Below are positions 1 to 64,000 of a DNA stretch of 64,000 nucleotides, one piece after another. Position 1 is the stretch's first letter; each line of letters opens with the position of its first letter. This stretch comes from Eucommia ulmoides. Its lineage: Eukaryota; Streptophyta; Magnoliopsida; Garryales; Eucommiaceae. The stretch spans positions 6,367,046-6,431,045 of the forward strand of contig CM028334.1 in NCBI GenBank assembly GCA_016647705.1, in the 5' to 3' direction. The notes below the pieces were generated by a model. That model was not told the DNA's origin, searched no databases, and was given only the letters and a program-made list of their open reading frames with translations. A program made the translations under genes and the position numbers.

Positions 1-1
1 T

Positions 2-1900
2 CCGAGTCTACTCGCGGCATTATCGATGTTCTTGCCCTCTCATTCCATCGATATGATCTCAAAGTATCATCGTGATCACAAGGTAAATTCCTCTAGATAT
101 AGGGAATGTTTGGTTAGAAAGATTGGGAGAAAAAATGGAACGAACGAAAATAATTCAAATAAATTAAAGATTCTATTGTTAAGATTTATTTAAAACCTTG
201 AATGAAACCCAAATTTTGCAACCCCTATTCATCCAGCCCACTCACTCAATACAATAGTTTTTTAAAAGTCTAATAATTCTATGAAAAGTTTAAAGTCACT
301 GATTATAGTGACTTTTTGGTTGTACAATAATTTTGAATTTTTGAAAAAGATAATTATTATAGGGTGTGTGAGATTTTATGGGTAAATATTTTAAAAGTTT
401 CTGGAGTGTTCAACAATAACCTCTTTTTTCTAATCTCACATTCTTTTTTTTTTCCCCTACTTTTTTTAGGAGAAGAAGATCACTCGGATTGAAATGATAC
501 GGAATATGCGACGAATTGCAGGGGACGATTTGCTGACGAGCGTCATAAAATCGTACAGGCACAAGGTATGATGTATGAGACAATAGATGGTTTTAAGGAA
601 CACTTGGTGAATTTGCTGAATGATTTGTTTTTTGTTTGATGGATGTTGGAGACCTCTTGTTCTCTGTTTTCATGGGGTTAGATTTGAAAAATTCTTTGTC
701 TCGAATCTTCGGTTTATGACATGTTTTTAGTCATGAAACTATATGCAAGTTTTTACAGTTGGATGATATGCTGCATTTGAGCAAAAAATCACTCTTTGAA
801 GGTTCAATTTTTGAATGTTTTAGTTACAATTCGTTTTCTGTTTTAGAAAACACAAAATACAACTATTACTCTTTTGACAATAATACCAAACAAATTTTTA
901 CATTTTTTAAAAATTGTTTTCGAAATGTTCTGAATACCTACTCTTTATCAAGGCTTCATTTGGTAATATCACTCCGTAAGTCTTCTCCAACCTTCTAGAC
1001 AAATCTCATTATAGAATTTTTTTTGTAAATATTTAGTAGGAATATTCATTAATTGCAGTTGTTAGATCTAAACGATCTAGACCGTCTATTGATTTTATTA
1101 AGTATTTTTTAAAATTAAAAAAATTATTTGACAAAAGAAGTATTTTTACCATAAAGTAAAAATAAAAAATCAAAGTGATTTGATAGTAAAGATAATTAAT
1201 ACCTTAGTATTATCTCTATAAATAATATCTTAATTCTAAAGATTTTAGTAGATAAGTGAAAAATATAGGTGTAGAGGTTTGTATATTTTTTAGCTTGATA
1301 AAGGTTTTATCAAACCTCAAAAACAATTCTTATTTAGTTTTTGTGATTTATCGCGTAGTTTCAATAAGTTTTGTATTGAACCATGCTGCTAAACAAGTCG
1401 TGTTTCGGGTTATACTCGTCGGCTTGATAATTGAACACAATGATGTTTTTGATTCGTTTGGAATAATCAATTAAATGGGAACCCACGAAATTAATTAAAC
1501 AATTTATTAAATAAATAATTTTGATATAATAATTAATCAATTATGTAGCACGTTTTGTTATATTTTACATTGTATCGTGTAGAGACGATAAACACCATAT
1601 CGTGCCAAAACTTATCCAAGTTCTATAGTTGGATTTGTTTGTTTTTTAAAGGGAAAAAAAAACCTACGGGCAACCCAAAATAAAAACTACGGGTTTAGAA
1701 ATATAAATTTAATTTTAGTGGTCAATTCCTGACATAAATTGCCAGCCCTAGTTTTGAACCTTTTTACATATTCTTTTTCAAGTTGTCTTCTTTTTTTCTT
1801 TCTTTTACATCTAAAATTAATTTTGCAGAAAGAAGAAACATCATCCGAGGTTACTTCAAGGAGACGATCAACCAAGCGCCAATACGATCACATGGGTTGA
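2..1900 (+). CDS. SRO (SIMILAR TO RCD-ONE) family protein, C-terminal RST domain, 5' part outside window
   Basis: These are the last exons of a gene that begins before the window. Exon 2-82 reads PSLLAALSMFLP...KYHRDHK and ends at a GT donor. Exon 470-565 reads EKKITRIEMIRNM, then AGDDLLTSVIKSY, after a T-rich AG acceptor. Together they form the RST domain found at the C-terminus of plant RCD1/SRO proteins and in TAF4, which binds transcription factors in the nucleus. The KYH...EKKIT pattern is closer to the short SRO2-SRO5 members than to RCD1, from memory of the family. The end is ambiguous. Reading through the donor at 566 gives only Val and a stop (TGA 569-571). Splicing to the acceptor at 1827-1828 adds 23 mostly polar and basic residues in the same phase, with a stop at 1898-1900. 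The PARP-like domain would lie upstream and cannot be seen. Confidence 0.8.
572..1828 (+). other. Probable last intron of the SRO gene
   Basis: AT-rich sequence between the donor at 566 and the acceptor at 1827-1828. It has a T/C-rich tract before the acceptor and no reading frame that resembles a known protein. If the gene instead ends at 571, this is 3' UTR and flanking DNA. Confidence 0.4.
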
Positions 1901-2955
1901 AAGCCGACAATGGCACGAGAACAAGAGCGGCACCGGTTGCAAAATTAAATTATTAAATCTTTTGGTATCCTCCTAATTAGGTGATGCTAATGGCTTTCTC
2001 TCTTTCTTTTTTTTTTTTTTTTTTTTTTTTCGGTTTTTAAATTATTGAATCAATACTGTAGAATGCTGTCAGCAGTGTCGTTTCAATCAATGGAAAACTG
2101 GTTTTGTTGATCAGACTCTTTGATTCATTTATGGTGGGAAAGTTGTGTATATTTAATGCATTTGATTGAGATTTTTAATTAAAAATTAATCTAATTAAAT
2201 CCAAATATTAATAAATTAAATTTTATCAAATCTTTTTTAAAGTCAACCCAACTAAATTAATTAAATTTAACTAAATTTAATTAAATCAAACTTAATTTGA
2301 ACTCAACCAAATCCAACTCAAGTCATCTAACCCTAATCAAATAACTTCATATTTGGCTCCGGTGCCAAATACGGATAAGGCACATATTATCCAACATCTC
2401 TTGGATAATATAGGAGTCGTTTACTGAGATCATAGGGTTGATTCGTATCTTGGAGTATCAGTAGCATCTTGTCCATATTTCGGATGCTCTGAGAACTGAT
2501 ACGGTTACCCAGTGTTGGTCCCAGTGTTTTTAAAAAAGTGGGCCCAACGAATTGAAATGGGCTGAGCTATGGCCATCACTCTTCCAGGTTGGTCATGATC
2601 ATTTTCGAGACAAGTTGAGTGCCCTAATTCTCAGTTCGGGAGGCATTCCTTCGAGAAAAAAATCTACCATTTTCGATCGATCAAGTAAAGTGCTGACCTG
2701 TCAGGGTCCCAAGCTAAACTATGAGTCTGACCACCTAGCGTGATTGCTATGTCACATCCATGTAGCTCGGTCAATTGACGGTGTTGTGCCTAAATGATTC
2801 ACCAGATGTCAATTGTAGGGTTATCCACACCAAAGTTCGTACTACCTCTCTTATGAAACCGACTAGGGACGAGGTGATCGGCTTCAATAGATTGGGGTTG
2901 CTATGTAGCGTCCCTATAGCTCGGTCTTTAGGCTTTTAGATTTATGGATAGTACA
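1901..2955. other. Intergenic DNA between the SRO gene and the gypsy element
   Basis: AT-rich to about 2340 with a long T-run near 2010. The part from about 2340 is more GC-balanced and looks like an old repeat, with the phrase 'gctatgt...agctcggt' occurring twice near 2748-2775 and 2902-2925. I recognise no gene and no element ends. Confidence 0.4.
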
Positions 2956-2960
2956 TCTAA

Positions 2961-4331
2961 TGTCAACCCCCACCCCCAGACACCCGTCACCTATGGGGCC
3001 GGCGTGACATCGACATGAAATCCTCTGAGGGACAAACCAACTAAAAAGCGACAGTAGACAATCATAATTATACAATCACCAAAATCAGGCTATAAACATT
3101 TTCTCTAACTAGGGACACACCCGTCCCTGAATTTTTAATAACAAAAAAAATAAAAATAAAAACAACAATGAACCTCTTCTAGGTTTGCCTCAAACAGCAC
3201 CTTCCAAAAATACTCCCTCGCTATACCATTGCCGAACTCTACCCAGTACCAGTAGGGGACCAACGCCTAGCTATTTCACCTGCGAGTGTACTACCTTCTT
3301 AATAAAAGTATTTTTACATAATAACACATTCTAAATAATATATCATTTAAATATGGATCAAGCATAAGTATCTAGGTGTCACATAGCGTGTAAAAGTCTT
3401 CACAATATATGTAAGGAAAATAAAGCAATATATGTAAGTTCTATTTCAAAACCATCTAGTATAAATATCGTACCGATCATCACAATAAATAATAAATCAC
3501 CCAGTATAGATAAACATCACGTCTCAAACCACCACTCCACCACAACACACATTGGTTAGACATAGTGATCGTTTTAACCTCACGATCGGGAGTTATAACG
3601 GTAACGTAACATTCGTAGGAATGCCTTCCTACGAAATATCCACACCCCATTTGGGGAGAAATATAATCCACACCTCTTACGGGAAAAAATATAATTCACA
3701 CCCCTTACGGGGAGAAATATAATCCACACATATCTAACGAAAATTATTTTTTTAAGCCTTCTTTTAGAAACCAACACAATTCCAAAAATTTGTTTGATCC
3801 ATATCATTTATGAAATCGTACAGTGTAAACAAATACATTTGTCATCATCATATATATATACAGAAAACAGTTTGGCAAGAAGACAGTACACTCACCTCGC
3901 TTCTTGTGCTACAATAACAGCACCGTCCAAACCTACCGGGATGTTGGCATTTGCGAACCTAGTAACGGTAGGGCCTAAATTAGTATTTTATGCAAAATAA
4001 TCAAATCGTGCAATGCAGACCCTAAGTTCCAAAATTTTCCATTTCCCACATTTTACTTATGAAAATTACTGTTCCGGGTAATTTTTATTTCATTAAAAAA
4101 AACAATTGCATAAAATTAGTAATACACATTGTCCCAATTTATTATTCCGATTCCAAAATTTTGATGTTAGAATTCAATTCAGTAAACTGAAATAAACTTA
4201 ACGGAAACGTTACTCATTCTGAATCGTTCACGGGCCGTGAAATAGGTTTTTAATTTTTCGGGGTGGTTTGCGCAAATTTTTCTTTCTTTTTGTTTGGTTT
4301 TTTTTTTTTTTTCCTTTCCCTTCTTCTTCCT

Positions 4332-4369
<38 letters not shown>

Positions 4370-5681
4370 TTCTTGTTTCTGTTTTCTGTTGTGCTCCGCC
4401 GTCGACACCATCACCGGCCGACCAGCCCCCCCTGTCGGCGACGCACCAGCTGCCAAAATAGTTTTTTTTTTCAACAACACACCCATGCACACACATACAC
4501 ACACTGATCAACATACTGCACACATACATACACTGTCCTACACTTCCGTCGCCAGCCGAACTGGGTAAAACACACACACAAGCATAACACTGAACTGGAA
4601 CGCCCACACACACGATCGCCGAGGGTCGACGGACGACAACCCGAACAACACTCCTACATACCCACATCCTACCGTATTGACCCGAAACAGAAGAGGCCAC
4701 AGGCATGCACCGCCGTAGCGGTGACACACACTGTCGGCCACGTCGTGGCGACGATCGCTTACGCATGCAGTCGAGGCAACACACACATACACACGCTGCA
4801 CGAAACAAGAATCGGAGCACATACACTCCATCGAAACGCCACCGTCGGACGAAATCGAAACCCACCGGCGATCCTATCGCCGATCACATACGCATGCATG
4901 CACACACCTACTAGAATGATTAATTAAATGTGTATAAGTACTCACCAGAACAAAGATCAACGACAAGCTGAACAACCGAACCCAATCGTTCGCTCACCAG
5001 TGATGTACCCGTCACGCCGTCGACGACCCACCTCATCGACTGAACCACTTCCGCTCTCCCCTGAAACTGACGATGACACCTCCACGATCATGCATACGAG
5101 CATTAGACATGACCCCCCTGCCGGAGGAACACCGACTCAAGGAAGTCCGACCACCCCTTTTGTGCTCCGGTCCTCTCTCTCTCTCTCTCTAGAATTTTTT
5201 TCTAATTTCAAATTTAATGGAGGCTGTTTGATCAATGTACATGCACAAGTATGTATATATCGCATGGACTAAGTGGTGGAAAACGCTCCTAGCCTGCCAC
5301 GTTGCCTCTCCGTTCTTCTCCCTTCCGGCGGTCTCGCATGCACGGCGTGTGCGTGTGTGTATATATATATATGTGTTTTAAAGTTTTTTTGTTAAATTAC
5401 TCTTTCCCCCCTCTAATTCCTTAAAGTCTTCTTTTTTAGTTCAATTCAACATTTATAAGTTTCTGGAATTGTAATTTGATTCCTAACATTTTCAATTTTT
5501 TATTTCTAATTGGCAATTCGCATCCCAAGTTGAGAGTAATGTTTTTAAATTTACAAATTTGACACCCCTCCCCCCCAAGTTTTGATTTGAGTTCTTAATC
5601 AATAAAAAAAATTACCTAAAATTTTCTAATGCTCTAAAATGCAACTATTTATGACGTACGTTTTACGATTTAGGTTTTATA
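2961..5681 (-). repeat. 3' LTR of the gypsy element
   Basis: 2721 bp, closely matching 10635-13292. On the - strand it ends in GGGTTGACA. Its other end reads TA where the partner has TG, so one terminal dinucleotide is mutated. It contains T-rich and CA/TG-rich stretches that create long but meaningless open frames (4263-4914). Confidence 0.92.
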
Positions 5682-5693
5682 ATTCTTCTCTCC
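5682..5693 (-). promoter_or_regulatory. Polypurine tract
   Basis: On the - strand GGAGAGAAGAAT directly abuts the 3' LTR, where the plus-strand primer of reverse transcription is expected. Confidence 0.8.
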
Positions 5694-7039
5694 TAAAAGA
5701 AATTTCGTCCCGAAATTTTACCTGAGTCGAACAAATGCGGGTATTTGTTCTTCATTTCTTCCTCTCGCTCCCACGTCGCCTCTTCCACCACATGACTACG
5801 CCACAACACTTTGACTAAAGGAATCATTTTTGTTCGCAACACCTGGTCTCTACGACTTAGGATTTGGACTGGCTCTTCAACGTAGGTCAAATCTGTTCCC
5901 AACTCGATCGGCTGCGAAGTCAACACATGAGAAGGGTCTGGCACATATTTCCAGAGCATCGATACATGGAAAACGTCGTGTAGTCGAGATAATTCTGGCA
6001 GTAACGCAAGTCTATACGCTGTCGTGCCAACTTGTTCTAGAATCTCATATGGTCCGATGTATCTTGAGCTCAACTTCCCTTTCTTCCCAAACCTCATTAT
6101 GCATTTCCATGGAGAAATACGCAAGAATACATGATCTCCCACCTCGAACTCCAACTCCCGTCGACGCTTGTCTGCATAACTCTTTTGTCGACTCTGAGCA
6201 ATTTTTAATTTTTCTCGAATCACCTCTACTTTGTCTGCTGTCAGTTGGGCTATGTCTGACATCAACAATTTACGTTCACCCACCTCAGTCCAACAAATTG
6301 GGGTTCTGCATCTCCTACCATACAACGCTTCATACGGAGCCATCTCGATTGTCGAATGGTAGCTGTTATTGTAGGCGAATTCCATCAACGACAAATCAAC
6401 ATCCCAGCTACCAGGAAATTCCAGAACACATCCCCTCAACATATCCTCCAACGTCTGTATCGTACGCTCTGATTGACCGTCTGTCTGAGGATGGAAAGCG
6501 GTACTAAAATTCAGCTTGGTACCCAAAGCAGTCTAGAGACTCGGCCAGAACCTCGAAGTAAATCTTGGATCTCTATTCGACATTATAGAAACTGGTGCGC
6601 CATACAACCTAACAATCTCATCGATATACAATCAGGCATATTTTTCAAGAGAAAAAGTCGTCTGTACAGCCAGAAAATGAGCGGACTTGGTAAGCCTATC
6701 AACGATCACCCAGATGGAATTATACCCCTCTTGAGTACGTGGTAATCCCGAAACGAAATCCATCGTGATATGCTCCCACTTCCACTCCGGAATGGGTAGA
6801 GGTTGCAATAACTCACCTGAACGTTAGTGCTCAATCTTTACTTGCTGACAAACAAGGCATTTGGCAACAAATTCTGCGATTTTCCATTTCATTCCGATCC
6901 ACCAATAATGCTCACGCAAATCCCAATACATTTTGGTGCTCCCTGGATGCATCGCATACGCTGAGCTATGCGCCTCTTCCAAGATATCTTTTTTCAAATT
7001 GACGTCATTAGGCACACACAGCCTATTCCCACACATCAA
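5693..7039 (-). pseudogene. gypsy integrase with C-terminal chromodomain, broken
   Basis: The zinc-binding HHCC module is at about 6826-6960 (AMHPGSTKMYWDL ... CLVCQQVK). The core follows: first acidic block TMDFVSGLPR, second block SNRDPRF, where the catalytic Asp of the usual SDRDP is Asn, and third block PQTDGQSERTIQ. Several in-frame stops lie between 6526 and 6830. The last 277 codons (5693-6526) are open and end in a chromodomain near 5729-5878 (VKVLWRSH, then EEATWE). In active relatives that module directs insertion into heterochromatin. Confidence 0.88.
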
Positions 7040-8064
7040 AGTTTCGTCACTATCCCTGATATGATGATCAGTTCTGTGACCATTTTCACTTTATCCCGAA
7101 TCCCCTCCAATAAAATGTCTGACTTTTGAGCTTCAATAATGCGGTCAATCAATGTCGGCCTCAAAGTCAAGGTTGCAAGCAATGCTGCCGTCTGACCAAC
7201 CGCTAACTGAACTCGCAACGATCTCAACTCTGCATACAAGTTAGCATGCGCGACTCGCATGTGTGCGACCGAACCTGCCGATTTTCGACTCAAAGCATCT
7301 GCTACAACATTAGCCTTTCCTGGATGATAGTGGATGGTACAATCATAATCCTTGATCAACTCCATTCAACGCCTCTGCCTCAAATTTAATTCCTTCTGAG
7401 TAAACAAGTATTTCAAACTCTGATGGTTGGTGTATATTTCACATATCTCGCTATACAGGTAGTGCCTCCAAATCTTCAAGGCGAACACAATTGCCGCCAA
7501 CTCCAAATCGTGTGTCGGGTAATTACGCTCATAGTTCTTCAATTACCGGGATGTATATGTGATCACGTGACCATGATGCATCAGAACACATCCCAGCCCT
7601 TGGTGTGACGCGTCACTGTAAATCACGAAACCACCTCCTTCCGACGGGAGGGACAGTATTGGTGCCGATATCAATCTACTCTTCAACTCTTGGAAACTCT
7701 GCTCACATTTATCGGTCCACTCAAATTTGGATTCCTTGCGGGTCAATCGAGTCAACGGGGTAGCTATAACGGAAAATCCTTGCACAAACCGTTGATAATA
7801 ACCCGCCAATCCTAGAAAACTTCGAACTTCAGTCACATTTTTCGGTCTTTCCCATTGAACAACAACTTCAACTTTCTTTGGGTCTACCTGGATACCATCT
7901 CCTGAAATAACATGCCCCAAAAATACTATATGATCTAGCCATAATTCACATTTACTAAATTTCGCATATAACCGCTTCTCTTGCAACGTTTGCAATACGA
8001 GTTGGCGATGCTTCGCATGCTCTTCCCTTCTTTGGGAATAGACCAATATGTCATCAATGAACAC
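7036..8064 (-). pseudogene. gypsy C-terminal reverse transcriptase and RNase H, broken
   Basis: Starts with the catalytic block FIDDILVYS in a frame shifted from the upstream part. It continues through [15 protein letters not shown] and [12 protein letters not shown] into RNase H ([15 protein letters not shown], then HYHPGKANVVADALSRK). In-frame stops occur just below 7543 and near 7366; the latter fits a Trp codon changed to TGA. RNase H removes the RNA template during reverse transcription. Confidence 0.87.
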
Positions 8065-9300
8065 TATGATAAATTGATCCGATAAGGCTGAAAGATACGG
8101 TTCATCAAGTCCATGAAAGCAGCAGGGGTGTTTGTTAATCCAAAGGGCATAACCAGAAATTCATAGTGTCCATATCTCGTACGGAATATTGTTTTTGCCA
8201 CGTCCCTATCTCTGACTTTCAATTGGTGGTACCCCGATCGAAGATCTATCTTGGAAAATACTTTAGCTTTCTGGAGCTGGTCAAACAAGTCATCAATCCT
8301 AGGCAACAGATATTTATTGCGAACCGTCACCCTATTCAGCTGCCGATAATCAATACACATTCTCAACATGCCATCCTTCTTCTTCACGAACAGCACTGGA
8401 GCACCCCATGGGGAGACACTGGGCCTGATAAACCCACGGTCTAATAAATCTTGCAACTGCACTTTCAACTTTTTCAGCTCACTAGGTGCCATACGATAAG
8501 GTGGAATCGATATAGGGGTAGTGCTGGGAAGTAACTCGATCATGAATTCCATCTCCCTATCTACAGGCAACCCTGGCAATTCTTCCGGAAATACGTCAGA
8601 AAAATCTCTGACTATTGGAATATCTGCCACCGGAATTTCTCTCTGACTGGTGTCAATCACATGCGCAAGATATCCCTGGCATCCCTTCCTCAATAATTTT
8701 CTAGCTTCTAGAACTGAAATTAAACTGACAGGAGTAATAATTCTATCTCCAGCTAATACAAACTCTGGCTCGCTTGAGATTCGAAATATCACTTCTTTCT
8801 TGAAACAGTCCACCGTGGCATGATATCTGGATAGCAAATCCATACCCAGTATTATATCGAAATCGTGAATACTCAGGGGTAATAGATCTGCCAATAACTC
8901 TCTATCACCAAACCGAAGTGGACTGTCTTTATACACACTATCGATCCAGACCGACTCACCCACTGAAGTAGAAATAACAATACGATATGATAAAGGAATG
9001 AGAAATCTGCCTACTTGCATCATGAAGGTTGCTGAAACAAATGAATGCGTAGAACCGGGATCAATAAGTACACGAGCATCTCTAGCATATAAAGATATGA
9101 TACCTGTGACCACATCAGGAGTAGCTTGAGCATCCTGTCGCGTAGTAGCAAACACACGGCCTCGCGTTGGAGGTCTACCAGCCGATCCTCTACCAAGCCC
9201 TTGGACAATGCTAGGACCCGCACTACCCATATTGCTTGCAGGAGGCACAAGTGTAGAAGCAAGTTTCGGATAATGCGTAGATATGTAACCCAGCTCATGA
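8064..9300 (-). pseudogene. gypsy aspartic protease and N-terminal reverse transcriptase, broken
   Basis: Continuous with gag in one frame. The protease motif reads [11 protein letters not shown] near 9065, where D-S-G or D-T-G is expected, so the active-site triad is altered. From about 8620 the reverse transcriptase follows ([62 protein letters not shown]). A one-base loss near 8083 ends this frame just before the F-I-D-D catalytic block. Confidence 0.88.
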
Positions 9301-10400
9301 CAATGAAAACATATCAGTCCTCCCCTAGGACAATTTCTAGCTAAATGACCCGGTGCTCCACACTGATAACATCTATTTCCCCTAGTTTGAGTAATCGGCT
9401 GACTCCTCCCATACTTTTGCGGACCCACACTAGCTTCCGTTGCACTTTGTTGTTGCCTGGGATATGATTGTCGAGGACCACGGCTTCTGACTGATTGGCC
9501 AAACGATGAGGCCCAAGTAACTGGCGGTCGAGATACCGTCCCTCGTGAAGTGCTACCCGAAAATCTGCTGGGTGACTCAAATCGGCTCTTCTTGAATTGC
9601 TCTCGACTCTCGACGGCTTCCTGCACATCCCTCTCCACTAGCTTTGCCGTATTCACCAACTCTGCATAATTCTCAATCTGCTTGCTTGTCAACCTGGAAC
9701 GAATCTCTAACTGAAGTCCCTTCTGGAAACGTTTGCATTTCGCCTCTTCCGTCTTTACCAGATCAGGGGTAAAACGGGATAAAGAATCAAATTTGACTTC
9801 GTACTTCTGAACTGTCATCTTTCCTTACTTCAACACGATAAATTCTTCTTCTATCTGGAATCGATAAGACTTAGGAAGATATTTCTTGTTAAACACGGCA
9901 ACAAAACGACCCCACGTGATCTCCTCGCCAGAACCGGAAATCAACATTTTCATTTCTTCCCACCAATGTTCGGCCTCCTCCCTCAGCTGAAAAGTGGTAA
10001 GGAAAACTTGGCTATCGTCGATAATTCCTATCGCCTCAAATACATGACCCACACCTCTAATCCAATTCTCCGCATCAGCCAGACCCGCCGTCCCGGTGAA
10101 AGCCAGAGGGTCTAACTTCTTGAACCTCTTCAGTCGTACCGCCTGAGATGTGGCAGTATCACTTTGGGCCCTTTGACTTTCCATAATCCTCGTTTGCTGC
10201 TCCGTCAGCTAGGCAACGGCCTGCAAAATTCTTTTGACCGCGTCTAAGCTCCCTTGCAATATATCACCCTGCGTGTGGGATTCCACAATATGCAAACTTT
10301 CCTACTCCCTACTTCTCTGTTCCTGAGGCTCCACTTGCCTCGGGGATTCCGCCTGCCCCTGGGGTCCCACACTCCCAGAGGTTTCATCTCCCCTCTCCAT
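9300..10400 (-). pseudogene. gypsy gag, nucleocapsid part with zinc knuckle, broken
   Basis: The likely start codon is at 10400. Stops interrupt the frame at 10302-10304, 10209-10211 and 9825-9827. The stretch 9825-10184 contains the retrotransposon gag signature (LDPLAFTG, then AENWIRG and AEHWWEEMK). The following frame holds a CX2CX4HX4C knuckle ([14 protein letters not shown], near 9333-9374) and a second, imperfect Cys/His cluster. Gag would form the virus-like particle and bind RNA. The stop at 9825 looks like a CAA-to-TAA change. Confidence 0.88.
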
Positions 10401-10618
10401 ACCTGTTATCAGCTATAAAATTCAATTCAACGACTAACTAGGTCAACCAGAAAAATGACAGCAATTAATATACGTTAATTAACTATTACGCAAGTATCAA
10501 CAACATCCACTGACACCTTATCTTAAAGTCCCCTACTAACTAGATAACTGATACGTCTTCCTATCTCCTAATCCTTTACGCTACAAGCACTAGTAAGTCT
10601 ACAGAACCTATAACCTAG

Positions 10619-10634
10619 GCTCTGATACCAAAAT
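10619..10634 (-). promoter_or_regulatory. Primer-binding site (initiator tRNA-Met)
   Basis: On the - strand TGGTATCAGAGC follows the 5' LTR after a four-base gap. This is the standard plant retrotransposon sequence complementary to the 3' end of initiator tRNA-Met and fixes the element's orientation. Confidence 0.9.
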
Positions 10635-13292
10635 TGTCAACCCTCACCCCGGACACCCGTCAACTATGGGGCCGGCGTGATATCGACACGACATCCTCTG
10701 AGGGACAAACCAACTAGAAAGCGACAGTAGACAATCATAATTATACAATCACCAAAATCAGGCTATAAATATTTTCTCTAATTAGGGACACACCCGTCCC
10801 TGAATTTTTAATAACAAAAAAAATAAAAATAAAAACAACAATGAACCTCTTCTAGGTTCGCCTCAGACAGCACCTCCCAAAAATACTCCCTCGCTATACC
10901 ATTGCCGAACTCTATCAAGTGCCAGTAGGGGACCGACGCCTAGCTATTTTACCTGCGAGTGTACTGTCTTCTTAATAAACACATTTTTACATAATAACAC
11001 ATTCTAAATAATACATCATTTAAATATAGATCAAGCATAAGTATCTAGATGTCACATAGCGTGTAAAAGTCTTCACAATGTATGTAGAGAAAATAAAGCA
11101 ATATATGTAAGTTCTATTTCAAAACCATCTAGTATAAATATCGTACCGATCATCACAATAAATAATAAATCACCCAGTATAGATAAACATCACGTCTCAA
11201 ACCACCACTCCACCACAACACACATTGGCTAGTCATAGTGATCGTTTTAACCTCACGATCGGGAGTTGTAACGGTACCGTAACATTCGTAGGAATGCCTT
11301 CCTACGAAATATCCACACCCCATTTGGGGAGAAATATAATCCACACCCCTTACGAGGAAAAATATAATTCACACCCCTTACAGGGAGAAATATAATCCAC
11401 ACATATCTAACGAAAATTATTTTTTTAAGCCTTCTTTTAGAAACCAACACAATTCCAAAAACTTGTTTGATCCATATCATTTATGAAATCGTACAGTGTA
11501 AACAAACACATATGTCATCATCATATATATATACAGAAAACAGTTTGACAAGAAGACAGTACACTCACCTCGCTTCTTGTGCTACAATAACAGCACCGTC
11601 CAAACCTACCGGGATGTTGGCATTTACGAACCTAGTAACGGTAGGGCCTAAATTAGTATTTTATGCAAAATTATCAAATCGTGCAATGCAAACTCTAAGT
11701 TCCAAAATTTTCCATTTCCCACATTTTACTTATGAAAATTACTGTTCCGGGTAATTTTTATTTCATTAAAAAAAACAATTGCATAAAATTTAGTAATACA
11801 CACGGTCCCAATTTATTATTCTGATTCCAAAATTTTGATGTTAGAATTCAATTCAGTAAACTGAAATAAATTTAACGGAAACGTTACTCATTCCGAATCG
11901 TTCACGGGCCGTGAAATAGATTTTTAATTTTTCGGGGTGGTTTGCACAAATTTTTTTTTTTTTTTTTCTTTCCCTTCTTCTTCTTCTTTTTTTTTTTTTT
12001 TTATTTTCTGTTGTGCTCCGCCACCGACACCATCACCGGCCAACCAGCCCCCCCTGCCGGCGACGCACCAGCTGCCAAAATAGTTTTTTTTCTTCAGCAA
12101 CACACCCATGCACACACATACACACACTGATCAACACACTACACACATACATACACTGTCCTACACTTCCGTCGCCGGCCGAACTGGGTAAAACACACAC
12201 ACAAGCATAACACTGAACCGGAACGCCCACACACACGATCGCCGAGGGTCAACGGACGACGACCCGAACAACACGCCCACATACCCACATCCTACAGTAT
12301 TGACCCGAAACAGAGGAGGCCACAGGCATGCACCGCCGTAGCGGTGACACACACTGTTGGCCATGCCGTGGCGACGATCGCTCACGCATGCAGTCGAGGC
12401 AACACACACATACACACGCTGTACGAAACAAGAATCGGAGCACATACACTCCATCGAAACGCCACCGTCGGACGAAACCGAAATCCACCGGCGATCCTAT
12501 CACTGATCACATACGCATGCATGCACACACCTACTAGAATGATTAATTAAATGTGTATAAGTACTCACCAGATTAAAGATCGTCAACAAGCTGAACAACC
12601 GAACCCAATCGTTCGCTCACCGGCGATGCGCCCGTCACGCCGTCGACGACCCACCTCACCGACCGAACCACTTCCTCTCTCTCCTGAAACTGACGATGAC
12701 ACCTCCACGATCATGCATACGAGCATTAGACATGACCCCCCTACCGGAGGAATACCGACTCAAGGAAGTCCGACCACCCCTTTTGTGCTCCGGTCCTCTC
12801 TCTCTCTCTAGAATTTTTTTCTAATTTCAAACTTAATGGGGGCTGTTTGATCAATGTACATGCACAAGTATGTATATATCGCATGGACTAAGTGGTGGAA
12901 AACGCTCCTAGCCTGCCACGTTGTCTCTCCGTTCTTCTCCCTTCCGGCGGTCTCGCATGCACGGTGTGTGCGTGTGTGTGTGTATATATATATGTTTTAA
13001 AAAAAAATTGTTAAATTACTCTTTTCCCCCTCTAATTCCTTAAAGTCTTCTTTTTGAGTTCAATTCAACATTTATAAGTTTTTGAAATTGTAATTTGATC
13101 CCTAACATTTTCAATTTTTGATTTCTAATTGGCAATTTGCATCCCAAGTTGAAAGTAATGTTTTTAAATTTACAAATTTGATCCCCCAAGTTTTGATTTG
13201 AGTTCTTAATCAATAAAAAATTTTACCTAAAATTTTATAATGCTCTAAAATGTAACTATTTATGACGTAAGTTTTACGATTTAGGTTTTGCA
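10635..13292 (-). repeat. 5' LTR of the gypsy element
   Basis: 2658 bp. On the - strand it starts TGCAAAACC and ends GGGTTGACA. It differs from the other LTR by scattered substitutions and shorter homopolymer and CT runs, so the insertion is not recent. The 5' LTR should contain the promoter for the - strand transcript. Confidence 0.92.
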
Positions 13293-13297
13293 TCTAA

Positions 13298-14393
13298 AGT
13301 CATGTCGAGTCCACGGAGTTCTTGGACCATCATTTAGTGATGGTATGGACTAATTATTCACTCACCAAACACTAAATTACAACATGTGTGAAATTACTTA
13401 TCTCAAAGATATTTGTCATCGATTCGAGTTCCTACATCTTGATGGGATTCTAATAACTGTAGTTCCAGTCTGTCTCTTTGGTGACCTTGTGGTTGAATTT
13501 TATTTTATTTTAGATTTTTGTCGCCCTACTCATTGGCCCGTTTTGCTAGCTCTAGTAACATTTTTGTTAATATTAACAGGCAGTGGAAAAGTCATGTTTA
13601 GGCCAAGAGGGAACTCAAGTCTCCTCTCAACTTTTGATTTTTTATTTTATTTTTATCCTTATATTAAAATAAAAAATAACTGAAAAAATCTTAAAATTTT
13701 ATATAAGCCCTCTAAATCGTATAAATATTTAATCAATATCTAAAAAAAAAAACCCTCAATTGATTTTTTTAGATCCGCAGTTGTTCAATCAATTTTCTAG
13801 ATCGCAATTGTAACCAATTTTTTTGAAAGTAATTTTTTTTTAATGATTTATTTTCTTGTACAATATTAAGTAATCCCCTAATTTTTATATTGAATAAAGT
13901 GTAATGTTGTCTTTCTACGAATGGGTGTAATGTCAATTTGACATGGTGAATGAGTGGTGACCATGGGGCCTGCTACTGAGGCAAAAATATTCTTGTGAAG
14001 TACTTAATTGTATTTTTGGCCCAAGAAAATCATATTGCACCTAGCCAACTTATCCCATTATATTTCCTTTGAATTTTAGGTTTTTGTACATTTTATCTTG
14101 TCACTATTAGGATGAATCATCATTATTAAGCAATACAAATGAAATGCTAGCAGCTCTAGGTGCATGTTTACTTGTCTAGTGAACGAATTTTTTCACATTT
14201 TTATTTTTTGCATTTGGTTTATCCAAGTTTTACATTTGTTTCGAATTCACAAAATTAAAAATTTTGTTAATAATTGTGATTAACAGGTGACTTTGTAGGA
14301 ATATAAAATGGAGTGTAATCAGCACATGATCTTCTAAGATTATTTTTATCATTTTATCACTCCATTAAATTTAAGGTGTTTGTCTCTAATAAC
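13298..14393. other. AT-rich intergenic DNA
   Basis: No gene or element recognised. The 99-codon frame at 13384-13683 has no recognisable motif and lies in biased sequence. Confidence 0.4.
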
Positions 14394-14401
14394 GATTTCG
14401 A

Positions 14402-15135
14402 TAGGGATGACAACGGTTCAGTTTTGCGCAAGTTTCACTAGAAACGAAACCTAGAACCGCTAGGCATATACCAAACCCAAAACCGAATCCTAAACTGCCA
14501 TTTATTTACAAAACGGTTTTAAAACCAAACCGTTTAATTTTAAGCAAAATCAAAATCGAAATCCTAAACCTATTAAGGTCTTTTAATTTTATATAAAATT
14601 AAAACCAAAACCGAAACCGTGAATCACTATTTTTTTTATATAAATAAAAATATAACTAAAATAGAATAAATTCCAAAAAACAAAATCAAACTATAAAATT
14701 ATTAATTGTTACAATAAACGTCCCAACAATAATTAAAATACAATACCTAAAATTCACATATACTAAAAAAAATAAAACGATAAGTAATCCTATAACACAC
14801 ACATGCATATGTATATATGTGTGTGTATATATATATGTGTGTGTATTAGGGTTGTTGAGTGTTGAAAAAAAGAGTGAATAGACCCTAAAATTAACCCTAA
14901 AACACGCACACAGGCGCATACACATATAAACACAGTAGGGATCAAAATATAAACAAATAAAATGTGAAGGTAATATATATATATAACAAAAATAGATCTA
15001 AAATAGCGGTTACGTAGTTCGGTTTTATCGTTATAATCCCAGAACCAAAACTGTAACCAAAATCATTTAATCAGTTTCAAAACCAGTTCAGTTTGATTCG
15101 GTTACTCAACGGTTTGGGTTCAATTGTCATCTCTA
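14402..15135. mobile_element. Non-autonomous hAT-like element
   Basis: The left end (TAGGGATGACAACGG) and the inverted right end (TAGAGATGACAATTG) form a short imperfect terminal repeat. The flanking 8-mers GATTTCGA and GATTTTGG match at six of eight positions, as an old hAT target duplication could. The interior is rich in 'aaaccgaaacc'-type words that recur in both orientations, and has no transposase. Confidence 0.5.
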
Positions 15136-15143
15136 GATTTTGG

Positions 15144-16687
15144 TTTCTACCTCTCATTTTTAAGACAAATCGTTGTTAGGAAAATGTTAAAAAAAAAAAC
15201 ATCATAGGATTAGTGGTGTGATGAAATATCGAGAATATCTTTATTAAAAGGTCACGTGCTGAGCATAATTTATTTTTCATCCAAAATTATTGACAACATT
15301 TTTAATTTAGTGAGGTTGAAACAAATGTCAAACTTGACGGACCAAATGAATAATTTGAACAATTTCAAAATCCACATACACACTTGCCCCGGACCAAAAA
15401 TATAATTTTCCCAACAACTAATGTTTAATTAACATTTTGAAGGAACTAGTCACATTTATTAAAACCCCAAATGATCATTTAATTTTGAAGTAATCCCTAA
15501 ATTGCCTTTTGGACACATGTAATTCTAAGATTGATTAAATATTTACACCTAAACTAAACACTTTCAAATACATTAACATCATGATGTTATATGTACTCAA
15601 ATGGCCTTTGCTAATTTGCTTCATCTCCAAGTGTACTTCAAAAGTATGAAAAATGCAATGATATTATAATTTACACACAAATTAAAGCTTAAAAATATGT
15701 TGTTATATATCAATAATTGATAAGCTAATAATAAATAAAAGACACGTGTTTTTGATAGATTGATGTTGGTGAACGCATGTTTGTTCTAATCAAATGGTTC
15801 TTCCTTCAAGCTACTATTATCAAACCCAATCAATGTCCTTGCCAATGCTTGTTCTTTATTCAATGATAATTGGCACAAAAATTGTATTTTTTTTTAAATT
15901 TATATAGTAATTTGCGTATTTTCAGATGATCGATATGAGACAGAAATTCAACATTATCTTTTAATGCAACTCTTGCTTATAAATTGAGTACGAAAGAATA
16001 ATGAAAAATGTGTAATCTCAACTTGCACTAAAAATTTGACTATAAAAAAAAAAAAAAAAAACGAATTATATCTTGATTCCATGTTAAAAGACTCTAACTT
16101 AAAACCGTATGATGTCAAGCGGAATAATCAATTTATTTTATATAACAGTTTGAGTACTCTCAAGTGGTCAATATGAGACTCAATTTTTCTATATTTTCCC
16201 TCTAATTTTAAAATAACTAGTTCTAAACCCGCATGCGGGTCAAAAAAAATGTATTAATATATTTTTTAATTTGAATATTTTGATGTTATAATTTTGATTC
16301 TTAATCTATATATAACAGAAAACATAGAGCATTTTTTAAGGATAAATTTTTTTAAGGGGTCACTTAAAATTTATATAAATTAAAAGAGAAGTATATAAAA
16401 TTTTAGAGATTATGATTGATTTTTCCATAAAAATAAAAGGACAAAAATATATATTTTAAAAAAAATAGGGATAATATGTTCGTGAAAAATCTAAAGTTAA
16501 AATATCAATAATAAAAAAGAAGATCTTGACCATTGATTTAATATGAATAAAGATATTGGAGATATGTCATATTTTGAGATATAGTTCATTCCTAATTTTG
16601 GCTTCCAATTTTAATAGATAGTATATGATTTATTTTTTATTTTTTAATGTCTTAGTTGGTATTAACTGGATTAATTGAATAATTAAT
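15144..16687. other. AT-rich intergenic DNA
   Basis: No coding frame, RNA gene or element ends recognised. Confidence 0.4.
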
Positions 16688-16695
16688 TGATATTA

Positions 16696-16790
16696 GGGAT
16701 TGAGGTGGTGGTCTAGTGGTAGGTTTACCATCTCCCCCACAGTTGGTGTGGGTTCGAACCTGCGTGTGTTAAATAAAAAAAAATAAAAAA
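16696..16790 (+). mobile_element. tRNA-derived SINE
   Basis: A 95-bp unit with a polymerase III A-box-like stretch (TGGTCTAGTGG, 16709-16719) and a perfect B-box core (GGTTCGAACC, 16751-16760), then an A-rich tail. It is flanked by TGATATTA on both sides (16688-16695 and 16791-16798). The A-tail and target duplication separate it from a tRNA gene. There is no cloverleaf acceptor stem. Confidence 0.8.
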
Positions 16791-16975
16791 TGATATTAAT
16801 TAAAAAATTAATCAACTAATTTCTAAAAACTACATCTCAACTAAAAAAAATAAAAAAAATATATCTAATTAGCTTCCACAACTACTCTCAAAATGCATCA
16901 CAATTTTTTATTATAATTTTTTACTCTCAAGAATTTTAATATATGATATGAATATGATGTTTATGAACTAACAAG

Positions 16976-17160
16976 ATATAACTCAAGTGGTAAGACACAT
17001 TTGAACTAAAATAGTTGAGGAGTCTTTGTATGGTCAGAAGTTTGAGCCTACAGAAAAATATTTGCTGGGATAAACAGCCACGCATTCGTACAAATTTGTC
17101 TTTCACCCAACATTAGTAAGGAGATATTTGTGAGTATACCAATAAATAAATAAATATATA
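16976..17160 (+). mobile_element. Possible second, older SINE
   Basis: AACTCAAGTGGTAAGAC resembles an A-box and AGTTTGAGCC a degenerate B-box about 55 bases downstream. The stretch ends in an (AATA)n/(TA)n tail. I found no target duplication, so the ends are approximate. Confidence 0.35.
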
Positions 17161-19456
17161 TATATACACACATACATGATATTCATGGGGGACTGCGTTT
17201 GGCCGCAGAGATAAGCCGCCCACTTATCACATGTCGGAAGGGTTTACGTGTCTTGACGGCGTGGGGCTCTCTATTAATATCACGGCTCATCGAATCACCT
17301 CATTTAATTAACATATCATCCATACGTGACACGTGTTACTATTGTCCCCCCTTCCTTATTACACGTGGCTTCATCTAATTATATTTCCTTTCCCTCCTTA
17401 CGTAGAAGAGAAATGGAAAGGGAAAAGCGAGGATTTCCCGTTTGGCTACTATTTTTGTGTTTACTTTTAAAATTTTTGGGTTACTAGTCATCACCAATCA
17501 CCAACCCCGTCAGTTACTATCATCATGTCGGTCACAATCATCTTGTCAATCACCACCGTTCACCACTAACCCGCTAGCTACTACCATTTTGTCGACCGCT
17601 ACCGCCTTATTGACCACCGTCACCTCATAATAAAAAATATGAACATTTATTGTCATATATTTAAAAAAAAAAAATTACAATCAAACACGTTTTTTTGTTT
17701 CTCTCTTTATAAATTAAAAGAAATAATTTCAAAACAAATGTCGTTACTACACATGTTTCGACTCACAGAATACTCAAGAACGTAAATAGAACTTGTATCC
17801 CAATTTATTATATAGAAGTAAAAACCGAAATACTAACCAAACGCCACCTCACTTTCCTCCTATTTAAACTAGCAACACCAATTAATATACTATTTTTTAT
17901 TACTATTATATCTCTAAAATATATTAATTAATAATTTTTTTAAGTTTATTTCTTAATCCTAATGTTAATCCGCCAAATCAATGACTAACAATTTTGGGGT
18001 TAGGAGGCGATTTCTAGAAAACCAAGAAACGTATTGCCTTACGTGTGTATCCAAACAACCCTAACACGTGTGAACTCAATCTCGGTAACGTACGAATCAA
18101 GAAAACAAATCAACCCCCTAATTATAAAACGGCTAATTTACCTTTTATTCCCTTTACTTTAATTAAATATCACTTTACCTCTCTCTATTTTAAAAAAAAA
18201 AATTATATTTTACCTATTTCTATTTCTAAAAAATTAAAAAATCAATTTTTTTTTCATTTAAATTAACAAAATATATTTGAAAATAGATGAAATTAAAATT
18301 TTCATCAATGAAATTGTCAATTTATTTTAATTATTATTTAATTTTTAAAAAAATATTGGACAAATTCATTTATTTCACCAAAAAAATTGGATAAAAATTT
18401 TAATTACATCTATTTTAAATATATTTTGTTAAATTAAAAATAAAAAATAAAAAATTTCCCACTTTGTTCAAAAATAAAATCATGAATAAAATCATGCAAA
18501 ATAGAAGAAGATAAAATGATAATTATTGAGGATAAAAAGGAATTTCCTTTATAAAAGAGTTTAAACTTTAAATACCATTTTCTTTATTATTTTTACAATA
18601 CTTAATTGATCCCTTATTTTTTTCAATTTCGTTACTTGAGATATCAACTATTATGTTTTGTTGACAAAAAACACTTCAGTAAAATAATATTGTTTTTGGT
18701 TTATGTTATATTTTTTATTTATTATATCCCTCTTATTTTTAAAATTTGTTACTTTTTATTTTATTTTATTTTTTATATTTTATAAATAAAAAAATCTAAT
18801 TTTGTCCTCTAATATTTTTACTTTCATTTTTTTCTGTAAACATCCTATACAATAAAATAAAAATAAATAAATATAAACCAAAAACGAAAAATAAAAAATA
18901 AGATAGAGCAAGATATGGAGAAAAAAAAATAGAAACATAAATTAAAATATAAAAGACCAAAACGAAGGGCAACTTATTTTGGCCCCAACTGCTCTTAAAC
19001 ACTTAAGTTTTATCTCAGTATCATTAATTAGTCAAACAAAATTTCACTATATATATTGTATTAGAAATTAATTAATGAGAAACTCAAAAATCTAAATACC
19101 CACTACTTCAACAAATCTATATATACACTAATAAATAAGACATCTCAACTACACTATTGGATAATGTTGAAATAAAATAAAAAAATATTTTTTCAATTAG
19201 ACTGAAACTTGTAAGGGCTAATCTTCATTAAAATCTTAAACTAGGGTCAAATATTCTAGAACTAAATTATAAAATAATTTAATTTAAAAACTCTTTTTTT
19301 AATTTATTTATTTCATTTCTACAAAAGAAAGACTCCACTGACAACAAAAAACAGTGCGCGTTTTGTCTGCAAGAGTGTCATCATATCCTCATAAGACATG
19401 TCATTAATTTTGTTCAAGGTGTGTGGTTATCCCTATTTTTTTTACAAGTTTGAACT
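17160..19456. other. AT-rich intergenic DNA
   Basis: Very AT-rich, with several homopolymer runs and no gene recognised. A small GC-richer island near 17190-17420 contains two ACACGTG/CACGTG-type boxes but is not linked to any gene I can see. Confidence 0.35.
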
Positions 19457-19464
19457 CCTGACCT

Positions 19465-20016
19465 AAGGGTGTGCAAAGGGCGGTTTGGACCAAAATCGTG
19501 AACCAAACCAATACTAAATGGGTTGCACTAATTTGAACCGTGAACCACCCAATGACGTGCGAGTTGGAGTGTACGGGTTGACTAGTTTAAACAGTTGGCT
19601 ACCCAATACTGTGTGGGTTGGACTCATTTTCGGGTTGAATTAACTAGAACAGTGGATTGCCCAAGATGACGAATGAATTTAAGAAGAAATTTTCAAAAAG
19701 ACAGAGAATGAATTAAAATTTAGAAATAACGAAAAAAACAAGATGCAAGAGGAATGATCGACAGTGGTTGGAACATATAGAAACCGTAGGCTACGACTTA
19801 GATATTATTTATATCATCACAAAATGACGTATTTTTATGTTCTACTTGATGGACAGGTTGAACCCGTAAAAAAATAAACTAAACTGTAACCCGCTCATTT
19901 ATGTGCCGGTTTGAAGGTTTATAACCCGCATAATGTACGGGTTAGTATTAGACAGATTTTGTACGGTGCAGTTTGGACGATTTTAGCGGATTGAACTGAT
20001 GCGTTGCATACCTCTA
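19465..20016. mobile_element. Non-autonomous hAT-like element upstream of the DUF1645 gene
   Basis: The ends AAGGGTGTGCAAAG and, inverted, TAGAGGTATGCAACG form a short terminal repeat. The 8-bp flanks CCTGACCT (19457-19464) and CGTGACCT (20017-20024) differ at one position. The interior has 'accaaacc' and 'gggttg' words and no coding. The right end lies about 180 bp from the probable TATA box of the next gene. Confidence 0.6.
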
Positions 20017-20196
20017 CGTGACCTGGTAGAAGTCTGAACTGTTTTAAGTTAACCGGTGACTCTCTCTCTCTCTCGCCGATATTTCGGTGATCGGCTCCAG
20101 CAGAAAAACGGTGTACCTCACCCAATGAAACCCCACCAGACTTCTTTTTCCAGAGCGCGTCATTTTCTCTCTCTCCTCTCTCTCCTGTCTCCCACA

Positions 20197-20205
20197 TATT
20201 TATAA
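20197..20205 (+). promoter_or_regulatory. Probable TATA box of the DUF1645 gene
   Basis: TATTTATAA lies 253 bases before the start codon, leaving room for a leader of about 220 bases that contains a pure (CT) tract at 20321-20351. CT tracts in leaders are common in plant genes. No other TATA-like site is better placed. Confidence 0.45.
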
Positions 20206-20317
20206 TTCTTTTTGCTTTTGGAAACAGTCACCGTGAAGCCAATTTCCTCAACCACTCACGCCATTGTATCCTCAAAACTGACCCCTCCCTCTCCCCACAC
20301 TTTCGGTCAGTTTCAAC

Positions 20318-20356
<39 letters not shown>

Positions 20357-20457
20357 TCAGGTATCCGAAAAACAGAGCTTCTCTCAGAGGCAAGAGGCAC
20401 ACATTACATCAGAGAAATTCAGGGCGGGAAAATTCTGGACGTACCTCGCGCAACGAG

Positions 20458-21357
20458 ATGCAATTGAGTCCAGTGCCCTCGCTCTCCCCTAGCTTCGACA
20501 GCTATTCATCCGGCACGATGGCGGAGATCGCAGCTCGAGTTGTTGGAGAATTCGAAGCGGAGAGGAGGAAGAAGGCGGAGCCGGATCGTGTATTCGAATT
20601 TGGAAATGAAGAGTCGGAAATGAAGGTTGATGAGAAGGACGGAGAGGAGGAGGATTTTGAGTTTTCTTTTGTTCCTGTAGGGACCGATTCTGCTCCTATT
20701 TCGGCCGATCAGATTTTCTGTAACGGTCAGATTCGCCCGGTGTTTCCACTTTTCAACAGAGATCTGCTTCTAGGATGTGATGTTGAAGTGAAGAATTCTG
20801 GTTCTGGAAAGCCTCCGGTTCCTTCAACTGTTCGTCTTCCGTTGAGGAAGTTTTTCGACGAAGATCGTGATTCTATGTCTTATTCGTCGTCCGAGGCCGA
20901 CGAGCTCGACGGAGTCACGCCGGGAACGTACTGCGTTTGGACGCCGAAGGCTACAACTCCGGTGGAGTCGTCGCAGTCGCCCCGGAGAGGGAGGTGTAAG
21001 AAAAGCAATTCAACAGGTTCGTCGAAGCGGTGGAAGTTTCGAGACCTCCTCTACCGAAGCAACAGCGACGGCAAGGACACTTTCATCTTTTTGGCTCATT
21101 CAAACTCCAATGCGAAGAAGAGGAACGAGAAGGCCGAGAAAGATGGCGCGAAAGCTCCGACGACAAAGGCATCGAACGTCGACGAAACAGTGAAGGCCAA
21201 AGGAGTGGCCGGCGGAGAGGATTTGGCGCAATACATGAAAAGCAAGGGTAAGAAAGAAAGCGATAACCGACGGCGGTTGTTTCTGCCGTACAGGCAAGAT
21301 CTGTTTGGGTTCTTCGCTAACGTGAACGGAGTGAGCAGGAATATACACCCCTTCTAG
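20458..21357 (+). CDS. DUF1645 family protein, 299 aa, single exon
   Basis: Starts at the first ATG in frame (MQLSPVPSLSP), the typical N-terminus of this plant-specific family; the frame is open upstream but has no earlier ATG. Family blocks in order: EIAARVVGEFE (about residue 22), the acidic stretch to FEFSFVPV, PVFPLFNRDLL, LPLRKFF, PGTYCVWTP, a basic segment SSKRWKFRDLLYRS followed by GKDTFIFL, and the C-terminus YRQDLFGFFANV ... NIHPF. The molecular role is unknown. Family members I recall are stress-responsive, but nothing in this sequence shows that. There is no signal peptide or membrane segment; the protein is acidic in the first third and Lys/Arg-rich after that. It stands alone, with an hAT-like element just upstream. 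Confidence 0.9.
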   Translation: MQLSPVPSLSPSFDSYSSGTMAEIAARVVGEFEAERRKKAEPDRVFEFGNEESEMKVDEKDGEEEDFEFSFVPVGTDSAPISADQIFCNGQIRPVFPLFNRDLLLGCDVEVKNSGSGKPPVPSTVRLPLRKFFDEDRDSMSYSSSEADELDGVTPGTYCVWTPKATTPVESSQSPRRGRCKKSNSTGSSKRWKFRDLLYRSNSDGKDTFIFLAHSNSNAKKRNEKAEKDGAKAPTTKASNVDETVKAKGVAGGEDLAQYMKSKGKKESDNRRRLFLPYRQDLFGFFANVNGVSRNIHPF

Positions 21358-21855
21358 AAGCGAAGCTGAGGTTGGATATTAATTAGAGTTTTGTTTAGTG
21401 GATGTTTTTTATTAACCAGGGAAAAAATTCATATAATTTTATTTTTTGGTTTTTATTTTACGGTAAGATGGGTCTGGACGGGTCAGTGTATGCATATCTT
21501 GACTAACCAGATACACTCCATCGGTCAATTTACGCATATCTTGACTAACTGGGCAATATGCACTGTACATCAGCAGGTTAGTCGATCTGCAGTTTGTGGG
21601 TTGATTTATGCGTACCTCGACTAACCGGACGATTTTAAGAATACACTCTTATATATCGATCTGGTGTATTCAAGATTAAATTTGTAAACTTAAAATTGTG
21701 AATTATGTGTAAATATTGAGAAATTTGGGTGTTTGTTTTTTTATTTTATAAATAATATTTTTGGTTTGAAAATTGATATTAATTTAATATCTTAATTTGG
21801 AAGCGTGGGACAAGTAAATGATAATGATAGGTGAATGAAGATGTGTTGGTCTTGG

Positions 21856-21895
<40 letters not shown>

Positions 21896-23385
21896 GTTCT
21901 TTCTCCCAATCCCACTGCAAAAGCTTCTTCCCACTAACATCTGGGAAAATGTGTAAAGTGAAAGTAAAAACCCGTTGAATCTTTTTGCCTTCATCGACGC
22001 TTGAAATACCAAATAACGTGAGAATAAATTATGTTCTTTTTTGGATTTCTACCCCCAATTACATATTTCATATTTGTGAATTTTTTTTTTTTTTTTTTTT
22101 AATTTCTGTTTGTTTGGATAGAAAAATTATGATTAAAAAAAATGTTTAGAGCTCTCAAATTTAAAAAAATTATTTTTTAAGGACTAATCAAAATAATTTC
22201 ATATTAAAAGTATATATAATTTCATTCCAAAAACGGCGCCTTAAAAAAATAATTTTCGCTTAAATATTTGTCTAGTTGGTGCACAATTTTTTTTTTTAAA
22301 ATAAGACTTGTGAACAATATTTTATTTGAATGGGTCTAAAAAAATTGTTTGGTTTTAAAATAGGACTTATCGAAGAAAACTCCTAAAAAATAGGATGAAA
22401 ATGAAAAAAAAAAATCTTGTTATGCATGGAGGGAAATAGGAGGGAAAATGTTCAATTTTTTAAAGTAATTTTTTTCCACACCAATTTTAAAGAAAAATGA
22501 GGGAGAATTTTTCGGGAAGAGTAAAATTACAATTATATACTTGATAATAGAATATTTAATTTTATTTTGTATCGTATGAGAGGATAAAATAAAAAATTAC
22601 ATTAAAATGAATTATTTTTTATTTTATTTTTTTATAACCAAACAACACTAGGAAAAAATTTTATCTTTCACAATAAATAAATATATTACCCTCTCATTTT
22701 TCTTTTCCTTTTTTTTTTCTATCCTACCAACTCAACATACCGTTAAAGAAAATTGGACATAAATCTATATAATAAAAGATCAACATGTGAGAATTTTGTC
22801 CCACATGATGAGTGGTTTATGTTGGAATTTCCTAACAAAAGAAGAAAGATATATTTTTAAAAAATGTTTTTCAAATATACTTTAAAAATATAAAAGAGAT
22901 ATTATATATTATAAGAAAATATCAAAATATTAAAATAAATAAGTTGTTCTTCCATGTCTCTCTCTTTTAAATATTTCTATTTTTTCAAAAGTTTTTTTCC
23001 TCAGTCGATCTCTAACTACTAATTTTGCACGACTCTCATACTTTTTCAATCATTTTATTTTATCAGAGTTTCTTGTCTTTCTATTCCTAATTATGGACAT
23101 CACCTTTATTAAAATCTACGTTGGGCATTGCAAAAATAATTCTCTTTTGACCCGCTATTTTGTTTGTCAAACTTAATTTTTTTTTTTCAAATTTGTGTAT
23201 TGTATAGTCGATGTCTAGTTTTTCTTCCTTTCATTTTTTCTTTGTGTGTTTTATTATTATTATTATTATTATTTTGATTAAGTGCTTTCTTATTATTGGC
23301 ATGAGGTTTTTTCAATGTTATATCAGGGTTATTGAGCACATTAATTAAATTCTGAATGAAAAAAAAAAATTAAAGGTGCGATAGT
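21358..23385. other. AT-rich intergenic DNA downstream of the DUF1645 gene
   Basis: No gene. It includes a T-run of about 29 bases near 21861. A repeat at about 21470-21670 (cgtacctcgactaacc words) recurs in degraded form at 23620-23710. Its family is not recognised. Confidence 0.4.
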
Positions 23386-23389
23386 TTAT

Positions 23390-25910
23390 ATTAAAAAACA
23401 AGCAGACTTATATTTTCAAAAGACATTTTTAAGACATATTTTGAATACATATTTTAAAAGTACAAAAGATATAGAATAACTCTTGCAAATATTACATATT
23501 GCGTGGACCAAATACAAAAAATGAAGAAGTAAATATTCTTATAAATGGGTAGACTCACAAAAATCACGTGCACCAGAGTGTAGGGATTTTTTTTTTTTTT
23601 TTTGTTTATAATAAGGTGTGTCCGGACCAGTTTACGCGTACATCGACTAATCATCTCACTAGTCGATGTTAAGGGCGCACTCCCCCACAGCGCCCTGGTA
23701 CATTTAGGATTAAATTCAAACAAAAAATGTAGGATTTGATTCTAGTAGTTAATTCAAACTTTATTTATAGTTCAATTTTGTAGGCCAATTCAATAAATTA
23801 GTCATTCCGATTCAATAGTTTAATTAGTTCAATTGATGTACCAAAAAAAGTTGGTCAATTGCTGAGTTTTGAGGCTTTAATAAAATTGAATGGCTTTTGT
23901 TTTTTGGACTGTATCGGTTTTTTTTATTATTGATCAACGGTTCAATTGGTTGAAACGGGTGATTTAATCCCTTTTTTAAATCACTGTTAAATATTAACCT
24001 ATAAATTTTTAAAATTATTATTATTAACTTTTTAAAATATGTCAAGTAAAAATAATAAAAATTTCTTAAACTTGTATAACTTTAATGGTTTAAAGTGTCA
24101 ATTGAATTAACCACAAACACATTAAATAGGAGGTGTATATTTTTGGGAAAAAGATTGTTCATTGTAAGTGTCACATTGATACTTTATCATGTGAGTTGCA
24201 CAATTTTTGTTTATTTTGTATTTCTTTGAAATATTTATTAAATTAATTACTATTAATTAGCACTAATATTGGATGGATATTTGACAACCACCAACTAATA
24301 AATCTCAAGTCTCTTTTAAGACAAGAGATAATGATTTAGTACATCACAATTTCAATCACATGTTAATATTTTCTAATATTTTAAGTAAATTCATTGGATG
24401 TATAAACAAATGTCAATCAATATCTAATAACTTGTGGTAAAACAAAATCAACATTTTACCCATTTTTAATGTGCCTTTCCACCTCATTTTGCTATACAAA
24501 TTATCTATTTTTTTCAATTTTATGAATATTGTTTTCATTTCTCTAAAAAATTATATTAATTTTTAAAAAGATATTTTATAATGGATCCAAGATTTATTAA
24601 TAATTCATTTTTATATCTATGTAACTATTTAAGTTTAGAAAAAAATCTAATTGACATATAGTACTTGTTTATTGTATAGTAACATTTACATTCTCATTCA
24701 TTATTGTATTATTGACATTGTTGTTGTACAATAACATTTGTATTTTTTCATTTATTATATTGCTATTAACGTTATTACTAAGTAGTAACATTTGTATTTT
24801 TCTCATTTATTATGTTATTGTTGATATAGGAAGATAATATATATTTGAATTTATCTTAAATAACAAAAATATAGATGGTGTTTTCTCAATATGGACTTGT
24901 AAGTAGTGACTCATTTTAATTTTAATGGTAAAAATAGTATTTTCTCTATTTTTTTCTTTAAAAAAAAAATATACTTTGGAAATACATTTTAAGAAATATT
25001 TTTAAAATATATTTTTAACACATATTTTTAAAAGTATAAAAGAAATATTTATATAAAAACTAAAAGGAATATATGTTTGAAAATATTTTCAAGATATTTT
25101 AATTTTTAAAATACATTTTCAATACATATTTTAAAAAAGTACAAAAGAGATGGAGTAACTCTTATAGATGTTATATGTCACATCGATTGAATACAAAAAA
25201 TGAAGTGAATATTTTTATATAAAACAATTGTAAGCTAATAGGTAGACTCACAAAATGTCATACACAATAGTGTAGGCATTTGAATGTATCCGGTCCCCAG
25301 TTCAATTTTGTTGGGCAATTCAGTAAATTAGTTGTTCTGCTATAATAGTTTAGTTGGTTCAATTGTTCAGTTTTTCAATTTAATGAAATTGAACGGCTTT
25401 GGTTGTAGTCCGATTTTTGGGGTTAAATTTGTTTGTTTTTTAGATTGATCGATGGTTCAACAGGTTGAAACGAACGGCTTGGTCTGATTTTTAGATCATT
25501 GCTAAGTATTAACTAATGATTTTTTTAAAAATTACTGTTATTTTTTTTGAAAACATAGCATATAAAAAAAAAAAATCTTAAATTTCTATAACATTAATGT
25601 TTTTAAATGTCACATTGATACTTTATCATGTGACAGTGCAATTTTTATTTTATTTTCTATTTTGTATTTGGTCCTTTGAAATATTTATTAAACTAATTAT
25701 TATTGTTATTAATATTGGATAGATATATGACAACCACTATATAATAAATCTCAGTCTCTTTTAAGACGAGATATTAATTTAGTATATCACAATTTAGTAC
25801 AACAAAATCAACATGTTACCATTTTTGATGTGCCATTTTTACATTTTTTTCTATACAATTTTTTTTTCCCCAAATTTTATCAATAGTATTTTGTCTTACG
25901 TAAAAAAAGC
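23390..25910. repeat. Diverged tandem duplication, about 1.4-1.7 kb apart
   Basis: The blocks at about 23455-23580, 23750-23870 and 24160-24345 recur in the same order at about 25135-25270, 25310-25390 and 25610-25800. Examples are 'gtacaaaaga', then 'ggtagactcacaaaa', then 'gtcacattgatactttatcatgtga'. The spacing falls from about 1.68 to 1.44 kb because copy 1 carries extra sequence at 23590-23710. There is no coding. Confidence 0.65.
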
Positions 25911-26190
25911 GATTGATTTGGACCCCTACCCCACCCAAAAGAAAAAATATGGAGAGAGCTCTCAAATTTTTTCGACTAATTACTAAAAATGGCGAAAATA
26001 TATGTCAACTTTAGTTTTAGTCCCACACATTATAAAATACAGTAAGCACTCTTCACATTTTTGCCTTCACCTGTGGGACCTCTGACTTGCACCTTCAGTT
26101 GCTACCAAACCTCAAGTCGTTGTTGCCAGTTTGCGAGATTCAGATTGTCGATTTTTTTGTTACATTATATTTATCTATTTTTGTGGTTAC

Positions 26191-28980
26191 TGTAAGATCC
26201 CGATTTCTTAGAGACAAATAGTTTTGGTTGCATTTTTATAATATTTCGAAAATAGCAGGGAGGATTTTGAAATCAAAGATGTAACTTAAAAGTTTAGAGG
26301 ACCAAATGGTAAACTTTCAAAAATATTAAAATAAAATTTGTTTTAATTCATAAACTTAACTAAAATGAAGGGGGTTTAACTGCAATTATACATACTATAA
26401 TTATAGAAAGAGAAGTGGTGGAGATGAGGATCGGGCCCTTAAGACCCTAACTTCGGCGCATGTATATTTATTAGCCGCATTTTAACATTTAGAAAAAATG
26501 GGGTAGAATGTGTTATTTTCAATTTGAAATAAAGGGGTGAATTTATAATTTTAAGAAAAATTAAAAACTTGAATGGGGATTCAAATAAAAAACTTAAAGG
26601 AAATAGGGGTGGTTAATGTAAATAGGAGATTATATATATACACACAGGGAGTGGTTAATGTAAATAAGAGATTATATATATACACACAGGGACAGCCGGT
26701 GGGATCTAGAAACGCAGAGAACCGGAAGGAGATTTTGACGTGGCAAGCTAGGATCAAACGCAACCACCATAATCATGCATATATAAGCAATTCACTCATG
26801 TACGAAGGATCGAGAGCCTAGAAAAAGAAAGAAAACAGAATGAAATCAGAGAAAAATAAAAGAAAATGGGAGAGAGAGAGAGAAGGCGTCGTGGTTCGTC
26901 GGCGGTGCCGTCTGTTGTGCGGTCGGGCGTGGCGTGGTTCGTCCGTTCAATCCAATCTGGGTGTGGGTATGTCTTTAGTTGTTCATTCGACGGTTGTGGG
27001 TGGGCGGTCGTTGACAGCGAGACGGTGTATGTGTGTATCGTCGGCGGCGGAGTGGTTGTTGCTCTGGTGGTAGGTGATCGTCGTCGATCGGTCGTTGTGT
27101 ATGTGTTCGTCGTTCAGCTAGTATGCGCGTGTGTGTGTAATCGTCGTTGTCCCTCCGGCGAGTGTGCGTGTGTGTCCTGTTCATCCGGTGAGTCTGTGTG
27201 TGTGTCCTGTTCATTCGACAGTGTGCGTGTATGTGTGTGTGTTCTGCTCTGCTGTTGCGGGTGTGTGTGTTGATCGCCCACGGTGAAGGTTGACGGAGAG
27301 AGAGAGACAGAGAGATGAGTTGGTGGGGAGGAGAGTTTTAGTCGGCGGCGAGAGTTCTTCGACGTCGGTCGTCGAGATCGCAAACTGAAACAGAAACAGA
27401 AACAGTAGGCGCAACCAGGACGAAAAAGAAGAAAGAAAAAGAAAGGGCAAAAAAGAGAGAGGGGAAATTGCAGAAACCACCCCAGGAAAATCCAAAACCC
27501 ATCTCGTAGTCGCCAAACGTTTCGGAAACAGGTGAAACTTCAATCGATTATTAATTCTCGTTAAATTAAATTTTAGTTAGTGTTATAAATCCTAAAATCA
27601 TAATAATTTCGTGACGATTAATTAATTTTAAGTACGTGGTACATAAAATTAGTAACGATTCGGAATATAGGGTCTGCATTGCATGATTATGATATTTTAG
27701 ATAAGATATTAATTTAGACTCTGCCACTATTAGGTTCGCAGGTACTGGCGTCCAGATAGAGTGCGGTCAGTGTTAGTTTTGCAAAATGGATATCGAGGTG
27801 AGTGTACTGTCTTTTTACCGAACTATTTTTCTATGTATATATATGAGGAAATATGTGTTTACTTAAATTATATGAATTTATAAATGATATGAATCAAGCA
27901 GGATTTAGGTGAGTTGGTAAACTGGGTTTTTGGAAGATTTTGATGGTTTCCAAAATAAAACTGAAAATGAATTTTTGTTAAATTTGGTAAAATCAGACGA
28001 TATTTTTAAAAGGAAATAAAAAACATCTATTTTTCTAAAAATGTCTGGTTTTCAAAAGGAAAATAAAGGGTCGAAAAGTAGTTTTGAAAGAATCAAACGT
28101 TTTCTCTAAAAAAAAAGTGGGAAATGCGCTTTTGGACTTAAAAGTTGGTTTTGAGAAAAAGAAATAGACGTGGTGATTTGACGATATTTATTGAGTTGCG
28201 ATTCGATGATACTGTAGTTGATTTGACGATGCCCTAGTATTTATCTGTTTCGGTAGAGTGAGATTATCCGCTTCGGCGGAGTGATGTTTATCTGCTTCGG
28301 TAGAGTGATGTTAGACTTTTATACTGAGCAGTGATTATCCGCTTCGGCGGAGTGATGGGTGTTCGTAGGAAGGCATATCTTACGGATGTTACGGTACCGT
28401 TGCAAACTGCCGATCGTGAGGTTAAAACGATCACTAGGGCTGGCCAGTGTGTGTGTGTTGGAGGTGTGTGTTTGAGATTGGTGCTTGAGATGTGGTGTTT
28501 TACGTATATTGGTTGATTTGATATTATTTATTATGATGATTGATATGATTTTATACTAGATGAATTTGGATGGAACTTATCTATATCGCTTTATTTTCAT
28601 TGCCTATATACTTGTGCTTGATCCATACTAAATTGTGAAAATATTTAGAACGTATTAATATTTTAAAAATGTTTTACTAAGAAGACAGTACACTCGCAGG
28701 TACAATAGCTAGAAGTCGGTCCCCTACTGGCACTAGGTAGAGCTATGTGATGGAGTCATGTGGACGATTGAGAGAAGCTATCAAAGGCGAACCTAAGAAG
28801 GTTCATGGATAAATACTTTTAGTTAGAAAAATTTTGGGCCGGGTGTGCCTCCCATAATCGATGTATGTATTATACAGTGGGTGTATATTGTCATTTCTAT
28901 TCGATTATTTGGGTTTTGGTGATGTCATGTTATAGTTACGCCAGTCTCGGGATGATGGGTGTCCGAGACGGGTTGTGACA
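26191..28980 (+). mobile_element. Solo LTR of a gypsy element related to the one at 2961-13292
   Basis: Starts TGTAAGATCC and ends GGGTTGTGACA. It is flanked by GTTAC on both sides (26186-26190 and 28981-28985). The part at 28360-28560 is clearly homologous to the gypsy LTRs read on the - strand: 'gtaggaaggcat', then 'gttacggtaccgtt', 'gatcgtgaggttaaaacgatc', and a TATTTATTATGATGAT-type stretch. No internal region is present, so recombination between two LTRs probably removed it. A GC/TG-rich patch (26870-27280) gives long but meaningless open frames. A 'cttcggcggagtgatg' word recurs near 28245-28355. Confidence 0.9.
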
Positions 28981-28985
28981 GTTAC

Positions 28986-31144
28986 ACTCATGGATGAATG
29001 TAACTAAAAAATTCTTACATGTAATTAAATATACATGAGTGTAACTAAACATGAATGAATGTAACTAATGAGACTAAACATGATATGATATAAGTGAAAA
29101 ATATACATTCATAAATCTAACTAAAAATATATATAAATGTAACTAAAATTAGATGAATATAAGCAAAAAATGGACAATTCAGTTTAAATGTCTTAACTTT
29201 TAATGGTGATTAAAATAAGTGAAATTGTAGACCTTTGGTCATTGATATCCTAATTGTTAATGTTCTCCATAGAATTATTCAATTGGTATTTAATAATTGA
29301 GTTAAATTAGTTTGTAGGGGTGTTTTTTCTATTGAAAATGGTTGATTTCAGAACCATTAGAATTTACGAGTTGTAATTGTGCATATGATGTTTTAAATTG
29401 CTGAACTCTTTATTATGCATGTGTACTCTTATACATTAGTAGTGTTAAATCAAGTGTTCTAGCCATGACTCTTGAAAAATATTTATTTGGTATAGTGAAA
29501 TCATGTATATAGACATTCGAGTATGCAATAGATAAGTTGTCGCCCTTTAGCAAAAAGAAAAAATGTTGTATGTAATAGGTATAATTTAATCCAATTAAGT
29601 CTTTAACCAAACGTAGTGTAATGATTTGAATTAGATTCTAATTAGTATCACAAGTGAATTATATTATTAATCAGCACATACGATTGAACTATTGGTTTTG
29701 ACTTTTTTCATGCCCTTCTAGGTTTTTTGCAACATGGAGATAGAAAGATCGAATTGCATGGCAATCACAATGGAGTGGATTTTCAGATTAAACTGGCGTG
29801 TTAATCATAGTTAGTAAAAATATTATGAAGGAATAATTTCTTTACACGTGCAAAAATGGAATAGTTCTAATTATTTAATTAATAAATAAATAAATTTATT
29901 TATTTTACATTCCAACTTTTGATATGAACTAATAGGCGACACAAGAGAGAGAAATTGTTATCTTAATGGTCAAAGTGTAATATAAGAAAAATAGGAGTTT
30001 AGGATTTAAGACCCTAGAGAATATTTAAGCCCAACATAGGGCTTGTGGCCGGTCATGACTTCCCAAGGGGAGTGGTCGCCCCTCTCTCCTCTCTTTCTCT
30101 TGTTTTGCTTGTTGTCTCTCTTGTTCGCTATTACGTACAATGGAAGAAACACCTCAACTAGCCTTCTTTATTATCTAGATCCAAAAGATTGTTGGAGTTT
30201 TGAAGGAACATCATTCGGATCAATAGATTTTTCTGTGAATACCACTAGAGGTGGGATAATTGTGCCGTGATTCGGATATAATTTTTTTTTTGAAGATCAT
30301 GCCTGGAGATTTGTGGAGAAAAAATAAGATGTAACACCGATGGACAATCGGTCAGATATTAAAGTACACCTAAAGGGTATTAATCGATCCAACAAAGATT
30401 AATTGTTTTGTTATTTCGTATACATCATAGACTGTTTAGGGCTAGAAAATTAATCAGTGATTTTTTAAAAAAAAAAATTGTTGCATTTACCTAGGCTAAA
30501 TTTTCTTCACCTGTCACATCAAAGAGTACCTATGCACTATGTTCTGGTTCACTAAGTTGGAAGATAGAGTTGGATGTGGCAGGTAGATACATGCTAAGGC
30601 CAGAGGTCCCATGATCAACGACACCGAAAGACGATGGCATGGAGTGATGCAAAACCCCTAATTGACATCATTAAAGAGACAAACCCTAATTGAGAGCATT
30701 CACCATAAAACTAAAATACAAAATAAAACATAATGAAAAGATCTGTACTAAATTTATATTTACAATAAGATTAATTATGGATTGAATGTAATTAGGAACA
30801 GTGATTAATTATCTTAAAACATATAATATTTGTTAAAACTTTTGCTACTTAAAATTTAGGAAGAATTGTTGATTAGTCCCAAATAGCGGTTGTAATATGA
30901 TATTAGTCACATTTAAAACATAAATTTTGATTTAATTCTTGAAATTAATTTTTGTTTGTATATTAGTTCCGCATGTGCTCACACCTGTGTAATATTATTT
31001 ACATGTACTTGGGTAATATTAGTTACATATTACAAATTACATGTATTTATGTTACATGTATTTGTGTAATATTTGTTATATTTAACAAATATTTAAATTA
31101 CAATTATATATATATATATAACTGTGAGAATGCAATATATGTAT
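28986..31144. other. Intergenic DNA between the solo LTR and the DXR gene
   Basis: AT-rich; 28986-29160 repeats 'atgaatgtaactaa' words. The segment 29990-30450 has a more even composition and could be a worn LTR-retrotransposon fragment, but I cannot define its ends. Confidence 0.35.
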
Positions 31145-31147
31145 TAA

Positions 31148-31597
31148 GGTGTCGTTTGGTAACCATTTCTGTTTCCATTCCAATAGTGGGATGGGAATGG
31201 AATGAGATAAGATGAGAATTTTATTTCCTTCTTGGGAGTAGAATCGCGTTTGGTAACGATAATTTTTTTTTTTTTGTTTTGGGAAGAGAATTACGTTTGA
31301 TAACGATTTTATCCTAAAACCTTTTTTTTTTTTGAGATTTTTTTTTTTGTTTTGACCGGCGGCGGCGACAGTGACCGGATGAACAGTGATATTGATTTTG
31401 GGAATGGAATGGGAATTATGAGAAACAACTTTTTTTTGTTTCTCATTTTTTTTAAAAAAAAATGAGCACAATTCTCAAATGGGAATAGAATGGAAACGAA
31501 AACAAAAATTCCCAAGCACAATTTTCAAACAGAATTTTTAAAAATTTGGGAATAGAATAAAATTTTTTAAAATGGAAACGATTATCAAACATGGCCT
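31148..31597. mobile_element. Tourist-type (PIF/Harbinger) MITE, 450 bp
   Basis: Flanked by TAA on both sides (31145-31147 and 31598-31600). The ends GGTGTCGTTTGGTAACCA and, inverted, GGCCATGTTTGATAATCG form the GTTTGGT-type terminal repeat of this class. There is no coding. Confidence 0.7.
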
Positions 31598-31600
31598 AAA

Positions 31601-32690
31601 TCTTTAGTATATATTTTTTTTTTAATGTACGAAACTAAAATAAAAACGGCTATCACTTTTTTATGTTGAAGGTGTCACATATTATAGGTATGGCATTTAT
31701 GCCAAAACCTTTGGTACAATAATTGTATAATTATTGGAGTTTGACATGTAAAAAAAGACCTTTGCCACAGTGCGTTGGGGATGCAATTTTATTTTATTTA
31801 TTTATTATTTTCTATTTGATGGGAATTGGAAAAAGGAAAGAAGAGAAGCAAGTTCCCAGAAATGGCATCCCGAATTTCTTGGGCAACCAACCGAATCTCC
31901 ATAGTCATGTTATTGCACAGCAAAAGCTTCCACATATAACTACTTTGTAGAGCACTTCACTTTTATGTCTTAGCCATTTGTGCTTTTCTTTCCAAACATG
32001 CTTTTCATTTACAAATTTATTATTGATTTGGGAATTTTATGATTTTAAAATTAGAATAATTGATCAATATTTCCAATTAGACGGTATAATTCATAATTTA
32101 GATTTACATCATCGGTCATCAACGTTACCCTCTTTCGCCATCTTTTGCTATCTACCATCGGACCTCAGACCTCTAGTTGCCGAGGTCCAGCCATTGAAAA
32201 TTATAAAAATATAACTAAAGGCATACTAAAAAACTAATTGAATGTACCTAAACGAAATTCGGTGATCGACTATCAAAATTCCGACGACTAATATCTGAAG
32301 TACGGTAATTGGCAGCAATAGAACATTGAATGGCGACAAAACCCTAATTAAGACAGTAGTATATTAGATGGTACTAAAACTAAAATATTTATTTGATTTG
32401 AAAATATTTATTAATTTGATATTATGTTTAGGAATTGTTCTCTTCACATAATAATGTGGAATTATGTCTCTTATCATTTTTTAGAAAGAAAAAAAACATT
32501 ATTTAAGTGAAAAAAATACATTACATATGTTTATTATTTAAATTTTTCCTAATGATACACATTTATTTCATCCCCTACCCTGAAAATCCCCCGTACTTGC
32601 CCTTATTTAATAAGGGATGCAAATTCAACACACATCAATTTCTTCTTAGGTTGGCATCTTCAAAATCTGATTCCAGGCCGGGCCGGGCCA
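31601..32690. other. 3' flank of the DXR gene
   Basis: AT-rich, with no gene recognised. It must hold the DXR polyadenylation region on the - strand just below 32691; I could not single out a signal. Confidence 0.4.
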
Positions 32691-35600
32691 TCACACAAGA
32701 GCGGGGCTTAAACCAGAAGACGGTTGTAGGCTCGCGGCGTATTTTCGGGCCCACAAATCGTAATGCACAATTTCATCGAGCGAAGGAGAGGACACCAATT
32801 CAGCCCGGTGTTTATCGCATGTTAGCTCCACAACCTTAAAGATATCGAGGTACCCAATCCTGAAAATTGAAATAGAAATAAAAATTATCAGCTATTGAGT
32901 TTAAGGTGCCGTTTGTTTAGTGTTTTTGTTCCCAGATTTCTATTTTTTTGTTACCCACAAAAAATTGGATGAAAAATAGAAAGCTAGAAACAATTATGTT
33001 CGTTCAAAAAAATTGTTCCAAAAAACTGGGAGCAGAATAAAACCCCCCCTTTTTTTGTTCTCATATTTTTGTTTTTGTTCTCATATTTTTTCCAAAATTA
33101 ACAAAAAATTGCGAACAAAAACACAAAACAAATGGGTCCTAAATACCCAATTGGGGGCACAGTTCAAGAACCTCAAACTCCAATCCGAGGGATATTAAGG
33201 TAGTGTTTGGTAGCACAGAATTGATGTCGAATTGGAATTCAAATTGAACGCATGTAAATTTTCAGTCTTTTACATGCGTTCATAAATTCCAATTCCAAGT
33301 CTCCAATTTTGTGCAACCAAACATAGGCTAAGTTTAAATTTTAGACTAAAATTAAGTTTAGTATATAAGAATTAAACAAAATTCCGATATAGGAAACAAC
33401 ATACTTTTCGTCGATGAACATCTCAACGGCTTTCTCGTTAGCGGCGCTAAGAACTCCAGTCATGGTGCCACCGGCTCGACCGGCAGCATAAGCCAAATCC
33501 ATGGAAGGGTATTTCACATTGTCCGGCATTTTGAAGGTCAATGACCCAAGCCTGCATATATAATTAATCGGAATGAATTTTTTTTTTTCCACAATAGAAG
33601 CAAGAAATTGATAAGCGCATTCAACATGTTTGTTATTAAGCAAAAGAAGTTTTTAACGGCTCGTTTGGTTGGACGGAATGGAATGATGGTGGAATGAAAT
33701 GGAAGAAGTAATGAAATGAGAGAAGAAATGGAATGAAATTGTCAATAGAATCATTATTCCATTCACTTGTTTGGTTGATATGGAATAAGGGAAAGAATGA
33801 AATAGTAAAATATAATAAAATTCTCACTATGTCCTTATAATAAAATTTTATTATATTTCACTATTCCATTCCTTCCCTAATTTTATTATATTTCACTATT
33901 CTATTCAATTTTTAGTTTTTGTTCTCTAATTTCTGATTCTGTTCTCAATTTTCAATTTTTGCTCTCTAATTTCTGTTTTGTTCTCAATTTTCAGTTTGTG
34001 TTCTCATTTTTCAGTTTTTGTTTTCTAATTTTCTGTTTCTGTTCTTAATTTTTAGTTCTCTAACTTTTTGTTCTCAATTTTCTGTTCTTTAATTTTCTGT
34101 TTCTGTTCTCTAATTTTTCGTTCCCAATTTTTTGTTCTCAATTTTCTGTTTCTATTCTCAATTTTATGTTCTTTAATTTTTGTTTCTATTCTCTAATTTC
34201 TGGATTGAGCTGAATCAACGATGGACTTTTTTGTAATTTTATCTTTGATTCCATTGGGTTGGATTTGATTCCATCCTATTTCAAATAGAATCTCATCCTC
34301 TTGATTTTCATTCCAATGGAATCACGTGATTCCATTGGAGAACCAAACAACAGAATAGGAATCGAGGACGGAATACGATTCCATTCCACCCCCGATTCCG
34401 TCCAACCAAACATGCTGTAAGGGTTTTTGGAGAGAGAGAGTATTTTATTATGATGTAATATATTCTATTCAATAAAACTCTACATTTCCTATTATATAGC
34501 CATAATGGTTGCCTAAATTATGAAGAATATTGCCCAGACAAATAGACTAATAAGGAAGTCACTAAATTGGTCAACATGACCCAAATAGGAAATATGAGCC
34601 TAATAGTAAATAATAAATGATGCATTGATGGAAATATTAACTATTCAAACACTTCTCAAATGAGATCTTTTTCCTTTCTGATAGCCATGAAAACAAATGA
34701 TACTAAAGAAAAAATAGAGGTAAGGTCGTTACCAGAAGCAACAACAGAGACAAAACAAAAGTAAGTGTTAGAAGATTAATAGCGACAACTAGAACGTCAA
34801 ACGACCAACAGCGATAATGCCAGACAATCGTCGTGAGAAAAGATGGCTAGAGAGTGGCCAATATGAGGTGAAGGAGAAGGCAGTACTACTACGGAACAAA
34901 GGGTTCCGTAACGGCAGTGGCTGGAAAGTAATTTGACGCCGAAGGATGGCAATGGCCGGAAGAAGGTTGGGCGCCGCAGGATGATAATGTCTGAAAGGAG
35001 GTTTAGCGACACGAGCAAGCGGTGGCAAAAAAATGGTGAGACAGGGGGGTCCTCCTATCCCACGCCTCCCATTATTTTTCCCTTTCTAGATGGTGATACC
35101 AAAAAAGATTTTTGGAGAGGAAGAGAATATGTTATTATAATGTAATATATTCTATACATTAACCCTTTGTCTCTCTTTCATATAGTCATAATATTGGGTT
35201 AAAGTCGGAAGAATATCACTCTAATAAATGGGCTAATTAATAGAATAAAGTACGTTACCAAATTGATCAACCCAACCACAATAGAAAATATAAGTGAATA
35301 AGAAATACATTAATGTAAATGTCAAAGACTCGAATAATTTAAAAAACTGGTGTTTGCTTTGCACTTAAAAACGTAATTTAAAAAAAAAAAAAAAGTAAAA
35401 ATATGATATTATGTATTTTTTTTCCAAAAGCAAAAAATAGTTAATCTTTGTTTTTTCCTATTTTTATATTATTAAATTGATTGACAAGTACCTCTCCATC
35501 AACTTCTTTTCAATCATCCACAATTTTTCCAGATTAATAGATAATTTATAAAGATGATACTAAAATATGATCTCTATGCTATTCAAACATATTATTGATT

Positions 35601-38600
35601 TTTTGCTTTTACTTTAAATAAACATAATTTTTGGCTAAATTATAATATTTTTTTATATCTTAAAAAGTACTTAAAAAAGCGTTACTAAACGGTGCCTTAA
35701 ACTTAACTACTACTAATTCCGTAACCTAATCTCTAATGATCAGGATAATCGACATGTGCAACTGTATGACGTTAGAGCAGCATTTTAGCTTTCGATTTAA
35801 CTTCATGCAAATTTCAGAAAGAACTATAGAACGGATAGTATTCAAAATTTGTCATATAGAAAAATGAAATGTATAATTTACTTGCAAAGATCAAGGCGGG
35901 GCCAAGTGATCTCGGAGCAGAAAATCCTGTCAGGCCAAGACATCGTGTATAGGATCGGCAAACGCATGTCTGGCCATCCTAATTGTGCCAAAACCGATGA
36001 ATCCTGAGGAGAGGGAAAGAGAAAATCGTGTTCTTAGATTATATAAAGAGAATTATCACATTTTTATATAAATTAAAATAAATAACATCAAAATTTAAAC
36101 CTGTGTTTCGATCATCGAATGAATTATAGACTGGGGGTGAATAACGATCTCGATATCATCGTATTCAGCTCCGAAAAGATAGTGAGCTTCGATAACTTCA
36201 AGACCCTATTAAGATGAGATTTTTTTTTAAATTTTTTTTTTTTTTGAAAACAGCAAGGAGAGATTAATATGAAGAAAATGGAAGTACCTTATTGAAAAGG
36301 GTAGCCGAGTCTACAGTTATCTTTTTTCCCATGTTCCAGTTTGGATGTTTCAAGGCATCGGCAACTTTAACGTCTTTGAGTTTATCCACAGGCAAATCCC
36401 TGTCAGAGGCTAGATTTTCAAGCTTTATATATATGGAAGAATAAGTAAAAGAGGACTATTTTGAATAATCAAGTCATGTATCTTACTAGTATATATAAAT
36501 AGATCTAGATATTATAAATTTGAAAATGTAGGGGGTCTTGGACCTCTCTCAACCCCAAAAGTTAGCTTATGAGATGAGATTTTCCCTCACACTTATAATC
36601 TGACCACCAGCCTCTTTTACATCCGATGTGGAATAAACCTAACAATCTCCCTCTTACAAATCGGGTTTTTGGTTTGCTAACCCTCGACCAATCTTTCCCT
36701 TTGTGGCTATTGGGTCAAAGTTGTTGTAATTTGGGCATTGATACAAGTATAGGGTGGTTTTAAGCCTCTCTCAACCCATAAAAATAGTTCATGAGATGAG
36801 GCTTTCCCTCATACATATAGTCTGACCACAAGCCCCTTTCACATCCGATATGGAATAAACCCAACAGAAAAGATTTTAGAAATTTGAATAAAAAAAAAGG
36901 GTAGCCAGGTGCTACAAAGCTCCCAGTCGGACCACTTAAGTCTATTGTACAACCCTTCCCCGGACCCGATCATAGCGGGAGCTTTGTAGCACCGGACTGG
37001 CCTTTATTTATTCAAATTTCTAAAAAAAATTCTGTTGAGTTTATCCCACATCGGATGTGGAAGGGGCTTGTGATCAGATTATAAGTGTGAGGGAAAGACT
37101 CACCTCATAGGCTAGTTTTTTGGGTTGTGACAGTTCCCCTTTTTTAAAGAGAATTTTTAATGAAAAAATAGAGGGGACTTGCATGAAGTTTTTAGGGTCT
37201 TAATGAATTTTTTATCAAACTATTGGGGGCAAAATGTTAATTTTTCAAGAATTTCCTTTAGATTCTTCAGATTGTTCCGAGAACAAATGGCTCAAAAAGT
37301 TCTTTCTACCTGAAAGCGCCGCCTGATGCTGTAAGAATAATGCGCCTAAGAGCACCCTCAGGCAAGCCTTGGATACACTGAAGTGAACCAATAAAAATAT
37401 CATTTAGCTTGTATTAATGATCTCGTCATCATTTAGGTGCACTGGTGTTTCTGTTTCTGATTTTTTTGTTTCTGTTCTAAGAGAACTTGGAATAGAAACA
37501 TAAACAGAAACCAAGAAAAAAAATGTTAATGTTCTGTACACATTTTTTGAACAAATTTCAGAGAACAAAAACAGAAACATATTTTTTTTTGTTGTTGCCA
37601 TTTTCATTTCCTGTAAAAATAAAAAATGGTGTGATTTCTGTACCTGAAAAATGGCGGAATGTTCGGAATCAGCAGGAAGAATCTTTACATTATGTTTGTG
37701 AGCAAGAGGAAGAACAAAAGGACCACCAGCAATGAGGGTCTCCTTATTGGCCAAAGCTATGTCTTTCCCTGCTTCTATGGCAGCCACAGTAGGCTATCAC
37801 AATGGAAAAATAATATATGTGTGTGTATATTTATTAAAAAAAAAAAAAGGCTATTAATATATATATATATAGTATTTATACATGTTTACAAATTTACCTT
37901 CAAACCGGCACAGCCAACTATTCCAGTAACAACAGTGACAGCATCTGGGTGACGGGCAACCTGAAATTAGATTAAGGCAATAGTTAAGTAATGAGTTCAT
38001 ACATTTTTTTTTGTGTGTGTATATATATCTATAATTCTATATCTAACCTCTATGACTCCCTGCTCTCCAGGGATAATTTCGGGTGTGTATTCAGCATCAG
38101 CCAAAGCTTCTTTGAGTTCATCAACTAACGACTCGTTTCTAACCGCAACTAATTGAGGTTTAAACGTCTTCACCTGTATTACATAACGTAAGAACACTTC
38201 AATTAGAGAAGGAAGAGATTCAATTGCTGTCTTATTGCACCAAAAAATGTTGATATAATTTCGGGATTTTTTTTTTCATGTTCTGTGTCTGGTTTTCTGT
38301 TATATTTCCGTTTATGTCCCCAAAAAACTTGGAACAAAAACAAAAAAAATGGGGATTTGAAAATATGGGAAACAGAACATCAACAATACTTTTCTGTTGT
38401 CATATTTCTGTTTTTGTTCCAAGTTTTCTGGGAAAATTTTTATTTTTTTATTTTTTTAATTCAGTCCTAAGATATAAAAGAGGGAAAGTTTTAAGTTGAA
38501 CGATGACCTGATCAGCAAGAAGCGTGACATTTGAACCAGCGGCAAGTGCCACAACCTTAAACTTGTCAGGATTCTCCGCAACTATGTCTAGTGTCTGCAT

Positions 38601-40102
38601 ACAGCATCATCTCATAACCATAAATTCAAATAAAGTCAATCTTAGGTGGTGTTTGGAAGCACAGAATTAGAGCTCCGAAATTGGAATTACAAATGAATGC
38701 ATATATAACTAAAAAAAAAAAAAAACTGAAAATTTGCATGCATTCATTTGTGATTCCAATTCCGTGCAACCAAACACTAACTTAGAAAACAAAAAAAAAC
38801 ACGGCAGCTTATTTTCAGAACAAGGAAAATAAATGACTAGCCTTTCATGTAAAAAGATTTAAAACAGAAGAAGATAACATTCTTCAACATGTTTTATATT
38901 CAAGACATGGGAACTAACTTCCTAGAACAGTAGAATGATGACTAGTAATGTATGCCCAATTGCCAATTATATATTATATAATTTGATACAAAAGGAGCTA
39001 AGCATAAGGACTCATTTGGTTGTCTGAATTATCTCATTTTCAATGCATCGATTTGTAAATTTCTCCCATTAGAGCAACTTCAACAGTTCGGCCATCCTCT
39101 GTGCCATCCCAAATTTTGGCATTTTTTATGCCAATATGAGATCTAATAACTCGGTCATCATCTGTGTCATTTTGACACAGGCAGTACCCTGTGCCATATT
39201 TGGATGGAGATTTAATTAGGGTCAAGTTTAATTAGAGTTGGATTAACCTTGGGTAATTTTAGAGTTTTTATTTTATTTTAAATTTAAATTATTGTTATAA
39301 TTTAATTTAAACTTAAATAAAAAAAAAAAAAAACAAACAAAAAACTACATAATATTAATATTTTTAAGTTAATTTTTATTTTTAATTTGAATACAAACAT
39401 ATATTTGAAAAGTATAGTTAATTCTAAGTCAATTTTTATTTTTAATTTTAATATAAATATACTTTTAAAAAAATGACAAACCGAACACCTATTTTAAAAT
39501 TAGGTGTGCGATGAAATTATTCATGTGCCATATTTGATAAATGGCACACCTAATGCTCAGCAAAATGATTAGCTGACTAATTTGCGTGTTCTTTTTTTTT
39601 TTTGGAAACCAAGCATAAAAAGACTAATTGAAAAAATGGATAATTTGAAAATTGAAGGACAACCAAACACGACTTAAAAGAAGCTTAATTCACCTGAGTT
39701 CCAATGGAACCTGTAGATCCAACAATTGAAATCGGCTTCGGGCCATCCCACGATTTTCGGCCCGGCTCCACAACCGCCCGTCCCGGCCAAGCCGGAGGAG
39801 GCGCCACCGCCACCCCCACCTCCTCAGCCGAACAATGAACTCTCAATCCATTTGTTGCTCCAATGTCTTTCCTCTTGAAAGCAAATCCACCTAGAAAAAC
39901 ACTTAAAAACACACACACAAACAAATTAAAATAAAAAATATAATCAATGCCGCTTGTTCGAAATCGCGGATTCCGTGAAAAATTCAGTTCATCTCAGTCG
40001 GCATTTGAAACCTTGAAGATTGAAGAGGTTGCGGTTGGATTTGGAGGTATGGAAGAACGATACCGGATTGAATTCGGTTCGGGGGAGAAGATTCAGAGCC
40101 AT
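32691..40102 (-). CDS. DXR: 1-deoxy-D-xylulose 5-phosphate reductoisomerase, plastid, 478 aa, 12 exons
   Basis: Converts DXP to MEP with NADPH and a divalent metal, the committed step of plastid isoprenoid (MEP pathway) synthesis. Exons on the - strand: 40012-40102, 39694-39890, 38508-38594, 38048-38173, 37898-37960, 37644-37793, 37310-37377, 36288-36399, 36101-36205, 35882-36003, 33405-33551, 32691-32859. All junctions are GT-AG, phases match and there are no stops. Residues 1 to about 50 look like a transit peptide ([11 protein letters not shown]; probable cleavage in VHC-SAEE). Next come the plant-specific Pro-rich PPPAWPGRA and the NADPH loop GSTGSIGTQ (88-96). The active site includes NKETLIAGG, the metal-binding [12 protein letters not shown] (227-238), TASGGAFR (254-261) and [20 protein letters not shown] (279-298) leading into [12 protein letters not shown]. 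The length fits other plant DXRs. The introns are loaded with small transposons. Confidence 0.97.
32905..33139. mobile_element. Tourist-type MITE in DXR intron 11
   Basis: TAA on both sides (32902-32904 and 33140-33142). The ends GGTGCCGTTTGTTTAGTG and, inverted, GGACCCATTTGTTTTGTG are followed by a shared TTTTTGTTC. Related copies without clear target duplications lie in DXR introns (37420-37620, 38275-38460) and PEX14 introns (53755-53950, 54840-55045, 56350-56575). Confidence 0.7.
33199..33328. mobile_element. Short Tourist-type MITE in DXR intron 11
   Basis: 130 bp between TAA copies (33196-33198 and 33329-33331). The ends GGTAGTGTTTGGTAGCACAG and, inverted, GCCTATGTTTGGTTGCACA show it belongs to the same family as 38645-38781. 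Confidence 0.75.
33657..34417. mobile_element. Tourist-type MITE in DXR intron 10, 761 bp
   Basis: TAA on both sides (33654-33656 and 34418-34420). The ends CGGCTCGTTTGGTTGGACGG and, inverted, CAGCATGTTTGGTTGGACGG match at 16 of 20 positions. The middle (33910-34210) is a degenerate tandem array of a TTCTGTTCTCAATTTT-like unit. Confidence 0.8.
34425..35340. repeat. Pair of direct repeats in DXR intron 10, possibly a non-autonomous LTR element
   Basis: About 34427-34660 and 35107-35340 are diverged direct repeats ('ggagag...ttattat.atgtaatatattctat', then 'gtcataat', 'gaagaatat', 'gtcaac.tgaccc'-type words). The 450 bp between are more GC-rich and encode nothing recognised. The layout suggests a small element with 230-bp LTRs, but I found no primer site. 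Confidence 0.4.
36529..36866 (-). mobile_element. TRIM retroelement in DXR intron 7
   Basis: Two direct repeats of about 115 bp (36529-36644 and 36750-36866) share the - strand start TGTT(A/G)GGTTTATTCCA and the 'catccgat.tggaataaac' block. They bracket a 105-bp internal part. On the - strand this part begins with a degraded Met primer site (TTGTATCAATGCCC) and ends in a purine tract (TAAGAGGGAGAT) next to the lower LTR. Direct LTR-like repeats, a primer site and a purine tract without coding define a TRIM. Confidence 0.75.
36770..37132. repeat. Large inverted repeat: TRIM LTR plus facing solo copy
   Basis: 37033-37132 is a TRIM LTR (TGTTGAGTTTATCCCACATC ... GGGTTGTGACA) in + orientation, facing the LTR at 36750-36866. 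The inner arms also match: 36867-36927 ('gaaatttgaataaa ... gctacaaagctccc') pairs with 36976-37032. The loop of about 50 bases at 36928-36975 reads 'tctattgtacaacccttccccggacccg', a phrase I associate with plant SINE/LINE-type repeats. RNA from here could form a hairpin with arms of about 160 bases. Confidence 0.7.
38645..38781. mobile_element. Short Tourist-type MITE in DXR intron 2
   Basis: 137 bp between TTA copies (38642-38644 and 38782-38784). The ends GGTGGTGTTTGGAAGCACAG and, inverted, GTTAGTGTTTGGTTGCACGG, with a palindromic interior around 'gcatgcattcatttg', match the copy at 33199-33328. Confidence 0.75.
39008..39674. mobile_element. Tourist-type MITE in DXR intron 2, 667 bp
   Basis: TAA on both sides (39005-39007 and 39675-39677). 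The ends GGACTCATTTGGTTGTC and, inverted, AGTCGTGTTTGGTTGTC match. The interior has its own repeated words ('gtgccatattt', 'ttagagcaact') suggesting a second insertion inside it. Confidence 0.7.
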
Positions 40103-40592
40103 ATTTCGCACCGCAATTTCGGTGAATTCCGGCGTTCAGAACTTCATTTTAAGACGGAATCAATGGCAAAAGTAGAGAGAGTTGTGGTTGAAGTGAGTGA
40201 GGAGGCTACTTACTGGAATGGAGAAAGGGAGAGAATCTTAAATAATTATATTTTATATATAAGTGAGATTTTTTCTTGAGTTCATGAAGAACCAGAGGAC
40301 AAATAACGGTGGATAAGACTTGTTCTCGTGGCCTGAGTGCGTGTTCGGTCTTTACGACGTCGTATTATTCATGCCACGTTCTCTTTTCTTTTCTTTTTTC
40401 GGTTTCCCAAGATATCCCCGCAATATGATTGGCGGAGACTAATCCGTCGAGATATTGTCGAGCACTAGAAGCGGAGATCTCTCCCAACAGAGCACTTTCC
40501 ATACACAATCTCTTAAGATTCGATCACAGTAGCTTAAGGAACTTAAGACTCATGTTAGTGCTACATTCTCAATCTCCTTTTTGTTTTTTTAA
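40103..40592. other. DXR leader and promoter region, truncated by the MULE
   Basis: About 490 bp between the DXR start codon and the target duplication of the MULE. A TTATATATA-like stretch at 40250-40262 (TATATATAAAATATA on the - strand) could serve as TATA box. A CACTTATATA motif is next to it. The region must contain the DXR core promoter. Confidence 0.5.
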
Positions 40593-41032
40593 TTAATCTA
40601 TGAGTTTTTTTATTAAATAGTCCCTTATAGAGAGATCAGTTAGAGTAAAAGCCTTTTTACAAGACCGTTTAGGACTCAGACCACCCCGTACAATGGGTTT
40701 AGATTTCAGTCCTCCGACGAAGACAAGGCGAACGGCGATGGACGATAATACCCCTATTCACACCGACGGGCCAGATGGACGAATCATTTCGGTTATGGTA
40801 AGCGACAAAACAGAGATTTTCATACGTTGATTCAAATACATGTACGACATTCCTTATACAGGCGCGGATTTTCAAAAACATTCGATTCAAAATTGTAGGC
40901 GTTGCAGAACCGGTACGAGGTGAACATTTTGAAACGGCGGCGACGGCGACTATATCACTGTGTCTAAAGGCGAAACAGGTCAGTTATTCGATTGTATTCA
41001 TTGAAAAGTTATATAGTCGCGTTTAATATCGT

Positions 41033-41640
41033 TTTTTGGGTTTTCCGGAGTTGTTACAACGTTTTCGAAGTTGGATGTTCGAGTTTTGGCGATGAACGAA
41101 TGCCCATCGGTGAAGGATGTACGCTCCTGAGGAAACGTGAGCAGCACGTTAACGTTAATGCACTGGGGATTTATTTTGTACATCGCGACGTAATAACAAT
41201 GTCAATATAAGCAAACACAGTCAGGGTGTTTAATACCCTTTTTCGGGTTTTTGGCGTTGTTACAACGTTTTTGGAAGTTGGATGTTCGATGGGTGGCGAG
41301 GAATGAATGCCATTCGTGAGGAATATACGATACGAGATAACGTGAGCAATGCGTTAACGTTAACGTACTTCCGGTTTCTGTGTGTACGACGACGTAAGAA
41401 TAATGTGGATACAATCAAACACAGTTAGGAAATGGGTGTACATGGTAAAGTTAACTAACTCACAGTTTTTCAGCTTTTTTCTGAAAAGTAAGATGCTCCA
41501 AGATACAGCGGGTATCGGAGTGTATTCAACGAAACGCTTTCAACGTAAACATGTTTTGACTGTAACTATTTTTTTGCGTTAACATTAACGTAATGATTGT
41601 ACACTGTAAAGTTATTTAACTCACACTTTTTTCAGTTTTT
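41033..41640. repeat. Short tandem duplications in the left part of the MULE
   Basis: 'gttgttacaacgtttt' followed by 'gaagttggatgttcga' occurs at about 41052 and 41258, a period of about 205 bp. A second pair ('aaagtta', then 'aactcaca', 'gatgct.ca') lies at about 41446 and 41610. No coding is seen. Two open stretches with good splice sites (40694-40797 and 40899-40978) could be leader exons of the transposase gene. Confidence 0.55.
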
Positions 41641-42185
41641 TTTCGAAAATTGAGATGCTACAAACTACAGACGCACTCGTTTTGTATTCAATAAACAATA
41701 AAACGGGGTAACGTTAACGTGTTTTTAACAAGCTGCTATTTTCTCGTTAACGTTAACGTTAAATGCATTACCTAAAAATGCATTAACGTTCACGAATCAG
41801 TGTAGTGCTGGATTGCGTTAACGTTAACGCATGAAGTAATGCATTAACGTTTACGCAATCAGTATAGTGCTGGATTGCGTTAACGTTAACGCATTAGGTA
41901 ATACATTTAACGGTGACGCATTAAGTTATCTAGACTGTTTTTTTTTTTGGCACAATTACGCATTTTAAGTTTATGTGTTAACGGTTACGCAATTAATCTA
42001 ACTGCTGGACCAGAGTAACGCAGTGTTAACGTTAATGTAACCCCTGTTTTTACAAGTCAATTTGATTGCGTTAACGTTTACGCATTTACTAGTAAGCGTT
42101 GTTTACAGATTAATGTTCATCTACTGTTTTTTTCTTGCACTTTGGGTTTGCATCCTTCTGATCTTGCAGATTTACTGGGGGGTAA

Positions 42186-44208
42186 ATGGCTACGCGCATA
42201 TTTTTGATGTGCAAGTTTGATGGTTACTCGTTGGGCGTCAAGGTGGATGATGATTTCACGCAAGCGGTGCTTATTCAAAATGTGTTGTCGCGGTGGGACG
42301 TGTTGAGGGATGTTTCGTTCGAGATGTTTTATTCCATACCAGGGCATGACAGGTGCCTAATATCGTGTCAGGACGACGTAGAGGTAATGGTTAGCCTTGC
42401 ACGAGCAATGAAGCTTGAATATGTCGGGGTGGAGATAAAGGTGCGCGGCAGCGGTAGCGGACCAAGCGGCAGTCGGGACAGGATGTTATTTGAATATCCA
42501 ACGGGACAGGGGGGGCGGGATGGCATGGACAGGGAGGACGACATGTTGTCCGTTTTCTGCCCATTGCCTAAAAAGGCATTATTGTCCGATCATTGGGCTG
42601 AAGGTCTTAAAGAAGCCGGACAGATTTTTAAGGGTGGAATACCGGAATTTAGAGAATCACTGAGGAAATATGCTGTACAAATAGGTTTCACATTTCAGTA
42701 CATAAAGAACGACAAGAAGAGGGTGACAGCTGAATGTTCGCTCAAGGAGGAGAGGGATTGCAAATGGAGAGTGCATGGCAGGCTAGACGAAAGGAATGGG
42801 TTTTTTTACATTTGGGAGTTCCAGAAAAATCATAGTTGCGGCGCTGCTTATAGGACAGCGAGGAATGAGAAGATGAACTGTAAATGCAATAACACTTATT
42901 GTTAACACATTAGATGCAATTAACGTTTTCCTTTTTTTTTTTTACATTTTTTTTAACAGTCTTTGCGAGGGGGGTGTGGTGTGTGGGGGGTGTGTGTGTT
43001 TCTGATGAGACAAGCTGCTCATGTTTGGGGATGAGTAATGGAATTTTTTTGTAACGTTAACGTTTTAATGCGTTAACGTTAATGAGTTAACGTTAACGCA
43101 TTAAACGGCTGTGTATACAATGTTTTTTTCATAGCGTGATGATATGTTTTGTGTTTTTCGTAAATGGACAGGTCTTTTCCCGGTTGCATTTGCTGTTGTT
43201 GATGCGGAGAACGATGACAACTGGTATTGGTTCATGACCAATTTAGAAAAAATTGTGGCGAAAGAACGTGTGCTAACCTTCATTTCTGATCGACATAGTG
43301 GAATTCTTGAATGGGTCCGGAAGATGTTCCCGGATTGTTTTCATTCTTATTACTTGAACCACCTGAAGAACAATATGAGGGACAAATTAGCGGGTTTGAA
43401 ACAAGCGTGGAAGGAGAAGCTCGTGCACAAATATTCGATGATGGCATATGCGACAACGCTTGACAAATACTACCAGCTGAGGGAAGAATTAAGAACAGAA
43501 GGTATGGGACGAGTAGAGAATTTCCTAGAGGATGTGCCGCCAGACAACTTCTGCAACATGTTTTTCAAAGGCAAAAGATATGGGGAGATGTCGTCCAACC
43601 TAGCGGAGTCATTCAACGCATGGATCCGTGATTACCGGCACCTGCCGATCATATTAATGGTCGACAAGATTAGGTGCAAGGTAATGAACCAGTTGTCAGT
43701 GAGACGCGCCGAATCACTCCTGATGACGGGTTTCCTATACCCAGTACGCGACAAAATGCTGTCGCGGATGATAAGTGACGGGCGGACGTGGAATGTTGTT
43801 GAGTGCGGCAACAGCGTATACGAAGTGCACTCGATCCCATCCGTTCTGGTTGATGTGGATAAAAAAAAGTGCTCCTGCTTCGGGTGGCAGGGAAACGGGT
43901 TCCCGTGTGTTCATGCTTGTACGGAGATACAAAAAAGCGGCCAGAATATACATTCATCCGTTGAGTCGTTTTTCTTGGTGGAATATTACCGAATGACCTA
44001 CTCGGAAGGTATATATGGTGTACCCACCTTCGAGAAACCGGAATGGAATGCATCGGAAGCTGTAATTATCCCGCCGATCACAAAAAAACAACCAGGTCGA
44101 CCGCGGAAGAAATGCATCCCATCTAGGGGTGAGATCCCAGAAATAAGATGTGATAGATGTAAAAAGAATGGGCACCACAACAGGAAGACATGCACTGCTT
44201 CAATTTAA
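42186..44208 (+). pseudogene. MuDR-type MULE transposase lacking its central part
   Basis: Exon 42186-42879 starts with an N-terminal module (ATRIFLMCKFDGYSLGV ... VEIKV) that may be PB1-like. It then has the MuDR-type Cys/His DNA-binding zinc finger (ECSLKEERDCKWRVHG ... NHSCGA). Splicing from the GT at 42880 to the AG at 43170-43171 keeps the frame and enters GLFPVAFAVVDAENDDNWYW, the catalytic core, with the second acidic block FISDRHSGIL and the NLAESFNAWI block. A SWIM zinc finger (CSCFGWQGNGFPCVHAC) and a CCHC knuckle (CDRCKKNGHHNRKTC) close the protein, with a stop at 44206-44208. The segment that normally lies between the zinc finger and GLFPVAF, roughly 140 residues with the first catalytic Asp, is absent. 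About 290 bp of palindrome-containing DNA sits there. The remaining parts have no stops. A leader intron probably ends at 42170. Confidence 0.88.
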
Positions 44209-45365
44209 AGCACAGAGTAATCAAATATTTCCTTTTATGTAGTTTTGACACAGCAATACTTTATGTGTTTAATGTCAGTGGGGAGTGGAACCTCGTTTTT
44301 TTCACATGATGTTTTTGTTTTGCGTAAACATGTAACGAACACACACAAACTTTTAATGTTCAACGCTTTCATAATTTTTTTGTATATATTTAATCGCGTT
44401 AACGTTAACGCATTTACAAGACCCACCTCAATAACTAATCGCCCGTCGTTAAATCCCTTTTTTTGGACAACTAACCAGTTAAGAGCAATCACAGTTTGCG
44501 TTAACGTTAAGGCGAACGCATTTTACAACCAAAAAACTCAAATAACTAATCGCGTAAACATTAACGGTTTTTTATTACAAACTAGCATAAGAGCGAAAGA
44601 ACTACGTTAACGTTAACGTGAACGAATATTACAACAACTAATTGCATTAACATTAACGCAGTAAGGAAACCATCACATGTAACTTATAACGCGTTAACGT
44701 CACGACAAATACAACCCAGTAACAAAGTCAAACGTTAACGCAGTTCTTTAAAGTTCAGAAACAAAACAACTGCATTTTGTTTTTGCGTTAACGTTAACGT
44801 GAACGAAAGTACAAATTGCATTAAAGTTAACGGATTAACGAACCATCCATTTAACATATTAGCGTTAACGTTAACGCAATTAAGTGACAACTACGTTAAC
44901 GTTAACGCAATTTTTTTTAAGCATTTAAGGTACTTTGCGTTAACGTTAACGCAATATTTTTACAGACCAGAACAAATCAAAAAAAAAATTCCGTTAACGT
45001 TAACCTGCAACAGTCAAAATTGTTCAACAAGACCAACAAACTAAACCAAATCTAAACATTAACTAAGCCCATTAACGTTAACGCGTGGGGTCACAGGCAG
45101 CGCATGTAAAATTACAAATTGCGTTAACAATTAACACATTTACAAAAACCACATCAAATTCAAAAGGCAAAACATTCAACGCAATAAACCAACGGATGAA
45201 ATAAGAGTTAATTACATTTTTTGTTCGAGTCAACAATAACGCATTTGCACGTTAAAGCACTGATAAAACACACGCACCCACAATCGCAAAAAATGAATAA
45301 ATCAGGGGGATATATACATTTTCTCAGATTTTTGTCTCGCATCATCGATAAACTCCCCCCACAGG
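44209..45365. other. Spacer between the convergent MULE genes
   Basis: Eight exact palindromes (44398-44993) and many near copies, the densest cluster in the element. Frames such as 44245-44610 are by-products, because the repeat translates as Val-Asn-Val-Asn or Leu-Thr-Leu-Thr. No gene. Confidence 0.7.
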
Positions 45366-48300
45366 TCATGGTGTGCCCTGATCTGGTTGGGTTGTTTCAA
45401 CATCGACGCCCACCACGGGGACCCAACTGTAGTGCGGATGGTTGAGCAGAGCGTGTATTACGTCTCTCCGGACACCCCGTACATCCGCCACTGACAGTTT
45501 TTTCGCGACGGGCATATTTGTAGCATATTGTTTCATGATGTACATAACAAAAATGCCGCAATCAGTCCTGCAAACCCGGGGATGGGGGGGGTGGGGAAGG
45601 TAAACAGATGAGAATGATAAATTTGCAAATACATACGATTTTTAGTACACATGTTTCGGACGGGTGAACTTACGCCCCGCGTTGTTGTGGCGAATCGAGA
45701 CATTGTTCTATACGTGCGTCACCCCAATCTGGACGTATTTTCATGTTGATATGTCGTTCCACAAACCTTTTCTGTTCAGAATTTAGATTAGTCAAACAAA
45801 ATAGAGTGTAGTTAGAGACAATCAAAGTAGTCACACATTAAATCACATACCACCGTAAGTGCATCATTATAATAATGATCGGTCGTGTTCTTCCTTGGTC
45901 AGATGGAATTGTAGAACGTCCATTTTTTATCGGGTATATCCAGCACCATCACAGTCCAATGATTGGGTGACGCATGGCGACCGGTAGTGTTCATCGGGAA
46001 CACCAAATAACGGGTTTCTTTGCTGAACGCGGCGGAGATTGTGTAGTACAGTTCCTTCACCAGCACATTGTTGTCCTCCCGTATAAGATTCTATGATTTT
46101 TTTTTACGTGTTAGCAAGTTTGGATGAAAAAGGAAAAAAAGCTAACATGTGCTAAAGTGTCTTACCCAAATGCATAATATTGCGAACCGCGTTTCGTGCA
46201 GCAGCACGATTGGCGTGGTCATCCGCACGCGATTGATTGATCTAACTTCATCTTCCAAACACTCTCCATACGAATCAATCACCTGTGAGTAAAAGGAGGG
46301 AGAAAGACAAAACAAGTTAACGTTAACGTTAACGTAACATGAACGTTAACGTTACATTACGTAAACATTAACGTAAAAGCAATTTTTGTCAACACAAGCA
46401 CATTTTTACGAAACAAGTTGATGTAATCAGTTAATCAGGTCAATAACAAATACTATGCTGACGGTTTCATACGTTATCCGACACACGTCGCTCCATAATC
46501 ATGCAAATGATGTCGCCACATGAGACCGTGGCCATGGGTTTCCCACCTCCAAACACAAATGTACTGGGACATTGTCAAAAACAACATATCACATGATCAG
46601 CAAACATTTTTATGGAAAAAGGAATTTCAAAAGTAAACATGCACTTTGAGTAATTTTTTATTTCTTACCCTGGGCCCTCTTTGGAAATCACAGTCAAATT
46701 CTCCCAATCGTTGTCATCAAGCATCGCACCAACGATCGTCGAATTACGAGCTGGGAATACTGCATTGTCTTCATACATCGTTGCCGGGGGGAGCTCATCG
46801 ACATTAACTATGTCAGATCTCTCTTTCTGCTTCCCTTTCCCTTTTGCTTTTGGGTAGACAAAATCGCTGCCTTGTTTCTTTGGTTGCCTCTCCTTCTTCT
46901 TTACTCGACCAACCATGGAGCTAACCTTTTGCGTTGCCTCCCCATGCGACGTAGGCATAGGGACTGGCGACGGCGCATCGGGGGTGTCAGTCGGCATGAC
47001 CATAGACAGCGGTTGAGGTTCTTGAGGAGGTTCTTGAGGTTCGCGGACTGCGAGAGTGGTAGGGGTACCCCTACCCCCATTTGCATGTGGGCATTCAATT
47101 TCATCTGTAGGTCCTGTATTTGTTTATTGAGCGCCACACGCATTTTAACGTCTGATTTTGCTATCTCCTTCTTCTCTTGCCTCAGCAGTTTGTTTATTTC
47201 TTGTTCTGCCTTCAAGTCAAGAGCAAGATCATTATATTTCTTCTTCATTTCGCCAGCAGCATCAGCATGTTGCTGATTCAACGTTTCGATTGTTTTTTTA
47301 AGTGTTTCCACCTCCTGGGCGAGTTCGTCACATCTCCGCCTAAGGTCCTCCTGTTCTGTATCGACGGCGGCCTCTTTATACTTCTGAGTCACGTCATGCA
47401 CACTCATTTCCGTTAGGATGTCTCTCTTCTCCCCAATTGATTTCGCTAATCTTGCAGAGAGATTAGAGACAGAACGCTCATAACTTTCTTTTTCTTGCAA
47501 AGACGACGCTTTCAGATTATCAATTTCCTTTTTCTGCTCGACGTTGGTAGCGGTTATGATTACGATCACCCTATGCAGCGCTGCAATGGTCTGATCTTTT
47601 TCCATCTTATTCGCAGTGAACTCACCCTGCATTTGGTCGATCTGTCTGCGGATGTCATCAACTGCACCTGCGGAGACAGACGGTGGCTGCAAGTCACCCG
47701 CTGAAGGTGTGCAAAATGCACTCTCAGCGGGGGCAGCATCATCACCCAAATCGGTTGCGGCTTGAGTTGGGACGGGAGAAGGATGATATATGAGGGGTGT
47801 GAGATACCGCCCTATGATGTCGTCAACCATTGCATCATAGTCATCAGCAGCAGCAGCAGCGTCTGGATCTCCGCCCTCATTGCCCGGGCTATCGTTAAAT
47901 GAATCATTACTATCCTCTTTCAAAGCAATCCCCATTTGAAGCTTTGCCAAAGTCTCATCAGCGGGCTGATCTTTCACCTGGCAAGCATGTGCAAGCATTA
48001 ACGTTAACCAGCCACACAGACACACACACACACACCCAAAACAACTAACCGATTGCGTTTACATTAAAATTAAATTGCTTGCGTTAACGTTAAACATAAG
48101 CACAAAAACCAACAAATAAGTTCGCTAATGCTAACGCAAATAACAATTCCAGCCACAACATCTGCTTTTTTTGCTATTGCGTTAACGTTAACGCACTATT
48201 TATTTGTGCATTAACGTTAACGCAAATATTTATATGCTTAACATTAACACATACATAATTGCGTTAACGTTAATGCAATTATTAAGTGCGTTAACGTTAA

Positions 48301-50952
48301 CGATAACGCAATAACAATCTAACAATACATAACTTAGTTTGCTTTAACGTTAACGCAACAACTAATTGCGTTAACCATAACGCAAAATACCACTTACCAT
48401 TTTTCACGTACCTGCATCAACGTTAAAATCACAACATGTTTTTTTTGCTTACCTTATCAGCTGGCAGTAGACCGAGGGGAATGCCTCCCAAGTTGGAAGA
48501 AAACGTGGTGAGGCACCACCGCTCCAAACGCGGCACACTATACTGCCTACCCTCGGTGTGGTCAACCAACGTTGTGTGCTCGCACAACCAATACTGTAAG
48601 TAAAATTCGTAATATGTCAAGCAGGGTCCACAAACAACGCTTGTAAATATTTGAAAAACATTTTCACAATGGGTATGTGTATACCTGGAGAGCAAGCACG
48701 CACCCCGTGACCGCCCGGGGTTCCATGTACGATTTCTTGAGGCTGCTTTCGAGATCTGTGAACATCGCAGCTGTCCAGTTGTAATTTTCCATGTCTTCAA
48801 TTGTTTCAACATAGCGAACCAACGATTTCTGGACCTGCTGCCCAGTTGTCGCAAAGAAGCACGTGGTCATCAGGTGTAGAATAACCATGCGGATAACATC
48901 CTGTACTGTTTCATTGTTCGTGGCGGCGACATTCGCTTGCACTTGTGATCTCAAATAAGCAACACTAAACCCACGGTCTGCGAATGTTAGTCTGGACATG
49001 AATGGGGAGTCGAATTTTGTGTAACGACTCAGAACAATGGGTTCTTCACCCGTTGATATCCCGAATATCAGCTGGATGTCAAGCGGGGTTATCCGGATGA
49101 GCCTGCCCCCTATCCTAACCCCCCCCCCCCCCCCCCCCCCCCCGGGTGCAGGGTTGTAGCATCGGATGATCATTTCAATGAGATCATCATTTTTGTGGAT
49201 GTTTTCGAGCGTCACCCGCTGCTCATATAATGTCTCGAATATTTTTGCAAAGGGGGTCCGGGCCAGCAGTGCCTTATGCTGATCGTTGAGTTTGCAGTCT
49301 CTCAGTATTTCATAGGTCTGCTTAAGGTTGGAGCGATAAAGGAACGTCCGCTGGCTCGAACTTTCCTTTTTCGGCTTCTTTAGGAGTTTTACTGCAAGAA
49401 CGACGGGGGGAAACACAATTAATGCACATTACAAGCCACACGTTAACGTTAAAGCAGTTATCCATATCCCCTCATTACGTAACATAAAACTGGGTACTAT
49501 TTTGCGTTAACGTTAACGCACAACAAGAAATGCGTTAACGTTAACGCATTTCTTTCAAAAAAACAAAATATCGCACCAAAACGGCCCCCACCCTTTTCCC
49601 AGGCAAAACGTCTATGTGCGTTAACATTAATGCAATTACATCCACACGTCAACGTTAAAGCAAGACGCAGCAAATAGTGCTGCACCAGTCAGACAAACAA
49701 ACAAACCTAAATCTAAACACACAGGCTCAAATTAATGTTAACCTTAAAGCAGTCATCCATATCACTCGGTACGTAACAAAAACATGCTACTACTCTGCGT
49801 TAACGTTAACGCACAACAAGAAATGCGTTAACGTTAACGTATTTCTTTCAAAAAAACAAAATTTCGCACCAAAACGGTCTCCACCATTTTCCCAGGCAAA
49901 ACGTCTTTGTGCGTTAACATTAATGCAATTACATCAACGCATTAACGTTAACGCAAGATGCAGCAAATAGTGTTGCACCAGTCAGACAAACAAACAAACC
50001 TAAATCTAAACACACAGGCTCAAATTAATGTTAACCTTAAAGCAGTCATCCATATCACTCGGTACGTAACAAAAACATGCAACTACTCTGCGTTATAACG
50101 TTAACGCACAACAAGAAATGGGTTAACGTTAATGCGTTTCTTTAAAAAATACAAAATATCGCACCAAAACGGTCCCCACCCTTTTCCCAGGCAAAATGTC
50201 TATGTGCGTTAACATTAATGCAATTACATCCACGCGTTAACGTTAACGCAAGACGCAGCAAATAGTGCTGCACCAGTCAGACAAAAAACAAACAAACCTA
50301 AATCTAAACACACAGCCTCAAATTAATGTTAACGTTAAAGCAGTCATCCATATCACTCGGTACGTAACAAAAACAGGCAACTACTCTGCTTCAGCGTTAA
50401 CGCACCACAATAAATGCGTTAACGTTAACGCATTTTCCTCAACAAACCAGAACGTCGTCCCAGATTTGAGAAAAAAACCGACGAGTAACGCAAAAGGGCC
50501 CTCCCCCCTTTTTACAGGCAAATGTCTGTTTGCGTTAACATTAACGCAATCACATCAACGCGTTAACGGTAACGCAATCGAAGTACATAGTGGTGTACCA
50601 GACAAACAAACAAACCTAAATCTAAACATACGACTCACATTTATGTTAACGTTAACGCAAGCATTTTTTTTATAAATTCCTTCTTTTCGGAGGCAAAACA
50701 ACATGTGGGTCAACATCGCAAAACAACGAAACAAAACACGACGTACGATTTCAAAAAAAACGTAAACAGGGGAACAGAGCATTTCGGAGTCGGGTAAAAT
50801 AGACGAACATCATCGTCTCGCTTCGTGATTTTCATTTCTAAAACGCCGTCCCCTAACAACATTGTATCGATTTTAGGGTTTCACATACCGTCGGGACTGA
50901 GGGTTGCTCGTTTCTGTGTGGAAGACGAGGGGGCGCATTCAAAATTCTCCAT
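45366..50952 (-). pseudogene. ULP1/C48 SUMO-protease-like gene carried by the MULE, nine exons, broken
   Basis: Exons on the - strand: 50889-50952, 48685-49391, 48453-48593, 46669-47977, 46473-46563, 46166-46282, 45851-46090, 45674-45771, 45366-45567. All are GT-AG and in phase. The N-terminal part (LLARTPFAKIFE, then GRLIRITPLDIQLIFGIS) is a MULE-associated domain; a Gly run sits at 49120-49143. Exon 4 encodes a long coiled coil, then a Pro/Glu repeat and a basic tail (KGKGKQKE). The C-terminus is the cysteine-protease domain: catalytic His in NHWTVMVLD, Asn in FYNSI where Ulp1 has Asp, the oxyanion Gln in PQQRGATDC and Cys in TDCGIFVMYIM. ULP1 enzymes remove SUMO. Two defects: a frameshift in a G-run near 47060-47090 and a TGA at 45899-45901. 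Intron 1 (about 1.5 kb) holds a tandem repeat. Confidence 0.88.
49430..50690. repeat. Tandem repeat of about 295 bp, four to five units, in ULP intron 1
   Basis: 'gcagcaaatagtg.tgcacc' occurs at 49667, 49960 and 50255 and, altered, near 50580. The spacings are 293, 295 and about 325. Each unit carries two to four palindromes in fixed positions, plus 'acaaacaaacctaaatctaaacac', 'ccatatcactcggtacgtaac' and a 'gcaccaaaacgg.c.cca' block. The units are very similar, so the array is young or homogenised. Confidence 0.85.
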
Positions 50953-51524
50953 TATCTGAAGACGATGGGGCGATTTTGGATTATTAGTTTTAGGGTTTTG
51001 GGGTTTCAGAGTTTTTAAGCGAGGAGAGGATAGATAGCGTGGGAGAGAATAGAGAGCGTTTTGGCGGTTTTTTTGTATGCGATCGTGCAGCTAGTGGAAC
51101 GTGTAACAGGACATATCGGAATCAGAACGGACGCAGTAACACGCCGACAGCTAACCGTGCGTTAACGTTAACGCAATCCGCTACTGTTAACAGAAAAAAA
51201 AAAAAAAAAAAAAAAAATACCGTTGCAAAGCTATCGTCGAGCTCTTTAATTTGATCACATTTTTATATGATTTGATTCAGAAATCAGATTTATAGAAGCG
51301 GATTACGTATTGGGTGGTTTTTTTTTAGTGCCCTGTTCATGTTGTAGTGTTTGTATCCTCAGAATGGCATGTTGCGTAAATAAACTGTAAAAGGAAGGAC
51401 AAAATGGAAGGACTTTTTCTTAAAGAATTGAGGTGGTCTGAAAACTTAATTCTAATTGTACTAGGGTCTAAATTGTGAAGTGTGCTCTAACAGAGGACTA
51501 AAAAATAAAATTCCCTTAATCTAT

Positions 51525-53227
51525 TTAACTTTTTAATAGAAGGAGACAAAAATGATATTTTTTGAGGTTTTTTTATTGTTTTATCTTATTATAAGAAATT
51601 AACCATACGAAGTGTTTGATTTATAAAAGAACTCCTTGGAAACAGTGTGTAGAATTTTATTCATAGCGATTGTCAAATTTGCAACTATTTTTCGATATGC
51701 CATGATAGTTTCATGTTCTTCTATCTTTTTGTTCACCAAATCTTCATTTATTTTATCTATAAATTGATAAATTTTCACAAGCGCAATGTGTTGAGTTGAT
51801 GAGATTGCAGCAATACTATCGTATTGGATCAAGTCGATGTCCAATTCAAAGGATGGTGCATCTGGGTGAATTGATGTTTGAATGACGAAAGAGTCATGTA
51901 GTCTTTTATAATCTTGGCAATCATAGAATCGATATTTGGATCATCTTCTGTTCTGTTTTTTTTTTTTACTGTTATTAAACATTTTCGGAATCTGCTTCGC
52001 CGCCAATCAGTGTTGTCACTGTCACCATCCACTTTGTAACTACAAAGATAATTAACAAATTAAATTTTAAAAAATACAATTTAGGTTGCGCTTGGGTAAG
52101 GGATTTGGGGGAGGGATTTCATTTGGATAAGGGATTTTAAAATTCTTTTTTAACAAATATTTTTTTTGGGTATTGAGTAGAAAGGATTTGTAAAATCCCT
52201 TCAAGTGTAAAATAGAGGACTTGAAAATCCTTTTGTTTTAGGTGGAATTTGACAAATCCTCCTAAGAGAAGATTTCATCAATCTTGTTCATCAATCTTCT
52301 CCTTCGAGACTGCTTCTTTGTTGATTTATTCTTTGTCGATCTCCTTCTCCGTCGACTGCGATTTGGGTGCAGGGCTGCGCCATTGTTGATTTCACAAATC
52401 TGAGACCTATCGTTGTTTTCTTCTTTGTCGATCTCCTTCTTCATCGATCGATCAGTGCTGTTCTTCGATCGCGTCTTTGGGCTTCTTCGTCGTTCTTTGC
52501 AGTTCTTTGATCACCGTTCTTCGTCGCGTCTTCACGATTTGCACTATTTTTCGATCGCGTCTTCGAGCTTCTTTGTCGTTCTTCGATTGCGATTAGGATT
52601 CGTTTGATTCCGATTAGGGTTCGCAATCGTTCAAGCTTCGCCGCCATGAAAGCAGAGCTTCACCTTGGTAGTTGACGGCAGAGGAGAAGGAAACAATGGA
52701 GCTTCTCCTTCGCCAACGACTGCCGACGCCTCCTTCACAACTACCGTCGACATTCAAGCTCTGTTTTTGCTTTTTTATGTTCCCAAATGATATTTTATTT
52801 GGACATATTTTCAAAATAATTGTGAAGTAGTTTATAGCTCCCATAATTTAACAAATCTCTTGTTTGAGGTTTGTGTTTTAGTTCCATTAAAATTGTTCTG
52901 ATAATTCTGTTTCGTTCTCATAAATTTGTTGTTGAAATTTGGAATTAAAAGAAAAATTGTTTACAAATATTTTACCTATCCACATAAGAGAATTATAAAT
53001 TACACGATCAAATATTTTAACTCAAATAGTTATCCAAATAAGAGATTTGTTAAATGATAGAAGGTATAAACTACTTTACAATGATTTTGAGAATATGTCC
53101 AAATAAATATCATCTCATAAAACCCTAATCTATCATGTTTATTTTCAGATCAAACAGAGACTGTTTTCGTACCACAAACATTACAATTTGAATTTATGAA
53201 TAAGTTGTATCACTCCCCTATCTCTCT
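51525..53227. other. Region between the MULE and PEX14, with an inverted repeat
   Basis: About 52785-52870 and 53020-53120 are inverted copies ('atttatttggacatatt.tcaaaat', then 'gaagtagtttata', 'ttaacaaatctctt'), as in a MITE or hairpin of about 330 bp. A TTAGGTTGCGC start at 52081 resembles a Tourist end, but I could not find its partner. 52260-52770 is a 'cgtcttc/cgatcg'-rich patch with no gene recognised. Confidence 0.45.
51600..52040 (-). pseudogene. Unrecognised coding remnant
   Basis: Two overlapping - strand frames (51829-52032 and 51599-51844) give a protein-like sequence: DGDSDNTDWRRSRFRK, then SFELDIDLIQYDSIAAISS, then IEEHETIMAYRKIVANL. One frame change near 51890-51910 separates them. 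A TTTGTAG acceptor-like site precedes the upper part at about 52041. The composition is balanced and amphipathic, unlike the flanks. I do not recognise the family; it may be an exon of a transposon-encoded accessory protein. Confidence 0.3.
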
Positions 53228-54736
53228 CTAAGCTTCCTCTTGTATCTCACTAATTTGAAGCCCGGAGCTCCCTCCATTAGCATCCACCGCACCTCCGGAT
53301 TCCGATATCCTGGTGATCCTCTGCAACTCATCGGTTATAATATCCGAAGATGAAGAAGAAGACCGAGCCATCTCGTCGGTCAACCGTTCTTGCTGCTGTG
53401 GCAGCTTCTTTGGCTGTCGGATTGCGGCAGCCGCCTCTGGCATGGCAACAGGTGGCGGTTGGGGAGGGACCCATGAGCGCTGCGGAGGTGGACGCCCATT
53501 GGCAGGGCCACTCCTCTCATCGGTTTCTAATTCCGTGATTCTTACGTTCTTCCGCTGCCACCATGGCGCCGGCGAATCGTCTCCTCCGTTGAATTGGTTG
53601 GCGATTTCGGTGTCCTGAAATTTGGTGTTCATACTTTCAAAGCTCTCTTCTTGTTGGAAATAGCCCGAAGGGAAGTTTTGGGTGGAAGCAGCCTCCCATG
53701 GCTAACAAATCAAACCGAAACAAAACAAAAAAGTATTCTGAGAAAGTCAGATCAATCGAGGTCTTGTTTGATTAGTGTTTTTTGTTTCTGTGCTCAATTT
53801 TTTTTTTTTTGGAACAGAAACAGAAAACCAGAAACAAAAGTAAAATTTCTCATAATCTGAGATCAAAATGGAAACAATTTTTTTGTTCTGCTTCTCTGAT
53901 AATAGAAACAAAATATTAATGGAAACAGAAACACTTCCCAAACACCACTCTAATGTGTATAATAGGAGTGGTCATGGTCGGGCCGGGCCGGGCCAGGGCC
54001 AGGCCCTGTTAGAGTAATCACATGTTTTAGTAAGGTTTGAGCACGAGCACGAGCCCAGCCGGGAAATCGGATCTGAAATCAGGTTAGCCCCGGCCAAGAG
54101 ATCAGGCCTTAACCTAAAGCCCAAGCCCACACTAGAAATATACAGGTTAGCCCGGTCCGACACATAAATTGTTATTTTTTTAAAAATATGCTAATCTATT
54201 TTTATTTTGTTTTATTTTATATATAAAATAAAAAATAAATCACTTCAAAATGTATTGGGTAATATTAATCATATAATATATTTAAATATTATAATCATTT
54301 GCATGGATAATATCTATAAAAATACAATCCATGTATATTTAGTTAGTCCATGTATTATAGGAAAATTCAGGCAAAAGCTTGATGAAAACCTTAGGCCTAG
54401 GCGCTATGCGAGGATTTGATACAGGCTGATCGGGATTTGGCGGCAAATCATTGATCTCCTGGAAAATTCAAAAATAAAAAATAAATAAATTATAGACCAT
54501 ATATATATAAACACGTATTTTTACACTGATATTAGGGGGTAGAGAGTGTATCTACTCTGATATTAGGGGGTCTCTCTCCTCTTTGAACCATAGCCATTAT
54601 CTGCACCATGAAATCCGAAAAATCAGATAACTCTTTTTTTTCCTTTTTCCATTCAGAATCTCACAATAGAATTTGAATTTTGCAAAACACAAAGAAAGAC
54701 AATATATATCTGCCCTCAAAACAAGCCATCAGGAAG

Positions 54737-54794
<58 letters not shown>

Positions 54795-57700
54795 ATAGAA
54801 AGTAACCAATTCAGTGCCGGAAGAAATCAACAATTTACTTGGTTGGGGTTTGACTAGTGTTTATGTTTCTGTTCCTGTTCCTGTTCCTGCCTTTTTTTTC
54901 CCTCCTAAAAAACTTGAAACTGGGCTCTATTCTCATCCCAGAAATTTTTCTTAAATTCTCGGAACACGACAGAAAAAAAAATTGTTCCAACTTTTCTTGT
55001 ATAAAAAAGAAATAAACACAGACAAACAGAAACACTAGATTTTTCCTCTCCATTAAGACGAATAAAGGAAAGAAAAAAGGACAATAGGGATTATCTCTCC
55101 CAAGAACTCTTGCGCAAATATGAAAGCAATACGTGAGAGAAAAACTTACGTCCATATATGACTTCGGATGAGGTGGATTAGAAGGTTCCACAGATGCAGG
55201 CGGTGAAGATGATCTTGCTGCTCATCAATTACAAATAACATGACAATAGGCATTACATAAATATATACATATATATATAAGAAAAAAAAAATTGCACTGC
55301 ACAAAACAATCACCGGAACGTGTGTCATAGTCCGCCTTGCTGCCATTTGCATATGATTGCTGCAAAATAATGTGAAAAACGAGTAAGAAACTCAAAAAGA
55401 AAAAAGTTAACTCCAAGCCCAAATTTATGCCTTTTCTGTGGACTTACCCTTGAACTGGTGACTGGAACCTTACTATATTCTTGACCGAGAATTTGAGTTT
55501 GTCCTGAGAAAGAAAGAGAGAGAGATTAGCTAATAGATAATCCTCCAAAAGTGAAACAGTACAAAGTCTCTTGAAATACCAGGAAATAAAAGTACAATGC
55601 GTTTGATTCAAAATTTTCAGGCGGGCGTGTTTGTGCATACAGAGCTAAACTTTTTTCACGAATATTGTTTGTATGAAGAAGTGAATAAGGTAAGGACTAA
55701 GGAGTAGTGTGTAGACTATAAAGAAGCAGCAAAGCAACTTCAAAATACCTTCTAATTTCCTTATTGAAGTACTCATTGATTTCATTTCCTGTACTTGCGC
55801 ATTTAATAGATTCATGAGTTCCTCAAACTTTCTCTTCTCTGAAAAGGACAAAATAAACATCATTAATCTTTCTTTTGGCTGAAAATAGAAACAAAAATAT
55901 GGGTTTTATTCTAGAAGCCAAGAAAAAAAAACACAAGTTAATGAAAATAACCCACCTTGGGTGTTGGAAATTATCATTTCCTGGCTAGCCCGAGCAACAT
56001 CAGCAGCTGCTGCAGCTGCGGCTTTCGCGGCAGCAGTAGCTTCTTCTGCCAAACTTGGTTTTGAGTTGGTTTCTTGGACCACCTCCTTCTCTTCTTCCAA
56101 CACAACCTTGCGAATCCAGGATTTTAACCTAGGAACAACAGCATTCTGAAACAAGAAAAATGTAATTCTAATATTTACATTGACAGAAGAAAAATCTCCG
56201 TAGTCTATTATCTAGAAATCCATTTAAGAATTCTAACATGCAAAAAATGACCTAAACAGAAGCAAATAAGGATTAAGTAGGGCAATTTTTTTTAAGGAAA
56301 AAAAAAACTTGAGAAATTTAAAGAGGCTAGTAAAAATGCTTTTAGTGGTACCTTGGGCCCTGTTTATTTAGTCTTTTTGGTACAAAATTTTAGTTTTTAT
56401 TCTGAGAAAATTGAGCACAGAAACATAAATATAGGAAAAGAAAATATATGTTCCCGTTTATAGCACAAATGTTTGAATCTTTTTAAAATTTATGTTTCTA
56501 TTTTACGTTTTAAGGGAACAGAAACAAAAAAAATGAAACAGAAACACTAAACAAATGCTGCGCAGTAGCTTCTAAATTTAGGTATTTTACGTCAATGACA
56601 CAACAGGAACAGAAAAAAAAAAGAATTGAAAACGGAAACACTAAAAGATGCTACCTTAAAAACCACAGCTGTTCCAGCTCCTGAGACAACTAGCACCCCT
56701 ACAGCAAGAAGAGCATGTGACCAGTGAAATCGCATCAAAGTCCCCGCTTTAGAAACGGCACTTGCAGGAGCAGCTGCTGCAGGCTGAAGACTTTGAGCCG
56801 GGGCTTGTGTTTGAGTATTTAATGCAGGATTCAACTGACTACCTGAAATCAATATGCCAGAGCATGTCTATTGATTTATGTTCTATTCTAAATAAATAAA
56901 AAAATAAGGGAAAATTACCGGTTAATTCCAATTTTAGTGAAACTACCAATTAAACCCACATGTGAAAATAAACCAAATAATCTCAATCTATAGATTTTTT
57001 GAACCATCTAGTCCCAAATTTTAAAAAACACAGAAATTATATGACAAAATTACCCATGCATAATTCTCGCGTTTATAACTTCCTTATTTGGAGGTTTCAC
57101 ACAAAATCATTTTATTCAAATCAAAATAACTTTTAGTGTACATATTTTTTTTTTACGATATAATTACATATTTAAATTCATCTCAATAAAATCTTTAAAA
57201 TGATATCACATTGTAACATTACTATTACTGTATTACACCATATTACATATAACATTCACACTCGTTACGATATCCGATTCAACACAGGCAATATTACATT
57301 CCACATGCAATATGCTCTTTGTGAGTGGAATGTAACATTGTATGTATTGCCTATAACATTTCATTTTTACTGTTAACACAAATATCCTCTTTTGTGTGGG
57401 AATGTAAAATTGTCTGTGTTGAATCATATTTCATGTAGATATTACATTTAACATCTTATAATTCGTAGAAAACTAAAAAATCTGGAAGTACCCATGTAGA
57501 ATGTAACATGAATGTGAAAACTGAAAACTAATTAAAAAATAGTGAATTTGATATCGTTTTGTGTGTGGAATGTGACATTGCATGTATTGCCTGTAACATT
57601 TTCTATTTATTGTCAACACAGATATCATCTTTTGCGTGGAAATGTAACATTGCATGTATTGAATCGTATTTCATGTCGATGCTATATGTAACATCTTACA

Positions 57701-59540
57701 ATTCGTAAAAAAACTAAAAAATCTGGAAGTACCTATGTGAAATGTAACATGAATGTAAAAACTAAAAACTAATGAAAAAAATAGTGAATTTGATATCGTT
57801 TTGAAGATCTTGTTTAGATGAATCTGAATATATAATTATATTGTAAAAAACATATGTACAACAATAGTTATTTTTATTTTAATAAATGGTTATCTATTGC
57901 CTAAATTAGTTCTGCAAGATGGGGATGTATTATGTAGGCGCAACAATTAGCTGCTTTTTCGTCACAAAAATGACAAAAAGACCACTCGGTTCATGAAAAA
58001 AGTAGCGGGTATAATCGGTAGTTTTCAACCATTTTTAGGATCTCCCGGTAAGCACCCCTAAAAATAAAACCAAAGAACCAGCACCCCCTTTTGGGTGCCA
58101 TTTCAGCATTTATTAATGTCGGTTTCAGCAAGGTATTTTGATTTCGAAAAGATATCTGAAATTTTTTGTTAAAAAAAAATTACAAATCCCTTCTCAAAAC
58201 CAAGTCCCTTCTCCAAATATCTTACACAAACGCCCCCTTAAAGTATTACGCATAAATTCATTAAATGTCGAAACTTTTGAATCATTACAACCATTAGAAA
58301 TATACCAATTCGACGCAAGATTCAACAATTACCTTCATTTGTAGTTGGTTGTGAAGTTGATACAGGAGGGGGTGGATCCTGTCATTTAGCACAGAATGTC
58401 AACATTTTAACTCATGCTGATGTACGGTAAAACAAAAAAAGTATGAATTGCTTACAGGAACACGATGGAAAGCTTCATCTATCTCCTCCTTTGTAAGGCC
58501 CTTCCTCTCAAGAAAAGATCGTCTATACATAACAGGAGATCCCCTAACCTTCGGGTGTGAAAGGAATTTTATTGCATTTTCCACTTGTTCTGCCCGAATA
58601 GGTTCTGAATTAACGAAGACTGATGTTTCCTTGGCAGGCTCTATAGTGGCAGATTTCTGTTCCTCATTTTGTGGTTGCACGGCCTCGGAAACTGTAAATA
58701 AGGAACAGCAGGGTGGGTGGAGGAATATAAACTGTAAGACAATTCTGAACCAACATATATGTGTTCATGTACATATTAAGCTAATTAAAACGCTCTATTT
58801 CATAACTACTAGGCCCCAAAGTAAACCAACTCCAACTGAGAATTGAAGATAACTACATAGGCATCATCTAGCTTCATCCCTACTAAATTACATATACACT
58901 GCACCAATTATCCAGTTTCATATGCAACACAAGTAGAGACGCTAATTGTTGAGTTTATCCCACATTGGATGTGGAAGAGACTGGTGGTCAGATTAATCTT
59001 AGGGTAAACTTTGGGTTTGAAAGCGGCCCAAGACCACCCGTCACTGGTATCCGACATTACAACAACTCTAGCTCACCCGCCACAAAGGGAGAGACGGGTC
59101 GAGGGTTAATCGACTGATGACCATAAATAAGTATAGAGAGTAATGACTGCTCAGCGGCTCAGCCCAGTCCCCATCTATGTGAATTATTGCATTTAAACCT
59201 TTTATTCACCTTCCACTCCCCTCTACTTATGCATCGGCATACATCTTTGTTGATCCTAATTTCATCATCAACAAATTCTACACTTAATTCGCAAATTAAC
59301 TCTTGCGAACTGAAAAAATGGCGAAAGAAGACCAATATGAAAATTGAAGCTCCTCTCGAGTAATCTTCGCATAAGCTATTCCGATTAGACAATTTATTTC
59401 CATTTTTCATTGTTTATCTAATTAAATATTATCCGAATCCAATTTTCAGCACAACCGAATATTCAAGACAGGGAAGCAAACGCACCTGAATTTTGCGGCT
59501 TATCGTCGGCCGGATTTGGTGGAGTCGATGGAGTAGCCAT
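53228..59540 (-). CDS. PEX14: Peroxin 14, peroxisomal membrane docking protein, 520 aa, 12 exons
   Basis: PEX14 sits in the peroxisome membrane and docks the cargo receptors PEX5 and PEX7 during matrix-protein import. Exons on the - strand: 59486-59540, 58456-58691, 58333-58378, 56655-56842, 55956-56145, 55749-55838, 55448-55503, 55314-55359, 55150-55217, 54556-54600, 54390-54458, 53228-53701. All are GT-AG with matching phase and no stops. The conserved N-terminal receptor-binding domain is residues 49-96 (VENAIKFLSHPKVRGSPVMY, then RSFLERKGLTKEEIDEAF). An Ala/Pro/Gln linker leads to one membrane segment (about 155-174, ALLAVGVLVVSGAGTAVVF). A coiled coil spans about 205-268 (an Ala-rich run, then KFEELMNLLNAQVQEMKS). 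The rest is a Pro/Ser-rich cytosolic tail with RPPNIREINDLPPNPDQP and PWW. Length and order fit plant PEX14. A leader intron may run from a GTAACC donor near 59692 to the AG just upstream of the start codon. Confidence 0.96.
53755..53950. mobile_element. MITE-like copy in PEX14 intron 11
   Basis: The ends GTTTGATTAGTGTTTTTTGT and, inverted, GTTTGGGAAGTGTTTCTGTT bracket AT-rich DNA with inverted 'ggaacagaaacagaaa' words. It belongs to the same loose family as 32905-33139. No clear target duplication. Confidence 0.5.
54740..54794. repeat. (AT)n(GT)n microsatellite in PEX14 intron 9
   Basis: About 16 AT units followed by about 11 GT units. A compound dinucleotide run like this is likely to vary in length between individuals. 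Confidence 0.9.
57318..57805. repeat. 243-bp tandem duplication in PEX14 intron 3
   Basis: Two adjacent diverged units start at about 57318 and 57561 and share 'gtggaatgt.acattg.atgtattgcct.taacatt', then 'aaaaaatctggaagtacc', then 'atagtgaatttgatatcgtttt'. The words 'tgtaacatt' and its inverse recur throughout. No coding. Confidence 0.8.
58947..59115 (+). mobile_element. TRIM fragment in PEX14 intron 1
   Basis: Begins TGTTGAGTTTATCCCACATT like the TRIM LTR in DXR intron 7. It passes into CTGGTATCCGACATT, a degraded Met primer site, and then an internal part matching the other TRIM ('cgccacaaaggga', 'gggtcgagggtta'). The second LTR is missing. Confidence 0.7.
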
Positions 59541-60453
59541 GGTAGCTCTATTTCTTCCCAAAGAAAAGCAGCAATAGAAAATGAATTGAAGCGCAAAATC
59601 CGGTTTCTGAAGTTCGTGTGAAGAGTGAATGAATAGAAAAACAGTACTAGCAAAAAATTGACTGATCGAGGGAGAGAGAGGAAGAGAGGTTACCGAGGAT
59701 GATGAAGATGGTGTCAGAGAAGATCAGAGGTGGTTTTCGCGCACCTCGAAGCGATAGTCGTAGTGGTTTTTCGCCGTCAAATAGGCCAAAATCGGTGCGG
59801 ATAATATGAGCTCACTGCCATTGCTGCTCTATCTCGACCAAGGTTTGCGTTTTTCTTTCTTCTTTCATCCGCTAAACTCATGAATCTTTGGGCTGAATTT
59901 TGATTGGGCTTTTGGGCCAAATATCTAAGGGGTTTATTGGCATGCAGTTTTTTTTGGGTATTAATCTCTTACAAATTGAAAAGACTTGATTTTGAATTGT
60001 TTTTTGAGTTTCTTAAAAACAGGGGAAAAAAAAAAAAAAAAAAATTGTTTTTGAGAAAAATCCAAATGACGTGCAGTTTTCCGTCACCAAATTGTTAAAA
60101 AATAAGAATTCATTTTTGTTTTCATTAGATATTTACGAAAGGATCATCGTATAATGATTTATCAGGATCAATGCTACGAGCTTTTGAAATACAATGAGAT
60201 CTCCGTAAAGTAGATATCCCAATTGTTCCCACCCCACAAAGGATGTAAAAGTAATTTCATTTAGAGTGCGCATATTTTATAAATACTTTAAATATTGAAT
60301 ATAAAAATATAATTATCTTTCAATTATCATAAAAAAATTTATTTTTTGTACTTTGTTATTCTAAATGTTAACTAAATTTATTGCCGCCTTTGTCGTCTTA
60401 CTCGGCTCGATCCGGATTAGTCGAAACCCAATGTGATTATCGGATTCCAGAGG

Positions 60454-60490
<37 letters not shown>

Positions 60491-62087
60491 ATTTTATTAT
60501 TTGGTTCTCATAAGATAGTGTATTGAGAAAATAATCCTCCAAATGTTTACATTAAGTTTTTGGGCCTTGTAATCTTCTTAGAGTTTAGTTCATAATCATT
60601 ATCTTTTATTTGTGTTGTATTTACAATTTATGTCATTCTGTTAAAAAACGTAAGTGTTCACTTTTTTAAAAATCACTAAATCACCAAATCACCAAAATTA
60701 TCCCACGTAATTTACAGTTGATAGAAATTAAAAAAAAACAAAAAAATACACCAAATTAATCTAGGAAAAATCATCTTTTCGACGATAGGAATTTCAATTT
60801 TTTTTGGTAACTATTTGCTGGTTTGTGAATGTTCATGTTTTTTGAAAAAGTAATTTATGAAAAATCATTTTTCCAACGACATGAACATTCAAATTTTTAT
60901 TTTTGTTATTTTTGAATATTTAATACATATTTATACTAATTGTATTACTGTGAATATTCATACTTTCACCAAAATACATCGAAATATTTACTTTCGCCAA
61001 AACACCAAAATACATTAATAAGAACATTCACCAAAATACATTAATAAGAACATTTACACAAACAAAATGATAAAAAATGAACAATTACAATTAATAAACC
61101 AAACTCCACTAAAATCACAACCGCAACACCAAAATCAAACAATGAACATTCAACAAAAAAACAAAACCTAACGAAATCTAACCACATGAATATTCACAAA
61201 CATAAATCGATCAAACAAGAGGTTCGCCACTGCCGTCGGTGAACTCTAACGGCCAGTGGTGATGACGGTGGCGAAACGGCATGGGTGGAGTCAAAGAACA
61301 TTCATCACATAAACAAAAACTCAACATAAATCAACAAAAAAAATTCATGAACATTCATAGATCTTAAATATGAACACTAAACACATTCACTCTGATATGA
61401 GCATTCACGTATATAAAAAAAAACCTAACATAAATCACAGAGCTGAACATTTACATAATCTGAAAATTTTAAGATCTGAAAAATCTCACCGTTGTTTTAT
61501 CGTCCGTTCATCATCGCTGCCTAGTTCATTCTCCCACAGATCTGAGGGACTGAAGCGCTGCGGCGAGGAAAGGCTTGAGAGCACAGGCTGAGAAATAGAG
61601 AGAAAGAGAGAAGTTTGTCATCGGCGCCATTGTGAATAGTACAACCGTTCGCCATCAACGCCATTGTCAATCGACCACCTCCGTCAGACAAGAGACGGCT
61701 AAGGACTATCAAATCAACCGCCGCCGTTATCCATCGATCACCGCCACAATCGTCCCATCCACCAGATATGACTAAACGCCAACGATGTTCACGATCGAAT
61801 ATCAACCAGTACCAAGACGAAGTTGACGCTGCAAATTTCCACAACTCATTGATATGAAGAAACCAAACAACGAACACATCAAAATATTCTAATAACAATG
61901 ATCAACAGAAACGTGAATCTTAAATCTTCATATAACTCGATTCGATTGGTGAATTCAAACATGAACTCAAAAACTTAACTTCAGAAGGCGTTAATCGTAG
62001 ACAAGAAACACGTGTTTCAAATCTTCAAAAACTCGCTTCAATGCAGATTCTGATGAACTGAAAACTTCAAATAACTCCAAAAGGATA
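59541..62087. other. PEX14 upstream region and intergenic DNA
   Basis: 59541-59830 is GC-richer and must hold the PEX14 leader and promoter; no clear TATA box. From 59850 the DNA is AT-rich, with an (AT)n run at about 60457-60486 and no gene recognised. Confidence 0.45.
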
Positions 62088-62907
62088 AAGACTTTTTTGG
62101 TCCCTGACAAATATCTCAGGTGTCCAATTGGCCCCTAACTTTTACAACTCGACAATTTGACTCTTGACATTTCAAAATCGTTCCAAATTGGCCATTGGGT
62201 CGAGTTTTGTTTGCAAAATTTGGAATTTTGGATGAAAACAGTCACATGACAGACACGTGACTATTTGGCCAAGGGTACATGCGTCAATTCACAATCAGGG
62301 GAGCAATCGAAAAGGTCCAAACCACATGGGGAGTAAAGTGCAATTAATACCCCTCTCTCTCCCCACAAGCCTCTCGTCTCTCTTGTCTCTCATCTCCTTC
62401 CCTGCCCCTCGCGAAGTACGCACAGGGTCACCAACCAAATCCAGCGCCATCGTCATCTGACCCACCGCCGAGAAACGCATCGTTTACAGAACAACTTCGC
62501 CTGTGGAGGAGGTGGTGGTGGTTGTTGCCACAATTAGAATCAACCCAATTTCTACCTAATCAATGTTGACTTTAAAAGGGGGGGAATCTAGGAAGAGACC
62601 TAAGCACTTGAAATGGAGGAGACGGAACACAAATCTTGGGGCACGAGGAGTGACAAAGGCGGGTTTAGATTTCAGACATAGAGAAACAAAGGGGAGAGAG
62701 GGAGGGAGGGTGAGAGTGAGAGAACTTACGACGATGATGACGACGAAACTGTGAAAAGAAGAAAACAATGGTCGGAGACGACGAAGCTGGCGATGGAGAA
62801 GAAGAAGAAGACGCAAATGTGAAGAGAAGACGACGATGGTTCCCCCAATTAAGCTTGCGCGGCACGGTTATGAAGTGTGCTCAGTGCTGTAGTGGTGTGA
62901 AGGATGG

Positions 62908-63190
62908 TTTGAAGCTCTCTCTCTCTGAAATTAACATATGGGTTTGAAGCTCTCTCTCTCTGCCTTTTATCTATGAAATTAACAATGTGGGTTTGAAGCT
63001 CTCTCTTTCTATCTGCCTTATATCACTGCAATTAACATATGGGTTTGAATCTCTCCATGCCTCTCTCTCTTCGCATTTTATTACTGCAATTAACATCTGG
63101 ATTTGAATATCTCTCTCTTTCTCTCTCACTGAAAGTAACATGTGGATTTGAATCTCTCTCCATCACTGAAAATAAGAAATGGGTTTGGAT
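62908..63190 (+). repeat. Minisatellite of about 45-65 bp, five to six units
   Basis: A unit of 'gggtttgaagctctctctct' followed by 'gaaattaacatat' repeats with growing divergence inside the right-hand element. Confidence 0.75.
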
Positions 63191-63471
63191 TCTTTTTTGG
63201 CTAATTTGATTGAATTTGTTGTAGGGGAAATCTGTAAAAGAATATGCTCTGTTTGGATTCTCAGTTTCAGAACATTACAAGTCTGACTTCAGTTCTGCCG
63301 CATTGAGGAGCAAGGTACTTGAACTATTCAAGTTGTGTGCTAAAGAGGGACTTAGTTCATGCAAACAAAATGTTTGATCAATTGATTTATCATCATTTTT
63401 TAGCAAAATGGGGTGGTTTTAATGTTTTTAGGAATCTGAAACCCGCCCTCAAGCTCAACTTTCGTTTTATA

Positions 63472-63690
63472 GGATTGATTTGATTCCGTACGAACACTGG
63501 AAACACTCGGACAACCGAATCGGGTTCATGGTGATGTACTCCCTCACTTTGTTCTTCGCTAATTTCGGCCCCAAGGCAACGACGTTCATCGTCCCGGCGG
63601 AGATCTTCCCAGTGAGGCTCCGATCGACTTGTCACGAAATATCTGCGGTTGCTGGAAAGGCCGGAGCGTTTGGAGCGATGATGATGTCAC
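63472..63690 (+). pseudogene. PHT1-type phosphate transporter fragment (captured exon piece)
   Basis: After an AG at 63471-63472 the frame reads [18 protein letters not shown], then [20 protein letters not shown] and [15 protein letters not shown]. This is the conserved segment over the last membrane helices of plant PHT1 H+/phosphate symporters of the major facilitator superfamily. The family form continues with a longer Gly/Ala stretch; here it is shortened after GKAGAFGA and runs into unrelated sequence. Only about 70 of roughly 530 residues are present. A possible further captured exon, unrecognised, lies at 63225-63319 between an AG and a GT. Confidence 0.82.
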
Positions 63691-64000
63691 TCACACTTTG
63701 CAGAGTGGGAGTGAGAGAGAGACGAGAGGTTGAGGGAGAGAGAGAGTTTGAATTGCACTTTACTCCCCATGTGGTTTGAACTTTTTGGATTTCTCTCTTG
63801 AATAAGTCTTAATAATTAAAGAAGAGTTAAATGAAAAAAATGCCCTTAATGAGATGTTGACCGTTACTTTGGCTTAACAAAATTTGCTTCAGGGGCCAAT
63901 TTGACACTATATTGAAATGTCAAAGGTTAAATTGTCGAGTTACAAAAGTTAGGGGCCAATTGGACACCCGAGACATTTGTTAGGGACCAAAAAAGTCATT

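Follow-up and report, generated by a model that had tools for sequence, protein, structure and literature searches.

The 64-kb stretch of Eucommia ulmoides DNA analysed here (64,000 nucleotides, hereafter the window) harbours a Mutator-like element whose non-coding DNA is densely occupied by an 18-bp near-perfect palindrome. Since the element displays VANDAL/VANC anatomy, the palindrome is read as the predicted recognition site of a second protein, VC, which is encoded by the element itself and would represent an anti-silencing protein of the VANC type (estimated probability about 85 %). The VANDAL-like anatomy is the known part of this system, while the palindromic site with its three CpGs is the differing part.

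The element is 10,914 bp long (40602..51515), its left end agreeing with copies E11, E26 and E32 and its right end with E11, E26, E32 and E37p; the span of 41150..51180 assigned in a preliminary description of this DNA was too narrow. Its termini, read directly, form short imperfect inverted repeats of about 20 bp (judged by eye) and are bordered by the target-site duplication TTAATCTAT (40593..40601 and 51516..51524). E32, E11 and E26 likewise possess 9-bp duplications of their own. Two genes are recognizable, their exons being annotated partly by reading: (i) on the plus strand, a transposase gene with the MuDR DNA-binding domain (PF03108, E 2.4e-15) in exon 1 (42186..42882) and the MULE (PF10551, 6.3e-8) and SWIM (PF04434, 4.1e-7) domains in exon 2 (43173..44208; splice site placed by reading), and (ii) opposed to it on the minus strand, the VC gene with nine exons. 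The latter comprises a probable exon 1 (50889..50952, placed by reading), exon 2 for the N-terminal domain (48693..49395), exon 3 (48454..48591, by reading and with matches in other copies), exon 4 for a coiled-coil-like middle part with a frame change inside (46668..47984), and exons 5-9 for an Ulp1 (C48) peptidase domain (45365..46564), matched with the spliced exons of copy E37p (PF02902, E 1.3e-14). The 3' side of transposase exon 1 is truncated by a deletion of about 428 bp, a stretch that is present in E11, E26 and E32, and VC exon 7 contains an in-frame stop; thus, the window copy apparently cannot produce either protein intact.

The 12-bp centre of the palindrome, GTTAACGTTAAC, occurs exactly 24 times in the window (starts 41353 to 51161), all copies lying within the element and none in the remainder of the 64 kb, in agreement with the preliminary count by eye of 24 copies in some 10 kb. 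The full 18-mer TGCGTTAACGTTAACGCA is present at 9 of these 24 sites, and the 10-bp core TTAACGTTAA is found 39 times. That far less than one copy would arise by chance, as had been supposed, is borne out by 500 dinucleotide shuffles of the element, which yielded a mean of 0.004 (maximum 1) for the 12-mer and at most 2 for the core. In the 18-mer, a central CG separates two 8-bp half-sites. Flanks and spacings of the sites vary, consistent with the earlier remark that they do not form one tandem array, but part of them do reside in tandem repeats, i.e., a 62-bp unit (2.3 copies) 5' of the transposase gene and a 293-bp unit (3.4 copies) in the first VC intron. Helical phasing of sites is a feature of VANDAL/VANC systems; it was sought here at 10.5 bp, and no clear signal emerged (vector strength 0.083 for 77 distinct spacings and 0.141 for 270 spacings).

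Sites of the element are confined to its non-coding DNA. Clusters are located 5' of the transposase gene (41149..42079), in its intron (43055..43104), between the convergent genes (44398..45130), in the VC intron between exons 5 and 6 (46316..46374), in VC intron 3 (47998..48385) and in VC intron 1 (49442..50655), where the 293-bp repeat and its flanks contain several sites per unit; a further 18-bp palindrome is positioned upstream of VC exon 1 (51158..51175). No core site lies within 547 bp of the left end or 340 bp of the right end. Exons account for 43.2 % of the element, and they share no position with any of the 24 12-mers, the 39 cores or the 141 half-sites, confirming the initial impression of a MULE saturated with an exon-avoiding palindrome. 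A site had also been placed in the gap where the core of the transposase is missing; a site is indeed there, but the gap is the deletion of about 428 bp adjoining a genuine intron, and the site is intronic. Across 11 loci scored with a position matrix, 0 of 365 window-type sites fall into coding sequence (141 expected). Including the other motif types described below (0/18, 0/37, 2/35 and 0/18), the count is 2 of 473 sites at 18 loci; exons were masked by tblastn in this test, and any exons missed by tblastn stay unmasked, which renders it slightly generous.

The motif is neither evenly spread over the genome nor confined to one locus. Genome-wide (947 Mb), 7,712 copies of the 12-mer stand against 183 of its reversed control (42-fold), and 1,015 copies of the 18-mer against 0. 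On contig C1, the first 50 12-mers listed group into 11 clusters, versus 47 on average at random (minimum 41). With this excess and clustering, the palindrome is not equally common outside the MULE family. A private expansion of a single locus does not apply either, since the four other full-length copies read (E11, E26, E32 and the diverged E49) all have the core at high density. Recognizable relatives of the element account for 34 of the 50 C1 sites: E11 (19), E49 (8), L014 (3), a gene-less element in L009 (3) and L005 (1). L014 is a gene-less derivative of 951 bp with similar termini and 6 core sites; its 9-bp duplication (AAAAAAATA) is A-rich and of low complexity. The other 16 sites (L006-L008, L012, L013, L015, L016, L019) are embedded in sequence unlike the proteins of the window, a large part of which recurs among these loci, suggesting that some sites represent old fragments or part of something else.

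Comparison with the full copy E49 demonstrates that the motif is kept while its flanks turn over. Blocks of E49 aligning with the window element (blastn, E 1e-10, pieces >80 bp) are 66-82 % identical, and these aligned blocks contain only 2 of the 39 cores of the window and 1 of the 16 cores of E49, the others (37/39 and 15/16) lying outside. Nevertheless, the cores of E49 occupy the same compartments (5' of the transposase gene, its intron, the space between the genes, VC intron 1 and the VC leader), and the 15 10-mers most shared by the two elements are all motif-like words.

VC was compared with VANC proteins by its domains, its predicted structure and its sequence. Matches to DUF1985 (E 0.00036-0.0036) and to PMD (6.9e-6 to 0.02) were each obtained for six of eight VC proteins, but none reaches the curated cut-offs, so that the N-terminal domain may be termed only weakly DUF1985/PMD-like. 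The predicted model of this N-terminal domain has the VANC21-DNA complex (9lnj) as its best match and may thus have a VANC21-like fold. At the sequence level, searches of PDB sequences with single VC sequences or an 8-row profile yielded no match to VANC21; a match to ETV6 in the PDB sequence search was rejected, as it rests on a glycine run. Searches of 5.8 billion proteins retrieved a single relative, P0001.

Within the genome, 149 of 2,383 candidate VC homologues were scored (58-100 % identity), and 13 further VC loci were read. Among the scored homologues, all six VC places on C1 in the listed span with at least 65 % identity have an exact 18-mer within 10 kb, whereas the 61 % identical place L030, which belongs to another motif type, has none within that distance. 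The motif of the window (type F1) is present at L034, L035, L036 and L037 (VC 68-77 %), in a weak version at L028 and as one site at L029. No copies of TTAACGTTAA were found at seven loci with VC proteins of about 56-61 % identity, which have enriched motifs of their own: GATGTGAACATTCACATC at L025 (F2), TTGAGTTAACATACACACAA at L026, L031 and L032 (F3), TACGTGAACATCAACA at L027 and L033 (F4), and GTTACATGTAACATT at L030 (F5). The motif type changes with the VC lineage. On a tree of 17 VC domains, motif type requires 4 changes, the least possible number and one reached in none of 200 shuffles; for this test, L029 was assigned to no group, and L005 and L028, both motif-poor, were scored as the window's type.

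The motif types are partly related to each other. In ten comparisons without correction, similarity beyond that of column shuffles is seen for the matrix pairs F1-F3, F1-F4, F2-F3, F2-F4 and F3-F4, while F1-F2 (0.077) and F1-F5 (0.067) fall short of significance and F5 does not significantly resemble any other type. An "8-2-8" alignment of F1 and F2 made by eye was dropped, since the matrix comparison prefers another. The matrices overlap to some extent, with F3 also scoring in window-type loci and F4 in the F5 locus. Compared to its own reverse complement, F1 is strongly palindromic (r 0.95), as is F2 (0.78), and F3 weakly so (0.54-0.60); palindromy of F4 and F5 is not significant. F3-F5 are mostly devoid of CpG, and F2-F5 have a central CA in place of the central CG of the window's type. 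The core of F2, derived from a single 7.5-kb locus (L025), was predicted to be enriched genome-wide, and this prediction held (2,871 copies versus 74 for controls). The 13-mer of F3 shows a modest genome-wide excess (127 versus 48), with sites beside the VC loci C4:10817428 and C5:57976580, neither of which had been used for its derivation.

The preliminary description knew of no such motif as a standard MULE feature, which is incomplete with regard to the VANDAL elements of Arabidopsis. Hosaka et al. (2017, PMC5735166) reported that VANC21, the anti-silencing protein encoded by VANDAL21, recognizes YAGTATTAY in the non-coding parts of this element, both in vivo and in vitro, and causes loss of methylation, and that VANC6 acts likewise via other motifs (AGTTGTCC/AGTTGTAC); these targets are dense in non-coding DNA (introns, intergenic stretches and termini), are for the most part missing from exons, and expand as tandem repeats, the VANC intron included. 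In further sources, RdDM is described to act also at non-coding VANDAL regions, and degenerate terminal repeats are named as a VANDAL trait (PMC10398659); a review treats Ulp1-bearing VANCs, their spread in eudicots and the co-evolution of motifs with VANC (PMC13317346); a meeting report announces the VANC21 crystal structure (PMC8756742); and a table lists an Arabidopsis gene as "Ulp1 protease family protein (DUF1985)" (PMC5821449). Among the literature matches listed for VANC/VANDAL motifs, only PMC5735166 treats VANDALs, without the term "palindromic". The 12-mer as a text string is found only in papers whose listed subjects are unrelated.

The element shares with VANDAL21 the combination of a transposase with a second protein (VANC there, VC here) and a dense short non-coding motif, partly in tandem repeats and also within the VANC or VC intron. 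Just as different VANCs have different motifs, motif and VC diverge together here (17 VC proteins, one of them, L029, being without a motif). Further VANDAL traits are the MURA-like transposase, the 9-bp duplications (window, E11, E26, E32) and the degenerate termini, and the Ulp1 domain of VC recalls KIU-type VANDALs, the VANC of which has captured such a domain. Differences are apparent as well: the motifs of VANC21 and VANC6 are short, whereas the site of the window element extends over 18 bp; VANC21 motifs are arrayed in one orientation, whereas the motif of the window, being palindromic, has none; and VANDAL21 has VANB as a third gene, whereas no third gene was noticed in the list of open reading frames here. 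Classical MuDR/Mutator elements likewise have a MURA-like transposase and 9-bp duplications, but differ by their long terminal inverted repeats, in contrast to the short degenerate ones found here, and have MURB as second gene instead of an opposed VC gene.

In the proposed mechanism, VC would bind the palindrome, probably as a homodimer on the two inverted half-sites TGCGTTAA, since two 8-bp half-sites around a CG point to a dimer. The high density of sites would mark the whole element as well as gene-less derivatives as targets, and binding would remove silencing marks of the host, an effect reported for VANC21 and VANC6 of Arabidopsis; the element could then be transcribed and transpose while little else is affected. 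Tandem duplication may account for part of the spread of sites, and constraint on exons would explain why they accumulate in introns and spacers. As judged from sequence, related elements of one genome appear to pair related proteins with different motifs, most likely their docking sites.

From the roles considered in the preliminary description, binding by "another dimeric protein" is favoured by the present results, whereas the transposase, MYB proteins, cruciforms and inert spreading fit less well. Recognition of the palindromes by the element's own transposase for the purpose of transposition is unlikely: the transposase does carry a MuDR DNA-binding domain, and the motif type could track this protein no less than VC, but MURA binds terminal repeats, whereas the termini here lack cores and the introns of both genes are filled with the motif, a layout better suited by the VANC precedent. 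Even less probable is a host factor acting on a recruited promoter or enhancer array. The TAACG/GTTAAC half-sites resemble some plant MYB targets, as had been remarked before; however, with a common host factor one would expect a single motif throughout, whereas motif type differs among related elements and follows the VC tree, and one cluster is situated between the 3' ends of both genes, far from their starts.

Slightly less credible still is an inert short repeat spreading inside the element by slippage or gene conversion. Several sites do reside in tandem repeats, and duplication is likely part of their history, but inertness is difficult to reconcile with the retention of sites in E49 amid unalignable flanks, the avoidance of coding sequence in every motif type and the different motifs of other VC types. 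A role of the DNA itself, via cruciforms or CpG-bearing nucleation sites for silencing, is suggested by the palindromic 18-mer with its three CpGs, yet it appears highly improbable: relatives with the same layout use weakly (F3) or non-significantly (F4, F5) palindromic motifs, mostly without CpG, and neither hairpin nor CpG is therefore a property shared by these elements.

With VC retained as the preferred binding protein, the five motif types of this genome, of which two have thousands of sites each, provide an extensive natural collection of protein-motif pairs, in which the joint change of a transposon protein's DNA specificity and its targets should be readable from sequence and testable in vitro. 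The results also suggest that introns saturated with a motif can reveal VANC-type systems in raw sequence. One may speculate, albeit with considerable doubt, that in the family of the window an asymmetric VANC site gave way to a symmetric one, suited to a dimer and containing three CpGs, the binding of which could depend on methylation. VC would then hold bound copies open and lose silenced ones in a self-reinforcing switch, and decay of silenced sites from CG to CA/TG could be a route to new motif types and VC specificities, considering the central CG of the window's type and the central CA of F2-F5. The palindromic CpG-bearing site makes such methylation-sensitive anti-silencing directly testable. 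In a set of 344 sites matching at 13/18 positions or more, conservation amounts to 76-88 % at CpG positions and 89-99 % at inner A/T positions, and changes at CpGs are mostly C-to-T or G-to-A. These changes would fit methylation of silenced copies, but provide a hint only, since the outermost, non-CpG positions are equally or more variable (kept in 66-81 %).

An element without genes, with termini like those of the window's element, is present at another genome locus (L009:3544-6154) and contains 19 sites of the core motif (the 10-bp centre of the window's 18-bp palindrome), many of them being the variant CATTAACGTTAATG, in which the outer CpGs are altered. Repeats with sequence in common among four other loci (L005, L006, L013 and L016) carry one or two core sites each. 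At L030 (1-3996), a locus of motif type F5, the F4 motif, i.e., that of L027 and L033, also scores (3.25 sites per kb); thus, a single element may carry both types of motif.

In the minus-strand gene for the VANC-like second protein (VC) of the window's element, a run of 25 C at 49119-49143 within exon 2 gives rise to an extra glycine tract. The tract is absent in the full-length copies E11 and E26, and a similar one is present in VC of L035. The C run could reflect slippage or an assembly artefact.

The 10-kb L018 stretch, in which neither VC matches nor the core motif were found outside E11, contains close to this copy a fragment of a different MULE transposase (8186-8563; 46 % identity across 127 residues).
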